The notes beneath the pieces are model-generated. The model did no database searches, was not told the origin of the DNA, and worked only from the letters and a program-made list of their open reading frames with translations. Positions 1 through 64,000 of a DNA stretch of 64,000 nucleotides are shown here, piece after piece. Position numbers and translations under genes: made by a program. Origin of the DNA: Fundidesulfovibrio agrisoli. GTDB taxonomy: Bacteria > Desulfobacterota > Desulfovibrionia > Desulfovibrionales > Desulfovibrionaceae. The stretch is taken from the NCBI RefSeq assembly GCF_022808715.1, contig NZ_JAKZKX010000008.1, positions 62,001 to 126,000 on the forward strand, in the 5' to 3' direction. Every line of letters starts with the position of its first letter. Positions within the stretch are counted from its first letter, which is position 1.

Positions 1-120
1 TCTATGGATTCGAGGCGCTTGGCCTTGCCTTCCAGGTCAAAGCCGCCCCCAGAGGGAGTCGAACTGGTCCTGGAGGTCTTTGGCCTGGCCTTTGAGATCG
101 GGATACTGCAGCAGTGCCAT
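1..120 (-). CDS. prfB: Peptide chain release factor 2, 5' end (partial; programmed frameshift)
   Basis: The minus strand from 120 reads MALLQYPDLKGQAKDL... and reaches an in-frame TGA after codon 27. Slipping +1 at CTT-TGA-C continues as DLEGKAKRLESI, the typical RF2 N-terminus. RF2 recognises UGA and UAA stop codons and releases the finished peptide. The zero frame is short, as in other bacteria that autoregulate RF2 by frameshifting. The gene lies 5 bases downstream of lnt and is probably last in that operon. No strong ribosome binding site precedes the ATG, so translational coupling to lnt is possible. The rest of the gene lies left of the window. The identification rests on the N-terminus and the frameshift signal only. 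Confidence 0.85.
36..51 (-). promoter_or_regulatory. prfB: prfB programmed +1 frameshift element
   Basis: On the minus strand the site reads TGGGGGCGGCTTTGAC. A G-rich Shine-Dalgarno-like tract is followed by three bases, then CTT and the UGA stop (39..37) with C after it. This is the same spacing as the classical E. coli site (AGGGGG, three bases, CUU UGA C). Low RF2 makes ribosomes pause on UGA and slip forward one base, giving full-length RF2. Confidence 0.9.
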
Positions 121-125
121 ATGTG

Positions 126-1649
126 TTACGTGTCGCGCTCGCGTTTGGTCGTGATTGCCGAACGGAGGAACAACGCCAGGGCCGCCAATGCCGCCCCGGC
201 CTCGATCCAGCCGTGCAGGCGGTGGTAGGGGGATGTCTCCGAGACGAGCGTGACGCCGGACACGGCCATGGCCGTCTGCGTGAACAACGCCGTTTCGGAG
301 AGGATGCGCCCCTTGGGATCGATCAGGGCCGTAATGCCCGTGTTGGTCGCCCGCAACATGGAGCGATTCTGCTCCACGCAGCGCAAGGTTGCAAGCTCCA
401 GATGCTGCCTCGGGGCGGCCGAGCGGCCGAACCAGGCGTCGTTGGAGATGCTCACCAGGATGTTGGCCCCGTCCTCGACCCGCTGTTGGGCCAATTCCGG
501 AAAGATCACCTCATAGCAAATCAGCATGCCCATGGCAAGGCGGCCGCTCCTGAGCGGCGCGACCCGCACCCCCGGGGTGAAGGCCCCCACGCCCTGGAGC
601 AGAAACGACAGGATGGGAACGTCGCGCCCGAAGGGGGCGTATTCGCCGAAGGGCACGAGGTGCTGCTTCTCGTAGTGGCTTTCGCCGCCGTCCGGGGCGA
701 AGAGGTAGGCGCGGTTGAAGATGTCCGCCTCCCGGCTCGTGCGCTCGTAGCCCGGCGCCCCGGCCAGCAGCGGCACCCCGGCCTTGCGCACGAAGGCCCG
801 CACCATGTCGGACTCGCGGCTGGCGTCCTGCACGAAGAAGGTCAGGGAGGTCTCCGGCCAGATGACGATGTCGGGGGAGGCGGCCAGCAGGGGGGCGGTC
901 AGATCGATGTAGGTCTGAACCGCGCGGGGCAGCAACTCCTCGTTCCATTTGGCGGCCTGGTCGATGTTGCCCTGGGCCAGCACCGCGGAGACGGTCCCGG
1001 TGGAGGGCACGGGACGCTCAACGGCCCAAAGCCCGTAGCCGAACACGCCCATGGCCAGCAGGCAGGCGGCCACCCTGGGGGCCGCGCCGGGCCCGGCGGA
1101 CCATACGCCGCAGGCGGCCAGCAGGCCGGAAAGCCCGTAAGAACCCACCACGCCCGCCGCCTGGATGGCCGCAGGCCATGGCGCCAGGGCCACGGCCAGG
1201 GGCAGCCAGGGAAAGCCGGAGAACAACCAGCCGCGCAGGGCCTCGATGGCGGTCCAGGCCAGGCCAGCCATCACGCCCAGGGCCATCGGCCCGAGCCCGC
1301 CGCGCGCAGCGCGCAGCATCCAGCAGAACAGGGCGGTGTACAGGCCAAGCACCGCCCCCAGCAGCAGGGGGCAAGGCACCGCCAGAACCCACGGGAGGGA
1401 GCCGAAGTCGTGCCCTGGGATGGCCGTCCAGTAGAGGCTGGCCGCCGCACCCAGGGAACCGGCCAACCAGCCGGATTTGGCGGCCTTGCCCGGGGTTGGG
1501 GCCTGGCGCGCAATGCAGGCCAGACCCAGCGGCACCAGAAGCACCAGCGCCGGGAACCTGCCCCACGGGTTGGCGAAGGCGAAAAAGCCCGCCGCCGCGA
1601 CGAGAAGCACCAGAGCCCAGCCAGCGTCAGGCCGGGAAATCGGTCTCAT
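126..1649 (-). CDS. lnt: Apolipoprotein N-acyltransferase
   Basis: Transfers the third acyl chain onto the N-terminal cysteine of lipoproteins at the inner membrane. The 507-residue protein has about 210 residues of hydrophobic segments, then a carbon-nitrogen hydrolase domain. The nitrilase-type triad is visible: Glu266 in IWPETS, Lys328 in YEKQHLVPFGEY and Cys378 in LICYEVIFPE. A last membrane helix closes the C-terminus (around 480-497). The start overlaps the upstream CBS gene by 23 bases, and prfB follows within 5 bases. Several lipoproteins in this window (for example at 48117, 49772 and 58146) would be its substrates. Length and motifs are normal for the family. Confidence 0.96.
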   Translation of the reverse strand: MRPISRPDAGWALVLLVAAAGFFAFANPWGRFPALVLLVPLGLACIARQAPTPGKAAKSGWLAGSLGAAASLYWTAIPGHDFGSLPWVLAVPCPLLLGAVLGLYTALFCWMLRAARGGLGPMALGVMAGLAWTAIEALRGWLFSGFPWLPLAVALAPWPAAIQAAGVVGSYGLSGLLAACGVWSAGPGAAPRVAACLLAMGVFGYGLWAVERPVPSTGTVSAVLAQGNIDQAAKWNEELLPRAVQTYIDLTAPLLAASPDIVIWPETSLTFFVQDASRESDMVRAFVRKAGVPLLAGAPGYERTSREADIFNRAYLFAPDGGESHYEKQHLVPFGEYAPFGRDVPILSFLLQGVGAFTPGVRVAPLRSGRLAMGMLICYEVIFPELAQQRVEDGANILVSISNDAWFGRSAAPRQHLELATLRCVEQNRSMLRATNTGITALIDPKGRILSETALFTQTAMAVSGVTLVSETSPYHRLHGWIEAGAALAALALFLRSAITTKRERDT

Positions 1650-2508
1650 CCTGGTCCTGCTCCGGCAAGGGTTCCGCCAGGACCCAGCTCACGGCTCTCT
1701 TGTTGGCTTCGGTGACGGTGAATTTGTAGCCCGCGGCCTCGAAGGCGTCGCCCTGCCTGGGGACGCGCCCGCCCAGGTCGCTCAGGTAGCCGCCGAGGGT
1801 TTCCATCTGCTCGGATTCGAGGCTGATGCCGAAGCGCTCCTCCAGTTCCTCCAGGGGGAATCGCCCGCTCAGGCGCAGGCGGCCGTCGCCCAGTTCCTGA
1901 AATTCCGGGGGCCTGGTGGGGTCGTGCTCGTCCTCGATCTCGCCCACGATCTCTTCCAGCACGTCCTCCAGGGTCACCAGGCCGGAGGTGCCGCCGTATT
2001 CGTCCAGGGCGATGGCGATGTGGATGCGGCGCTTGCGGAACTCGGCAAGCATGTCCTTGAGATTCTTTGTTTCCGGGATGTAGAGGGGCGTGCGCATCAC
2101 CTGGGAGAGGGGCGGCGTCTCCCCGTGGGGGCCGACGACGAATTTCATCAGGTCCTTGGCGTGCACCACGCCGATGATGTGGTCGCGGTTCTGGCGATAG
2201 ATGGGGATGCGGGAGTGGCCGTGCTCGATGATGAGGCGGCAGACCTCCTGGATGCCGTCCTCCTCGTCGGCGCAGATCATGTCCGTGCGGGGGATCATGA
2301 CGTCGGCAGCCAGCTTCTTGCCCAGGGAAAGCACCTTGAGCAGGACGGCGGCGTCCTCCGCGTTGATCTCGCCCTCCTCCTGGGCAGCCTGGATCAGCTC
2401 GTTCAGGGGATGCTCCTGGCGTCCCCTGAAGAATTTATTCACCAAATGCCAAAATCGTCCTTCCGATCCGTCGTCCAACTCGGTCCTCCGTTGCGAAATG
2501 TTAAACAA
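1627..2508 (-). CDS. ybeX: HlyC/CorC family CBS-domain protein (YbeX-like)
   Basis: A soluble 293-residue protein with an N-terminal linker, a pair of CBS domains (about 65-185, starting near [11 protein letters not shown] and including [20 protein letters not shown]) and a C-terminal CorC_HlyC transporter-associated domain ([14 protein letters not shown] onward). It lacks the DUF21 membrane region of the larger CNNM proteins. Its place directly before lnt matches the ybeX-lnt arrangement of many proteobacteria. YbeX-type proteins are linked to magnesium homeostasis and ribosome metabolism; the exact role here is inferred. The gene overlaps lnt, which implies co-translation. Confidence 0.9.
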
Positions 2509-2523
2509 TCAAGGCGCGGCGCA

Positions 2524-3597
2524 TTATGCGATGCCCTTGTTACGATACAGTTCCAGATGCAGCCCGAAAACCCAGTCATCGATGGCGGCCACGCCGAAAT
2601 CGCGGTTGACCAGGGTCCAGTTGAGCCCCGTGAGCGGTGCCTGCACCGGGGTTCCCAGGGCGACGAAGCCCAGCCCGAGGGAAAGCTCCAGGCGGGAGGC
2701 GCAATCGTCGTAGCACTTCACCAGGCGCGTCAGCAGATAGTGCGTTCTATGACCGCCGAAGTCCACATCCGCAAGGGTGATGCGCATGAAATATTGCTGC
2801 CCGAGCCTGATGGGGAGGTGACGCCTGCGCAGGGTCTCGGGCGTCATCTTCACCCGCGCTCCCCCGCCGGAGAGGTTCTCCAGCAGCAGGTCCTGCGAGC
2901 CGTCGTGGTCCAACGCGAAGCTCGGGTCGCCCCAGGTGTCCGGGTCGTTGGTGTCGCCCCGGTGGCGCACCTCGTCCTCGGTCCAGAGCTGAAGGCTCCT
3001 GACGTATTTTTCGGGCACCTCCACTCGCAGGTGCTGGCGGTTCTGGTTGAGCTCCAGGCGCTGCGGGCGGGCGATGGTCAGCCGCACCACGCCGTCGGCA
3101 TCCTTCGAGACGTGCTCGATGCCGGAGGTGAAGGCGAAGGTGGACTGCACCTCTGGTTGTTCGGGCAGGCGCAGGCGGAAGGCCAGCTCCAGGGTGCGGC
3201 CCACCCAGTCCTGGTTGGCGTTGCGCACGGAGGAGAGCTCCAGCTTCAGGGTGCGCGGCCCGGCCTCCAGCAGGACGCCGTCGGTGGAGCGGGTGGGCTT
3301 TTCGTGATGGTGGAAGCTCACGCGCACCTTGCTGCGCTGGGACACTGCCGCGTCCAGCAGCTGCGCGATGCGTTTCGGGGTGGTGAGCCAGGTGGCGGGG
3401 TGCGAGGGCAGGAAACCGCCCGGCTTCTTGCCGAAGATGATGGAGAGGGCGGCCAACAGGAAGAACGCGCCGAAAAAGCCGCCCACCAGGAGCACCGACT
3501 CCAGGGTGACCCTGCCCGCGAGGATGTCCTGAAACATCCTGGAGAAAAAATCCTCCAGCGCCGCCTGGCCTTGCAGTGGTGACGGGAGAATGTCCAT
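2524..3597 (-). CDS. Membrane-anchored PilZ-domain protein
   Basis: A 357-residue protein with one clear transmembrane segment near residues 36-56 (VLLVGGFFGAFFLLAALSII). A YcgR-like N-terminal beta domain follows, then a PilZ domain. The c-di-GMP signature is visible as R-x3-R within LNQNRQHLRVEVP and as N-x-S-x-x-G in ENLSGGGARV. It should therefore sense c-di-GMP at the inner membrane and pass this to motility or surface functions; the output is unknown. A Shine-Dalgarno AGGAT lies 5 bases before the ATG. It sits between mnmG (13-base gap) and ybeX (15-base gap) in a minus-strand operon. A second, single-domain PilZ protein is at 21725. Confidence 0.88.
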   Translation of the reverse strand: MDILPSPLQGQAALEDFFSRMFQDILAGRVTLESVLLVGGFFGAFFLLAALSIIFGKKPGGFLPSHPATWLTTPKRIAQLLDAAVSQRSKVRVSFHHHEKPTRSTDGVLLEAGPRTLKLELSSVRNANQDWVGRTLELAFRLRLPEQPEVQSTFAFTSGIEHVSKDADGVVRLTIARPQRLELNQNRQHLRVEVPEKYVRSLQLWTEDEVRHRGDTNDPDTWGDPSFALDHDGSQDLLLENLSGGGARVKMTPETLRRRHLPIRLGQQYFMRITLADVDFGGHRTHYLLTRLVKCYDDCASRLELSLGLGFVALGTPVQAPLTGLNWTLVNRDFGVAAIDDWVFGLHLELYRNKGIA

Positions 3598-3610
3598 GGC
3601 GGTATCCTGC

Positions 3611-5491
3611 TCAGGTCCGGCCGGTTTTCTTGAGGTGTATTTCCAGGCAGGCTAGGGCCGCCGGCGTGACGCCGGAGATGCGCGACGCCTGCCCGACTGT
3701 CATCGGCCGCACCGAGGACAGCTTCTCCATGACCTCCCGGGAGAGCCCGGCAACCTCCGCATACGTCAAGTCGGGAGGAAGTTCCAGGGATTCCAGATGC
3801 TCCATGGATTCCACGAGCTCCATCTGGCGCTTGAGGTAGCCGTCGTACTTCACGCGGGTCTCGGCCTCCTGGAGCACTTCGTCGCAGTAGCCCTCAAGCC
3901 CGGGCCAGAGCGGGGCCAGGCTCCTGATCTCGAGCTGCGGCTGGCGCAGCAGGTCGGCCAGGCTCACGGCCTTGCCGGGCACGCTGGCCCCGATTGCGGC
4001 CAGGGTGTCGCGCGTGGGGGCGTCGGGGCGCACCCGCACGGACTCAAGCCCTTCCAGCACGGCCTCCAACTGCTCCCGCTTGGCGCTGAAGAGCCGCCAC
4101 TGGGCGTCGTCCACCAGGCCCAGCTCGCGCCCGATGGGGGTCATGCGCTCGTCGGCGTTGCCTTCGCGCAGCAGCAGGCGGTGCTCCGCGCGGGAAGTGA
4201 ACATCCTGTACGGTTCGGTGGTGCCCTTTGTCACCAGGTCGTCCACCAGCACGGCCATGTAGGCCTGGTCGCGCCGGGGCAGGAAGGGCGGCATGCCCCG
4301 CAGGGCGCAGGCGGCGTTCAGCGCGGCCCAGAGCCCCTGCGCCGCGGCTTCCTCGTAACCGGAAGTGCCGTTGACCTGCCCGGCCAGGTAGAGCCCGGGC
4401 AGGGCTTTTGTTTCAAGTGTCGCTTTAAGTTGTGTGGGGTTGGCGTAGTCGTATTCGATGGCGTAGCCGGGCCGCACGATCTGCGCCTTCTCCAGCCCGG
4501 GGATGGTGGCCAGCATGGCCTTCTGCACCGAGAGCGGCAGGCTGGTGGGGATGCCGTTGGGGTACATCTCCGGGCTCTCCAGGCCTTCGGGCTCCACGAA
4601 GATCTGGTGGCGCTCCTTCTCGGGGAAGCGGGCCACCTTGTCCTCGATGGAGGGGCAGTAGCGCGCCCCGGTGCCTTTGATGACCCCGGTGAACATGGGG
4701 GAGCGGTCGAACCCGGCCCGGATGGCCTCGTGGGTGCGTTCGTTGGTGTAGGTCAGCCAGCAGGGCAGTTGCGGCAGGGGCACTCCCGGAGAGCGGAAGC
4801 TGAAGGGCGTGGGCGGATCGTCGCCGGGCTGGATGGTCATCTGCTCGAAATCGACCGAGTCCTTGAGCAGGCGGGGGGTGGTGCCCGTCTTGAGCCTTCC
4901 CAGGGCGATGCCGTGGCTGGCGAGGCTCTCGGAAAGACCCTGCGCCGCCGGGTCGCCCAGGCGTCCGCCAGGGAAGTTGGTCAGGCCCACGTGGATGAGC
5001 CCGCGCAGGAAGGTGCCCGCCGTGATGAGCACGGCCCGTGCCGGGTGCGTCTCGCCCAGGCTGGTGGCCACGCCGGAGGCGCGCCCGTTCTCGGAGAGCA
5101 CGGCCACGGCGGTGTCCTGGCGGACCCAGAGGTTCTCCTGGCTGAAGATGTCGCGCTTGACCACGCGCAGGTAGGCGTCGCGGTCGATCTGGGCGCGCGT
5201 GGCCCGCACGGCCGGGCCTTTGCGGGTGTTGAGCTGGCGGAACTGGATGCCCGCGGCGTCCGCCCAGAGGCCCATCATGCCGCCGAGCGCGTCGATCTCG
5301 CGGACCATGTGGCCCTTGGCCAGACCGCCGATGGCCGGATTGCAGGAGAGGTGCCCGATGCGGTCCGCGTTGATGGTCAGGAGCAGCGTGGCCATGCCAA
5401 GGCGCGCCGAAGCCATGGCGGCTTCGCACCCGGCGTGGCCCGCGCCCACAACGATCAGGTCGAAGCGGTCGGGGAAAGGCGGTTTGGGCAT
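3611..5491 (-). CDS. mnmG: tRNA uridine 5-carboxymethylaminomethyl modification enzyme MnmG (GidA)
   Basis: The FAD-binding partner of MnmE, which installs the cmnm5 group on wobble uridine 34 of several tRNAs. The 626-residue length is normal. The N-terminus has the dinucleotide-binding motif [12 protein letters not shown], followed by the family signatures [13 protein letters not shown] and [13 protein letters not shown]. The C-terminal helical domain ends in the helix ending [11 protein letters not shown], preceded by the typical [10 protein letters not shown]. It lies 7 bases from the M20 hydrolase gene upstream. No mnmE or rsmG is visible in the window, so the common gidA-gidB pairing is absent here. 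Confidence 0.97.
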
Positions 5492-5498
5492 GGCGCGG

Positions 5499-6731
5499 TC
5501 AGGAGCCCCCGGCGAACAGCGCCCTGGCCATCACCTGGGCATCGCCGATGTTGTTCTTGATCTGGGAACGCTCGTTGGGCTGGTGGGCGTTGGGCACCCA
5601 GGTGGCCCAGACCACGGCGTCGAACCCGGCGCGGCGCAGGTAGGCGCCCACGGTGCCGCCGCCGACGCCCTTGGGGGTGGGGTTGCCGCCGTACACGGCG
5701 CGCACGGCGTCCACCATGCGGCCCACGATCTCGGCCTCCACCGGAGTGGCGGGAGCGGCCTGCTCCTTCTGAACCACGTCGTAGCGCATTTCCACGCCGT
5801 AGGTGGAGCAGATCTCGCGGCCCATCTCGTAGATGGCCTCCAGCACGTCGTCCAGCTCGTACTGGGGCAGCACGCGGCAGTCCACGTAGAAGACGTCGCG
5901 GCCCGGGATGGTGTTGACGTTCTCCACGTTGGCCTCTTTCTTGGTGGGCTGGAACGTGGAGTTGGAGGGCTTGAAAAGCGGGTTCACGGCCGGGAACCTG
6001 TCGTGCAGGCGGGTGAGCCGCAGGATCATGGCCGAGGATGCCACCAGGGTGTTCACGCCTTCCTCCGGGGAGGAGGCGTGGCACTGCTTGCCGATGACCG
6101 TGACCTTGAGCCAGAGCATGCTCTTCTCGGCGATCTCCACCATTTCGGAGGAGGGCACGCCGAAATCGGGGATGAGGAAGAGATCCTTCGGCCCGAACAT
6201 GTCCTTGTGGTTCTTGAGCAGGTAGTCCAGCCCGTACTTGGAGCCGTTCTCCTCGTCGGCGACCAGCAGGATGCCGAAATTCACGGGGGGCTTTGCCCCG
6301 AGCTCCATGATGGCCTTGGCCACCAGCAGGGAGGAGACGACGCCTTGGTGGTTGTCCTCCACGCCGCGCCCGATGAGGGTCTCGTCCTCGATCTTGAGCT
6401 CGTAGGGGTTCGACGTCCAGAGCGCCAGGTCGCCGGGGGGCACCACGTCCAGGTGGGAGATGACCCAGAACGTGCGGGACTCGTCCTCGCCGGGGATGAT
6501 GGCCGCAACGCTGGGCCTGTGGCCGCAAGGCACGCGGGTGTCGGGCGCGCGGTATTCGCGGATGCCGGTGATGCCGATGGACTCCATCCAGGCGATCATG
6601 GCGTCGGTCTTCACGCGTTCGCCCTGGCCGCCGTTGTCGGGGCCGATGGCCGGGATGGAGACGAGGGTGCGCTGCAGGTCTATGACGGTCTCGCGCTGCT
6701 TGGCGATATGTTCAAGGATGCCGGGTAGCAT
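5499..6731 (-). CDS. M20 family metallo-hydrolase (ArgE/DapE-like)
   Basis: A zinc-dependent amidohydrolase of the M20 peptidase clan, about 410 residues. The first metal site is visible in [11 protein letters not shown], the bridging acid in [10 protein letters not shown] and the general base region in [11 protein letters not shown]. Substrate cannot be assigned; the family includes ArgE, DapE and dipeptidases. I chose the ATG at 6731 ([12 protein letters not shown]) because GGAG lies 8 bases upstream and the ORF opens directly into the catalytic domain. Upstream starts (6779, 6851) add an Ala/Arg-rich leader, and the one at 6851 lies inside a terminator hairpin. It is the first gene of the operon leading to mnmG. 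Confidence 0.85.
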
Positions 6732-6830
6732 GTCGTGGGCTCCGGGGGCTGAGGCTTCGGCGCGTCGTTGCTGGTTCATGATGCGTCGGTGTAGCCCGGC
6801 GAAGGGGGCGATGGCAAGGCGGGCGCAAAG

Positions 6831-6861
6831 AAAAAGGGCGGGGATGCGCACATCCCCGCCC
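6831..6861 (-). terminator. Rho-independent terminator of the PxxKW gene
   Basis: A perfect 11-base inverted repeat (GGGCGGGGATG / CATCCCCGCCC, 6836-6861) with the loop CGCA. On the minus strand it is followed by TTTTTCTTT. It lies 18 bases after the stop of the gene at 6880. Confidence 0.92.
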
Positions 6862-6879
6862 GCGATACGCGAATGGAGC

Positions 6880-7116
6880 CTAACGGCCGCGCGCGGCGCG
6901 CTTGGAGGCCTTCAGCGGGTTCACCTTGACCTTGCCGCCGGTGTCCTTCTCAGCCTTGACGTGGGTAGCGAAGTTGCAGACGTTCTTCGCCCACTTGCGC
7001 TCCGGCAGGGGGTAGCTGGTGCAGTACTTGACGCCCTCGACTTCCTTGGTGCGGTCGCAACCGTCGCACTTCTCGACAATGGGATGGCACTCGATGCCGT
7101 TCACCGCATAGCTCAT
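6880..7116 (-). CDS. PxxKW family cysteine-rich protein
   Basis: A 78-residue basic protein with cysteines in IECHPIVEKCDGCDR, VKYCTSY and NVCNFATH, and the diagnostic PERKW segment. The family is common in sulfate reducers and relatives and is annotated as a putative treble-clef zinc finger; its function is unknown. The C-terminus is Lys/Arg-rich (KVKVNPLKASKRAARGR), which would suit nucleic-acid contact (inference). GGAGGA lies 8 bases before the ATG. The gene has its own terminator and stands alone, with a 23-bp tandem repeat just upstream. Confidence 0.88.
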   Translation of the reverse strand: MSYAVNGIECHPIVEKCDGCDRTKEVEGVKYCTSYPLPERKWAKNVCNFATHVKAEKDTGGKVKVNPLKASKRAARGR

Positions 7117-7129
7117 TGACTTTATCCTC

Positions 7130-7193
7130 CGTTCACGCCCGCAGGCGATATGCGTTCATCCCGGCAGGGAGCACGCGTTCACGCCCGCAGGCG
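7130..7193. repeat. Three 23-bp tandem repeats upstream of the PxxKW gene
   Basis: Units begin at 7130, 7153 and 7176 with exact 23-base spacing. The first and third share the 18-mer CGTTCACGCCCGCAGGCG; the middle one is degenerate (CGTTCATCCCGGCAGGGA). The unit nearest the gene abuts its ribosome binding site, so the array lies in the leader or promoter of the minus-strand gene. It may be an operator array or an RNA element; nothing in the bases decides this. Confidence 0.75.
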
Positions 7194-7247
7194 GAATGAT
7201 ACTTGCCGTTCGGAAACCAGACCTTTTTCACCATTAACCGGGCGATG

Positions 7248-8570
7248 TCAAGCGCCTGCAAGCCATTTTCGCACCGAATTCATCTCGCGCAGCAGGGCCG
7301 GGTAATCGAAGCTTGTGAACCGCCCATCCTCGTAGAGCACGCTTCCCGCCACCATGGTCAGCCGGACGTCGCCCCCGTTGGCCGCGTAGGCCAGGTGCGA
7401 CACCGGGTTGTTGAGCGGCTGCAGGTGCGGCAGGCCGCCGCGCAGGGCGGTCAGGTCCGCCGGGGAGCCGGGAGCCAGCGAGCCAAGCTCCGGCCAGCCC
7501 ACGGCACGGGCCGAATCAACCGTGGCCATGTCCAGCACGGCCTGGGCGGGCAGGACGGTGGGGTCCATCTCGCGCACCTTGCCCAGCAGCGCCGCCGCGC
7601 CCATCTCCGCGAACATGTTCAGGGCGTTGTTGCTGGCCGCGCCGTCGGTGCCCAGGCCCACGGTCACCCCGGCGGCGCGCTGGGCCTTGACCGGGGCCAT
7701 GCCCGAGGCCAGCTTCATGTTGCTGCGCGGATTGTGGGCCACGGCCACGCCTCTGGCGGCCATGAGTTCTATCTCCTCTTGCGTCACGTCCACGGCGTGG
7801 GCCACCAGCAGGCCCGGGTGCGTCAGGTCCAGCTCCTCCAGCACGGCAATGGGCCGCTTGCCGAAGCGCTCCAGGCACAGGGCCGTTTCGGTGGCGGTCT
7901 CGGCCGCGTGCAGGGTCAGGGTCAGGCCGTTGTCCCTGGCGATGCGGTCCAGCCGCAGCAGGGCGGGGTGGTTGGTGGCGTACACCGAGTGGGCCACCAG
8001 GCAGGGCCGCAGCAGCGGGCGGGAGGCGCAGTAGGCGATGAGCTCGTCCACCTTCTCGAAGGCGCGCTCCTGGGTGGGGGTGGAGGGCGTGGGGGTGTCG
8101 AACACGCCCTCGCCCAGCACGGCCCGGATGCCGATGTCCGAGGCGGTGGAGGCCACGGTCCGCTCGAAGAGGTACATGTCGCAGAAGGCCGTGGTGCCGG
8201 AGGCCAGCATCTCGGCGCAGGCCAGGGCGGTGCCCACGGCCACGATCTCCTCGCTCAGGCGGCCTTCGGCGGGCCAGATGTGCTCGGTGAGCCACTCCAT
8301 GAGGGGCAGATCGTCCTCCAGGCCCCGGAACACGGTCATGGGGGCATGGGTGTGGGCGTTGACCAGCCCCGGAAGCACGATGTCGGCCGAGAGGTCCAGC
8401 GTGCGTCCGGCGGGCGTTGCCGCCAGTTCGGCCCAGGGGCCAACGGCGGTGACGAGGCCGGCCTTCACGGCGAGCCCGGCGTCGGTGAGCACCCGCCTTT
8501 GCCCGTCCTGGGTGACGAGGGTTCCGGCGCGGATGAGCGTGTCGCAAGGGGAGAGGGGAGCGGCGTTCAT
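7248..8570 (-). CDS. mtaD: 5-methylthioadenosine/S-adenosylhomocysteine deaminase
   Basis: An amidohydrolase-superfamily enzyme of 440 residues that deaminates S-adenosylhomocysteine and methylthioadenosine (other adenosine derivatives are possible). Metal-binding and catalytic positions are visible: HTH in LVNAHTHAPM, His in TLHAAETATE, His in VAHAVDVTQEE and Asp in GLGTDGAASNN. It is transcribed away from apt-mtnP. Both sides of the locus thus act on methylthioadenosine: MtaD by deamination, MtnP by phosphorolysis. The related guanine and chlorohydrolase families share these motifs, so the substrate is inferred from overall similarity and context. Confidence 0.88.
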   Translation of the reverse strand: MNAAPLSPCDTLIRAGTLVTQDGQRRVLTDAGLAVKAGLVTAVGPWAELAATPAGRTLDLSADIVLPGLVNAHTHAPMTVFRGLEDDLPLMEWLTEHIWPAEGRLSEEIVAVGTALACAEMLASGTTAFCDMYLFERTVASTASDIGIRAVLGEGVFDTPTPSTPTQERAFEKVDELIAYCASRPLLRPCLVAHSVYATNHPALLRLDRIARDNGLTLTLHAAETATETALCLERFGKRPIAVLEELDLTHPGLLVAHAVDVTQEEIELMAARGVAVAHNPRSNMKLASGMAPVKAQRAAGVTVGLGTDGAASNNALNMFAEMGAAALLGKVREMDPTVLPAQAVLDMATVDSARAVGWPELGSLAPGSPADLTALRGGLPHLQPLNNPVSHLAYAANGGDVRLTMVAGSVLYEDGRFTSFDYPALLREMNSVRKWLAGA

Positions 8571-8744
8571 GGACGGGGTGATGCCAGCATGAGCGGCGAA
8601 GTCAAGTCCCGGTTGTCCGGGTGTGATCGTAAGCGCTGCATTCAGCTAATGTTTTCAGGATGATGGCCTGACGCTCCGGCTTGACGCGCTGGGGGTTTGC
8701 GCGTAGTTGACTGAAGGATTTGACACCACTTCAGGAGAGTTCTC

Positions 8745-9260
8745 ATGGATCTGCGCGCCTACATCCGCGATATCCCGGATTTCCCCAAACCGGGCATCCT
8801 CTTCTATGACATCACCCCCCTGCTGGGCCACCCCGCCGCGTTCAAGCACTCCATCGACCTGATGGCGGAACGCTTCCAGGACAGCGGCGCCACCAAGGTC
8901 GCCTGCGCCGAGGCGCGCGGCTTCATCTTCGGAGCGGCCCTGGCCTACAAGATGGATATCGGCTTCGTGCCCGTGCGCAAGCCCGGCAAGCTCCCCTGGA
9001 AGACCACCACCGTCACCTACGACCTGGAGTACGGCACGGACACCCTCTGCATGCACGAAGACGCCTTCCTGCGCGACGAGAAGATCCTGCTCATCGACGA
9101 CGTGCTGGCCACCGGCGGCACGCTCCAGGGCATGCTCAAGCTCATGGCGGCCTGCAACGTGGACATCGTGGGCATCGGCGTGCTGGCGGAACTCGAGTTC
9201 CTGCAGGGCCGCGAGAAGCTTGGCAACATCCCCCTGGAAAGCCTGGTCAAGCTGGGGTAG
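8745..9260 (+). CDS. apt: Adenine phosphoribosyltransferase
   Basis: Converts adenine and PRPP to AMP. The 171-residue size is standard. The PRPP-binding loop is ILLIDDVLATGGT near the middle of the protein, and the N-terminus (LRAYIRDIPDFPKPGILFYDITPLL) is typical of Apt. AGGAGAG lies 5 bases before the ATG. The stop is 2 bases from mtnP, so adenine released by MtnP is recaptured by its co-transcribed partner. A possible promoter with TTGACG at 8681 and a weak -10 (TAGTTG, 8704) precedes it. Confidence 0.96.
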   Translation: MDLRAYIRDIPDFPKPGILFYDITPLLGHPAAFKHSIDLMAERFQDSGATKVACAEARGFIFGAALAYKMDIGFVPVRKPGKLPWKTTTVTYDLEYGTDTLCMHEDAFLRDEKILLIDDVLATGGTLQGMLKLMAACNVDIVGIGVLAELEFLQGREKLGNIPLESLVKLG

Positions 9261-9262
9261 CC

Positions 9263-10012
9263 ATGAAAATTGCCATCATCGGCGGCAGCGGCCTGGACAA
9301 CCCCGACATTCTGGAATCGCCCCGCGACGAGGAGCTGGACACCCCCTACGGCAAGCCCAACTCCACCCTGCGCCACGGCACCATCAAGGGCAGGGACGTG
9401 GTCTTGCTGGCCAGGCACGGCCGAGCCCACACCTGTCCGCCCACCTGGGTGAACTACCGGGCCAACGTCTGGGCGCTCAAGAACGCGGGATGCACACACA
9501 TCCTCTCCACCACGGCCGTGGGCTCCCTCAAGGAGGAGATCAGGCGCGGCGACCTGGTGATCCTGGATCAGTTCATCGACTTCACCCGCCAGCGCGCCAT
9601 CACCTTCCACGAGCGCTTCGAGCCCCACTGCCCGGTGCACACCCCCATGGCGGACCCCTTCGACGAGGGCCTGCGTCAGCGCCTGACGGCGGCATGCGCG
9701 CGCTTCGGCTACGCGCACCACCCCCGTGGGACGGTGGTCACCATCGAAGGCCCGCGCTTCTCCACCCGGGCGGAATCGCACATGTTCCGCGCCTGGGGCG
9801 CCGACGTCATCAACATGAGCGTGGCCACCGAGGCCATCCTGGCGGCCGAGGCGGGCGTGCCCTATGCGGCGGTGGCCATGTCCACCGATTACGACTGCTG
9901 GAAGACCGACGAGGCCCCGGTCACCTGGGAGGACATCCTGCACATCTTCCAGCAGAACGCGAAGAAGGTCACGGACGTGCTCATCGAGGTGATTTCCGGC
10001 CTGGATTCATGA
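9263..10012 (+). CDS. mtnP: S-methyl-5'-thioadenosine phosphorylase
   Basis: Cleaves methylthioadenosine with phosphate to adenine and methylthioribose 1-phosphate. The 249-residue protein opens with the nucleoside phosphorylase motif IAIIGGSGLDNP. It carries the phosphate-binding LLARHGRAHTCPPTWVNYRAN and the purine-binding segment VINMSVATEA, with STDYDCWK following. It sits between apt and a hydrolase gene, whose ATG overlaps its TGA. No mtnA or later methionine-salvage genes are in this window, so the fate of methylthioribose phosphate cannot be judged. Confidence 0.95.
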   Translation: MKIAIIGGSGLDNPDILESPRDEELDTPYGKPNSTLRHGTIKGRDVVLLARHGRAHTCPPTWVNYRANVWALKNAGCTHILSTTAVGSLKEEIRRGDLVILDQFIDFTRQRAITFHERFEPHCPVHTPMADPFDEGLRQRLTAACARFGYAHHPRGTVVTIEGPRFSTRAESHMFRAWGADVINMSVATEAILAAEAGVPYAAVAMSTDYDCWKTDEAPVTWEDILHIFQQNAKKVTDVLIEVISGLDS

Positions 10013-10755
10013 GCGACACAGCCTGCCTGCTGGTCCACGGCTTCGCAGGCAGCCCTTTCGAGATGCGGCCCCTGGCCGACACTTTGGAGGCGGCCGGGGC
10101 GCGCGTGAGCACTCCGGCGCTCCCCGGCCACGCCGCCAGCGTGGCGCAATGGGCCGACACCCGCTGGAACGATTGGCTGGAATGCGTGGAGGCCGAATAC
10201 CTGCGCCTGGCCGCCGAGCACGAGCGGGTGTTCGCGCTGGGTCTCTCCATGGGCGGCAGCCTCTGCCTGGCCCTGGCGCGCAGGCGCCGCCTGGCGGGCG
10301 TGGCCACCATCGCCTCTCCGGTCTACCTCTACCGCTTCCTGCCCCCTTCCAGCTCGGATTGGCGCCTGCCCTTCACCGGGCTGCTGCGCCGCCTGCGCCC
10401 CATCTGGCCCACCAGCCCGGCAAGGCCCGAATCCCGCGCCATCGCCCCGTGGCGGGGATACGAGGGGGCGGTGGCACTGGAGCCGCTCTACAGCTTGATC
10501 CATGGGCTCAAGGAACTGCGCCGCAACCTGGGGCAGATCACCGCGCCGCTGTTGGCCTTGCACGCCCCGGGCGACAGGCAGGTGCCCGTGGGGAATCTGT
10601 GGGAGATCATAAGGGGGGTGCGCTCGCCGCTCAGGCGCGCGGTGCTTCTGGAAATCGAGGAGCGTGTGACCAGCCACCACCTGCTGACAACCCACCGTGA
10701 GGCGGGGCCGGTGGTGAACAGGCTCTGCGCCCGGTTCGTTTCACCGGAGGGCTGA
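10009..10755 (+). CDS. Alpha/beta hydrolase (carboxylesterase-like)
   Basis: A 248-residue serine hydrolase resembling small carboxylesterases and monoacylglycerol lipases. The oxyanion segment LLVHGFAGSPFEMRPLAD starts the protein. The nucleophile is in GLSMGGS (about residue 82), the acid is probably Asp in HAPGDRQVP and the base is a His in TSHHLLTTH. Its ATG overlaps the mtnP stop in an ATGA junction, so the two are probably translationally coupled. The substrate is unknown. It converges with the histidine kinase gene at 10759, leaving only 3 bases between the stops. Confidence 0.85.
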   Translation: MSDTACLLVHGFAGSPFEMRPLADTLEAAGARVSTPALPGHAASVAQWADTRWNDWLECVEAEYLRLAAEHERVFALGLSMGGSLCLALARRRRLAGVATIASPVYLYRFLPPSSSDWRLPFTGLLRRLRPIWPTSPARPESRAIAPWRGYEGAVALEPLYSLIHGLKELRRNLGQITAPLLALHAPGDRQVPVGNLWEIIRGVRSPLRRAVLLEIEERVTSHHLLTTHREAGPVVNRLCARFVSPEG

Positions 10756-10758
10756 GGT

Positions 10759-12600
10759 CTATTGCTCGCGTCCGGACAGGGCCAGCTTGACCGCTTCCGC
10801 CAGCTTGTCCTTGTCCAGGGGTTTGGCCACGTAGCCGTCCATGCCCGCCTGCAGGCAGATGTCCTTGTCGCCGTCCATGGCGTGGGCGGTCATGGCCACG
10901 ATGGGCGTCCTGCCTTTGGATGATGACACGGCCTCCAACTCACGCATGGCGCGGGTGGCCGCCAATCCGTCCATGACGGGCATCTGCACATCCATGAACA
11001 CGATGTCGTAGGAGCCCGAGCGGAACATCTCCACGGCCTGGTGCCCGTTCAGGGCGCAGGTCACCTCCATGCCCATCTTCTCCAGCATGCGCGTGCCCGT
11101 GATCCTGCCGATGGTGTCGTCCTCGGCGAGCAGGGCTTTCATGGGGGACAGGGCCGGGGCGGGATGACGCTGCTCCCTGGAAGGGGCCTTTTTCAACGGC
11201 GTCGTGCGCACCGGAATGCTGACCACGAAGTCGGCGCCTTCGCCGGGCTCGCTGGAGACGCAAAGGCTGCCGCCCATGGCGGCCACCAGCTTGCACACGA
11301 TGGAGAGCCCCAGGCCCACGCCGCCGTACTGCCGGGTCAGCCCGCCGTCCGCCTGCACGAACGGCTCGAAGATCTGGGGGAGCTTGTCCTGCGGGATGCC
11401 GATGCCCGTATCCGAGACCATGAACACCAGGCGCCTTTTGTTCTTGGCGCCGGCCAGCCATGCGGTGATCGAAACGGTCCCACCCGGCCGGGTGAACTTG
11501 ACCGCGTTGCCCGTCAGGTTGAAGAGCAGTTGCCTGACGCGCACCTCGTCCAGCAACACCAGTTCGTTTTCCAGCTCTTCCCCGATGGAAGTCTCCAGCC
11601 GCAGTTCCAGGTTGGCGGCTTCCACCTCGTAGACGCCCATGCCCATGCGCAGCAGTTCGCCCAGGTGCAGCGGGGCCTCGTGCAGGTGCAGGTTGCCCGC
11701 CTCGATGCGGGCGGCGTCCAGAACGTCGTTGAGCACCCCGAGCAGCTGCCTTGCGGAATAGCCCGCAATGGAGAGCAGCTCGGCCTGCTCCTTGGTGATG
11801 GGGGTGTCCTCAAGGGCTGAGAGCATGCCCATGATCCCGTTGAGGGGGGTGCGGATCTCGTGGCTGATGTTGGCCAGGAATTCGGCCTTGGCCTTGATGG
11901 CCGCCTGCGAGGCGGCGTTGGCCCGGCGCAGCTCGACCTCCTGCCGGATGCTGCCGGTGATGTCGAAGCAACTGCCGATGAACCCCGCGAACCTGCCCTG
12001 TGCGTCGTGGTAGGGCCTCCCCCTGTCCGCCACCCAGCGCCACTGGCCCCGGCAATTCAGGCGGTACTGGGCCTCAAGCGGCTCCCTTCGAGCCAGGGCG
12101 CGTTCGAAGGCCTCCTGGTAGATGGCCCGGTCGTCTGGGTGAATGTTCGCCAACGGGCCAGCCGCAAGCTCCTCGCCCAGGACGCGGCCGGTGAACTCCT
12201 TCCAGGTGCGGTTGCAATAATCCAGGCGTCCGCTGGCGTCGGTGCGCCAGACCGGGGTCGGGAAATCCTCCAGGTAGAGGAGCTGGCCGGAGAAGAGCGC
12301 CTCGCAGCAGAGGTCGCCGGTGCTGGGGCATACGCTGTTGCAGGAGGGGCAGCGGTCCTTGAGGCCCATGCGCCGGGTACCTTTGTCCGGGCGCGCGTTG
12401 CGGGACCCCGCTGGAAGGCGGGATGGGCAAGGGCACGATGCGTCCTGGCCGCCCTCGCCGGAGGCGGAAGCCGGGTTCCCCGCGCACATGCGGGAGGGGG
12501 AGCCGGCAGCCGCGTTCGACTCCGGTGCGGCCTGGGCCATATTCGCGCCGGCCTTGTCCTGCTGCGGGTGAGCCTCGGGGAGATTCGTGCGTTTCGCCAT
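10759..12600 (-). CDS. PAS-domain hybrid sensor histidine kinase with receiver domain
   Basis: A 613-residue soluble kinase. Residues 1-100 are low-complexity with a cysteine cluster (Cys84, 87, 91, 98 and 99). PAS/PAC is at about 104-222 ([16 protein letters not shown] ... [11 protein letters not shown]), HisKA has His247 in [12 protein letters not shown], HATPase has the G1 motif VSDTGIGIP, and a C-terminal receiver has its Asp in [11 protein letters not shown]. There is no transmembrane segment, so the signal should be cytoplasmic. An alternative start at 12369 ([10 protein letters not shown]) would remove the low-complexity leader and keep the cysteines. No cognate regulator is adjacent. 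It probably acts in a phosphorelay. Confidence 0.9.
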
Positions 12601-12774
12601 GGACCGTTCCGTTGCGCCGTTGTTGGATGCATGTCAGGTCGCGAAGCCATGTTCGCCCCTTCCATGCTTGCCCGAATGAGGCAATTTACTCAACAATTAT
12701 CCGGCGATCACCTTCCAGATGGGCAGGAATTGCGCATGCGGACGCGCCGCGAAGCAGTCGAACGGGCCCGGACA

Positions 12775-12804
12775 TGAAAACGAAAGGGGCGGCAGCGCCG
12801 CCCC
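12775..12804 (-). terminator. Terminator after cimA
   Basis: GGGGCGGC / GCCGCCCC (12786-12804) with a 3-base loop. On the minus strand it is followed by TTTCGTTTT, just after the cimA stop. It separates the pdxJ-cimA operon from the kinase gene. Confidence 0.85.
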
Positions 12805-12810
12805 CGGATT

Positions 12811-14409
12811 CTATCGGATCAGCTTTTTTCGGTCTTCCAGCAGCAGCTTGTAGTTCACCGAATCCTCCAGGGCCTGCCAACTGGCCTGGATGATGTTGTG
12901 GGAAACACCCACCGTGGTCCAGGTGTCCTGCTGGTCGCCGGAGGTGATCAGGACGCGCACGTTGGAGGCCGTGCCCGTGTCGGTCTTGGACTTGGAGTTG
13001 AGCACGCGGACCTTGAAGTCCAGCAGCCTTATCTCGTTGATCCGTGGGTAGAAGCGGGCGAGGGATTTGCGCAGGGCGGTGTCCAGGGCGTTCACCGGGC
13101 CAAGCCCCGTGGCGGCGGTGTGCTCCACGTTGCCGCCCACCTGGACCATCACCGTGGCTTCGGCCAGGGGGTTCTCGCAGTCGGCCTGCTTCCAGTCCAG
13201 CATGCGGTACTTGACGAGGGTGAAGTAGCGGCGCGAGAGGCCCAGGGCCCGGCGCATGAGCAGCTCGAAGGATGCTTCGGCCGCGGAGTACTCGTAGCCG
13301 AGGGCCTCCTGGTCCTTGACCTGCTGGAGGATGTCCAGGACTTCGGGGGAGCCCTTCTCCAGCATGATGCCGTATTCCTTGGCCTTGAACAGGATGTTGG
13401 ACTGGCCGGACATGTCCGAGAGGACCACGCGCTGGACGTTGCCCACCTTCTCGGGCTGGATGTGCTCGTAAAGCATGGAGTTCTTGGCCACGGCGGAAAC
13501 GTGGATGCCGCCCTTGTGCGCGAAGGCGGCCTCCCCCACGTAGGGCTGGCGCGAGAAGGGCACCCTGTTGGCCACCTCGTCCACGAAGCGCGAAACAGCC
13601 GTGAGCAGGGCCAGGTTGCCTTTGGGCAGCACGGGCTTCTTCAGCTTGAGCTCCATGGTGGGGATGATGGAGCACAGGTTGGCGTTGCCGCAGCGTTCGC
13701 CGAAGCCGTTCATGGTGCCCTGAACCTGCACCACGCCCGCCTGCACGGCCATGAGCGAGTTGGCCACGGCCATGTCGGTGTCGTTGTGGGCGTGGATGCC
13801 GATCTTGGCCAGGGGCAGGGCCTTCATCACCGCATCGCAGATCTTGCGGATGTCGCAGGGCAGGGTGCCGCCGTTGGTGTCGCAGAGCACGAGCACCTCG
13901 GCCCCGCCCTGGTGGGCGCGCTTGAGGCACTCCAGAGCGTATTCGCGGTTGATGCGGAAGCCGTCGAAGAAATGTTCGGCGTCGAAGAACAGCTCCTGGC
14001 ACTGGGGCTTGAGCCAGGCCAGGGAATTCTCGATGAGCTCCAGGTTGCGCGGCAGGTCCACGCGCAGGGCCTCGGTGACGTGCTGGTCCCACGTTTTGCC
14101 GAAGATGGTCAGCACCGGTGCGCGGCTGGCCACCAGCCCCTTGAGGTTGGGGTCGGTCTCGGCGGTGTTCTTGGGGTTGTGCGTGGAGCCGAAGGCCGCG
14201 ATGCGGGCATGCTTCAGGCGGTGTCCCTGCACGTCCTCGAAGAAACGCTTGTCCGTGGGGTTGGAGCCGGGCCAGCCGCCCTCGATGTAGTCCACGCCAA
14301 GCTCGTCGAGCTTGAGCGCGATGCGCATCTTGTCTTCGGCGGTGAGGTTGATGTCTACGGCCTGGGCTCCGTCGCGCAGCGTGGTGTCGTATATCTGGAC
14401 CTTGACCAT
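12811..14409 (-). CDS. cimA: (R)-citramalate synthase
   Basis: Condenses acetyl-CoA and pyruvate to citramalate, the first step of the threonine-independent route to 2-oxobutyrate and isoleucine. The 532-residue protein opens with the HMGL-like barrel signature IYDTTLRDGAQA. It has the metal-binding GIHAHNDTDMAVAN and the segment GTMNGFGERCGNANL, which separates CimA from isopropylmalate synthases. A LeuA-type allosteric C-terminal domain follows, so feedback by isoleucine is likely. It lies 106 bases after lysC with a strong hairpin between. Together they put isoleucine and aspartate-family synthesis in one transcript. Confidence 0.94.
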   Translation of the reverse strand: MVKVQIYDTTLRDGAQAVDINLTAEDKMRIALKLDELGVDYIEGGWPGSNPTDKRFFEDVQGHRLKHARIAAFGSTHNPKNTAETDPNLKGLVASRAPVLTIFGKTWDQHVTEALRVDLPRNLELIENSLAWLKPQCQELFFDAEHFFDGFRINREYALECLKRAHQGGAEVLVLCDTNGGTLPCDIRKICDAVMKALPLAKIGIHAHNDTDMAVANSLMAVQAGVVQVQGTMNGFGERCGNANLCSIIPTMELKLKKPVLPKGNLALLTAVSRFVDEVANRVPFSRQPYVGEAAFAHKGGIHVSAVAKNSMLYEHIQPEKVGNVQRVVLSDMSGQSNILFKAKEYGIMLEKGSPEVLDILQQVKDQEALGYEYSAAEASFELLMRRALGLSRRYFTLVKYRMLDWKQADCENPLAEATVMVQVGGNVEHTAATGLGPVNALDTALRKSLARFYPRINEIRLLDFKVRVLNSKSKTDTGTASNVRVLITSGDQQDTWTTVGVSHNIIQASWQALEDSVNYKLLLEDRKKLIR

Positions 14410-14461
14410 TGGTGTGCCGTGGCCGAAGCGCCGGGCCGCTCCGGAATGTGTTAGGAAGGTT

Positions 14462-14489
14462 GACGGGCGGGGGGCAAGCGCCCCCCGTC
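14462..14489 (-). promoter_or_regulatory. Strong GC hairpin between lysC and cimA
   Basis: GACGGGCGGGGGGC pairs with GCGCCCCCCGTC around a small AAGC loop in the 106-base gap between lysC and cimA. No T-tract follows on the minus strand, so it is not a clear terminator. It may be an RNA processing or stabilising hairpin, or a partial attenuator. Confidence 0.5.
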
Positions 14490-14515
14490 CGAGAATCGGC
14501 GGTAGTGGGCGGGGG

Positions 14516-15748
14516 CTAGCAGGCCTGAACCGCCTTCTTGTCCAGGCCGAAGGCGGTGTGCAGCGCGCGCACGGCCAGTTCGATGTACTTCTCGTCGATC
14601 AGGCAGGTGATCTTGATCTCGGAGGTGGCGATCAGCTTGATGTTGATGTTCTCCGCCTGCAGGGCCTGGAACATGGTGGAGGCCACGCCGGAGTGGTTGC
14701 GCATGCCCACGCCCACCACGGAGACCTTGGCCACGTTGAGGTCGTGCTGGACGCCCTCCGCGCCGATCTCCTTCTGGACGCCTTCGAGTATGGCCAGGGT
14801 CTGGTCCAGGTCGGCGCGGGAGATGGTGAAGGTCATGTCGGTGTAGCCGTCGCTGCTGGTGTTCTGGATGATCATGTCCACCAGAATGCGCTGCTTGGCG
14901 ATGGCTCCGAATATGGCTGCGGCAACGCCGGGCTTGTCCTTGACCTTGGCCACGGTGATCCGGCACTGGTCGCGGTCAAAGGCAATGCCGGAAATCACGA
15001 GATCTTCCATCATGGCGTCCTCCTGGGTGACCAATGTCCCCGGGTCGTCTGTAAAGGTGGAACGGACCCGGACGGGCACGTTGTATTTCTTGGCGAATTC
15101 CACGGAGCGGATCTGGAGCACCTTGGAGCCGGAACTGGCCAGCTCCAGCATCTCGTCGTAGGAGACCACGTCGAGCTTGCGCGCCGCGGAGCACACGCGG
15201 GGGTCCGTGGTGAACACGCCGTCCACGTCGGTGTAGATTTCGCACACGTCGGCCTTGAGGGCTGCGGCCAGGGCCACGCCCGTGGTGTCGGAGCCGCCCC
15301 GGCCCAGTGTGGTCACCCGGCCGTGGCAGTCAACGCCCTGGAAACCGGCCACCACGAGCACGTCGATGTCTTCGAGCATGGCCCGCATCTTCTGGGCGTC
15401 GATGCTGACGATGCGCGCCTTCTTGTAGGCGTCCGTGGTCAGGATGGGCACCTGCCAGCCTTGGAGGGACTTTGCCTTGAGGCCGTTATCCTTGGCCAGG
15501 ATGGAGAACAGGGCGATGGAGACGTTCTCTCCGGTCGCCACCAGGGCGTCCATCTCCTCTGAGTCGGGCTCGGGGGAGAACTCCTTGGCCAGGCCGATGA
15601 GCTTGTTGGTCTCGCCGGACATGGCCGAGAGAACCACCACGACTTTGAAGCCTTCCGCAACGCCCTTGGACACCCGCGACAGCACCTTCTTCATCCGTTC
15701 GAGTCCCGCAACGGAGGTGCCGCCGTACTTTTGCACCATGATTTTCAT
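14516..15748 (-). CDS. lysC: Aspartate kinase
   Basis: Phosphorylates aspartate, the committed step toward lysine, threonine and methionine. The 410-residue protein has the N-terminal kinase motif VQKYGGTSVAG, the signature GRGGSDTTGVALAAAL and TDVDGVFTTDPR. Two C-terminal ACT domains follow (GIAFDRDQCRITV... and VSVVGVGMRNHSGVA...). It is a monofunctional kinase with normal ACT domains, hence probably lysine- or threonine-sensitive (family knowledge). Its ATG overlaps the tsaE stop by 4 bases. dapB, a later lysine-pathway gene, is in a separate operon at 62247. Confidence 0.96.
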   Translation of the reverse strand: MKIMVQKYGGTSVAGLERMKKVLSRVSKGVAEGFKVVVVLSAMSGETNKLIGLAKEFSPEPDSEEMDALVATGENVSIALFSILAKDNGLKAKSLQGWQVPILTTDAYKKARIVSIDAQKMRAMLEDIDVLVVAGFQGVDCHGRVTTLGRGGSDTTGVALAAALKADVCEIYTDVDGVFTTDPRVCSAARKLDVVSYDEMLELASSGSKVLQIRSVEFAKKYNVPVRVRSTFTDDPGTLVTQEDAMMEDLVISGIAFDRDQCRITVAKVKDKPGVAAAIFGAIAKQRILVDMIIQNTSSDGYTDMTFTISRADLDQTLAILEGVQKEIGAEGVQHDLNVAKVSVVGVGMRNHSGVASTMFQALQAENINIKLIATSEIKITCLIDEKYIELAVRALHTAFGLDKKAVQAC

Positions 15749-16245
15749 GACATGTCGCTTTTTAAGTAGGTTCTAGTTGTCCTCTCGAGCCAGAGTGCGG
15801 CGTTGGGGCCGTGGGCTTCAAGCACCGCCCTGCGCCCTTCGCCTTCCTCGCTCAATCGGATGGAGAGCCAGTCGTGCGGCAGGCTCGCCTCGGGCATGAA
15901 CTGCGCCCACTCGACCAGCAGGACGTGCCTGCCGTCAGCCGGGCCAGCCTCCAGCAGTTCCTCAAGCCCGCCGTCGGTAAGGCCTTCGCCAAGGCGGTAG
16001 AGGTCCAGGTGGAGCACCTGCGGCCGGGTGGGGTAGATGTTGGCCAGGTTGAAGCTGGGGCTGGCCACCTCGGCCTGCTCGCTGCCGGGCAGGGCGGCCA
16101 CGAAGCCCCGGGCAAGGGTGGTTTTGCCCGATCCCAGCTCCGCCCGCAAGAGGGCGGCCGGGGCCTCCCACTCGTCGGGGAGGCTCAGGGCCAGCGCCCG
16201 GCCGAGGGCCAGGGTGGCCCGCTCGTCGGGCAGAAAGAGCTCCAC
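15745..16245 (-). CDS. tsaE: tRNA threonylcarbamoyladenosine biosynthesis ATPase TsaE
   Basis: A small P-loop ATPase of the TsaB-TsaD-TsaE complex that makes t6A37 in ANN-decoding tRNAs. The 166-residue protein has the Walker A segment RAELGSGKTTLARG; the family's usual first Gly (GDLGAGKT) is replaced by Ala, although the GxGKT core is intact. SPSFNLANIYP and HLDLYRLGE are the conserved TsaE segments, and VEWAQFMPE the acidic site. It overlaps lysC by 4 bases and follows the CBS gene by 4 bases. Confidence 0.93.
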   Translation of the reverse strand: MELFLPDERATLALGRALALSLPDEWEAPAALLRAELGSGKTTLARGFVAALPGSEQAEVASPSFNLANIYPTRPQVLHLDLYRLGEGLTDGGLEELLEAGPADGRHVLLVEWAQFMPEASLPHDWLSIRLSEEGEGRRAVLEAHGPNAALWLERTTRTYLKSDMS

Positions 16246-16249
16246 CGTG

Positions 16250-16702
16250 TTATTTGCCGCTGAGCGTGCGCAGGATGTCCTCCATGCCGATCACGCCCAC
16301 CACCTTGCCTTCGTCCACGACGGGCAGGGTGTGGAAGCCGCGCTCCACCATCAGGGAGGCCAGGTCTTCCAGGGGGGTCTCCGGCCCGACGAACTCCGGG
16401 TCTTCGCTCATGGCCTGCGAGACCTTGATGGCCGCGATCTTCTCCATCTCGCGGTCCAGTTCGGCCATGGAGGTCATGGGCACCAGGCCGTCGAGCAGCG
16501 TGAACACCGTGGGCAGGGCCAGCTTCTTCTGCTGGGCCACCAGGTCGGACTGGCAGAGGATGCCCACCAGGGCGCCCTCGGCGTCCACCACGGGGCAGCC
16601 GTTGATGTGCTTGTCCAGCAGGGTGGCGGCCGCCTCGCTGATGGGGGTGTCCGGCGAGAAGGTCATGACGCCGCGGGTCATTATGTCTTTAGCTTTCAGC
16701 AT
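16250..16702 (-). CDS. CBS-domain protein
   Basis: A 150-residue protein consisting of just two CBS motifs: [23 protein letters not shown] ... GILCQSDLV and VSQAMSEDPEFVGPETPLEDLA ... GVIGMEDILRTL. Such stand-alone pairs usually bind adenine nucleotides or S-adenosylmethionine and regulate a partner; none is identifiable. The gene starts 14 bases inside the end of nnr and ends 4 bases before tsaE, so it is part of the pdxJ-cimA operon. Confidence 0.9.
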   Translation of the reverse strand: MLKAKDIMTRGVMTFSPDTPISEAAATLLDKHINGCPVVDAEGALVGILCQSDLVAQQKKLALPTVFTLLDGLVPMTSMAELDREMEKIAAIKVSQAMSEDPEFVGPETPLEDLASLMVERGFHTLPVVDEGKVVGVIGMEDILRTLSGK

Positions 16703-18242
16703 CGAGCCACTCCGTAAGGGCGCGGGGCAGGGCCTGGACGATCTCGGAGGCCAGGTTGCCCCGGTAGGGGAATTCGCCGGACACCAAGCGTCCCGCGAGT
16801 CCGTGCCAATACACTCCCAGGCAGGCGGCTAGCAAGGGGGAAAGTCCCCTGGCCAGCAGGCTGCCGGACACTCCCGCCAGCACGTCGCCGGAGCCGCCCA
16901 CCGCCAGGTTGGGCTCAGCGAAGGGGGAGAGGAACACCCGCCCGTGCGGGTCGGCCCCGTCCGCGATGGCCGAGGCCGGGCCCTTGAGCACCACCGTGCC
17001 TCCCGTGAGCCGCGCCAGTTCGCGCACGGAGGCCTGCCTGTCGGCCTCCACCCTGGCGATGGAGCAGCCGAGCAGCCGGGCGGCCTCCCCGGGGTGGGGC
17101 GTGAACACCGAGCCGGGCAGTGCGCGCGGCGCACCGGCCAGCCAGAACAGGGCGTCGGCGTCCCAGACGGCCGGGGGGATATGCCCGGCGAGCTTTTCCA
17201 GGAAGCGGCCGGTCCGCTCCTCGCGGCCGATGCCAGGGCCGACCACGACCGCGTCGTAGGCGTCCATGCGCGCCAGGAGCTCCTCGGCCATGGCTTCGGT
17301 CCAGGCGTCGGAGTCGCCCAGGGGCAGGGTCATCACGTCCGGGTAGCCGGACTTGAGCGTGGGCTCGATGCCCCGGGGGCAGGCCACGGTGACCAGCCCG
17401 GCCCCGGCGCGCAGCGCGCCCATGGCCGCAAGCACGGGCGCGCCCGTAAGCCCAGGCGACCCGCCGATGATGAGCAGCCTGCCCGCCTGGCCCTTGTGCA
17501 TGGCCGCGTCCAGGCCGGGCAACAGCAGGGCCAGCTCCGGCCCCAGCAGGTAGTGCGCGGGGGGATGGGCCTCCCGCACGGCGCGCGGCACGCCGATGGG
17601 GCGCACCTCCAGCTCGCCCACGTAGGGCGAGGCCTGGGGCAGGCACAGCCCGATCTTGGCTGCCTCGAAAGTGACGGTCAGGTCGGCGATGACGGTGGGC
17701 TTGGCCGGTTCGCCCGTGAGGCCAGAGAGCCCGGAGGGGATGTCCAGGGCCAGGGTGAAGGCCCGCTCGCCCATGCGGTTCACGGCCTCGATCCAGACGG
17801 CGTACTCTGGCCGCAAGGCGCCCGAGAGCCCGGTGCCCAGCAGCCCGTCCACCACGATGTCGGGCTGAGGAAAGGCGTTCAGGTCCGTCTGGCCCAGCTG
17901 GCGGATGCTCAGGCCGGCCTGCCGGGCGATGCGCAGGTGCAGCCCCGAGGGGCCCGAATATTGCCGCACGGGCTTGGCCAGCAGGAGGACGACCTCCGCC
18001 CCGGCGTCGTCCAGGTGGCGGGCCAGGGCGATGGCGTCGCCCCCGTTGTTGCCGGAGCCCGCGAAGCACACGGCTGTCTTGCCGCGCAGGTCGCCCAGCT
18101 TGGCGGTGAGGGCGTGCAGGGCCTCGCGGCTGGCGTTCTCCATGAGTATCTCGGTCTTGAGGCCCATGGAGGCCGAAGCCCGGTCCCAGGCGTTCATCTC
18201 CGGCGGAGTGAGCAGGGGGGAGCAGAACACGGTGTCGATCAT
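16689..18242 (-). CDS. nnr: Bifunctional NAD(P)H-hydrate repair enzyme
   Basis: Repairs damaged NAD(P)HX. The N-terminal half (about 1-215) is the epimerase domain (YjeF_N), with [18 protein letters not shown] and [10 protein letters not shown]. The C-terminal half is the ADP-dependent dehydratase, with the ribokinase-like [24 protein letters not shown] and the catalytic [13 protein letters not shown]. The 517-residue fusion is the common bacterial form. It overlaps acpS by 4 bases, a pairing frequent in bacteria (acpS-nnr). Confidence 0.95.
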
Positions 18243-18622
18243 GGTGCCTCCAGCACCACCACGGCGGCGGCCACGTCGCGGCCGTGGGTGATGCTCAGGT
18301 GGGCGCGGGTGACGCCCAACTGCATGGCGCGGTCCTCGGCCTTGCGGAAGAAGCGGATCAGGGGCTTGCCGCCGTCGTCCGAGGCCACGCCGAAATCCTT
18401 GATGGTTATGCCGCCGGAAAAGCCGGTGCCCAAAGCCTTGGACGCGGCCTCCTTGGCGGCGAAACGGGCGGCCACGTAAGGCGCTCGGTTGCGGGCCAGG
18501 GCGGGCAGGCCCCGGATCTCCTCCTCGGTGAGCACCTTGGCCAGGAAGCGCTCGCCGTGGCGGGCCAGGGCGCGCTCGATGCGGTCCAGCTCCGCAACGT
18601 CGATGCCCAGCCCGACGATCAT
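18239..18622 (-). CDS. acpS: Holo-[acyl-carrier-protein] synthase
   Basis: Transfers 4'-phosphopantetheine from CoA to acyl carrier protein. The 127-residue protein has the magnesium-binding [13 protein letters not shown] and the second signature [19 protein letters not shown]. Its length is typical of AcpS-type enzymes. The ATG lies in a 4-base overlap with the end of pdxJ. The order pdxJ-acpS is widely conserved in proteobacteria. Confidence 0.95.
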
Positions 18623-19350
18623 GCCGGGTCCGGGAAGGAGCCGACGATGGCGGCCATGCGCGACACCGCCTCGTTCATGCCCGTGAGCACGGCCCGGGAG
18701 ATGATGCTGTGGCCGATGGAGTACTCGCTCACGCCATCCACCTTGGCGAAGGCCCAGATGTTGTCGTAGTTCAAGCCGTGGCCCAGGTTGACCTTGAGCC
18801 CAAGCTCGCGCCCCTGGCGGATGCCCGCCAGCACTTTGGCCAACTCGGCCTGGCGGGCCTGGGGCGTGGGGGCGTCGGCGTAGGCCCCGGTGTGTATCTC
18901 TATATAGTGGGCTCCGGCGGCCTTGGCGGCCTCGATCTGGGCCGGGTCCGGGTCGATGAACAGGCTGGAGCCGATGCCCGCCGCGTGCAGCGGTTCAAGG
19001 AAGGAGGCGATCTCCTTCTCGCGGCCGGCCACGGCCAGCCCGCCCTCGGTGGTGAGCTCCTGGCGCTTCTCGGGCACCAGGCAGACCATGTCCGGCTTGA
19101 TGCCCAGGGCCAGGCGGTGCATCTCGGAGGTGGCGGCCATCTCCAGGTGCAGGCGGGTCTTGATGAGCTGGCGCAGCAGGGCCACGTCGCGGTCCTGGAT
19201 GTGGCGCCGGTCCTCACGCAGGTGCACGATGATGGCGCGCGCCCCGGCGATCTCCGCCAGATGGGCGGCGGTGACGGGGTCGGGCTCCTGGGCCAGGCGC
19301 GCCTGGCGCAGCGTGGCGATGTGGTCGACGTTAACGGCCAGTATGGGCAT
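18619..19350 (-). CDS. pdxJ: Pyridoxine 5'-phosphate synthase
   Basis: Condenses 1-deoxyxylulose 5-phosphate with 3-amino-1-hydroxyacetone 1-phosphate in vitamin B6 synthesis. The 243-residue barrel begins [15 protein letters not shown], with the catalytic His and the substrate Arg. It contains [32 protein letters not shown] and the C-terminal LGHGLNYDN. It is the first gene of the seven-gene pdxJ-cimA operon and has a well-formed sigma70-type promoter 34-62 bases upstream. Confidence 0.97.
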
Positions 19351-19383
19351 GGAATAACTCCTTGATCTCTCGATGAAACCTAC

Positions 19384-19412
19384 ATTATAGTGTAAATGTT
19401 TTCCAGTCTCAA
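19384..19412 (-). promoter_or_regulatory. Sigma70-type promoter for pdxJ
   Basis: On the minus strand TTGAGA (19412-19407), 17 bases, then a perfect TATAAT (19389-19384). It lies upstream of pdxJ and back to back with the ugd promoter. Confidence 0.7.
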
Positions 19413-19420
19413 GGTATCAG

Positions 19421-19449
19421 TTGACAAACCATCCCGTCGCTCGTATCGG
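19421..19449 (+). promoter_or_regulatory. Sigma70-type promoter for ugd
   Basis: A perfect -35 TTGACA (19421-19426), 17 bases, then a weak -10 TATCGG (19444-19449). It gives a leader of about 50 bases before the ugd ATG and lies 9 bases from the divergent pdxJ promoter. Confidence 0.55.
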
Positions 19450-19504
19450 AGTCTGCCCCTCGGGTGGGGCCTATCAACTTTACTACAATGGAGATGCGCG
19501 GAAC

Positions 19505-20842
19505 ATGAACCTGTGCATTGTCGGAACCGGTTATGTCGGCCTGGTGAGCGCCGCTTGCTTCGCCGAAATGGGCAACGATGTCTGCTGTGTGGATATCAAT
19601 CCCACTGTCGTGGAGAACCTTCGCAAGGGCAAGGTTCACATTTACGAACCCGGTCTTGACGAGATCGTCAAGCGCAACACCGAGCAGGGCCGCCTGAAAT
19701 TCACGACCTCCATCGCCGAAGGCATGGAGAACGCCCTGTTCGTCTTCGTCTGCGTGGGCACCCCTTCGCGCCCCGACGGCTCCTGCGACCTGAGCTACGT
19801 GCATCAGGTCGCCCGCGAAGTCGGCCAGAACATGAAAGATTACAAGATCGTGGTGGACAAGTCCACCGTGCCCGTGGGCACGGCCGACAAGGTCCGCAGC
19901 CTGATCTCCGAAGAGCTGGCCAAGCGCGGCCTGAACATCGAATTCGACGTGGTCTCCAACCCTGAGTTCCTCAAGGAAGGCGACGCCGTCAACGACTTCC
20001 TCAAGCCCGACCGCGTGGTCGTGGGCACCGAGAACGTGCGCACCGGCGAGCTGCTCAAGGCCCTTTACGGACCCTTCGCCCGCAGCCGCGACAAGGTCAT
20101 CGTCATGGGCGTCCGCTCCGCCGAGATGACCAAGTACGCCGCCAACTGCATGCTGGCCACCAAGATCTCCTTCATCAACGAGATCTCCAACATCTGCGAG
20201 CGCGTCGGCGCCGACGTGCGCGACGTGCGCATGGGCATCGGCAGCGACAGCCGCATCGGCTACCAGTTCATCTACCCCGGCATGGGTTACGGCGGCTCCT
20301 GCTTCCCCAAGGACGTCAAGGCGCTGATCGACACCTCCCGCCAGTACGAGTTCGAGCCCCAACTGCTGGCCTCCGTTGACGAGGTCAACAACCGTCAGAA
20401 GCACGTGCTCTCGGGCAAGATACTCAAGTACTTCGAGCCGCAGGGCGGCGTGAAGGGCAAGACCCTGGCCCTCTGGGGCCTGGCCTTCAAGGCCAACACC
20501 GACGACGTGCGCGAAGCCGCCGCCTTCGAGCTGATCCGCGACCTCACCGCCAAGGGCATGAAGGTCCGCTGCTTCGACCCCGTGGCCGGCCCCAACACCA
20601 AGAAGGAGTTCGAGGGCAACAACCTCGTCGAGGTCGTCGACGAGCAGTACGCCGTGCTGGACGGCGCCTCGGCCCTGGCCATCGTCACGGAGTGGAACCA
20701 GTTCCGCAACCCGGACTTCGACCGCATCAAGAAGAGCCTGAAGGCCCCCCTGGTGTTCGACGGCCGCAACCTGTACTCCCCCTCGCTGCTGGGCGAAATG
20801 GGCTTCGCCTACTTCTGCATCGGCCGCAAGGACCCTGCCTAA
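19505..20842 (+). CDS. ugd: UDP-glucose 6-dehydrogenase
   Basis: Oxidises UDP-glucose to UDP-glucuronate for surface polysaccharides. The ATG at 19505 gives 445 residues and opens directly with the NAD motif NLCIVGTGYVGLVSAACFAE. The catalytic Cys lies in GMGYGGSCFPKDVKAL. The C-terminal UDP-binding domain contains LWGLAFKANTDDVREA. An upstream in-frame extension (from 19421) runs through the promoter and is not used. The gene is monocistronic, with a strong terminator. It stands alone, without other sugar genes nearby. Confidence 0.96.
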   Translation: MNLCIVGTGYVGLVSAACFAEMGNDVCCVDINPTVVENLRKGKVHIYEPGLDEIVKRNTEQGRLKFTTSIAEGMENALFVFVCVGTPSRPDGSCDLSYVHQVAREVGQNMKDYKIVVDKSTVPVGTADKVRSLISEELAKRGLNIEFDVVSNPEFLKEGDAVNDFLKPDRVVVGTENVRTGELLKALYGPFARSRDKVIVMGVRSAEMTKYAANCMLATKISFINEISNICERVGADVRDVRMGIGSDSRIGYQFIYPGMGYGGSCFPKDVKALIDTSRQYEFEPQLLASVDEVNNRQKHVLSGKILKYFEPQGGVKGKTLALWGLAFKANTDDVREAAAFELIRDLTAKGMKVRCFDPVAGPNTKKEFEGNNLVEVVDEQYAVLDGASALAIVTEWNQFRNPDFDRIKKSLKAPLVFDGRNLYSPSLLGEMGFAYFCIGRKDPA

Positions 20843-20869
20843 CCTGTAGGCGAACCGCCTCGATGACGA

Positions 20870-20909
20870 AGCGCCGTCCCCCCTCGCGGGTGGACGGCGC
20901 TTTTTTTTT
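20870..20909 (+). terminator. Terminator of ugd
   Basis: AGCGCCGTCC and GGACGGCGCT (20870-20901) form the stem, followed by nine T residues. It is a textbook intrinsic terminator. Confidence 0.95.
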
Positions 20910-20927
20910 CTTCGCGTGGTCCGGGCC

Positions 20928-21524
20928 TCAGCTCCAGGACTCGTAGACGATCCTGTCGGGCTTGAAGCGGTTCTCGCGGCCGCCGGGCTTCTCGGGCCAG
21001 CCCAGGCAGATGAAGGCGAAGGGCACGATCTTCTCCGGGATGTTGAACATCTTGCGGTACATGTCCAGGCGGGCCTGCACCGGGTAGGAGGCCGTCCACA
21101 CCGCGCCCAGGCCCAGGGCGTTGGCGGCCAGCAGGATGTTCATGGTGGCGTTGGAGCAGTCCAGGGGCCACATGTCCTTCTCCTTGCCCAGGGAGGGGTC
21201 CGCGCAGACCAGGATGGCCGCGGCGGCGTTGCCCGCAGGGGCGGGTCCGGCGGAGCCCACGGCCTTGAGCTTCTCCTTGTCCTTGACCACCAGGAAGCGC
21301 CAGGGCTGTTCGTTGTAGGCCGAGGGGGCGGTCATGGCCGCCTCGAGCAGTTGCTTGATGACTTCGTCGGGGATGGGCTTGTCCAGGTATTTGCGGATGG
21401 AGCGGCGGGTGTGGATGCACTCCAGGGCGTCCATGCCTTTCTTCTGGTCCTGCGCCAGGGCCTTGCCGGCCGCCAGGACGGGCAGGGCGGCGGCCAGGCC
21501 GAGAACGTTTCTGCGTTTGAGCAT
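20928..21524 (-). CDS. Tat-exported nitroreductase family protein
   Basis: A 198-residue FMN-dependent nitroreductase fold: HTRRSIRKYLDKPIP near the start, TAPSAYNEQPWRFLVV for FMN and substrate, and a C-terminal FICLGWPEK. Before it stands a twin-arginine-like signal, MLKRRNVLGLAAALPVLAAG, ending KALAQ. This predicts folded export to the periplasm with bound FMN. The start at 21524 has GGAGGA 8 bases upstream; an ATG at 21572 would add 16 residues with no signal. The electron donor in the periplasm is unknown, since NAD(P)H would not be available there. Its terminator may be shared with ugd. Confidence 0.85.
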   Translation of the reverse strand: MLKRRNVLGLAAALPVLAAGKALAQDQKKGMDALECIHTRRSIRKYLDKPIPDEVIKQLLEAAMTAPSAYNEQPWRFLVVKDKEKLKAVGSAGPAPAGNAAAAILVCADPSLGKEKDMWPLDCSNATMNILLAANALGLGAVWTASYPVQARLDMYRKMFNIPEKIVPFAFICLGWPEKPGGRENRFKPDRIVYESWS

Positions 21525-21724
21525 GTGATGGTTCCTCCTGTTCGGTGGCCGCGGGGCACGGCCGATGAACACTCTATGCGAGCTTTCGCGGGCCGGATCA
21601 AGCCGCGATGTGCGGCGGAGGCCGCAGGTCCGGCAGGGATTCCTGTTGCCTGTTTCGCCCGCCGTGATCTATGTCGTGCTTTGAATCCACGGCGTTACCG
21701 AGAATTACGCGCCACGGGGGAAAC

Positions 21725-22078
21725 ATGCCCGACAAACGGAAGCGGACCAGGGTCCAGACGGCCATAGAGGCCTCGGTAGAGTGCGGGGTGCTGGATAAAT
21801 ACCGGGTGACTGTCCGCAACATCAGCCTCAAGGGCGTGCTGTGCGATCACGAGCCAGGTATGACCGGCAAGAGGGATTGTGATTTCGTGCTGCACCTGAC
21901 CGATACCCTGCAGGTGCGCATAGAGGCGCGCATCATCCGCAACGATGCGGAGGGCTTGGCGCTCGATTTCGTGGGCATGGACGAGGAGGCCTTCTTCCAC
22001 CTGCGCAACTTGGTGCGCTACCACGCCGACGATCCCGACGCCATCGACAGAGAGCTGGGCACGCCCGCCTTCACGTAG
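21725..22078 (+). CDS. Single-domain PilZ protein
   Basis: A 117-residue protein made up almost only of a PilZ domain. The c-di-GMP signature appears as R-x3-R in DKRKRTRVQ near the N-terminus and N-x-S-x-x-G in RNISLKG. The start at 21725 is preceded by GGGGGAAAC; the in-frame ATG at 21671 lacks a binding site. Such proteins act as c-di-GMP adaptors on partner enzymes or the motility machinery. The partner is not evident; its neighbours are unrelated. Confidence 0.85.
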   Translation: MPDKRKRTRVQTAIEASVECGVLDKYRVTVRNISLKGVLCDHEPGMTGKRDCDFVLHLTDTLQVRIEARIIRNDAEGLALDFVGMDEEAFFHLRNLVRYHADDPDAIDRELGTPAFT

Positions 22079-22176
22079 GGCAAGTGACGCGCAGGGCGGA
22101 GAGAAGCGACCCGGACTGCGTTCCGTAGGCGCTTGACCGCGTTCAGGCCGGACTGGCAAGCCGTCTTGGGGGCAGG

Positions 22177-22518
22177 TCAGTGAGTCTTGGTGTTTCCGGG
22201 CAGGCTTTCCTTCACGGTCTGCTGCGGGTGGAAGTGGAGCTTGATCTCCTGCCCGGGCATCTCCTCCATGTCGTAGGTGCCGGAGAGGCCCAGGTCCACG
22301 CCCATGTCCTCGGCCTTGGCGTAGAGCGACAGGGCCGCCAGCGCCGCCTTGTCCGGCGGGCACTCCCGGTTGAAGCAGAGCAGGAGGAGGTTGTCCTCCT
22401 TGGACTGTATGACCAGGAACAGGTTGTGTTCCACGAAATAGATGTCGTCGAAGGAATGGGTGACCTTGAGTCCGAGCGTGGAGAGCAGCTCGTTGACCGT
22501 TTCGAGGGCGTTGCTCAT
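22177..22518 (-). CDS. Conserved hypothetical protein downstream of hisF
   Basis: A soluble 113-residue protein that I do not recognise. It starts MSNALETVNELLSTLGLKV and ends in a hydrophilic tail (VKESLPGNTKTH). The sequence suggests an alpha/beta fold with strands around DDIYFVEHNLFLVIQ and NLLLLCFNREC. The start at 22518 has GGGA 6 bases upstream. It follows hisF by 70 bases on the same strand and may be co-transcribed. There is no signal peptide or membrane segment. Confidence 0.7.
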   Translation of the reverse strand: MSNALETVNELLSTLGLKVTHSFDDIYFVEHNLFLVIQSKEDNLLLLCFNRECPPDKAALAALSLYAKAEDMGVDLGLSGTYDMEEMPGQEIKLHFHPQQTVKESLPGNTKTH

Positions 22519-22588
22519 GATGTTCCCGTGATGCGAAGGCCCGGACGCGCCGGGCCTGTGATTCATATGGAAGGGTCTGGCGAGGGGC

Positions 22589-23368
22589 CTACCAGACCAT
22601 GCGCGTCTTCACTCCCTCCCCGTGGAGGTAGTCCTTGAGCTGGCTCACCGTGTATTCGCCGTAGTGCACGATGGAGGCGATGAGCGCGGCGCTGGCCTTG
22701 CCCTCGGTGAGGGCGTCCAGCATGTGCCTGGGCGAACCCGCGCCGCCCGAGGCGATCACGGGGATGGACACGGCCTCGCTGATGAGCCTGGTCAGGTTCA
22801 GTTCGTAGCCTTCCTTGGTGCCGTCGGCGTCGATGGAGTTCACGCAGAGCTCGCCCGCGCCCAGGGCCTCGACGGTCTTGGCCCATTCGATGGCGTCCAG
22901 GCCCATCTTCTTGCGCCCGCCGTGGATCACGATCTCGTAGCCGGAGGGGATCTGCTCGCTCACGCCCACGCGCAGCACGTCCATGCCCACCACCACGCAC
23001 TGCGACCCGAAGGCCGCCGCGCCCTGGCTGATGATGTCCGGGGTCTTCACCGCGGCCGAGTTCACCGAGACCTTCTCGGCGCCCGCCAGCAGCACCGCCC
23101 GCATGTCGTCCACGGTGGAGATGCCGCCGCCCACGGAGAAGGGGATGAAGATGCGCGAGGCCACCTTCTCCACAACCTTGAGCATGATGCCCCGGCCCTC
23201 GGAGGAGGCGGTGATGTCGTAGAAGACGATCTCGTCCGCGCCCTGCTCGTAGTAGGCCTGGGCGGTCTCCACGGGATCGCCGATGTCCACGTTGCCGAGG
23301 AACTTCACGCCCTTGGTCAGCTTGCCGTCGCGGACGTCCAGGCAGGGGATGACGCGCTTACTGAGCAT
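22589..23368 (-). CDS. hisF: Imidazole glycerol phosphate synthase cyclase subunit
   Basis: Receives ammonia from HisH and forms imidazole glycerol phosphate plus AICAR from PRFAR. The 259-residue barrel opens with [20 protein letters not shown], with the catalytic Asp in CLDV. It has the second-half phosphate site [11 protein letters not shown] and a second catalytic Asp region [14 protein letters not shown]. It overlaps hisH by 11 bases. The hisB and hisA genes lie 25 kb away in a different operon, so the his pathway is split. Confidence 0.97.
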
Positions 23369-23999
23369 TGGAAACCTCCCCGCAGTAGGCCGCGAAGTTG
23401 GAGAGCAGCTTGAGGCCCGGACGGCCGGACTTCTCCGGGTGGAACTGGACGGCCCACAACCCGGGGCGGCCGTGCAGGGAGCAGAACTCCATGCCGTAGA
23501 AGGTTGTGCCGAGCACGAACTCGGGGCTGGGCACCGGGTAGTAGCTGTGCACGAAATAGAATTCGGCGGAGGGGTCGATGCCGTCGAAGAGCACGCACTC
23601 CTTGACGAGCTTCACGCTGTTCCAGCCCATGTGCGGCACGCGGATGGGCTGCCCGTCCTCCTCGGTGAGGGCGCGGTTGAACATGGCGCATTCGCCGGGG
23701 ACGATGCCCAGGGCCTGGGTGTCGTTTTCGGCCGAGTAGTCCAGCAGGATCTGGCAGCCCACGCAGATGCCCAGCATGGGCTTGCCCGAGCGGACGATAT
23801 CGCGCAGCACCGCGTCAAGGCCGGTGCTGGTGAGCTCCTCCATGGCCTGGCCCGCGGCGCCCACGCCGGGGAAGATGACGCCCGCGGCGGCGCGCAGGGC
23901 TTCGGGGTCGGCGGTGATGGCGCAGGGTATGCCCAGGTTGTCGAGGGCGCGGCGCACGCTGGTCTGGTTGCCGGCCTTGTAGTCGAGAATGGCGAGCAT
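23358..23999 (-). CDS. hisH: Imidazole glycerol phosphate synthase amidotransferase subunit
   Basis: Glutaminase subunit that feeds ammonia to HisF. The 213-residue class I amidotransferase has the nucleophile elbow [13 protein letters not shown] (the Cys before VGCQ replaces the more usual GxCLGMQ form). Its His and Glu are in [10 protein letters not shown]. The N-terminus [14 protein letters not shown] is typical of HisH. It is the first gene of a hisH-hisF pair. Confidence 0.95.
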
Positions 24000-24090
24000 G
24001 GTGTCCTCCGTGGGCGGTTGCTAGTAGAATTTCCGGCGGGAGGCAAGGCCCCCTCGCAGTTCCGCGCGGGCGGCCGGATTGTCCAGCCGG

Positions 24091-24119
24091 TTGATGCGCC
24101 GGGCAAAGAGCCGTATAGG
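24091..24119 (+). promoter_or_regulatory. Possible promoter of the saposin-like gene
   Basis: TTGATG (24091-24096), 17 bases, TATAGG (24114-24119), giving a leader of about 70 bases before the ATG at 24196. The fit is reasonable but not perfect. Confidence 0.45.
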
Positions 24120-24195
24120 CGGCTGTCCCGGCGTCGATCGGGCGCATCGGAACAATAAAGAGGCGGCCTCGCGCCGCATTTTGGAGACTGACAGC

Positions 24196-24516
24196 ATGAA
24201 ATTTCTTCGGATCACCTTTTTGACGGCTTTGCTCGCGGGCCTCATGTTTTCCAATTCCCTGGCCCAGGGCGGCGACTACATGGAATGCGTGGCCTGCCAG
24301 ATGGTGCTGCGCCTGGTGGAGGCCTCGGCGGCCGACGCAAAGGACATCACCGTGGACGCAACGCGCCAGTGCTCCCTGCTTCCCGCGGCGGACCGCGAGG
24401 CCTGCGTGAAGTTCTACTCCGCCATGGGGCCCAAGTTCATAAACGCCCTCAAGAACAGGCGCGCCAAGGGCGAAAGCGTGGAGAGCATCTGCAGGAGTAT
24501 GGGCTATTGCCAGTAA
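24196..24516 (+). CDS. Secreted saposin-B-type (SapB) domain protein
   Basis: A 106-residue protein with a signal peptide (MKFLRITFLTALLAGLMFSN, cleavage probably near SLA-Q). The mature part has exactly six cysteines at 31, 34, 59, 70, 99 and 105. The spacing is C-x2-C-x24-C-x10-C-x28-C-x5-C, the saposin/NK-lysin pattern in which C1-C6, C2-C5 and C3-C4 form disulfides. A proline follows the third cysteine region (LLP), as in saposins, and the regions between are amphipathic. Saposins bind or extract lipids and some lyse membranes; the role here is unknown. The start has GGAG 9 bases upstream, while longer in-frame starts lack a signal peptide. The gene has no operon partner. Confidence 0.78.
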   Translation: MKFLRITFLTALLAGLMFSNSLAQGGDYMECVACQMVLRLVEASAADAKDITVDATRQCSLLPAADREACVKFYSAMGPKFINALKNRRAKGESVESICRSMGYCQ

Positions 24517-24723
24517 TTCCAGTGGGCTGGGCTTGCATTTTCGGACGCCCGGCGATGAGTGTGGCACGTCCTGTTGTGGGCGCTGCCCGGCGTTTGACGA
24601 AGCGCCAACGCAGGGCAGCCGGATGAAACACCGCATGGGTTGCCGTAGCCGACGGCTTGAGGTTGAACGGGCCGGAACGGCGTGTTAGCCTGCGGCAGAA
24701 CCGGAAACCGCCAGGAGGCGCGC

Positions 24724-25404
24724 ATGGTCATTCTTATCGTCATCACTTCGCACGGCACGCTCGGAGAAACCGGCCACAAGACCGGCTACTGGCTGGAGGA
24801 ACTGGCCGCGCCCTACATGGCATTCAAGGCTGCGGGCGCGGAGATCGTGCTGGCCTCGCCCATGGGCGGCAAGCCCCCCGTGGACCCCAGGAGCACCGAG
24901 GAAGCCTCCCTGACCCCGGCCTGCCGCAAATTCCTCAAGGACCGCGAGGCCCAGGCAGCCCTTGCCGACACCCTCCCGCTGGCTGCGGTGCGCGCCTCGG
25001 ACTACGACGCCGTGTTCTACCCCGGCGGGCACGGCCCCCTGTGGGATCTGGCCGTCGACGACGATTCAATCGCCCTCATCGAGGAAATGTTCGACTCCGG
25101 CAGGGTGGTTGCCGCTGTGTGCCACGGCCCGGCCGTGCTGCGCGACGCCCGAAAGGCCGACGGCCAGCCGCTGGTGGCCGGTTTGAAGCTGACGGGCTTC
25201 ACAAACGCCGAGGAGCAGGCCGTAGGCCTCACGGCTGTCGTCCCCTTCAGCCTTGAGGACGAACTCCGGGCCAAGGGGGGCCTGTTCGAGCAAGGAGATA
25301 ACTTCCAGCCGCACGCCGTGGTCTCGGGAAAACTGGTCACGGGGCAGAACCCTGCGTCCTCCGAGGCGGTGGCCAAAGAGATCCTGAAACTTCTGCGCAG
25401 GTGA
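24724..25404 (+). CDS. DJ-1/PfpI family protein (Hsp31-like)
   Basis: A 226-residue type 1 glutamine amidotransferase-like protein. The nucleophile elbow is AVCHGPAVL with Cys133, and a conserved Glu lies in GYWLEELAAPY. The layout (GHKTGYWLEE, PGGHGPLWDL, SLEDELRAKGG) is that of Hsp31/Hsp32-type class III glyoxalases and putative deglycases. These detoxify methylglyoxal without cofactors; the exact activity is inferred. AGGAGG lies 6 bases before the ATG at 24724. A terminator follows. Confidence 0.88.
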   Translation: MVILIVITSHGTLGETGHKTGYWLEELAAPYMAFKAAGAEIVLASPMGGKPPVDPRSTEEASLTPACRKFLKDREAQAALADTLPLAAVRASDYDAVFYPGGHGPLWDLAVDDDSIALIEEMFDSGRVVAAVCHGPAVLRDARKADGQPLVAGLKLTGFTNAEEQAVGLTAVVPFSLEDELRAKGGLFEQGDNFQPHAVVSGKLVTGQNPASSEAVAKEILKLLRR

Positions 25405-25477
25405 GCGCACATGCAGGGGAGCCCTCTCAACTGGTCGGATTCGGCGGGAGAGGGCGCCTGACAGGCAGCGGCGAAAC

Positions 25478-25516
25478 AATGAAGCCGGGCAATGTCATAT
25501 TGCCCGGCTGTTTCAT
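25478..25516 (+). terminator. Terminator after the DJ-1/PfpI gene
   Basis: GCCGGGCAAT / ATTGCCCGGC (25484-25508) with the loop GTCAT. Flanking AATGAA/TTCATT extends the stem, and a T-rich stretch follows. The symmetry means it could also serve the convergent sugE transcript. Confidence 0.8.
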
Positions 25517-25600
25517 TGGAAGCTGGAAATGGAATCCGGGATAATCCGGGTTTTCTGGGATTCGTGCGCCGAGAGCGCAGAAACGATCCCGAATCGCCCT

Positions 25601-25933
25601 CTAAGAGGCCAGCTTGAGCGTGGCGACTCCGGCGATTATCAGGGCCACGCCCAGGATGCGCAGGAACCCGGCGGGATCGCCGTAGAACATGAGCCCGACC
25701 AGAAAAGTCCCGGCCGCGCCGATCCCCGTCCACACCGCATAGGCCGTCCCCATGGGGATGGCCTTCTGGGCCTGGTAGAGCAGCCAGCCGCTCAGGCCCA
25801 TGCAGATGACGGCCACCGCCACGCCGAGCGCGGCCCTTCCAGGCGTGTGGGTCATCTTCAGCCCCAGGGGCCAGCCGATCTCGAAGAGCCCGGCCAGTAT
25901 CAGGAAAGTCCAGGCGGTTTGGGTGGTCAGCAT
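25601..25933 (-). CDS. sugE: SMR family efflux protein SugE (guanidinium exporter type)
   Basis: A 110-residue protein with four transmembrane helices. The essential membrane Glu lies in helix 1 (LAGLFEIGWPLGLK), where the GWPLGLK continuation marks the SugE/Gdx subgroup rather than EmrE. GTAYAVWTGIGAAGTF is the helix 3 signature. Gdx proteins export guanidinium in exchange for protons as antiparallel dimers. No ykkC guanidine riboswitch could be recognised upstream; the preceding 130 bases hold the terminator of the next gene. Confidence 0.92.
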   Translation of the reverse strand: MLTTQTAWTFLILAGLFEIGWPLGLKMTHTPGRAALGVAVAVICMGLSGWLLYQAQKAIPMGTAYAVWTGIGAAGTFLVGLMFYGDPAGFLRILGVALIIAGVATLKLAS

Positions 25934-25961
25934 CGGTCGGGATTCCTCCGGCTGTCTTAAG

Positions 25962-26006
25962 AAGAAAAAAAGACTCCAGACCGTTTGGGGAAGCGGCCCG
26001 GAGTCT
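25962..26006 (-). terminator. Terminator after the AAA+ regulator gene
   Basis: AGACTCC (25971) and GGAGTCT (26006) form the base of a long imperfect hairpin. On the minus strand it is followed by TTTTTTTCTTC. It ends the TPR-iorA-iorB-regulator operon before sugE. Confidence 0.88.
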
Positions 26007-26064
26007 GTTCCGGATCGAATGACATCAGCGTCTGATCGATTCCTAGGCGCGGCGCCCGGCGAAA

Positions 26065-27630
26065 CTACTTGCGCTTGCCCGGGGTGAAGCGTTTGGGGTC
26101 GATGTTATGCTTTTTGACCTTGTAGTTGATGATGCGGTAGCTTTCCCGCAGGTCCTTGGCGGCCTGGAACATGTTGCCCTTGGCCTTCTTCAGGGCCTCG
26201 ATGAGCAGCTCCTTCTCGAACTGGTCCACGGCCTCGCCGAAGGACAGCGTGGCCTCCGTGTTGGAGCTCTCGGCCGTCTGCAGGGTGGGGGGCAGGTGGT
26301 AGGCCCGGATGACCCCCTCCTCGGACTGGTCCAACGCACGCTCCATGCAGGAGCGAAGCTCCTGCACGTTGTCGGGCCAGTGGTACTGGCTGATGAGGTC
26401 GATGGCCGGGGTGGAGATGCGCTTGAAGGGCTTGCCGGAGGCCTGGGCGAACTCCTGCAGGAAGTATTCGGCCAGGGGCAGCACGTCGCCGGTGCGGTCG
26501 CGCAGGGGCGGCACGTAGATGGGCACCACGGAGAGCGCGTAGTAGAGGTCCTCCAGGAAACCGCCGGTGTTGACGATGTCCTCGAGGTTCACGCGGCTGG
26601 CCGCCACGATGCGCACGTCCAGGGGGATGGGCTGGTCGCTGCCGTAACGCAGGATGGTGCCCTCCTGGAGGTAGCGCAGCAGGCCCTGCTGGGCCTCTGG
26701 GGTCAGCTCCTCCACGTCCTCCATGAACAGGGTGCCGCCCTGGGCCAGCTCCAGCAGGCCGCGCTTGGACTGCGTGGACTTGGAGGCCTCGCCCTTCTGG
26801 ATGCCGAAGAGCGTGCGGTCCATGCTTTCGCTGGATTCAGCCGAGCAGACGAAGCTGACGAAGGGCCGCTTGCGCCTGGGGCTGTGGGCGTGGAGCGAGC
26901 GGGCCAGGCACTCCTTGCCGGTGCCTTCCTCGCCCCGGAACAGCACCGGGGAGTCGTTGCCCGCGGCCTGGTCGATCTGGCGCAGCACGAGCCGCATCCC
27001 CTTGGAGACCGCGATGACCCGCTGGCGGGTGTTCACCGTCTCGGTGAGCGCTTCGGGCTCGGATTCGAGCTTGGGCTTGGCCTTGGCGCGGTTGAGCTCG
27101 TCCTGCAGGCGCAGGGCCGCGTTGGCCACCACGGAGGCGGCCACCAGCATGAAGTCGCGGTGGCGCTCCATGAACACGGGCGGGGCCTTGGGGATGTCGG
27201 CGCAGAGCACGCCCATGGCCAGGCGCTGCGAGGCCGGGGCCTGGCCGGGAACCAGCACGGGCACGCAGACGAAGGCCAGCTTCTCCAGGTCCTGCGCGGG
27301 GCGGCCGTAGAAGTCCGGGTGGTCGGCCATGTTGTCGATGATGAGCGACTGCCGCGTGGCCAGGGTCTGCCCGGTGGCGATGGGCCCGGGTCCGAGCGGC
27401 GTGCCGAACACGGCCTCGCGCCCGCGGGAGAGCGAGAGGCGCTGGTTCTTGAGCGGCAGGTCAAGCAGCTCCAGGTACGTCCTGTGGTAGCCCATGGCCT
27501 CCACAAGGCGGTTGAGCATGCCCTCCAGACAGTCGCGCGCGGGCCGGCCGGGGTAGGATTCGTTCAGCAGGGCCCGCAACGCGTTGAGGAACTTCTGGGA
27601 AAGGCTCTCGCTGGAGGCAAAGACGTCCAT
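26065..27630 (-). CDS. Sigma54-activator-like regulator (GAF, AAA+, Fis HTH) with degenerate motifs
   Basis: A 521-residue protein: GAF domain (about 25-175), AAA+ domain (about 205-435) and a Fis-type HTH (about 470-515, KGNMFQAAKDL...RIINYKVKK). Walker A is GEEGTGKE (233-240). Several hallmarks are altered. The GAFTGA loop that contacts sigma54 reads GEASKS (280-285). Walker B has ED where DE is usual (LFMEDVEEL). The segment normally FREDLYYRLN reads FLEDLYYALS, losing both conserved arginines. It may therefore regulate without sigma54 remodelling. The start at 27630 has GGGAG 7 bases upstream; an upstream start at 27675 would overlap iorB. It is the last gene of the ior operon and may sense an aromatic ligand (inference). 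Confidence 0.87.
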   Translation of the reverse strand: MDVFASSESLSQKFLNALRALLNESYPGRPARDCLEGMLNRLVEAMGYHRTYLELLDLPLKNQRLSLSRGREAVFGTPLGPGPIATGQTLATRQSLIIDNMADHPDFYGRPAQDLEKLAFVCVPVLVPGQAPASQRLAMGVLCADIPKAPPVFMERHRDFMLVAASVVANAALRLQDELNRAKAKPKLESEPEALTETVNTRQRVIAVSKGMRLVLRQIDQAAGNDSPVLFRGEEGTGKECLARSLHAHSPRRKRPFVSFVCSAESSESMDRTLFGIQKGEASKSTQSKRGLLELAQGGTLFMEDVEELTPEAQQGLLRYLQEGTILRYGSDQPIPLDVRIVAASRVNLEDIVNTGGFLEDLYYALSVVPIYVPPLRDRTGDVLPLAEYFLQEFAQASGKPFKRISTPAIDLISQYHWPDNVQELRSCMERALDQSEEGVIRAYHLPPTLQTAESSNTEATLSFGEAVDQFEKELLIEALKKAKGNMFQAAKDLRESYRIINYKVKKHNIDPKRFTPGKRK

Positions 27631-27643
27631 GTTCCGCTCCCGT

Positions 27644-28231
27644 TCAGGCCAGGGCGGCCTTGGCGCCGAGCTCAAGGGCCTTGAGGTTCACCTCGGCGAG
27701 GGCCGGTTTCAGGTATTTGCGCACGGAGCGCTCCAGGGCGTCCATGCCGAAGGGCAACGCCTTGACCGCGCAGGCCGCGCCGAGCAGCACGGTGTTGGCG
27801 CTCTGTGCCTTGCCCGCCTGCTCCGCCAGGGTGCGGCAGGGCAAGAACAGCGCCTGGGAGGCCACGGCCTGGGCCTTGGCCCGCACCGTCTCCAACGCGG
27901 GGTAGTCGGCCTTGCCCGTGGCCACGGAGAGCGGGGGCAGGGCTTCGGAGTTGGCGATGAACCGGCCGCCGGGCTTGAGGTAGCACAGGGCGCGCAGCCC
28001 TTCCAGCAGCTCGAATCCCAGGAGCACGTCGGCCTCGCCGAAGGTGATCTTGGGGCTCAGGTAGCCGATGAGGACGGTGGACTCCACCACGCCGCCGCGC
28101 TGGGCCATGCCGTGGATCTCGCCCGAGGTGACGGGCAGGCCCTCGTCCAGGGCGGTGAGGGAGACGAGCTTCGTGGCGGTCAGGGTGCCCTGGCCGCCGA
28201 CGCCTGTGAGGAATATGCGTGTGCGCTGCAT
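27644..28231 (-). CDS. iorB: Indolepyruvate:ferredoxin oxidoreductase, beta subunit
   Basis: The gamma-domain subunit of the thiamine-dependent enzyme that oxidatively decarboxylates aryl pyruvates to aryl-acetyl-CoA with ferredoxin. The 195-residue protein has the signature FLTGVGGQGTLTATKL and GEIHGMAQRGGVVESTV. It directly abuts iorA with no gap. Its stop is followed 13 bases later by the regulator gene start. Size and motifs are normal. Confidence 0.93.
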   Translation of the reverse strand: MQRTRIFLTGVGGQGTLTATKLVSLTALDEGLPVTSGEIHGMAQRGGVVESTVLIGYLSPKITFGEADVLLGFELLEGLRALCYLKPGGRFIANSEALPPLSVATGKADYPALETVRAKAQAVASQALFLPCRTLAEQAGKAQSANTVLLGAACAVKALPFGMDALERSVRKYLKPALAEVNLKALELGAKAALA

Positions 28232-30073
28232 CTATGCGCCCCTTTTCTTTGCCTTGAACGACTTGTCCAACTGCAGGCAGAACATGCAGCCCGAGCACAG
28301 CTCCTCGTCAACGCGCATGGTCCCGCCTTCCTTGACGAAGGCCGGGCAGGCCAGGGAGTTGAGCACGTCCAGGCAGCCCGCGCCGGTGCCTTCGACCACG
28401 GCGACCTGGGGCTTGCCCTTGCCGGCGGTGCGGCGCTCGTGGATGACGCACGGGGCCTGGAAGATGATGACCCGGGGGCCCATCGCGTCCTTCATGGACT
28501 CCAGGGCTTTTTTCGAGGCCTTGTGGTTCAGCGGGTTCACGCTGACCACGTTGGACACGCCGCAGGCGCGCACCAGCGGTTCGATCTCGATGGGGCGCTC
28601 GTTGGGGCCCAGCACCGTGTGGTCCACGCCGGGGTGGGGCTGGTGGCCGGTCATGGCCGTGGTGCGGTTGTCCAGCACGACCACGAGGATGTTGTGGTTG
28701 TTGTAGACCGCGTTGACCAGCCCGGTGATGCCGGAGTGGAAGAAGGTGGAGTCGCCGATGAAGGCCACGGTGGGCTTGCCGCTGGCCGTGGCGAAGCCGG
28801 AGCCCGTGGAGATGCTCGAGCCCATGCAGACCAGGAAGTCCGCCGAGGAGAGCGGCGGCAGCAGGCCCAGGGTGTAGCAGCCGATGTCGGAGGAGTAATA
28901 TGCCTCGGAGCCGAAGACCTCGCGCACGGTGGCGTAGGAGGCCCGGTGCGAGCACCCGGCGCAGAGGTTGGGCGGGCGGTTGGCCAGGCCGGTCTCCGGG
29001 GCGCAGTGCTCGGGGGCGCGTGCCTGGCGGCCCAGGGTCAGGCGCAGGGCCTGGCGGACCATCTCCGTGGAGTACTCGCCCCACAGCGGCAGGGTCTCGC
29101 CCTTGCCGAAGACTTCCAGCTCGATGCCGCCGCGCTGCAGAAGCTGGCGCAGATGGTTCTCCATCAGCGGCTCCAGCTCCTCGAGCACCAGCACCTTCTT
29201 GAGCCCCTGCACGAATTCGAGCAGCAGCTCGTCGGGCATGGGGTAGGTGAAGCCCAGCTCCAGCACCTTGACCGAGCCGTGCAGGCCTTCCTCCAGCAGG
29301 GCGTCGCTCAGGTAGCAGCGCGCGATGCCCGAGGCCAGCACGCCGACCTCGCCCGCGCCCGAGAGCTTGTTCCAGGTGGAGCGGGAGGCCTCCTGGGCGA
29401 ACATGGCCAGCCTGTCCAGCAACTGGCGGTGCTGCACGCGGGAGTGCGCAGGGATGGGCACGTACTGCTGCAGCTTGCGCTCGAAAGGTTTGCTCGGCTT
29501 CTCTTTGGGAAGGCCGCCCAGCTTCACCGGCCCGCGCACATGGTTGACGCGGGTGGTGGTGCGCAGCAGCACGGGCTGTCCGGTGCGCGCGGCCAGGTGC
29601 AGCGCGTCGCGGGCCATGTCCTTGCATTCCTGCGCGGTGGCGGGCTCGAAGCAGGGCAGCCCGGCCAGGCGGGCGTAATAGCGGTTGTCCTGCTCGTTCT
29701 GGCTGGAGTGGCAGCCCGGGTCGTCCGCCGAAAGAAGCACCAGCCCGCCGGGGGCCGTGATGTAGGAGAGCGTGAGCAGCGGGTCGGCCGCCACGTTCAC
29801 GCCCACGTGCTTCATGGTCACCAGGGTGGGCAGGCCCGCCAGGGCCGCGCCCGCGCCCACTTCGAGGGCCACCTTCTCATTGGTGGAGTACTCGAAGATG
29901 TAATCGCCCTGGGGGCTCAGGCGATAGAACGTGTCGGGCACCTCGGACGAAGGCGTGCCGGGGTAGCAGCTCACGAAGCCGATGCCGCCCTCGAGGGCGC
30001 CGCGCACGATGGCCTCGTTGCCCAGGAGCAGCAGGACCTCTCCGGGGGTATCGGCAAGAAGGGGATTGGCCAT
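28232..30073 (-). CDS. iorA: Indolepyruvate:ferredoxin oxidoreductase, alpha subunit (single Fe-S cluster form)
   Basis: The catalytic subunit, 613 residues. The N-terminal pyrimidine domain starts LLLLGNEAIVRGALEGGIGF with CYPGTPSSE; the TPP-binding domain contains CAGCSHRASY and GDSTFFHSGITGL. The C-terminal ferredoxin region usually carries two [4Fe-4S] motifs. Here the first is reduced to Cys567 and Cys576 (LACPAF), and the second reads CSGCMFC (593, 596, 599) with no following Cys-Pro. The remaining residues are enough for one cluster (593, 596, 599 plus 576). The reaction is ferredoxin-linked oxidation of indolepyruvate and relatives in amino-acid degradation. Confidence 0.93.
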   Translation of the reverse strand: MANPLLADTPGEVLLLLGNEAIVRGALEGGIGFVSCYPGTPSSEVPDTFYRLSPQGDYIFEYSTNEKVALEVGAGAALAGLPTLVTMKHVGVNVAADPLLTLSYITAPGGLVLLSADDPGCHSSQNEQDNRYYARLAGLPCFEPATAQECKDMARDALHLAARTGQPVLLRTTTRVNHVRGPVKLGGLPKEKPSKPFERKLQQYVPIPAHSRVQHRQLLDRLAMFAQEASRSTWNKLSGAGEVGVLASGIARCYLSDALLEEGLHGSVKVLELGFTYPMPDELLLEFVQGLKKVLVLEELEPLMENHLRQLLQRGGIELEVFGKGETLPLWGEYSTEMVRQALRLTLGRQARAPEHCAPETGLANRPPNLCAGCSHRASYATVREVFGSEAYYSSDIGCYTLGLLPPLSSADFLVCMGSSISTGSGFATASGKPTVAFIGDSTFFHSGITGLVNAVYNNHNILVVVLDNRTTAMTGHQPHPGVDHTVLGPNERPIEIEPLVRACGVSNVVSVNPLNHKASKKALESMKDAMGPRVIIFQAPCVIHERRTAGKGKPQVAVVEGTGAGCLDVLNSLACPAFVKEGGTMRVDEELCSGCMFCLQLDKSFKAKKRGA

Positions 30074-30107
30074 GAGGGTACTGATCCTTCCCTAAAGATA
30101 TGCGAGC

Positions 30108-30740
30108 TTATTGCTTCTTGGCCTTGAGTTCGGCGATCTTGGCCTCGTAGAAGGCCTTGTTGCCGCCCATGCCCAGGTCCTTCATGCGCTCGTAGGCGCT
30201 GATGGCCTCGTCCCAGGCCTTGGCTTCCTCGGCGAGGGAGGCCAGCTGGCGGGCCACAACGGGCTGGAAGGGCTTGGGGGCCTTGGGCAGCATGTCCACC
30301 AGGAACTTCACGGCGGCCAGCTTGTCGCCCTTCTGGGCGATGGCGGTGGCGTAGCCCATGCCCGCGATCTCGCGCATGCCTTCGGGGGCGGACAGGTAGA
30401 GCTGGTTCCAGGCCTCGGCGGCCTTGTCGAACTGGCCCTGCTCCTGGGCGGTGTTGGCGATTTCCAGCAGGGTGGCGCCCTTGGTGGAGGCGGGGGCGCT
30501 CTTGAGGTAGGCTTCGAGGGCGGTGAGGCGCTCGGGCCCGGTCTTGGAGGCGATGATGGCGCCGAGCTCGTTCTCGGCCTTGATCTTCGACTGTTTGACG
30601 CTGGATGCGTACCAGGCGTAGCCGGCCGTGGCCACGACGACGGCGATGACCATCACCGCCATGATGCGCCAGTTGTTGAAGAAGAACTTTGCCAGGGGAC
30701 TCATCTGCTGATCGGGGCGGTCGAAAGTGATGTCTGCCAT
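30108..30740 (-). CDS. YfgM-like membrane TPR protein
   Basis: A 210-residue protein with a short cytoplasmic N-terminus, one transmembrane helix at about 28-46 (IMAVMVIAVVVATAGYAW) and a periplasmic tetratricopeptide-like helical domain (ALEAYLKSAP, FDKAAEAWNQLYL, WDEAISAYERMK). The layout matches YfgM-type ancillary SecYEG translocon subunits; a role in envelope protein handling is inferred. No strong Shine-Dalgarno is visible before the ATG. It precedes iorA by 34 bases and probably starts that operon. Confidence 0.78.
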   Translation of the reverse strand: MADITFDRPDQQMSPLAKFFFNNWRIMAVMVIAVVVATAGYAWYASSVKQSKIKAENELGAIIASKTGPERLTALEAYLKSAPASTKGATLLEIANTAQEQGQFDKAAEAWNQLYLSAPEGMREIAGMGYATAIAQKGDKLAAVKFLVDMLPKAPKPFQPVVARQLASLAEEAKAWDEAISAYERMKDLGMGGNKAFYEAKIAELKAKKQ

Positions 30741-30815
30741 GGTGTGTCGTTTTTCGTGGGGTGGTTAAGGTGTTGGCCCGAACGCTTTCACGGCGGGCCG
30801 CCGAAAGGAGGTTCA

Positions 30816-30842
30816 TCTATACCCAAACAAGGGCTGTGTCAA
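30816..30842 (-). promoter_or_regulatory. Possible promoter of the TPR-ior operon
   Basis: On the minus strand a perfect TTGACA (30842-30837) and TATAGA (30821-30816), but with a short 15-base spacer. It lies upstream of the gene starting at 30740. Confidence 0.4.
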
Positions 30843-30852
30843 AAGGCTCTCG

Positions 30853-30881
30853 TTGACGGGCCGCTTTCCCGGGGCTATCAG
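30853..30881 (+). promoter_or_regulatory. Possible promoter of proA
   Basis: TTGACG (30853-30858), 17 bases, TATCAG (30876-30881). The proA ATG lies at 30908. Confidence 0.5.
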
Positions 30882-30907
30882 CTTCTACGAACAGAACCGG
30901 AGGAAGC

Positions 30908-32167
<1,260 letters not shown>

Positions 32168-32168
32168 G

Positions 32169-32822
32169 ATGCGCCTGGGCGTCCTCGGCGGCACTTTCAA
32201 CCCCGTCCACGCCGGGCACGTGCGCCTGGCCCTGGAAGTGGGCGAGGCCCTCGGCCTGGACGGTGTGGACATGATCCCCTCGGCCAGGCCGCCGCACAAG
32301 CCGGGGGAGGGCGTGCTGCCCTTCGAGCTGCGCGCCGCCCTGGTGGAGCTGGCCGTGGAAGGCCTGCCCGGGGTGAGGGTCAACCGCATGGAGGCCAGCC
32401 GCCCCGGGCCGTCCTACACCTGGGACACCCTCACGGAGCTGCGCCGCCTGAGCCCGGCCGGCAGCTTCCATTTCATCATGGGCGCCAGCGACCTGATGAA
32501 CCTGCACCTCTGGAACCGGGGCGTGCGCCTGGGAGAACTGGCCAACCTGGTGGTGGCCACGCGCGACAGCCACGGGCGCGCCGAGGTGGAGGGATACCTG
32601 GCCCGGCACGGCGAGATGCGCTGCTCCCTGGAGGATGGCGGGTGCTGGCGGATGCCTTCGGGCAACGAGCTGCGGCTGGTGGACGTGCCCCGGCTGGACA
32701 TCAGCGCCTCGTCCGTTCGTGAACGCTTCCTGGCGGGGCGCAGCCTGCGCTGCCTGGTGCCCCTGCCCGTTGAGCGCGAGCTCGCGCGGCGCAGGGCCGA
32801 GCTCACCGCGGCCTGGACCTGA
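32169..32822 (+). CDS. nadD: Nicotinate-nucleotide adenylyltransferase
   Basis: Adenylates nicotinate mononucleotide in NAD synthesis. The 217-residue nucleotidyltransferase has the GGTFNPVHAGHVRLA (H-x-G-H) site, PSARPPHK and the C-terminal substrate segment LDISASSVRERFLAGRSLRCLVP. It follows proA within one base, an arrangement seen in many proteobacteria (proA-nadD). NadE, the last enzyme of the pathway, is encoded at 60586 in this window. Confidence 0.95.
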   Translation: MRLGVLGGTFNPVHAGHVRLALEVGEALGLDGVDMIPSARPPHKPGEGVLPFELRAALVELAVEGLPGVRVNRMEASRPGPSYTWDTLTELRRLSPAGSFHFIMGASDLMNLHLWNRGVRLGELANLVVATRDSHGRAEVEGYLARHGEMRCSLEDGGCWRMPSGNELRLVDVPRLDISASSVRERFLAGRSLRCLVPLPVERELARRRAELTAAWT

Positions 32823-32942
32823 AACGGCTCGTCCCGGCTCTTTACAACGTCGGGAAAAACCTTAGAATCAGACCAAGAAACGTGACGGACCACAACGTGC
32901 CCCCTCCCCGAACACCCGGGTTCCCCTCAGCCCCTCATCCCC

Positions 32943-33992
32943 ATGTTTGAACTCATTCTTGCCATTGCCATCGCCGTGGCCATGAGCTTCTTTTGCTCGA
33001 CGAGCGAAGCCGTGCTGTATTCCCTGCGCTGGAGCTGGATCGAAAAGATGCGCTCCGAAGGCAAGCCTTCGGGCGAAATCATGTACCAGATGCGCATGAA
33101 CATCGAGAAGCCCATCACGGCCATTCTGACCGTGAACACCGTGGCCTGCTCCGCGGGCGCCACCGTGGCGGGCGCGCTGGCCGTGGGCGTGCTCGGCGAA
33201 GAGAAGCTGGTGTTCTTCACGGCGCTGTTCTCCTCGGTGATCCTGCTGGTGGGCGAGATCGTCCCCAAGACCCTGGGCGTGGTCTACGCCAAGCAGCTCG
33301 GGCCCTATATCGCCCGGCCCCTGCGGATGATGGTCTACCTGCTCACCCCGGTGATCTGGGCCAGCGGCCTGATCGTGAACCTCATCAAGCCCAAGAGCAG
33401 GGGCCCCGAGGCCTCGGAGGACGACATCCGCGCCGTGGTCAGCCTCTCCAGCCGGGCGGGCAAGATCAACGCCCTGGAGGAGAGCTCCATCGCCAACATC
33501 CTGGCCCTGGACACCAAGATCGTGCACGACGTCATGACCCCGCGCACCGTGGTGTTCTCCCTCTCCGCCGGGATGACCGTGGCCGAGGCCAAGGAGGAGG
33601 GCGGCATCTGGCCGCACAGCCGCGTGCCCGTCTACGAGGACGACGACCCCGAGAACGTGGTGGGCATCGTCTTCCGCAGGCAGGTGTTCGACGCCCTGGC
33701 CAACGACCAGCACGGGCTCAAGCTCTCCGAGGTCATGAAGCCCGTGCAGTTCGTGCTGGACACCATGTCCCTGGACAAGGTGCTGGGCAAATTCATCGAG
33801 TCGCGCATGCACCTGTTCGTGGTGTTGGACGAATACGGCGGAGTGGGCGGCGTCATCACCCTCGAAGACGTTTTCGAGGAAATTCTGGGCAAGGAAATCG
33901 TTGACGAGACCGACGAGGTGGCCGATATGAGACAGCTCGCCAGGGTCCAGCGGGAGAAGCTTCTCCGCAGCCACGGCCCCGCCAAGGAGTGA
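32943..33992 (+). CDS. CNNM-type membrane protein with CBS domains
   Basis: A 349-residue protein with an N-terminal DUF21/CNNM membrane domain (helices from residue 2; SFFCSTSEAVLYSLRWSWIEKM, EKPITAILTVNTVA, GEIVPKTLGVVYAKQL). A pair of CBS domains follows (VMTPRTVVFSLSAGMTV ... HLFVVLDEYGGVGGVITLEDVFEEILG). It lacks the C-terminal CorC_HlyC domain. Such proteins are magnesium or cobalt transporters or regulators. The ccmE start lies 3 bases after its stop, and the ccmE ribosome binding site (AAGGAG) is inside its end, so it is coupled to the ccm genes. Confidence 0.9.
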   Translation: MFELILAIAIAVAMSFFCSTSEAVLYSLRWSWIEKMRSEGKPSGEIMYQMRMNIEKPITAILTVNTVACSAGATVAGALAVGVLGEEKLVFFTALFSSVILLVGEIVPKTLGVVYAKQLGPYIARPLRMMVYLLTPVIWASGLIVNLIKPKSRGPEASEDDIRAVVSLSSRAGKINALEESSIANILALDTKIVHDVMTPRTVVFSLSAGMTVAEAKEEGGIWPHSRVPVYEDDDPENVVGIVFRRQVFDALANDQHGLKLSEVMKPVQFVLDTMSLDKVLGKFIESRMHLFVVLDEYGGVGGVITLEDVFEEILGKEIVDETDEVADMRQLARVQREKLLRSHGPAKE

Positions 33993-33994
33993 TT

Positions 33995-34420
33995 ATGGCC
34001 GGCAACAACAAGAAGTCCCTGTACGCGGTGGCGGCGGTGCTCTTCCTGGGAGGGCTCGGCTGGCTCATCGCCTCCGGGTTCGACGAAGGCGCGGTGTATT
34101 TCCTGAACGTGCGCGAGGCCCTGGCCATGAAGCCGGAGCAGCTCAAGCAGGCCCGCCTGTTCGGCACCGTGGCCGAGCAGGGCATCGCCCCGGCTCCGGG
34201 CGGCCTGGGCGTCAGCTTCACGCTCATCGACAAGGACGACGCGCAGAAGTCCATGCAGGTGGTCTACACCGGAGCCGTGCCGGACACTTTCAAGGCGGGT
34301 GTGGAGGTCATCGTGGAGGGCGGCCTGGCCCCCGGCGGCAACGGTTTTGCCGCCAACAGCCTGATGACCAAGTGCCCGTCGAAATATCAGAAGGAAAACC
34401 GCAAGGATAACCGGGGCTGA
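33995..34420 (+). CDS. ccmE: Cytochrome c maturation heme chaperone CcmE, cysteine variant
   Basis: A 141-residue periplasmic heme chaperone with an N-terminal membrane anchor (SLYAVAAVLFLGGLGWLIAS) and an OB-fold domain. In classical CcmE heme is bound covalently by His in the motif HxxxY. Here the motif is CPSKY, with Cys127 and Tyr131. This CxxxY form is known from Desulfovibrio-type and archaeal Ccm systems. The ATG at 33995 has AAGGAG 5 bases upstream; the GTG at 33989 is less likely. It is followed by ccmF, ccmA, ccmB, ccmC and ccmD. Confidence 0.92.
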   Translation: MAGNNKKSLYAVAAVLFLGGLGWLIASGFDEGAVYFLNVREALAMKPEQLKQARLFGTVAEQGIAPAPGGLGVSFTLIDKDDAQKSMQVVYTGAVPDTFKAGVEVIVEGGLAPGGNGFAANSLMTKCPSKYQKENRKDNRG

Positions 34421-34457
34421 TCCCAGCCGCCTAGCCCAACGCCCGGAGGAAGATAGC

Positions 34458-36344
<1,887 letters not shown>

Positions 36345-36348
36345 GGGC

Positions 36349-37008
36349 GTGCTGCGGCTTACGTCCGTGGCCAAGTTCTACGGCGAGCGCCTGGTGTTCA
36401 AGGGCGTTGACCTGGAGCTGCGCCCGGGCCGCGTGCTCATGGTGGTCGGGGCCAACGGGGCGGGCAAGTCCACGCTGCTGCGGGTCATGGCCGGGCTCTC
36501 GCGCCCTTCCGCGGGCGAGCTGTCCTGCTCCCTGGACAAGGGCCAGATGGCCTACCTTGGTCACCAGACCTTCATCTACCCCGAGGACACCGCCCTGGAG
36601 AACCTGCGCTTCTGGACCGGGCTCTACGGCCTGGGCCTTGGCGACGAGGCCCTCGAAGCCGCACTGGAGCGCGTGGGCCTGAAGAAATTCTCCCAGGAGC
36701 GCGCGGGGCACTTCTCCCGCGGCATGGCCCAGCGCCTCAACCTGGCCCGGGTGTTCTGCATCGCCCCCCGGCTGCTCTTCCTGGACGAGCCGGACACCGG
36801 CCTGGACGAGGCCTCCCGCGCCATCCTCCACCAGGAGATCGAGCGCGCCGGGCAGGGCGAACGCTCCGTGGTCTGGGTCAGCCACCATCTGGAGCGCGAC
36901 CTGGCCAAGGCGGACGAGGTGCTGCACCTGGATCGCGGGCGCGTGGCCTATCACGGCCCCGTGGCCGGGTTCGACGCCTCCGTCATGGCCGGAGCCTCCA
37001 CATGCTGA
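36349..37008 (+). CDS. ccmA: Heme exporter ATP-binding protein CcmA
   Basis: The ABC ATPase that, with CcmB, releases holo-CcmE from CcmC and CcmD. The 219-residue protein starts with GTG (LRLTSVAKFYGERLV). Walker A is GANGAGKST, the signature region is FSRGMAQRLNLARVF (replacing LSGGQ), Walker B is LLFLDEPDTGLDE and the switch His is in VWVSHHLE. It starts 5 bases after ccmF and its end overlaps ccmB by 7 bases. Confidence 0.93.
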   Translation: MLRLTSVAKFYGERLVFKGVDLELRPGRVLMVVGANGAGKSTLLRVMAGLSRPSAGELSCSLDKGQMAYLGHQTFIYPEDTALENLRFWTGLYGLGLGDEALEAALERVGLKKFSQERAGHFSRGMAQRLNLARVFCIAPRLLFLDEPDTGLDEASRAILHQEIERAGQGERSVVWVSHHLERDLAKADEVLHLDRGRVAYHGPVAGFDASVMAGASTC

Positions 37009-37676
37009 CCCCGGCCCTGCGCATCGCCTCCAAGGATCTGCGCCTGAGCCTGCGCGGAGCCCAGGGCCTGGCCCAGACGGCCCTGCTTGGCCTGCTGCTC
37101 ATCTTCGTGTTCAGCCTGTCGCGCAAGCCGGGCGACCCGGTGCCCGCCCTGGCCGCCGCCGCCATCTTCTGGCTCTCATCGCTGTTCGCCCAGGTGCTGG
37201 TGTTCAACGGCCTCTATTCCCTCGAGGAGAACAACGGCGCCCGCCTGGGCCTGGCCATGGCCCCCATGCCTCCCCAGGCGGTCTGGCTGGGCAAGGCCCT
37301 GGCCGGGATCACCCTGCTGCTGGTCTGCCAGTGCGTGTTCGCCCTGGCCGTGGCCGCCTTCCTGGGCCAGTCGGTGGAGGGCTCGCCCCTGGTGGGCGTA
37401 GCGGCCGTGGTCACCGTGGATGTGGGCCTGGCCGCGCTGGGTTCGCTCATGGGGGCGCTGGCCTCGGGCAAGTCCTCCCGGGAGTCGCTCTTGACGGTGG
37501 TGTTCTTCCCGCTCATCATCCCCGTGCTCCTGGCCGGGATACGACTCCTGGAAGGAGTCCTGACGGCGGGGGAGGGCGCTTCCCTGGACTGGCTGGGCAT
37601 GGCCGCCGCCTTTGCGGCGGTGTTTTCGGCGGCGGCCATCGTGCTGTTTCCGCATCTTTACACCGGGGAGGAGTGA
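37002..37676 (+). CDS. ccmB: Heme exporter permease CcmB
   Basis: A 224-residue integral protein with about six transmembrane helices. The N-terminus ALRIASKDLRLSLRG and the segment EENNGARLGLAMAPMPPQAVWLGK are typical of CcmB. It pairs with CcmA. It overlaps ccmA by 7 bases and is followed at once by ccmC. Confidence 0.93.
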   Translation: MLTPALRIASKDLRLSLRGAQGLAQTALLGLLLIFVFSLSRKPGDPVPALAAAAIFWLSSLFAQVLVFNGLYSLEENNGARLGLAMAPMPPQAVWLGKALAGITLLLVCQCVFALAVAAFLGQSVEGSPLVGVAAVVTVDVGLAALGSLMGALASGKSSRESLLTVVFFPLIIPVLLAGIRLLEGVLTAGEGASLDWLGMAAAFAAVFSAAAIVLFPHLYTGEE

Positions 37677-37677
37677 C

Positions 37678-38340
37678 ATGATCTCCGTGCTGGCCGTCGC
37701 GGCCGCGCTGGCCCTGTCCGTGGCCCAGTGGTTCATCTGGGTGTACGCGCCCGTGGAGGAGACCATGGGCGTGGTGCAGAAGATCTTCTACATCCACCTG
37801 CCCCTGGCCTGGTGGGCCATGATGAGCTTCCTGCTGGTCTTCGCGGCCTCGGTGATGGTCATCTGGCGCAAGGACCAGCGCTGGGACAGGATCGCGGGCG
37901 CGGCCTGCGAGGCGGGGGTGCTCTTCTCCGGCCTGGCCCTGATAACGGGCTCGCTGTGGGGCAAGCCCATCTGGAACGTCTGGTGGACCTGGGACCCCAG
38001 GCTCACCACCACGCTCATCATGTGGTTCGTCTACGCCGCCTACCTCATCCTGCGCCAGGCAGGCATCGGCGGGGAGCGGGGGGCCGTGGTCCGGGCGGCG
38101 CTTGGCATCGTGGCCTTCCTGGATGTTCCCCTGGTGTTCTATTCGGCCAGGAAATGGCGCTCCATCCATCCCACGGTGTTCGGCCAGCCGGGAGGCGGGC
38201 TTGAGCCCGAAATGCTCTCGGCGCTGCTGGTGAGCATCTTCGCGGTGGGGCTGTTCTGGGCCGCGCTGGTGACGCTGCGCTCCCGCCAGTTGACGCAGAC
38301 GGCGGCTTTGCGAAACATTTTCCTGCATCAGACGAGGTAG
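37678..38340 (+). CDS. ccmC: Heme exporter CcmC
   Basis: A 220-residue protein with six transmembrane helices that loads heme onto CcmE. Its WWD domain is WGKPIWNVWWTWDPRLTT, and flanking His residues are present (YIHLPLAWW and SIHPTVFG). The ATG at 37678 is one base after the ccmB stop. An upstream in-frame start (37612) would lie inside ccmB and adds an arginine-rich leader, so it was not used. Confidence 0.95.
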   Translation: MISVLAVAAALALSVAQWFIWVYAPVEETMGVVQKIFYIHLPLAWWAMMSFLLVFAASVMVIWRKDQRWDRIAGAACEAGVLFSGLALITGSLWGKPIWNVWWTWDPRLTTTLIMWFVYAAYLILRQAGIGGERGAVVRAALGIVAFLDVPLVFYSARKWRSIHPTVFGQPGGGLEPEMLSALLVSIFAVGLFWAALVTLRSRQLTQTAALRNIFLHQTR

Positions 38341-38349
38341 GGTGGACAT

Positions 38350-38487
38350 ATGGGCAAGGAAAACTATCTTTTGGCTGCCAACATCGTGGTCTGGCTTGGG
38401 CTGTGCGGCTATGTGGCCTTCGTGGCCTCCCGCCAGAAACGCCTGGAACGCCGCCTGAAACAACTGGAAACGCTACAAGATGACTAA
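38350..38487 (+). CDS. ccmD: Small membrane protein CcmD
   Basis: A 45-residue protein, MGKENYLLAANIVVWLGLCG followed by YVAFVASRQKRLERRLKQLE. It has one transmembrane helix and a basic, coiled C-terminus. Size, topology and place directly after ccmC fit CcmD, which stabilises CcmC-CcmE. The preceding GGTGGA is a weak binding site, so coupling to ccmC is likely (9-base gap). Its end overlaps the next gene by 8 bases. Confidence 0.88.
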   Translation: MGKENYLLAANIVVWLGLCGYVAFVASRQKRLERRLKQLETLQDD

Positions 38488-39064
38488 CAGCGCATCCCCT
38501 ATGGCCTCCAAGGCCGTTCTCGCCGTCATGTTCGCGGCCTTGCTTGGCATGTTCGCATGGTCCTTTGCCTACAGGGCGGCCAATCCCTCGCTCATCGCAA
38601 CGGTGCAGCAAAGCTCCGGCCCGCCGCCGGAGATGGGCATGCAGGGCGGCAACGCCATGAACACCGTGATGGCGGCCATGTCCAAGCTCCAGAAGAACCC
38701 GGACGACCTGGAGGCAGTGACCGAGGCCGCCGAGGCCTTCGCCGCCGCCGAAATCTGGGACAAGTCCCTCCAACTGCTGGAGAGGGCCGCCGCCAAGGCC
38801 CCGGACAACGCCGACATCCTCAACCTGCAGGGCGTGGCCCTGTTCAGGCTGGAGCGCCCCAAGGACGCCGCCGCCAAGTTCCAGCGGATGCTGGAGCTCG
38901 ACCCGGGCAACTACCGCGCCCAGTACAACCTGGCGGCCGTGTACAAGCACGGGCTCAACGAACCGGCCAAGGCCAAGGAGCTCTTCGAGGCCGTGCTGGC
39001 CAACCCCGGCGCGGACCCGCAGACCCGCCACCAGGCCGGGGACGAACTGCGCCCCGGTTCCTGA
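38480..39064 (+). CDS. TPR protein of the ccm cluster (CcmI-like)
   Basis: A 194-residue protein with one N-terminal membrane helix (AVLAVMFAALLGMFAWSFAY) and a periplasmic tetratricopeptide domain of about three repeats (DDLEAVTEAAEAFAAAEIWD, PDNADILNLQGVALFRLERP, PGNYRAQYNLAAVYKHG). The position suggests a CcmI/CycH-like apocytochrome chaperone, although it is smaller than classical CcmI. It overlaps ccmD by 8 bases. No ccmG (thioredoxin) or ccmH gene follows. Confidence 0.82.
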   Translation: MTNSASPMASKAVLAVMFAALLGMFAWSFAYRAANPSLIATVQQSSGPPPEMGMQGGNAMNTVMAAMSKLQKNPDDLEAVTEAAEAFAAAEIWDKSLQLLERAAAKAPDNADILNLQGVALFRLERPKDAAAKFQRMLELDPGNYRAQYNLAAVYKHGLNEPAKAKELFEAVLANPGADPQTRHQAGDELRPGS

Positions 39065-39326
39065 CGGCACACGAAATGTTTTGCGTGCAGGGCCCGCGCC
39101 AAAAGGCCCCGGGGCCGCGCCGCGCCAAGGTTTCAACCTGGCAGACGCGGCGTGCCCCTATCTGCGCATGGTTACGAAACCGTTGCATTTTTGGCAATCT
39201 CGGGTAGGAAATCCGGAGTTACATCACCGGATTGCGCGGTGTCGTGCGGTCCGGTCCTGGCAGGTGTCTTGGGCGACGCGCCCGTGTGCGCGGCATGGTT
39301 CAATTCATTTTCGGAGGATAACAGGC
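39065..39326 (+). other. Intergenic region upstream of livK
   Basis: 262 bases with no supported gene. It should hold the livK promoter, but no pair of good -35 and -10 boxes stands out. TCGGAGGA, the livK ribosome binding site, is at 39311-39318. Confidence 0.5.
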
Positions 39327-40487
39327 ATGATGTTCAAACGTGCACTGGTTATGGCGTGCGCCATGGCCGCGGTTCTGGCAATGGGCAGCCTCGCCCTGGC
39401 GGCCGACGTGATCAAGATCGCCGTCCCCTCGCCCTTCACCGGCTCCGCCGCCGGTTACGGCGACAACGTGAAGGCCGGCGTGGTCATGAAGGTTGAAGAG
39501 GTCAACGCCAAGGGCGGCGTCAACGGCAAGAAGATCGAGGCCGTCTACTTCGACGAGCAGTGCGATCCCAAGGAAGCCGCCACCGTGGGCACCAAGATCG
39601 CCGGCGACAAGGACCTCGTGGCCATCGTTGGCCACCTGTGCTCCGGCGCCCACCTGGCCGCCCTGCCCAACTACGTGCGCGTCGGCGTTGCCGCTCTCTC
39701 CCCCACCGCCACCAACGTGACCATCTCCGACAAGGGCAAGGACGCCAAGGGCCAGCCCTGGAGCTTCCGCAACGTCTACCTCGACGACTTCCAGGGCACC
39801 TTCCTGGCCGACTACATGCTCAAGGAGCTGAACCTGAAGAAGGTCGCCGTGTTCTACGAGAACAACGACTACGGCATCGGCCTCAAGGACGCCTTCGTGA
39901 AGCAGGCCAAGGCCAACGGCCTGCAGGTCGTGGGCGAGGAAGCCTACATGAAGGGCGCCACCGACTTCACCCCCCAGCTGACCAAGCTCAAGGGCGCCGC
40001 CCCCGAGGCCCTGTTCATCGCCGGCTACTACGCCGAAGGCGCGCTGATCGCCGACCAGGCCAAAAAGCTGGGCATCAACGTGCCCAAGTTCGGCGCCGAC
40101 GGCCTGGACAACGCCGACTACATCAAGCTGGCCGGTCCCGCCGCCGACGACACCTACCTGACCACCCCCTTCCTGGCCGAGACCGCCGGCCCGGACGCCA
40201 AGGCCTTCATCGACGCCTACAAGGCCAAGTTCAAGCGCGATGTTGACTGGATGAGCGCGAATGCGTATGACGCCGCCGGTATGATCATCGAAGCCATTTC
40301 CAAGGTCGGTCCGGACCGCGCCAAGATCCGCGAGTACCTGGCCGCCATCAACACCAAGGAAAAGGCCTTCAAGGGCATCACCGGCCTGACCTACTTCAAC
40401 GACAAGGGTGACTGCGTGAAGCCCGCCTACGTGAAGATGGTCAAGGGCGGCCAGTTCGTGCCCGCCCCGAAGCAGATGTCCAACTAG
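39327..40487 (+). CDS. livK: Branched-chain amino acid ABC transporter, substrate-binding protein
   Basis: A 386-residue periplasmic binding protein with a signal peptide (MMFKRALVMACAMAAVLAMG, then SLALA). The mature start VIKIAVPSPFTGSAAGYGD is typical of LivK/LivJ, as are YFDEQCDPKEAATVGTKI and VGHLCSGAHLAA. GGAGG lies 10 bases before the ATG-ATG start. It is separated from the permease genes by a strong terminator, which would let it be made in excess over them. Codon use is strongly biased to C-ending codons, fitting high expression. Confidence 0.95.
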   Translation: MMFKRALVMACAMAAVLAMGSLALAADVIKIAVPSPFTGSAAGYGDNVKAGVVMKVEEVNAKGGVNGKKIEAVYFDEQCDPKEAATVGTKIAGDKDLVAIVGHLCSGAHLAALPNYVRVGVAALSPTATNVTISDKGKDAKGQPWSFRNVYLDDFQGTFLADYMLKELNLKKVAVFYENNDYGIGLKDAFVKQAKANGLQVVGEEAYMKGATDFTPQLTKLKGAAPEALFIAGYYAEGALIADQAKKLGINVPKFGADGLDNADYIKLAGPAADDTYLTTPFLAETAGPDAKAFIDAYKAKFKRDVDWMSANAYDAAGMIIEAISKVGPDRAKIREYLAAINTKEKAFKGITGLTYFNDKGDCVKPAYVKMVKGGQFVPAPKQMSN

Positions 40488-40510
40488 CCGACACCGGCTT
40501 GAAATGAATC

Positions 40511-40546
40511 GAAACAGGCTGGATGACCGTCCAGCCTGTTTCTTTT
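40511..40546 (+). terminator. Terminator after livK
   Basis: GAAACAGGCTGGA / TCCAGCCTGTTTC (40511-40542) with a 6-base loop and a short T run. It separates livK from livH and is a likely partial terminator within the liv locus. Confidence 0.9.
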
Positions 40547-40663
40547 CATAAGAAATCCGCATATAGCACGCGGATCGCGCGCAGGGGCGCGGTACACCCC
40601 TCTGAAGGGCCGGCGCAGCGCCGCCGGGGCCCGGCAGTCAACACCATCGGTTCGGAGAAGGCC

Positions 40664-41551
40664 GTGTTCGAACAACAACTTTTCAATGGCTTGACCCTGG
40701 GGCTCATCTACGCCCTGATCGCCGTGGGCTACACCATGGTCTACGGCGTCATCGAGCTCATCAACTTCGCCCACGGCGAAGTGTACATGCTCGGGGCGTT
40801 CCTCTGCATCACCTTCATCCAGGCCCTTGGCGTCCCGCTGTTCCCGGCCATGGTTCTGGCCATGGCCTGCTGCGCGGGCATAGGCGTGCTCATCGATCAG
40901 ATAGCCTACAAGCCCCTGCGCAAGGCACCGCGCCTAGCCGCGCTCATCACGGCCATCGGCGTCTCCATCTTTCTGCAGAACATCGCCATGATCATCTGGG
41001 GCTCGCGCCCGGTGCCCTTCACCCGCTCCGCCGTGCCCGCCGCCTTCAGCGAGACCGCCTTCACCCTGGGCTCGGTGAACGTCTCCGGCCTGCAGGTGTT
41101 CATCTACGCGCTGACCATCGCCATGATGATCGGGCTCACGCTCATCATCAACAAGACCAGGATCGGAACGGCCATGCGCGCCCTGGCCCAGAACGCCACT
41201 GCGGCCGCGCTCATGGGCATCAACGTCAACAGGGTCATCTCCTTCACTTTCGCCCTGGGCTCCGGCCTGGGCGCGGTGGCGGGCATCCTGGTGGGCATGT
41301 ACTACAACACCCTCTCCGCGACCATGGGCTACAACGCCGGCGTCAAGGCCTTCGCGGCCGCGGTGCTGGGCGGAATCGGCTCGGTGCCCGGAGCCATGCT
41401 CGGCGGGGTGGTGCTCGGAGTGGCCGAGACCCTGGGCGCCGGCTACGTTTCCTCACAGTACCGCGACGGCCTGGGCTACGCGGTCATGATCGCGGTCATC
41501 CTGCTGCGGCCCTCGGGCCTGCTCGGCAAGAGCGTCGGCCAGAAGGCATAG
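40664..41551 (+). CDS. livH: Branched-chain amino acid ABC transporter, permease LivH
   Basis: A 295-residue inner-membrane permease with about eight helices, starting FEQQLFNGLTLGLIYALIAVGYTMVYG. The motifs INFAHGEVYMLGAF and VLGGIGSVPGAMLGGVVLGVAE are family signatures. I chose GTG at 40664 because GGAG lies 8 bases upstream and homologous LivH proteins start at this point. The open frame extends back to 40523 but would run through the terminator. It heads the livHMGF group. Confidence 0.93.
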   Translation: MFEQQLFNGLTLGLIYALIAVGYTMVYGVIELINFAHGEVYMLGAFLCITFIQALGVPLFPAMVLAMACCAGIGVLIDQIAYKPLRKAPRLAALITAIGVSIFLQNIAMIIWGSRPVPFTRSAVPAAFSETAFTLGSVNVSGLQVFIYALTIAMMIGLTLIINKTRIGTAMRALAQNATAAALMGINVNRVISFTFALGSGLGAVAGILVGMYYNTLSATMGYNAGVKAFAAAVLGGIGSVPGAMLGGVVLGVAETLGAGYVSSQYRDGLGYAVMIAVILLRPSGLLGKSVGQKA

Positions 41552-41561
41552 GGGGAAGCAC

Positions 41562-42590
41562 ATGACTGGCAACAAGACCGCTCTCAAACTGCTCGGGCTG
41601 GCCGCACTGCTGGCCTTCCCCGTCCTGCCCTTCAGCAGCGAATACGTGATGCACGTGGCCGTGCTCATCATGGTCTATGCCGTGCTGGCCATGGGCCTCA
41701 ACGTCCTGCCCGGCTTCTGCAACCTGCTGGACCTGGGCTACGTGGGCTTCTACGGCATCGGCGCGTACACCGCGGGCATCCTGGCGCTCAACCACAACGT
41801 GAGCTTCTGGCTCATCGTCCCCGGGGCCATCGCCCTGGGCGCGCTCTGCGGCATGCTGCGCGGAGCGCCCACGCTGCGCCTTTCAGGCGACTACTTCGCC
41901 ATCGTGACCTTCGGCTTCACCGAGCTGGTGGTGCTCTTCCTGACCAACGAGATCTGGCTCACGCGCGGCCCCCTGGGCCTGCCGGGCATCCCGCCCATCG
42001 CGCTGAGCCTGGAGTTCCTCGGTATCGACTGGCGCTACGACTTCCTGAGCGAGATCCCGTATTACTACCTGGGCCTGGCCATGGTGGGCGCGGTCTACGT
42101 GGTCATGTGCCGCATCGAGGACTCGCGCCTGGGCCGCGCCTGGCTCGCCATCAAGGAGGACCCCCTGGCCGCCGCCAGCTGCGGCATCAACCTGATGGCC
42201 TACAAGACCGTGGCCTTCGCCTTCTCCGCTGGAGTGGGCGCCCTGGCCGGCTGCTTCATGGCCCAGTGGTCCATGTTCCTGGCGCCGGACGTGTTCAAGT
42301 TCTGGGAGTCCTTCCTGGTGCTGTGCATGATCGTGCTGGGCGGCCTTGGCAACATCAACGGGGCCATCGTGGGCGCGGTGGTGCTCATCGCCCTGGGCGA
42401 GGTCCTGCGCGTGCTGCTGCCCAAGCTCGGGCTCCCGGCCGAGACGCGGTTCCTGGTCTACGGCCTCATCATGATTCTCATCATGCGCTTCAAGCCCGGC
42501 GGCTTCTTCCCGACCATCGCCGCCACCAGCAAGAAGAGCAGGCTCATTTTGGACCTCAAGGCCAGGCTCCAGGCCGAGAGGGCGGGGTAG
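41562..42590 (+). CDS. livM: Branched-chain amino acid ABC transporter, permease LivM
   Basis: A 342-residue permease with about ten helices. Signatures include LDLGYVGFYGIGAYTAGIL, TLRLSGDYFAIVTFGFTELV, RAWLAIKEDPLAAASCGIN (the EAA-like loop) and LGGLGNINGAIVGAVVLIALGE. It follows livH by 10 bases and precedes livG by 3. Confidence 0.95.
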   Translation: MTGNKTALKLLGLAALLAFPVLPFSSEYVMHVAVLIMVYAVLAMGLNVLPGFCNLLDLGYVGFYGIGAYTAGILALNHNVSFWLIVPGAIALGALCGMLRGAPTLRLSGDYFAIVTFGFTELVVLFLTNEIWLTRGPLGLPGIPPIALSLEFLGIDWRYDFLSEIPYYYLGLAMVGAVYVVMCRIEDSRLGRAWLAIKEDPLAAASCGINLMAYKTVAFAFSAGVGALAGCFMAQWSMFLAPDVFKFWESFLVLCMIVLGGLGNINGAIVGAVVLIALGEVLRVLLPKLGLPAETRFLVYGLIMILIMRFKPGGFFPTIAATSKKSRLILDLKARLQAERAG

Positions 42591-42593
42591 GGC

Positions 42594-43379
42594 ATGGACA
42601 CCATTCTCAAGATCGACGGCGTGAGCAAGCGCTTCGGCGGCCTGATGGCCCTGGCCGACGTGAGCTTCGAGGTGAAGAAGGGCCGCATCCTGGGCCTCAT
42701 CGGCCCCAACGGCGCGGGCAAAACCACCATGTTCAACTGCATCGCGGGCATCTACAAGCCCACGGAAGGCCGCATCGTTTTCGACAAGGAAACCGGCCCG
42801 GTGGACGTGGGCGGCTCCCGCCCCGAGCAGATGACCCAGATGGGCGTGGCCCGCACCTTCCAGAACATCCGGCTCTTCGGCTCGCTCCCCGTGCTGGACA
42901 ACGTTCGCATCGGCCGCCACTGCCGCGCCGCCCAGGGCTTCTGGGGCGCGGTGCTGCGCACCAAGGGCCAGAAGGCCGAGGAGCGCATGCTGGTGGAGCA
43001 GAGCATGGAGTACCTCGATTTCGTGGGCCTCAAGAACAAGGCCCTGGACCTCTCAAGCTCCCTCTCCTACGGCGATCAGCGCCGCCTGGAGATCGCCCGG
43101 GCCCTGGCCAGCCAGCCCAAGCTCCTGCTGCTGGACGAGCCCGCGGCGGGCATGAACCCCCAGGAGACCGCCTCCCTGGTGGACCTCATCCACGCCATCA
43201 TGCGGAAGGACATCACCGTGGTGCTCATCGAGCACGACATGAAGCTGGTCATGAGCATCTGCGAACACCTGGTGGTGCTGGACCACGGCGTGAAGATCGC
43301 GGAGGGCGGGCCGCGCGACATCAGGGAAAACCCGGAGGTCATCGAGGCCTACCTGGGCAGGGGAGCGGCCCATGCTTAG
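42594..43379 (+). CDS. livG: Branched-chain amino acid ABC transporter, ATP-binding protein LivG
   Basis: A 261-residue ATPase. Walker A is GPNGAGKTT, the signature is LSYGDQRRLEIARAL, Walker B is LLLLDEPAAGMNPQE and the switch His is in IEHDMKLV. The insert RTFQNIRLFGSLPVLDNV is typical of LivG. It overlaps livF by 8 bases. Confidence 0.95.
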   Translation: MDTILKIDGVSKRFGGLMALADVSFEVKKGRILGLIGPNGAGKTTMFNCIAGIYKPTEGRIVFDKETGPVDVGGSRPEQMTQMGVARTFQNIRLFGSLPVLDNVRIGRHCRAAQGFWGAVLRTKGQKAEERMLVEQSMEYLDFVGLKNKALDLSSSLSYGDQRRLEIARALASQPKLLLLDEPAAGMNPQETASLVDLIHAIMRKDITVVLIEHDMKLVMSICEHLVVLDHGVKIAEGGPRDIRENPEVIEAYLGRGAAHA

Positions 43380-44079
43380 TCTTACCGGCGTCAACACCTA
43401 TTACGGCTCCATCCACGCCCTCAAGGGCGTGACGCTGACCGTCAACCAGGGCGAGATCGTCACCCTGATCGGCGCCAACGGCGCGGGCAAGACCACCACG
43501 CTCATGAGCATCTCCGGCGTGACCGTGCCCCGGCAGGGCACGGTGGAGTTCCTCGGCGAGGACATCACCAAGCTCTCCACCGAGAAGATCGTGGCCCGGG
43601 GCATCACCCAGGTGCCCGAAGGCCGCATGATCTTCCCCCGGCTCACCGTGCGCGAGAACCTGCTCATGGGGGCCTACCTGCGCAACGACAAGGACAACGT
43701 CAAAGCCGACGAGGAGCACGTCTACGAGCTGTTCCCCAAGCTGCTGGAGCGCTCCAAGCAGCACGGCGGCACGCTCTCCGGCGGCGAGCAGCAGATGCTT
43801 GCTATCGGGCGCGCGCTCATGGCAAGACCCAAGGTGCTCCTGCTGGACGAGCCGAGCCTTGGGCTCGCCCCCATCGTCGTCGAAAACATCTTCGAGATCA
43901 TCCAGCGCATCAACCGCGACGGGGTGACCATCCTCCTCGTGGAACAGAACGCGCAGATGGCTCTGCAAGTGGCCCATCGCGGCTACGTGCTGGAAACCGG
44001 ACAGGTCACCCTGGAAGGACCGGCCAAGGATCTGCTGGAGGACCCCAAGGTCCGCTCGGCCTACCTCGGACTCGACTAA
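43372..44079 (+). CDS. livF: Branched-chain amino acid ABC transporter, ATP-binding protein LivF
   Basis: A 235-residue ATPase with Walker A GANGAGKTT, signature LSGGEQQMLAIGRALM and Walker B LLLDEPSLGLAP. VPEGRMIFPRLTVRENLLMGAY is diagnostic for LivF. It starts within livG. The guaB gene begins 18 bases after its stop with no visible terminator, so read-through into purine genes is expected. Confidence 0.95.
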   Translation: MLSLTGVNTYYGSIHALKGVTLTVNQGEIVTLIGANGAGKTTTLMSISGVTVPRQGTVEFLGEDITKLSTEKIVARGITQVPEGRMIFPRLTVRENLLMGAYLRNDKDNVKADEEHVYELFPKLLERSKQHGGTLSGGEQQMLAIGRALMARPKVLLLDEPSLGLAPIVVENIFEIIQRINRDGVTILLVEQNAQMALQVAHRGYVLETGQVTLEGPAKDLLEDPKVRSAYLGLD

Positions 44080-45554
<1,475 letters not shown>

Positions 45555-45555
<1 letters not shown>

Positions 45556-47108
45556 TGCAACACGAAGAAACCGTCGTCATCCTGGACTACGGCTCCCAGT
45601 ACACCCAGCTCATCGCGCGCCGGGTGCGCGAGGCGGGGGTCTATTCCGAAATCCATCCCTGCACGCTTTCCTCCGAGGCGCTCAAGGCCATCAAGCCCAA
45701 GGCCGTGATCCTCTCCGGCGGGCCTTGCAGCGTCAGCGACGAGGACGCCCCCCAGCTGGACAAGACCGTGCTGGAGCTGGGCGTGCCGGTGCTGGGCATC
45801 TGCTACGGCATGCAGCTGCTGGCGCATACCCTGGAGGGCGGCAAGGTCGCCTCCTCCAAGGAGCGCGAATACGGCCGCGCCGAGCTGACCCTCTCCGCCG
45901 GGAGCGCCCTGTGGGAAGGCGTCGACGCCGCCACCCCGCGCACGGTGTGGATGTCCCACGGCGACCACGTGGTGGCCATCCCCAAGGGGTTCAGCATCAT
46001 CGCCAGGACCTCCAGCGTGGAGGCGGCGGCCATGGCCGACCCCTCGCGCAACATCTACGCCCTCCAGTTCCACCCCGAGGTGGCCCACACCGAGGACGGC
46101 GAGACCATCCTGCGCAACTTCCTGTTCAAGATCGCCAAGGTGAAGACCGGCTGGACCATGGCCAGCTTCGTTGAATCCGAGGTGGCGGCCCTGCGCGCGA
46201 AGCTCGGCGACGACCACGTGGTCTGCGCGCTCTCCGGCGGCGTGGACTCCACTGTGGTGGCGGTGCTCCTGCACAAGGCCATCGGCGACAGGCTGCACTG
46301 CATCTTCGTGAACAACGGCGTGCTGCGCCAGGGAGAAGGGGAGGAGGTCGTCGCCTTCCTCACTGAACACTTCAAGTTGAACTTGAAGTATGTGCAGGCG
46401 CAGGACCTCTTCCTGGACCGCCTCGAGGGCGTGGAAGACCCCGAAAAGAAACGCAAGATCATCGGCCACACCTTCATCGAGGTCTTCGAGCGCGAGGCCA
46501 AGGCCATCCCCGGCGTGAAGTGGCTGGCCCAGGGCACCCTCTACCCGGACGTCATCGAGTCGGTGAGCTTCCGGGGCGGACCCTCCGTGGTCATCAAGAG
46601 CCACCACAACGTGGGCGGCCTGCCCGAGAAGATGGACCTCAAGCTGGTGGAGCCGCTGCGCGAGCTCTTCAAGGACGAGGTCCGCAAGGTTGCCTACGAG
46701 CTGGGCATGCCCGACTCCATCATCTGGAGGCACCCCTTCCCGGGCCCGGGCCTGGCCATCCGCATCATCGGGGACATCACCCGCGAGCGCCTGGACATCC
46801 TGCGCAAGGCCGACAAGATCGTCCAGGCCGAGCTGCACGCCGCCGACTGGTACCGCAAGGTCTGGCAGGGCTTCGCCGTGCTCCTGCCGCTCAAGACGGT
46901 GGGCGTCATGGGCGACGACCGCACCTACGAGAACGTCTGCGCCCTGCGCATCGTTGATTCGCTGGACGCCATGACCGCGGACTGGTCCCGCGTGCCGACC
47001 GACATCCTGGCGCGCATCTCCAACCGCATCATCAACGAGGTCAAGGGCATCAACCGGGTCGTCCTGGATATCTCCTCCAAGCCGCCCGCGACCATCGAGT
47101 GGGAGTAG
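45555..47108 (+). CDS. guaA: GMP synthase (glutamine-hydrolysing)
   Basis: Aminates XMP to GMP. The 517-residue protein has an N-terminal class I amidotransferase (GICYGMQLL nucleophile and [11 protein letters not shown]), the ATP pyrophosphatase P-loop [15 protein letters not shown], and a C-terminal dimerisation domain ending KPPATIEWE. It starts one base before the end of guaB and is followed 6 bases later by tatB. Confidence 0.97.
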
Positions 47109-47114
47109 TAGCGC

Positions 47115-47543
47115 ATGTTCTCCTCGGAGATGATCCTCATCCTGATCGTGGCGCTGGTGCTCATCGGGCCTTCCAAGCTGCCTGAGATCATGAAGATGGC
47201 GGCCAAGGGCCTGTCCGAAATCCGGCGGCTCAGCCTGGAGGTCAAGTCCACGCTGCAGCAGGAGGTCGACAGGATCGACGCGGCCAAGCGCATCGAGGAA
47301 GCCAAGAAGGAATACTTCGGGGACATCGAGAACATGGTCAACGAGACTCCTGCCCAACCCGAGCAGGCGCAGGCCCAGCTTGCCCAGCCCGAGGCCCAGC
47401 AGGAAACGGTTGCCCCGGAGGTAACGGCCGCCGAGCCCGAACCTGTCCCGGCAGAACAGGCCGCCCAGGCCGAGGCCCCCAAGGCTCCTGAAACCCAGGA
47501 GCAGGCCGGCGGCAAGGAGCCCAAGGAGAAGCCCCATGCGTAA
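47115..47543 (+). CDS. tatB: Sec-independent protein translocase subunit TatB (or TatA/B)
   Basis: A 142-residue protein with one N-terminal membrane helix ([20 protein letters not shown]), the hinge Gly-Pro, an amphipathic helix ([20 protein letters not shown]) and a long Ala/Pro/Glu/Gln-rich tail. The Glu in the helix start and the long tail favour TatB over TatA. Tat exports folded proteins, such as the nitroreductase predicted at 20928. No tatA or tatC is next to it. It overlaps hisB by 8 bases. Confidence 0.88.
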
Positions 47544-48117
47544 GGCACAGGTGGTTCGCAGCACCAAGGAGACCTCCATCGAGCTGGAGATCGGCCTGGA
47601 CGGCACCGGAGCGGCCGAAATCTCCACCGGCGTCGGCTTTGCGGACCACATGCTCACCCTGCTGAGCTTCTGGTCCGGTTTCGACCTGAAGATCTTCTGC
47701 AAGGGGGACCTGCACGTCGACGCCCACCACACCCTCGAGGATGTGGGGCTCTGCCTGGGCCAGGCCGTTGCCGAGGCTCTGGGCGACAAGGCCGGGATCA
47801 ACCGGGTGGGCTTCAGCCGTTTCCCGCTGGACGAGGCCCTGTGCGAAGCCGTGGTGGACCTCTCCGGCAGGCCCTACCTGGTGTACGACGATACACCCCT
47901 CCCGGCGGTGGTCGCCGGAGAGGAGAAAGACGTCTGGCGTGAGTTCTTCAAGTCCTTCGCTAACAAATGCCAGATGAACCTGCATGTTCGCATGCTCTAC
48001 GGCAAGAACGGACACCACCTGCTGGAAGCGGCCTTCAAGGCCCTCGGCGTGGCCCTCAAGCACGCGGTGCGCCGCGAGGGGGCCGGGGTGCCAAGTACCA
48101 AAGGGAGCCTTGGCTGA
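47536..48117 (+). CDS. hisB: Imidazoleglycerol-phosphate dehydratase
   Basis: The sixth step of histidine synthesis. The 193-residue monofunctional enzyme has [36 protein letters not shown] and [17 protein letters not shown], which carry the manganese-binding His residues. It starts within tatB. Its TGA overlaps the ATG of a lipoprotein gene by one base. Confidence 0.96.
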
Positions 48118-48767
48118 TGAGAACCTATCGTTCGCTGACCGTTCTTCTGGCCTTGACGCTGTTCGTCAGTGTCGCCTGCCAGCGCAAGCCCGCCCAGGTG
48201 GACAACAAGATCAATCCCCAGTTCACCGTCGCCATTGCTCCCTTCACCGTGGCCAACGAGCCCTGGGAGCTGATCTCCGGCTATCTGCCCGAGCATTCCG
48301 TTCCCCCCAAGGCCGACGCCCTGGACGAATTGGACGCCATCCTGATCAAGGCGCTCAAGATCAGCCCTGAGCGCAATGTTCTGGCCGGCAACAAGGTCGT
48401 CGGCTGCATGCAGTCCGTGCGCAAGCCCGCCGACGCCACCCGCCTGAGCACCATCAAATACTGGCAGGAAGTGGGCAAGTGCATGGACGCCCAGTATCTG
48501 CTGGTGCCGGTGGCCGTGCACTGGAAGGAGCGCCAGGGCTCCGCCGCGGGCTCCACCAGCCCCGCCTGGGTCATCCTGGACCTGTACCTGGTCAACGTGA
48601 AGACCGGCGGCCTGGTCAACCATTTCCACTACGATTACCAACAGAAGGCCCTCACGGACAACATCCTGGAAGCCGACAAGTTCTTCAAGCGCAAGGGCCA
48701 GTGGGTCACCGCGGCCGACCTCTCCCAGGAAGGCATCGAGAAGGGGCTCAAGGAGCTCGGTCTGTGA
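48117..48767 (+). CDS. Lipoprotein of unknown function between hisB and hisA
   Basis: A 216-residue predicted lipoprotein: signal [20 protein letters not shown] with lipid Cys21 (lipobox VSVAC). The mature domain is not recognised. It begins [25 protein letters not shown] and includes [11 protein letters not shown] and [15 protein letters not shown] ... [24 protein letters not shown]. This resembles the beta-rich periplasmic domain of outer-membrane-associated lipoproteins that form assembly factors (weak impression). The start and end overlap hisB and hisA (ATGA and GTGA junctions), so it is tightly co-translated with both. Function cannot be assigned. Confidence 0.82.
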
Positions 48768-49498
48768 TTCTGTACCCGGCCATCGACATCAAGGACGGCA
48801 AGTGCGTCCGCCTCAAGCAGGGGCTGGCCGACCAGGTGACCGTGTTCGACCCCGACCCGGTGGCCGCCGCCGGGCACTGGCTGGGCCTAGGCGCCAAGGC
48901 TCTGCACGTGGTGGACCTTGACGGAGCCTTCGACGGCGAGCCCGTGAACATGAAGATCGTCGAGAAGATCTGCCGCTCATCCGGCGTGCCCGTGCAACTG
49001 GGCGGCGGCATCCGCGACATCGCCACGGCCAAGGCCTACGTGTCGGCGGGGGTCTCCCGCCTGCTCATCGGCACCCTGGCCCTGGCCGACCCGGACACCT
49101 TCGGGGCCATGTGCGCCGAGCTGCCCGGCAAGGTGGGCGTCTCCCTGGACGCCGACGGCGGCAGGCTCAAGACCAAGGGCTGGGTGGAGGACTCGGGCCT
49201 CACCGTGGACGACGTGATCCCGAGGCTCGAAGCCCAGGGCACGGCGTTCCTGGTCTATACCGATATCAGCCGCGACGGCATGCAGAGCGGGGTGAACCTC
49301 CAGGCCATGGAGTCCCTGCTTTCCAAGACCCGCCTGCCGGTGATCGCGGCCGGCGGCGTGGCCACCCTGGACGACCTCAAGGCCCTGGCTCCCCTGGCCT
49401 CGAAAGGCCTGGCCGGGGTCATCAGCGGGCGCGCCATCTACACCGGCACCCTGGATTTCGCCGAGGCCATGGCCTGGCTGGGCCAACAAGCCGCCTAG
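48764..49498 (+). CDS. hisA: ProFAR isomerase HisA
   Basis: Isomerises ProFAR to PRFAR. The 244-residue barrel starts with GTG ([20 protein letters not shown]) with the catalytic Asp in PAIDI. The second catalytic Asp is in [21 protein letters not shown] and [12 protein letters not shown] are the phosphate sites. AGGAG lies 8 bases upstream of the GTG, which overlaps the preceding stop (GTGA). The gene ends the long livH-hisA run and has a strong terminator. Confidence 0.96.
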
Positions 49499-49523
49499 CC
49501 GCCGCGGTTCAATTGTCTGCCGG

Positions 49524-49557
49524 AAGGCCGGAGGGTTTCGCCCTCCGGCCTTTTTCT
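49524..49557 (+). terminator. Terminator after hisA
   Basis: GGCCGGAGGG / CCCTCCGGCC (49526-49550) with a TTTCG loop and TTTTTCTTT after it. It ends the operon starting at livH. Confidence 0.95.
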
Positions 49558-49705
49558 TTCCTGGGCGTGTGGCCTGCGGCGACCGGGCCCGATGTGCGTT
49601 TTCGCATACAATACCCGGGGAGGTGGAGCCGCAAGGGACCAACACTTCCGGCCGACATGTCGAACCACCACCATGATCTGGAATATCGGTACCATGCCTC
49701 ATTGA

Positions 49706-49734
49706 TTGACACGCGATATCGTGCACAGTACGGT
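49706..49734 (+). promoter_or_regulatory. Possible promoter of the trypsin-like lipoprotein gene
   Basis: A perfect TTGACA (49706-49711), 17 bases, weak TACGGT (49729-49734). The gene starts at 49772. Confidence 0.4.
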
Positions 49735-49771
49735 TATTTCGAACGTTTTCACGCTTTTCAGGAGTACCGAC

Positions 49772-51055
49772 ATGCGCCAGTTGAAGTATTTCGCCTTCGC
49801 CGTGATCGCCTGTTGCCTCAGCGCCTGCGTCAGTTCTCAAACCGCATCCGTCAAGGATCATCCCGTCATCGAAGTGCCCGACGGCCGGGAGACCAAAACC
49901 ATCGGCCTCGGCAGGGTGGTGGTCAAGCTGCCCCGGGGGCAGGTCTACGGCGACCTGAAATCCGGAGCGCTTTGCCTCCCCAATACCCAACTGGTGTGGG
50001 GGGCTGGCTCCAGGTCGCCCAAGGTGGAGGAATTCACCTCGATTTTCTATGAGGAGCTCCGCCGCAACAACTACAACGTCAAGGGCGATCCCACCGACCT
50101 CTTCAATCGTGAAGCCCCGGCCACAGAGATCACCGTGGGCGGGCTTATTACCGATCTGTACGTGGAAGCCTGTTTCCCGTGGTTCGGCTGGGGCAACGTG
50201 CGCAAGGGCACCTCAAAGGCCACCGTATCCGTTGAGTGGCAGGTCTACTCGAACTACCAGAAAAAAGTTCTGATGAAATCCACGGCTTCGGGCGAGGCCG
50301 AGTTCAAATTTGAGAACGGCAACTTCAACGAAGCCCTGTTCCTTGCTTTTTCCAGCGCGGTGCAAGGGCTGCTGGCCGACCCCAAGTTCAACAAGTTGCT
50401 TCTTGAACCAGAGAAGAACGCGGAGGCTCCCGACCCTGCGGTCCAAGCCGCGCCGCCGGCCGGCATCAAGGTCTCGGCCAATCCAAAGCAGACCTATTCC
50501 CTGGAGGAGGTCAAGAAGCGCGTGGTGGTGCTCCAGATGGGCGGCATGCACGGCTCCGGCGTCCTCGTGGGCGACGAGGGCTACATCCTCACCAACGACC
50601 ACGTTGTCAAAGGCCTCAAGCGCATGAAGGTCATCTTCGAGAACGGAACGGCGACGGAGGGAATCGTCATTCGTTCCGACCCGGTCCAGGACGTGGGGCT
50701 GGTAAAAATCGAGAATCCACCTGTCAAAGGTCTAGCAGTGCGGCCTGAACGGGTCGCCACGGGCACGGAGGTGTTCGCCGTGGGCGCGCCCCTTGACGTC
50801 ACCTTCCACGGGACGGTCACAAAGGGCATCATCAGCGCCTATCGCCCTAGGGAGGATGGCAGCCAGTGGATACAAAGCGATGCGATGATCAACGGAGGCA
50901 ACAGCGGAGGCCCCTTGGTGGACGGGCAGGGCAGGGTTGTCGGGCTGACGTCCTGGAAGAGGATTGACACGAACAGCAACAACAGGAGCACAGGGCTCAA
51001 CTTCTTTGTACCGATTGCGGAGGGCATGCGGGTCGTGGGCGTGGAGGCGAAATAA
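49772..51055 (+). CDS. Trypsin-like serine protease lipoprotein with novel N-terminal domain
   Basis: A 427-residue lipoprotein (lipobox CLSAC, Cys19). Residues 30-215 form an unassigned domain with a predicted beta-rich core (IGLGRVVVKLPRGQVYGDL, EITVGGLITDLYVEACFPW, TVSVEWQVYSNYQKKVL). After a linker, residues 245-425 form an HtrA/Do-type trypsin fold. The triad is His277 (ILTNDHVVKG), Asp307 (DPVQDVGLV) and Ser378 (GGNSGGPLV). There is no PDZ domain. AGGAG lies 8 bases before the ATG at 49772. It is probably a periplasm-facing quality-control or processing protease, with substrate unknown. The gene is monocistronic. Confidence 0.88.
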   Translation: MRQLKYFAFAVIACCLSACVSSQTASVKDHPVIEVPDGRETKTIGLGRVVVKLPRGQVYGDLKSGALCLPNTQLVWGAGSRSPKVEEFTSIFYEELRRNNYNVKGDPTDLFNREAPATEITVGGLITDLYVEACFPWFGWGNVRKGTSKATVSVEWQVYSNYQKKVLMKSTASGEAEFKFENGNFNEALFLAFSSAVQGLLADPKFNKLLLEPEKNAEAPDPAVQAAPPAGIKVSANPKQTYSLEEVKKRVVVLQMGGMHGSGVLVGDEGYILTNDHVVKGLKRMKVIFENGTATEGIVIRSDPVQDVGLVKIENPPVKGLAVRPERVATGTEVFAVGAPLDVTFHGTVTKGIISAYRPREDGSQWIQSDAMINGGNSGGPLVDGQGRVVGLTSWKRIDTNSNNRSTGLNFFVPIAEGMRVVGVEAK

Positions 51056-51149
51056 GGTTTGGGCTGTTCCAGTGCGGCAGGGCTAGGCTTTCCGCCCAAG
51101 CTGGAGTAGGGTGGCAGGGCTTCTCGCCGACACCGCACAGGAGGATTCC

Positions 51150-51362
51150 ATGAGCACCAAGACCATAGAAGTCAAAGGCATGAGCTGCGGCAATTGCGTC
51201 AACTCCGTCACCAAGGCCCTTTCAAGCATTGAGGGCCTGGCCGACGTGAAGGTGGACCTTGCCTTCGGCACCGCGACCTTCGAGGAAAAGAAGCCCGTAC
51301 CCGAGGATGAGATCAAGGCCGCCATCGAACGCATCGGCTTCACAGCGGGTGATTTCAAGTAG
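51150..51362 (+). CDS. Heavy-metal-associated (HMA) domain protein, CopZ-like
   Basis: A 70-residue ferredoxin-like metallochaperone. The metal site is GMSCGNCV (Cys13 and Cys16). Such proteins carry copper(I) or related metals to P-type ATPases. AGGAGG lies 5 bases before the ATG at 51150. No ATPase or regulator gene is nearby. A terminator follows. Confidence 0.9.
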   Translation: MSTKTIEVKGMSCGNCVNSVTKALSSIEGLADVKVDLAFGTATFEEKKPVPEDEIKAAIERIGFTAGDFK

Positions 51363-51699
51363 ACGGCGACGACATCGCCGTGTTCGCGGGGCCTTGGCCC
51401 CGCCAGAACCATTCGCGTGGAATCGTCCGGGCAGGGAAACCTGTCCGGACGCTTTGTTTGAATCGGCCTGAATCCTGGCTTGAAAAGTATCGCCCTGGCA
51501 ACGAGATACAAGCCCTCAGACTGGCCATCAGAACTCTGTACAGCAAATCGAAACCGTGCCCCCCACAAAATCAAGACCATGCCTTGCTCCGCCCGTGGAG
51601 CGGGGAGGGGCCTTGTAGTAGTGGGGCGTGCCAGATACCTGCGGAGCCAGCATGCGGGCGGAATGCTTGCCCGCTGGGCTCATCCCGCTTTGACGTGGG
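51363..51699. other. Gap between the HMA gene and carbonic anhydrase
   Basis: 337 bases with no supported gene. It contains the palindrome GCGGGGCC-TT-GGCCCCGC (51386-51403) and the terminator of the HMA gene. The rest, about 51460-51699, shows nothing recognisable; open frames there have no binding site or family match. Confidence 0.6.
51424..51459 (+). terminator. Terminator after the HMA gene
   Basis: CGTCCGGGCAGG / CCTGTCCGGACG (51424-51451) with a GAAA loop and CTTTGTTT after it. Confidence 0.85.
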
Positions 51700-52359
51700 C
51701 TATGCTTTCGTGCGCTCCCGGGTGCAGCGCGGCACCAGGGCCTCGAAGGTGCCGGTTTCGGGCAGGTAGCTATGCAACTCGCCGGAATCCATGTCGAAAT
51801 ACCAGCCGTGCAGGTGGAGCTTGCCTTGCACCACCCGCTGCCAGACCCAGGGGAAGGTGAGCAGGTTGTCCAGCGAGACCAGCACCGAAGCCTGCTCGCA
51901 GGCTCTGCGCCGCAGATGATCTGGTTTCCCGGGCAGTTCCCTGTCCACTTCCATGAGCGCGGGCTCCGCGATCTTGACCCAGGGGGCGATGAACTCGCCC
52001 AGGTCCTCCCGATTGGGGGCGAGCAGCGCCTGGATGCCTCCGCAGCAGGAGTGCCCCAGGATGATGACGTGCTCGACCTCGAGGTTCTTGACCGCGTATT
52101 CCAGGGCCGCGGACACACCGTGGCGGCCTTCGGCGTTCTCGTAGGGCGGCACCAGGTTGGCCACGTTGCGCACCACGAACATGTCGCCGGGCTCGCAGCC
52201 CGTGAGGATGGCCGGGTCCACCCGGGAGTCGGAGCAGGCGATGACCAGCACCTTGGGGCTCTGCTCCTTCTGGAGGTTGTTGTAGAAGTCGCTCTCGGAG
52301 CAGAAGTAAGTGCGCTGGAATTCCTTGAATCCTGAAAGGAAACGAGCGATATCTTTCAT
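51700..52359 (-). CDS. Beta-class carbonic anhydrase
   Basis: Interconverts CO2 and bicarbonate. The 219-residue protein has the zinc ligands Cys42 (ACSDSRVDP, with Asp44 and Arg46) and His103 with Cys106 (GHSCCGG). The C-terminal extension ends in TRERTKA. It follows the isocitrate lyase family gene with a 4-base overlap, so the two are translationally coupled. Bicarbonate or CO2 turnover may relate to that neighbour, but this is speculative. Confidence 0.94.
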   Translation of the reverse strand: MKDIARFLSGFKEFQRTYFCSESDFYNNLQKEQSPKVLVIACSDSRVDPAILTGCEPGDMFVVRNVANLVPPYENAEGRHGVSAALEYAVKNLEVEHVIILGHSCCGGIQALLAPNREDLGEFIAPWVKIAEPALMEVDRELPGKPDHLRRRACEQASVLVSLDNLLTFPWVWQRVVQGKLHLHGWYFDMDSGELHSYLPETGTFEALVPRCTRERTKA

Positions 52360-53252
52360 TTATTTGTCTCCGCCGGATTCTCGCCGCCTGAGAACTGCGC
52401 CTCCCTCCGCCGGATTTCCTCCGCACCGATGAAGTGGAAGTACTCCTCGAAGGTCAGCATTGTCTCCGGCCCGGCGAAGCCTTGGCTGGTTCCATTATTT
52501 TTCAGGTGGTTCGCCCAGCGCTGCAAGGCCCGGACGGCCGTGAACACCGAGGCGCAGGGGTAGGCGGCCAGGGCGTAGCCCACGTCCTGGAGCTCGGCGG
52601 CGCTCAGGAAGGGCGATTTGCCGCCCTCGATCATGTTGGCCATGCTGGGCACGCTCAGGGCGCTGTTCACTGTGCGCATGTCCTCCACGGAGGTCACGGC
52701 CTCCACGAAGACCATGTCCGCACCGGCCTCGGCGTAGATCCTGGCCCGGCGGATGCCTTCGTCCAGGCCGTGCAGGGCCACGGCGTCGGTCCTGGCCATG
52801 ATTACGAATTCCGGGTTGCGCCTGGCCCAGAGCGCGGCTTTGAGCTTGGGCAGGTATTCGTCGACGGACACCACGGCCTTGCCCGCCATGTGGCCGCAGC
52901 GCTTGGGGAAGGTCTGGTCCTCGATGAAGAGCGCGGCCGCGCCCATGGCCTCCACCTGGCGCACGGTGCGGATGACGTTGTTCACGTCGCCGAAGCCGGT
53001 GTCGATGTCCACCATGACGGGTATGTCCACACGCTCGATAATGCGCGCGTAGTGCGTGAGCATCTCCGTGAAGCTCATCAGCCCGAAGTCGGGCAGCCCG
53101 AGCACGCTGCCGGAGCTGCCGAACCCGGCTACGGCCATGGCCTGAAACCCGGCCTGGGCGATGGCCAGTGCGGAAAGGCCGTCGTGGGCCACGGGGAGCA
53201 TGAGCAGCTCCGGGGCGTTGACCAGGGAACGGAAGGCTGCGCCGGGGTTCAT
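52356..53252 (-). CDS. Isocitrate lyase/PEP mutase family protein
   Basis: A 298-residue enzyme of the phosphoenolpyruvate mutase/isocitrate lyase superfamily. Metal-binding Asp residues lie in MVDIDTGFGD, and the active loop FPKRCGHMAGK carries the Cys of lyase-type members such as methylisocitrate lyase or 2,3-dimethylmalate lyase. The N-terminus (LLMLPVAHDGLSALAIAQAG) is typical. The exact substrate is uncertain; a methylisocitrate or dimethylmalate lyase is possible. No prpC or prpD is nearby. It is co-transcribed with carbonic anhydrase. Confidence 0.85.
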   Translation of the reverse strand: MNPGAAFRSLVNAPELLMLPVAHDGLSALAIAQAGFQAMAVAGFGSSGSVLGLPDFGLMSFTEMLTHYARIIERVDIPVMVDIDTGFGDVNNVIRTVRQVEAMGAAALFIEDQTFPKRCGHMAGKAVVSVDEYLPKLKAALWARRNPEFVIMARTDAVALHGLDEGIRRARIYAEAGADMVFVEAVTSVEDMRTVNSALSVPSMANMIEGGKSPFLSAAELQDVGYALAAYPCASVFTAVRALQRWANHLKNNGTSQGFAGPETMLTFEEYFHFIGAEEIRRREAQFSGGENPAETNK

Positions 53253-53500
53253 AGAGGTAAGTTCCTTGAAGGCGGCCGAAGGCTCGCCACGGTTGGTTTG
53301 ACCGGGGCAGTATCCGGTGTTTCGGGATGGAATGCAATGGGTGAAGGGCGCTACCCAGGCCCGCCAATGGAGCGTGAGTGGCTTAACCCGAACCTACCGA
53401 AATCATTCAAAAGCCCCCTCTTTCGCGCCCGTGCTATTGTCTCATAATGTAAATTATGTAAACTTTAAAAACTGGTCTGACCCAGGTAGCCCCCCAAAGC

Positions 53501-53540
53501 AAAAAGCGCCCGCGACCGGCATTCCGGTCACGGGCGCTTT
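53501..53540 (-). terminator. Strong hairpin terminator in the ade-lyase gap
   Basis: AAAGCGCCCG-GACCGG pairs with CCGGTC-CGGGCGCTTT around CATT. On the minus strand it ends GGGCGCTTTTTGCTTT, a good intrinsic terminator. It lies about 180 bases beyond the ade terminator. Confidence 0.85.
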
Positions 53541-53721
53541 GTCATCTCTTCTCCTGGGCAGCGACCCACCCACTTTCCCTTGTCAGGCTTTCTCGGGTCA
53601 CCGAGGCGGCGTCGCGATGTCACACGTCGGTTGAATATGCCTTTGGCCGCACCGGGTCCTGCCTTGGCATAACTGACCCAGAATCGGGCTGCAAAATGAC
53701 GCTCTGAGATCGATCCTGAGT

Positions 53722-53747
53722 AAAAATCCGGCCCAAGGGTCGGGCCT
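53722..53747 (-). terminator. Terminator after ade
   Basis: On the minus strand GGCCC-GACCCTT-GGGCC is followed by GGATTTTTA, just after the ade stop. Confidence 0.7.
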
Positions 53748-53762
53748 GTCCTCATTGTCGGC

Positions 53763-55499
53763 CTAGAGCCAGAGCCCGACCTTCTCGAACAGCGTGACGT
53801 CCACGAGCCCCTGATCGGTCAGTTTCAACTCCGGTATCACCGCCAGCGACATGAAGGACAAGGCCATGAACGGCCGTGCCCCTGCGGCGGGATCGACCGC
53901 GATGGATTCATAGGCGGCATGCAGCGCCTTCTGAGCCGCGACAACCTCCTCAAACGGCCTGAGGCTCATGAGCCCCGCAAAGTGCAGCTCCAGCTTGGCC
54001 AGCACCTTGCCGCCCGCCACCACCACATACCCGCCGCCGCATTCCGCTAGCACGTTGCCCGCCAGGGCCATGTCGGCGTCGTCCATCCCGGCCACGATCA
54101 GATTGTGCGCGTCGTGGGCAACTGTCCCGGCCACTGCGCCGCGCGCCAAGGAAAGGCCGTTCACGAACGCGAGTCCGATATTCCCGTTGCGACCGTGGCG
54201 TTCGACAACCGCAACCTTGGCGATGTCGCGCGACGGATCGGCCACGGCGAAGCCGTCCACGACTTTGGGCGTCACCTTCAGGGCCTTGCTGATGATCTGG
54301 CCCGGAATGGCCCCGATGCAACGAACCTCATGTGAAACTTGAGGTATTGCGAAGTCCTCCGCCCGCAATTTTCCGCCGGAACAGCTCAAATGAACAGTGT
54401 TTTCTTGAGGCACCTGCCCACTGGGGCCGAACGTCGTCTCCGCGACGTCGCGCCCTTTCAGGAAGGCCTTCCAGACCTTGAAGCCCTGGAGGTCGTCCAG
54501 CACGAGCAGATCCGCCCGGTAGCCCGGGGCCACCGCCCCCCGCCCGCGCAGGCCGTAGTGGCGCGCGGTGTTGATGCTGGCCATCTGGATGGCGCGCATG
54601 GGGTCGAGCCCGAGGCCGATGGCCATACGCACATTGTGGTCCATGTGGCCGTTGGTGGTCAGGTCGATGGGCTCGCGGTCGTCGCAGACCAGTGAGATGT
54701 TGGCAGCGTTGTGCTCGTTGACCACGCCCACCAGATCCGTGAGGTTGCGCTCGTCGCTGCCTTCGCGCATCAGCAGGTGCATGCCGGCGCGCAGCTTCTC
54801 CACGGCCTCCCGCGGGTCGGTGCATTCGTGGTCCGAGCTTGGGCCCGCCGCGATGTAGGCGTTGAGCTGCTTGCCGGAGAGCAAGGGCGCGTGGCCGTCG
54901 ATGATCTTGCACTGGCAGGCCGCGATCTTGGCCATTATGGCCGGGTCCTTTGCCAGCACTCCGGGATAGTTCATCAATTCCGCCAAGCCCAGCACGCGCT
55001 CCGGGTAGCGCCCGGCGAGGTAGGCCACGTCCTCGGCGTTCAGCACCGCGCCGGAGGTCTCCATGTTGGTGGCTGGCACGCAACTTGGGATCATGACGTA
55101 GAAATCAAGCGGACAGTCCCGGGTGAGCTCCAGCAGGGTCTCGATGCCCGCCCTGCCCAGCACGTTGCCGATTTCGTGCGGGTCCCAGACCACGGCGCAG
55201 GTGCCTCGTGGGGCGGCTGCCCGGGCGAATTCCCAGGGCGTGAGCAGCGTGGATTCTATGTGGATGTGGCCGTCGATGAGCCCGGGGCAGACATAGCGCC
55301 CCTGGCAATCGACCACTTTTTTGGCCTGGTAGTCGCCGAAACCGACGATCATACCGTCAGCCACCGCGATGTCCGCCGGGTGGATGTCACCCGAAAGCAC
55401 GTTGACCAGACGCGCGTTCTTGAGCAAAAGGTCGGCCGGGGCGTTGCCCAGGGCCAAGTCTATCCTGTGTTCGATCCCGTCGTGGACCTCGAAAACCAT
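53763..55499 (-). CDS. ade: Adenine deaminase
   Basis: Deaminates adenine to hypoxanthine. The 578-residue protein is an Ade-type amidohydrolase. The metal site is CPGLIDGHIHIEST, with further signatures VWDPHEIGNVLG, GLAELMNYPGV and DGHAPLLSG. A C-terminal domain carries AHDAHNLIVAGMDDADM. The ATG at 55499 has GGAGG 5 bases upstream; longer starts at 55514 and 55568 lack one. It competes with Apt (8745) for adenine and would feed hypoxanthine toward IMP. It is divergent from yedF. Confidence 0.95.
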   Translation of the reverse strand: MVFEVHDGIEHRIDLALGNAPADLLLKNARLVNVLSGDIHPADIAVADGMIVGFGDYQAKKVVDCQGRYVCPGLIDGHIHIESTLLTPWEFARAAAPRGTCAVVWDPHEIGNVLGRAGIETLLELTRDCPLDFYVMIPSCVPATNMETSGAVLNAEDVAYLAGRYPERVLGLAELMNYPGVLAKDPAIMAKIAACQCKIIDGHAPLLSGKQLNAYIAAGPSSDHECTDPREAVEKLRAGMHLLMREGSDERNLTDLVGVVNEHNAANISLVCDDREPIDLTTNGHMDHNVRMAIGLGLDPMRAIQMASINTARHYGLRGRGAVAPGYRADLLVLDDLQGFKVWKAFLKGRDVAETTFGPSGQVPQENTVHLSCSGGKLRAEDFAIPQVSHEVRCIGAIPGQIISKALKVTPKVVDGFAVADPSRDIAKVAVVERHGRNGNIGLAFVNGLSLARGAVAGTVAHDAHNLIVAGMDDADMALAGNVLAECGGGYVVVAGGKVLAKLELHFAGLMSLRPFEEVVAAQKALHAAYESIAVDPAAGARPFMALSFMSLAVIPELKLTDQGLVDVTLFEKVGLWL

Positions 55500-55610
55500 G
55501 CTGCCCTCCGTCATCGACGGCTGCGCGTCCTGCAGCCGCCATGTATAGGCGTATACTATTTGACCCATCCGCCCGTGTCTATGCTAATAGCTGGCGGAAG
55601 GAAGGCGAAA

Positions 55611-56228
55611 ATGAACGTAAAGACTCTCGATTGCAAGGGCATGACATGCCCGCAGCCCCTCATGGAATGCAGGAAATGCCTCGAGGCCGAGGCCCCGGAG
55701 GCCCTCGACGTGCTTGTGGACGACGAAGCCGCCCTTGAGAACGTGAGCCGTTACCTGAAATCCAGCGGTTTCGGCGTGACCTCGAGCAAGGAAGGCGCTC
55801 GCTGGGCCATCCGCGCCAGGCGCGAGGGCGGACAGGCCGCACCGGCCGACCCGGCGGACTTCCCCTGCCCCGTGCCGGGCTCGGGTCAGGGGCAGCGCAT
55901 CGTGGTGTTCCTGACCTCCGACGTGGTGGGGCGCGGCGACGACGGACTCGGGGCCAAGCTGATGCTCAACTTCATCAAGACCCTCCCCGAATTGGGTTCG
56001 GAGCTGTGGCGCATCGTCATGGTCAACGCCGCGGTGAAGCTGGCCGCCGAGGGCAGCCCGCACATCGAAACCCTGCGCGCCCTGGAGGCCGCCGGGGTGA
56101 GCATCCTAGTCTGCGGCACCTGCCTCGAATTCTACGGGTTGATGCAGCAACGGGCCGTGGGACAGACCACCAACATGCTCGATGTGGTCACCAGCCTGCA
56201 ACTGGCCTCGAAAGTCATCGACATCTGA
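55611..56228 (+). CDS. yedF: Selenium metabolism protein YedF (TusA-like)
   Basis: A 205-residue fusion of an N-terminal TusA-like domain (LDCKGMTCPQPLMECRK, Cys13) and a C-terminal DsrE-like domain with VLVCGTCLEFYGL. This architecture is the YedF form that accompanies selenium (SelD) metabolism in anaerobes, so the organism probably makes selenoproteins (inference). The start has GGAAGGAAGG 5 bases upstream. It is monocistronic, with a hairpin terminator downstream. Confidence 0.92.
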   Translation: MNVKTLDCKGMTCPQPLMECRKCLEAEAPEALDVLVDDEAALENVSRYLKSSGFGVTSSKEGARWAIRARREGGQAAPADPADFPCPVPGSGQGQRIVVFLTSDVVGRGDDGLGAKLMLNFIKTLPELGSELWRIVMVNAAVKLAAEGSPHIETLRALEAAGVSILVCGTCLEFYGLMQQRAVGQTTNMLDVVTSLQLASKVIDI

Positions 56229-56251
56229 TCCATTTCACCCGATAATCTTTC

Positions 56252-56287
56252 GGCGGCTTCCGGGATCACGCCCGGGAGCCGCCCTTT
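56252..56287 (+). terminator. Terminator after yedF
   Basis: GGCGGCTTCCGGG / CCCGGGAGCCGCC (56252-56283) with an ATCACG loop and CTTTCC after it. Confidence 0.8.
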
Positions 56288-56310
56288 CCATTTCATCCAC
56301 AGGAAGCCCC

Positions 56311-57087
56311 ATGCCCCGCAGTCAGCCCCCCTCCCCTCCCGTGGCGGCAGAGCCCATCCGCCTGAACAAAGCCCTGGCCCAGGCGGGCGTCTGCTCCCGC
56401 CGCGCCGCCGACGAGCTGATTCGCTCCGGCAAGGTCACGGTCAACGGCCAGCCAGCCGACCTCGGCACGCCGGTTCGACCCGGTGTGGACGACGTGCGCG
56501 TGGAGGGCAAACCCGTGGCTTTCGCCCCCGGTGAGGAGCACCTCTATTTCATGCTCAACAAACCCGTGGAGGTGGTGACCACCGCCAAGGACCCCGAGGG
56601 CAGGCGCACCGTGATCGAGCTCATGGGCCGGGCCGCCGGGGGGCGCAGGCTGTTTCCCGTGGGCAGGCTGGACTATTTTTCGGAGGGCTTGCTGCTGCTG
56701 ACGACCGACGGCGAGTTGGCCAACCGGCTCATGCACCCCAGGTGGCACCAGCCCAAGCTCTACCACGTCACCGTGCGGGGCGACGCCCCGGCCCAGGCGC
56801 TGGATGCCATGCGCTCCGGCATGCGCCTGGCCGAGGGCGAACGCCTGGCCCCGGTGAAGGTCCGCACGATGGAGGGGGCGCAACCCGGCCGCAGCATCCT
56901 GGAGATGGAGCTGATACAGGGGATCAACCGCCAGATCAGGCGCATGTGCCGCGACCTGAACCTGACCATCCTGCGCCTGGTGCGCGTGGCCCAGGGGCCG
57001 CTCAAACTGGGGGAGCTTGCTTCGGGTGCGCACAGGGCGCTCACCGGGCCCGAGGTGGCCGCGCTCAAGGCCAGCGTGGGCCTGTAG
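56311..57087 (+). CDS. rluB: Pseudouridine synthase of the RsuA/RluB family
   Basis: Isomerises uridine to pseudouridine in rRNA, probably 23S helix 80 if RluB-like. The 258-residue protein has an S4 RNA-binding domain (IRLNKALAQAGVCSRRAADELI) and a catalytic domain with the Asp in FPVGRLDYFSEGLLLLTTDG. The closing signature is QGINRQIRRMCRDLNL. The start at 56311 has AGGAAG 5 bases upstream. The RluB assignment versus RluF or RsuA is by overall similarity only. Confidence 0.9.
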   Translation: MPRSQPPSPPVAAEPIRLNKALAQAGVCSRRAADELIRSGKVTVNGQPADLGTPVRPGVDDVRVEGKPVAFAPGEEHLYFMLNKPVEVVTTAKDPEGRRTVIELMGRAAGGRRLFPVGRLDYFSEGLLLLTTDGELANRLMHPRWHQPKLYHVTVRGDAPAQALDAMRSGMRLAEGERLAPVKVRTMEGAQPGRSILEMELIQGINRQIRRMCRDLNLTILRLVRVAQGPLKLGELASGAHRALTGPEVAALKASVGL

Positions 57088-57112
57088 ACCGCTTCCCGCG
57101 TCACATGGACGA

Positions 57113-57153
57113 AAAAAGGCCCGGCCGCCCATTCAGGGCGGCCGGGCCTTCTG
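57113..57153. terminator. Bidirectional terminator between rluB and the lipoprotein gene
   Basis: AGGCCCGGCCGCCC / GGGCGGCCGGGCCT (57117-57149) with an ATTCA loop. The minus strand has a T6 tail and the plus strand TTCTGTT. It serves two convergent genes. Confidence 0.92.
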
Positions 57154-57171
57154 TTATCCTGTCGTGCGCTG

Positions 57172-58146
57172 CTACATGGGCAGCTTGAGCACCTCGCGCG
57201 CGAGCCCGGCCATGCGCCGGGAGCGGGCGGCGCTCTTTTCCACGGCGTTGCGGGCCTGTTCCTCGCGGATGTTGAGCTGGATGGTTTCCAGGTCGGTGGC
57301 CGCGCCGTCCAGGCGGTCAGCCAGATGCTGCAGGGCGGCCTTGGCCTCGCCGGTGCGGGGTTTGGCGACGGTCTCGGCCAACTCCAGGCAGGCTTCCAGG
57401 GCTTTGTTGGTGGTCCGCACGTAGGCCCCGGAGAGGAAGCCCTTCTCCTGCACGGAAATCCCGTTGTCGGCCGTCACCAGGGCGGCCGTCTCGGACATGA
57501 GCCTGCGCAGCCCCTCCTGTTCGCGGGCCAGCGCGGCGCTGTAGGTCCTCTGCAGGTAGGCGGCCGTGTCCCCGGCCTGGGCCGGGTTGAAGCGCGCCTT
57601 GGACTCGACGTCCAGCGAGGTGAACATGGCGTTGAAGTCCTTCATGTACTTGGGGACTGTGCCGGCCTGGGCCACGCCGATCATCTCGATGCGCCCGAAG
57701 CCCGTGAGCACCACGGCGGCGTAGTACTCCACGCCCTGCCCGTCCACCGGGGCCAGCCAGTAGGAGAGCATCCTGCTCGATCCGTCGAGCAGGGCTTGCT
57801 TCTGCTGGTATTTGTCCTTGCTGACGTTCCAAAGCTCGGCGAAGTCCAGGTTGCGGTCCCTTGCCATGAGTTCGAGCACGCCCGGCGGGGTCGGCTCGTG
57901 GACCTCGCGCACGATCACGGTGGGGTAGCCCTTGCCCGAATCCACCGCGTCCTTGTGGGCCAGCACGGCGATGCGCCTGCCGTGTTCGGCGCCTTTTTCC
58001 TTTATAGTCCAATCGGGAGCGAGTTTGATGGAATAGGAGCCGTCCTGGGCGGTCAACGTGTTGCTTGATCCTGAGCCGGGCATCAGGGGAATTCCGGAGC
58101 AGCCCGCAAGGAACAGGCACAGCAGAGACGCTAGAAGTATGCGCAT
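57172..58146 (-). CDS. Lipoprotein of unknown function
   Basis: A 324-residue predicted lipoprotein, signal MRILLASLLCLFLAGC with the lipid Cys at 16. The middle contains a beta-rich domain (SYSIKLAPDWTIKEKG, VIVREVHEPTPPGVLELM, GVEYYAAVVLTGFGRIEMIGVAQ) that resembles periplasmic domains of unknown function. The C-terminal half (about 200-320) is alpha-helical and may be coiled coil. The start at 58146 has GGAG 8 bases upstream. The upstream 63-residue open frame lacks a binding site. No homologous family is recognised; it is divergent from the histidine kinase gene. Confidence 0.8.
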   Translation of the reverse strand: MRILLASLLCLFLAGCSGIPLMPGSGSSNTLTAQDGSYSIKLAPDWTIKEKGAEHGRRIAVLAHKDAVDSGKGYPTVIVREVHEPTPPGVLELMARDRNLDFAELWNVSKDKYQQKQALLDGSSRMLSYWLAPVDGQGVEYYAAVVLTGFGRIEMIGVAQAGTVPKYMKDFNAMFTSLDVESKARFNPAQAGDTAAYLQRTYSAALAREQEGLRRLMSETAALVTADNGISVQEKGFLSGAYVRTTNKALEACLELAETVAKPRTGEAKAALQHLADRLDGAATDLETIQLNIREEQARNAVEKSAARSRRMAGLAREVLKLPM

Positions 58147-58271
58147 GATATCATCTCCTCGGGATAGGGGAAATGCTCCCCGGCGCGGGCATTTGTCAAG
58201 TGCGTGCATTCCGGCCCAGGCCGTGCGCCCCCTGTTGCAATAGCGGGCAAAGCTGCTATGAGTTTAAATAT

Positions 58272-60569
<2,298 letters not shown>

Positions 60570-60585
60570 GCCTACACCCTACAGC

Positions 60586-62250
60586 TCAATACTCCATGCG
60601 GCAGGCCACGGGCATCCTCCAGCCCGTGCCGAAGGCCCTGTCCGTGATCTTGAGGCCCGGAGCGGCCTGGCGGCGTTTGAACTCAGCGTTCTTGACCAGC
60701 CTGCACACCTTGCCCACCACCACCCTGTCGAACCCGGCCGCGGCGATCTCGTCCACCGAGGCCTGCAGCTCCACGCGCAGGCGCAGGATGGCGTCCAGCT
60801 CGTCGTAGGGGGGCAGGCTGTCCTGATCCTTCTGGTCGGGGCGCAGCTCCGCCGAGGGGGCCTTGTCGATGATGCTCTGGGGGATCAGGTCGGCCCGGTT
60901 GGCGTTGCACCACTCGGCCAGGCGGTAGACCATGGTCTTGGGCACGTCCGAGATGACGGCCAGGCCGCCGGACATGTCGCCGTAGATGGTGCAGTAGCCC
61001 ACGGCCAGCTCGGACTTGTTGCCCGTGGTCAGCAGCAGCTTGCCGAACTTGTTGGAGATGGCCATGAGCAGGTTGCCCCGGATGCGCGACTGGATGTTCT
61101 CCTCCGTGATGTCCGGGTCGCGCCCGGCGAAGGCCTCGGCCAAGGTGCTCTCGAAGCTGCCCATGATGCCCTCGATGGGCAGGGTCATGGTCTCGATGCC
61201 CAGGCGCGCGGCCAGCTCGATGGAGTCGTCCACGCTGCCCTGGCTGGAGTAGGGGCTTGGCATGAGCACCCCGAGCACCTTCTGCGGCCCCAGGGCCTCG
61301 GCGGCGATGGCCGCGGTCAGGGCGGAGTCGATGCCGCCGGAGAGCCCCAGCAGCGCCCCCTGGAACCCGCACTTGGCGGCGTAGTCCCGCACGCCCAGCA
61401 CCAGGGCGCGCCAGGCCTCGGCCTCGGGCGAGAAGTCGTCCTGGGCCAGGGCCGGTTCGCAGTCCGGGGAGCAGGCGTCCAGTGCGTCAAGATCCACAAC
61501 CAGAACGTCCTCCCCGAAACCCTTGGCGCGCATGGTCAGGCTGCCCTGGGCGTCGGCCGCCATGGAGCGGCCGTCGAACACCAGGTCGTCGTTGCCGCCC
61601 ACCTGGTTGCAGTAGAGCACGGGCATGCCGTACTTGCGCGCCGCGCTGGCGATGAGTTTCTCGCGCATGGCCTGCTTGCCCAGGGTGAAGGGCGAGGCGG
61701 AGAGGTTGAGGATGGCCTGCGCCCCCTCGGCCACGAGGCGCTCCACGGGGTCTTCGCGGTAGCGGCGGCTCTGCCAGAAGTCCTTGTCGTTCCAGATGTC
61801 CTCGCAGATGGTCACGCCCAGCCTTTTGCCGCCGATCTCCACGAAGCCGAGGCTGTCGCCGGGCTCGAAGTAGCGGTCCTCGTCGAAGACGTCGTAGGTG
61901 GGCAGGAGCATCTTGGGGATGAACGCCTCCACGACACCGCCGCGCAACAGCGCCGCGCAGTTGTACAGGGGCTTGGCGTCGCCGCGCCCCGTGGGGACGG
62001 CCGTGCCCACCAGGACCGCCGGGCCTTTGGCCAGGCGTTCGGCCAGCCTGTTCAGCTCGTGGCGGGCCTTCTCGATGAAGGCCGAGGAGAGCAGCAGGTC
62101 GCGGGGGGGATAGCCCGTGAGGGCCAGTTCCGGGGTGACGCACAGCTCCGCGCCCTGCTCGGCCGCAGCCTCCGCGTTGCGGGCGATTCTGGCGGCGTTG
62201 CCGCAGAGGTCGCCCGCAACGGTGTTTATCTGGAGCAGCCCGATCTTCAT
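60586..62250 (-). CDS. nadE: Glutamine-dependent NAD+ synthetase
   Basis: Amidates nicotinate adenine dinucleotide to NAD+. The 554-residue protein has an N-terminal CN-hydrolase glutaminase domain ([35 protein letters not shown]) and a C-terminal synthetase domain ([43 protein letters not shown]). The ATG at 62250 overlaps the dapB stop (ATGA). The longer open frame upstream would run inside dapB and is not used. Confidence 0.96.
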
Positions 62251-63032
62251 GCCAGCATGTCGGCCATAGTATAGAGCTTGCCCGGCTTCCGGGAGCCGAT
62301 CCAGCGCGCGGCGCGCAGCGCCCCCCGGGCGAAGTTCTCGCGGGAGTGGGCGCGGTGCGTCACCTCGATGCGCTCGCCTGGGCCGAAGAAGTAGACCGTG
62401 TGGTCGCCCACCACGTCGCCGCCGCGCACGGCCAGCACGCCGACCTCCTCCTTGGTGCGCGCGCCCACGATGCCCTCGCGCCCGCACTTCTTCACGTCGT
62501 CCAGGTTCAGGCCCCGTGCGGCGGCGATCACCTGGCCCAGCTTGATCGCGGTGCCGCTGGGGGAGTCCACCTTCTTGTTGTGGTGGATTTCGGTGATTTC
62601 AAGGTCGTAGTCGGGGCCCAGGGCCTCCACCAGCATGGGCAGGAGCTTCATGAGGGTGTTCACGCCCACGCTCATGTTGGGGGACCAGAACATGGGCGCC
62701 TTGGCCGCCGAGGCCTCCAGTTCGAGCAGCTGTTCCGGCTTGAAGCCGGTGGTGCCGAAGACCACGGGGTTGCCCAGCTCCGCCGCGGCCTTGGACACGG
62801 CCACGCTGGCCTCCGGGGCGGTGAAGTCCACCACCACGGCGCCGGGCAGCTTGGCGAAGACTTCCTTGGCGTCGGTGCCGCGCACGCAGGTGAATTTCTC
62901 GAGCGAGGCCTCGTGCTGGGGCCGCTCCACCACGCCCGCCAGGTTGAGTTCAGGGTCGGCCTGGGCCAACGCCGCCAGGGTGCCGCCCATGCGGCCGCCC
63001 GCGCCCATGATGATCACATCGCACACGCTCAT
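62247..63032 (-). CDS. dapB: 4-hydroxy-tetrahydrodipicolinate reductase
   Basis: Reduces dihydrodipicolinate in lysine and peptidoglycan synthesis. The 261-residue protein starts [20 protein letters not shown] (NAD(P)-binding). It has [14 protein letters not shown], the active-site [18 protein letters not shown] and the C-terminal [20 protein letters not shown]. The ATG at 63032 has GAGG 6 bases upstream; a TTG at 63053 would overlap ligA. It joins nadE in a 4-base overlap. Confidence 0.95.
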
Positions 63033-63049
63033 GCTCGTCCTCGCTGGTA

Positions 63050-64000
63050 TCAAAGGGTTTCGCCCCGGGTGAGGCGTTCGAATTCGTCCTGTGAGAGAAT
63101 CTGTACACCAAGTGCTCTGGCTTTATCCAGCTTGGAGCCGGGGTCCGCGCCCGCGACCAGGTAATCGAGCTTCTTGGAGACGGAGCCCAGCACCACGCCG
63201 CCCAGCCCCTCCACTATGGCCTGGGCCTGGCTGCGGCCCATGCCGGAAAGCGTCCCCGTGAACAGGAAGCGCTTCCCGGAAAGCGGCCTGGAGGCGGCGT
63301 CCGCCGCGTTATCCTCTGCCTTGCGCGGCCACAGCCCGCATTCCTTGAAGCTCTGAAGCAGGTGGTGGTTGGCGGGGTTGTCGAAAAAGGCGCGGATGGC
63401 CCCGGCCACCTCCGGCCCGATGTCCGGCAGATCCTTAAGGGTTTCCGCGTCGGCTGCGGCCAGGGCGTCCAGATCGTCGAAGCGGGCGGCCAGGGTGCGC
63501 GCGGTCTGCGTGCCCACATGCCGGATGCCCAGCCCGGCGATCAGCCTGGCCAGGGGAGCCTGCGCGCGGGTTTTCTCGATGGAGGCCAGCATGTTCTCGG
63601 CCAGCTTCTCGCCCATGCGCTCCAGGGGCATCAGGTCATCCATGCTCAGGCGGAAGATGTCCGCCGGGGACTTCACCAGCCCCTTGTTGACCAGCACCTC
63701 GATCCAGCGCTTGCCCAGGCCCTCGATGTCCAGCCCGGACTTGGAGACGAAGAAGATGATGGACTGCACCAGCACCGCCGGGCAGGAGAGGTTCAGGCAG
63801 CGCCAGGCCGCCTCGCCCTCCAGGCGCTTCACGGGCGAGCCGCAGGCCGGGCAGGTGGGCGGGAAGCTGAATTCCTCCGCGCCTTGGGGGCGTTTCTCTA
63901 GCACGGGGCGCACCACCTCGGGGATCACGTCCCCCGCGCGCTGCACCACCACGATGTCGCCCGCGCGCAAATCCTTGGCGCGGATCTCGTCCTCGTTGTG
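63050..64000 (-). CDS. ligA: NAD-dependent DNA ligase (3' part; continues beyond the window)
   Basis: C-terminal 316 residues. The end of the OB-fold ([17 protein letters not shown]) is followed by the Cys4 zinc finger ([20 protein letters not shown], with the fourth Cys in SCPA). Helix-hairpin-helix repeats follow ([32 protein letters not shown]), then a BRCT domain ([25 protein letters not shown]). The adenylation domain and active-site Lys lie right of the window. It is upstream of dapB, with 17 bases between the stop and the dapB start. Confidence 0.97.

Follow-up and report, generated by a model that had tools for sequence, protein, structure and literature searches.

Introduction

Lipid binding is a property common to most characterised saposin-fold proteins. 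The saposins change between closed and open forms, both of which appear among PDB titles, and prosaposin is organised as a multi-domain precursor. The cysteines of human saposin C are spaced x2, x27, x10, x24, x5. Lysis is represented by NK-lysin, which is strongly basic; lytic saposins of the NK-lysin/granulysin type carry a strong net positive charge, and the pH switch of amoebapore depends on histidine. In AOAH, LPS is deacylated by a subunit that is a GDSL-motif lipase, and the saposin-like subunit works alongside it. As for bacteria, domain databases hold a few entries with SapB signatures.

According to PMC11542183, a saposin domain has four to five helices, held together in most cases by three disulfides. 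A 2017 review (PMC5507252) names ten lipid-transfer superfamilies that have not been found in prokaryotes, saposin being one of them; it also relates that the TULIPs, once thought to be absent from prokaryotes, were later found there. Because saposins are on that list, a bacterial saposin-like protein would fill a stated gap. Among the matches listed in a search restricted to the open-access literature, no paper dealt with a six-cysteine saposin from bacteria. One article (PMC3551896) claims to have detected genes for human surfactant proteins in two bacteria by PCR; we do not accept it as a bacterial saposin, given that its authors themselves state no agreement with those genomes. Leaderless and circular bacteriocins with a saposin-like fold are known (PMC6072434), and they lack cysteines.

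Here we describe a gene in a 64,000-nucleotide stretch of DNA from the sulfate-reducing bacterium Fundidesulfovibrio agrisoli (hereafter, the window) whose product resembles these proteins. It shares the order of its six cysteines with saposins C and D (human and mouse prosaposin products), and three of the five spacings (x2, x10, x5) are those of saposin C. The remaining two differ, being x24 and x28 where saposin C has x27 and x24. Further, the window protein is bacterial, comprises one domain and has about 20% identity, whereas prosaposin has several domains. When searched singly against the PDB, the window protein and one homolog (L004) both match the small subunit of AOAH best, with all six cysteines aligned; unlike AOAH, which has a GDSL-type hydrolase, the window protein has none fused or adjacent to it (its neighbours, named by eye, are hisH and a PfpI/DJ-1-like gene). 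The saposin-fold bacteriocins are likewise bacterial and belong to a helical, membrane-active fold class. In contrast to them, the window protein has six cysteines and a leader that resembles a signal peptide, and no bacteriocin cassette was seen beside its gene.

The gene and its chromosomal site

The gene occupies 24196..24516 (+), stop codon included, and is supported by its open reading frame, its homologs and the PDB matches of the window protein, its relatives and their profile. Translation from the ATG at 24196 gives a protein of 106 residues, MKFLRITF...GYCQ. A likely ribosome-binding site, GGAG, was recognised by eye at 24183..24186 (+), 9 bases 5' of the ATG; it is also carried by the homolog L002, which is 83% identical to the window protein. 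The first 23 residues (24196..24264, +) resemble a signal peptide, with a K/R start, a hydrophobic stretch and S-L-A before Q24, and all eight homologs have an N-terminus of this kind. These assignments were made by eye without a predictor, and export of the protein by the Sec route is only an inference from them. The remaining 83 residues (24265..24513, +) constitute the mature domain.

The initial annotation had credited the gene with its own likely promoter. We could not substantiate this: no sigma-70-type promoter was found upstream, where the gap to hisH is 196 bases. An alignment of the seven genus homologs, inspected by eye, likewise revealed no shared upstream motif beyond the closest pair. 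The GC content of the gene is 61% (GC3 85%) and that of the window 66%; we see no sign of recent foreign origin in the base composition. An antisense open reading frame of 273 aa (window 23815-24636, -) spans the entire gene. The + frame is favoured as the coding one, as it is conserved and its dN/dS is below 1.

The gene seems to stand alone. Its site in the six other genomes of the genus is the same as in the window: it is divergent from hisH-hisF, and a sigma-54-type regulator and iorB-iorA lie further on (all names assigned by eye). The conserved chromosomal position in 7/7 genus genomes excludes eukaryotic contamination. Downstream of the gene in the window is a PfpI/DJ-1-like gene (24682-25404, +), present at the same place in four of the seven genus genomes, the window's included. 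In genome G002 (locus L012, 6883-8296), an ECF-sigma-like gene and a PAS-like sensor gene, again named by eye, separate the saposin-like gene from the sigma-54-type regulator; in the window, neither was observed next to the gene.

The one carrier from another genus, G028, presents a different setting. There (L015, around 8006-10096), the saposin-like gene does not adjoin hisH and is found between a divergent metallophosphoesterase-like gene and a downstream hemerythrin-like gene, both identified by eye. The HisF of G028 is 79% identical to that of the window, and full-length matches in other genomes of the same family range from 73 to 84%. Because its value falls inside this range, HisF does not mark G028 as a close outgroup. 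We found no partner gene that accompanies the gene both in the genus and in G028, and neither site has a conserved operon partner that would point to a lipid pathway.

Homologs, distribution and selection

Homologs are present in 8 of 59 relatives when the genome itself is counted, namely in 7/7 listed genus genomes and in G028, with one match per genome in all eight carriers. Their identity to the window protein ranges from 48 to 83%. Broader searches added none that we accept. At the family level, 10/288 genomes matched at E 0.01, and two of these rows were judged to be chance, leaving 8/288; at the level of the order, 13/348 genomes matched, five by chance in our judgement. An even sample of the phylum (395 genomes) returned only the genome itself and one chance row. 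A collection of genome contigs gave no match to the single sequence and two loci (G006 and G028) with the profile. No homolog was found in viral contigs or in plasmids. Thus, within what was searched, the distribution is narrow: one genus and one outlier. This narrowness leaves the origin of the family undecided between transfer and divergence beyond detection.

The rows beyond the eight homologs were dismissed after we read their frames, again naming the genes by eye. They include an epimerase-like gene (L016), AtpG-like genes (L017 and L024-L026, with L017 and L024 being one gene) and, further, L027, L028 (TrmFO-like), L051, and L031 with L032 (TPR-like). A loose version of the cysteine pattern occurs in 6 of the 40 loci L016-L017, L024-L028 and L031-L063, in no case at the matched place.

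The mature parts were compared by the Nei-Gojobori method, for which synonymous changes are partly saturated. The dN/dS ratio is 0.25-0.76 in the 13 pairs that involve L007 or L008 and 0.08-0.29 in the 15 that involve neither; it is 0.09 for the window protein and its closest homolog, and lower than 1 in all 28 pairs. On the strength of the homologs, the invariant residues and these ratios, the open reading frame is a real gene.

The cysteine signature

The initial annotation described exactly six cysteines in 106 residues, spaced x2, x24, x10, x28, x5, the third preceding LLP. All of this is borne out, the third cysteine standing in the sequence CSLLP. The cysteines are Cys31 (24286..24288), Cys34 (24295..24297), Cys59 (24370..24372), Cys70 (24403..24405), Cys99 (24490..24492) and Cys105 (24508..24510), all on the + strand. 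It had also been proposed that homologs with unconserved cysteines would refute the saposin reading; each of the six is invariant in all eight homologs found. The order C-x2-C ... C-x10-C ... C-x5-C is met in every one of them, with spacings of x2, x23-24, x10, x28 and x5. In total, 28 columns are invariant in 8/8 homologs, that is, the six cysteines and 22 other residues. Three of the eight have an extra cysteine in the leader.

Chance is ruled out as the origin of this spacing. When the mature protein (83 residues) was shuffled 500,000 times, only 3 of the resulting sequences reproduced a tight saposin-like arrangement (x2, 22-30, 10, 22-30, 5, with the tight gaps exact), and 205 met a loose version.

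Sequence similarity to saposins

Three of the eight members were compared singly with the PDB, up to E 10. The window protein had one match, the saposin-like small subunit of AOAH (E 0.15). All three matches of L004 belong to the saposin family (AOAH twice and one saposin D; best E 0.021), and all five of L008 are saposin D entries (best E 0.048). The family profile retrieved five matches, each a prosaposin product, and a profile of the mature part seven, of which six are saposins and the other a UBA domain (E 1.1). By comparison, three shuffled controls with the cysteines held in place gave 0, 0 and 9 matches, and none retrieved a saposin; the nine are all light chains of antibodies (best E 0.56). 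The saposin reading first offered from the sequence alone thus gains support from searches that favour saposins where the controls do not.

Nonetheless, no PDB sequence match to a saposin reaches E 0.001, and the searches are not fully independent, because the homologs used are related to each other. The evidence at this level is an agreement of several weak matches with no single strong one.

The Pfam results are of the same kind. The Saposin model PF20825 matches L004 (residues 8-83, E 0.00098) and L005 (residues 8-82, E 0.0014), in both cases across the mature domain, with scores of 19.6 and 19.1 bits versus a curated cut-off of 27; the other six members, including the window protein, have no match to it. 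None of the eight has SapB_1 or SapB_2 among its listed matches. Formal Pfam membership, by SapB_1, SapB_2 or PF20825 above its cut-off, is not met. Genome-wide, SapB_1 gave a row at E 0.1 in 21 of 348 genomes and PF20825 in 12 of 285, none above cut-off in either case. The misses of PF20825 in these genomes carry little weight, since the same search missed all of the true homologs. Rows from PHROGs (best E 0.013, one member, no function) and from NCBIfam (best E 0.0088, ArfC_N, one member) were taken as chance.

Predicted structure

Two template-free AlphaFold models were built from eight-sequence alignments. The first, of the window protein (AlphaFold2), is all-helical, with a mean pLDDT of 71.3 and a pTM of 0.52. 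Its predicted helices span mature residues 2-21 (24268..24327), 32-37 (24358..24375), 41-67 (24385..24465) and 72-79 (24478..24501), all on the + strand; the third is a long helix that contains a PKF motif invariant in the alignment. In a Foldseek comparison with the PDB, saposin-fold proteins fill rows 1-26 of 33, headed by saposin C (TM 0.69, E 0.11). VIA-align places the model with the closed forms of saposins C and D, at Z 10.4 and 9.8; the higher value is that of saposin C (rmsd 2.0, 75 aligned). Rows 1-20 of its best 30 are saposin-like, down to Z 4.7, and the next row has a Z of 4.5.

The second model, of L008 (the most divergent homolog, 54% identical to the window protein), is all-helical as well (pLDDT 83.8, pTM 0.62). 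Saposin-family proteins make up 17 of its 24 Foldseek rows, with saposin B, in its open form, at the head. Rows 1-18 of the best 34 from VIA-align belong to the same family; the top match is again saposin B (Z 6.8), the N-domain of surfactant protein B is close behind (Z 5.9), and the first row of another kind has a Z of 3.7. Both of these are matched in the open form, whereas the window protein is modelled closed, and against saposin C, the best match of the first model, the second attains a Z of only 2.4.

The prediction of a closed form for the window protein and an open one for L008 recalls the known change of saposins between the two, yet it may be prediction noise. The confidence of both models is moderate, and all of their Foldseek matches fall short of E 0.001. 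Several open-form saposin rows in Foldseek have an rmsd above 7 with either model, those of the first above 10, and VIA-align calls the score range of the second model common for helical proteins. A search of BFVD with the second model had as its best row a prosaposin-like protein of Orpheovirus (E 0.71), to which we give no weight.

A fold that was not an all-helical saposin bundle had been named in advance as grounds for rejecting the assignment; no such result was obtained, and saposins top the lists for both models. The accompanying claim of amphipathic helices fared poorly. When four helices in each of two homologs were compared with shuffles, the whole-helix hydrophobic moment was clearly above them in only one of the eight predicted helices. 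Taking the sequence matches and the models together, we consider a saposin-like fold very likely, with the reservation that the fold and its two forms are predictions.

Possible functions

Our preferred reading, held with modest confidence, is that the gene encodes a stand-alone, disulfide-stapled lipid-binding protein of the saposin type that is periplasmic or exported; its lipid binding and its disulfides are inferred. After putative Sec-dependent export, four or five helices would be stapled by three disulfides in the saposin-like pairing, Cys1-6, 2-5 and 3-4. The protein would then act, either periplasmically or outside, as a small clamshell that binds lipid and is soluble in its closed state. 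On opening, it would take up acyl chains, those of lipid A or of a membrane lipid, between its helices, and the bound lipid might be carried, or presented to another envelope protein. Which lipid or partner is involved can at this stage only be supposed.

A saposin-like fold need not handle lipid. The protein could instead serve the envelope structurally or by binding other proteins, or be the partner of a periplasmic enzyme; a saposin-like chain can belong to an enzyme, as in AOAH, and the invariant polar residues E30, Q35, D54, D66, K80, K91 and E93 could form a protein-binding face. Against such a role, no partner gene is shared between the locus in the genus and that in G028, and binding of lipid is what most characterised proteins of this fold do. 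We regard it as unlikely, while keeping it in view.

A lytic role against competitors or predators, after the manner of NK-lysin, amoebapore or the bacteriocins, seems less likely still. NK-lysin, granulysin and caenopore-5 do occur in the structural lists as members of the same fold class, and the saposin-like bacteriocins reported in PMC6072434 provide a bacterial precedent. However, the net charge is -2 to +1 in all eight members, so the strong net positive charge of the NK-lysin/granulysin type is not met, and in seven of the eight the mature part has no histidine, which precludes an amoebapore-like pH switch there. The gene is a single copy in the eight carriers, at one site throughout the genus, and no neighbouring gene resembles, by eye, one for immunity or dedicated export. 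Charge, the single conserved copy and the lack of a shared immunity gene make lysis the less likely function, and the data favour lipid binding, itself inferred, over it. Finally, a six-cysteine periplasmic metal-binding or thiol redox protein with a merely convergent likeness to saposins is very improbable: the CxxC at the start, the failure to match DsbB or VKOR in the genome, a sulfide-rich habitat (inferred from the lineage) and a weak row to NuBaID_C in one of eight members (E 0.15) could be cited for it, but all three cysteine-fixed shuffles lose the saposin match, which is thus carried by non-cysteine residues, the alignments with saposin D or AOAH take in CS-LP, F-x5-P and the C-terminal C-x5-C region (saposin D sharing the CS-LP at the third cysteine and the P in helix 3), and no metal-binding or thioredoxin family was matched above chance level.

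The lipid-binding reading includes disulfides, which may be hard to keep in a lineage that, by inference, probably makes sulfide. A DSBA domain is encoded in this genome (G000:C51:132117-132554, -), in a protein of 358 aa (locus L065:1465-2538, -) about 6 kb past the end of the window; two of the eight carriers have no DSBA match. The DsbB and VKOR models each gave no match in this genome, and Pfam VKOR does not match the 358-aa protein. By eye, that protein has an N-terminal membrane region with C-x6-C and CVFC and resembles a VKOR-DsbA fusion. Given a DSBA protein with a VKOR-like region, the unmatched DsbB and VKOR and the two carriers without DSBA, the disulfides are plausible, and they and their pairing remain inferences.

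If lipid binding is true, the saposin fold works in the Gram-negative envelope, the protein offers a small saposin model free of lysosomes, and it becomes possible to test whether the family arose by transfer or from common ancestry. We further put forward, tentatively and with slightly more doubt than conviction, that these proteins are the founding family of true six-cysteine bacterial saposins, being disulfide-stapled periplasmic lipid carriers of a Desulfovibrionaceae genus that switch between closed and open forms on membranes and that arose by old gene transfer or shared ancestry. Were this so, a lipid-transfer fold held to be eukaryotic would extend to Gram-negative envelopes.

The mode of anchoring may vary within the family. 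The leaders of two of the eight homologs, L003 and L006, contain a lipobox-like LTAC or IVAC; these two might be lipoproteins, and the other homologs not.
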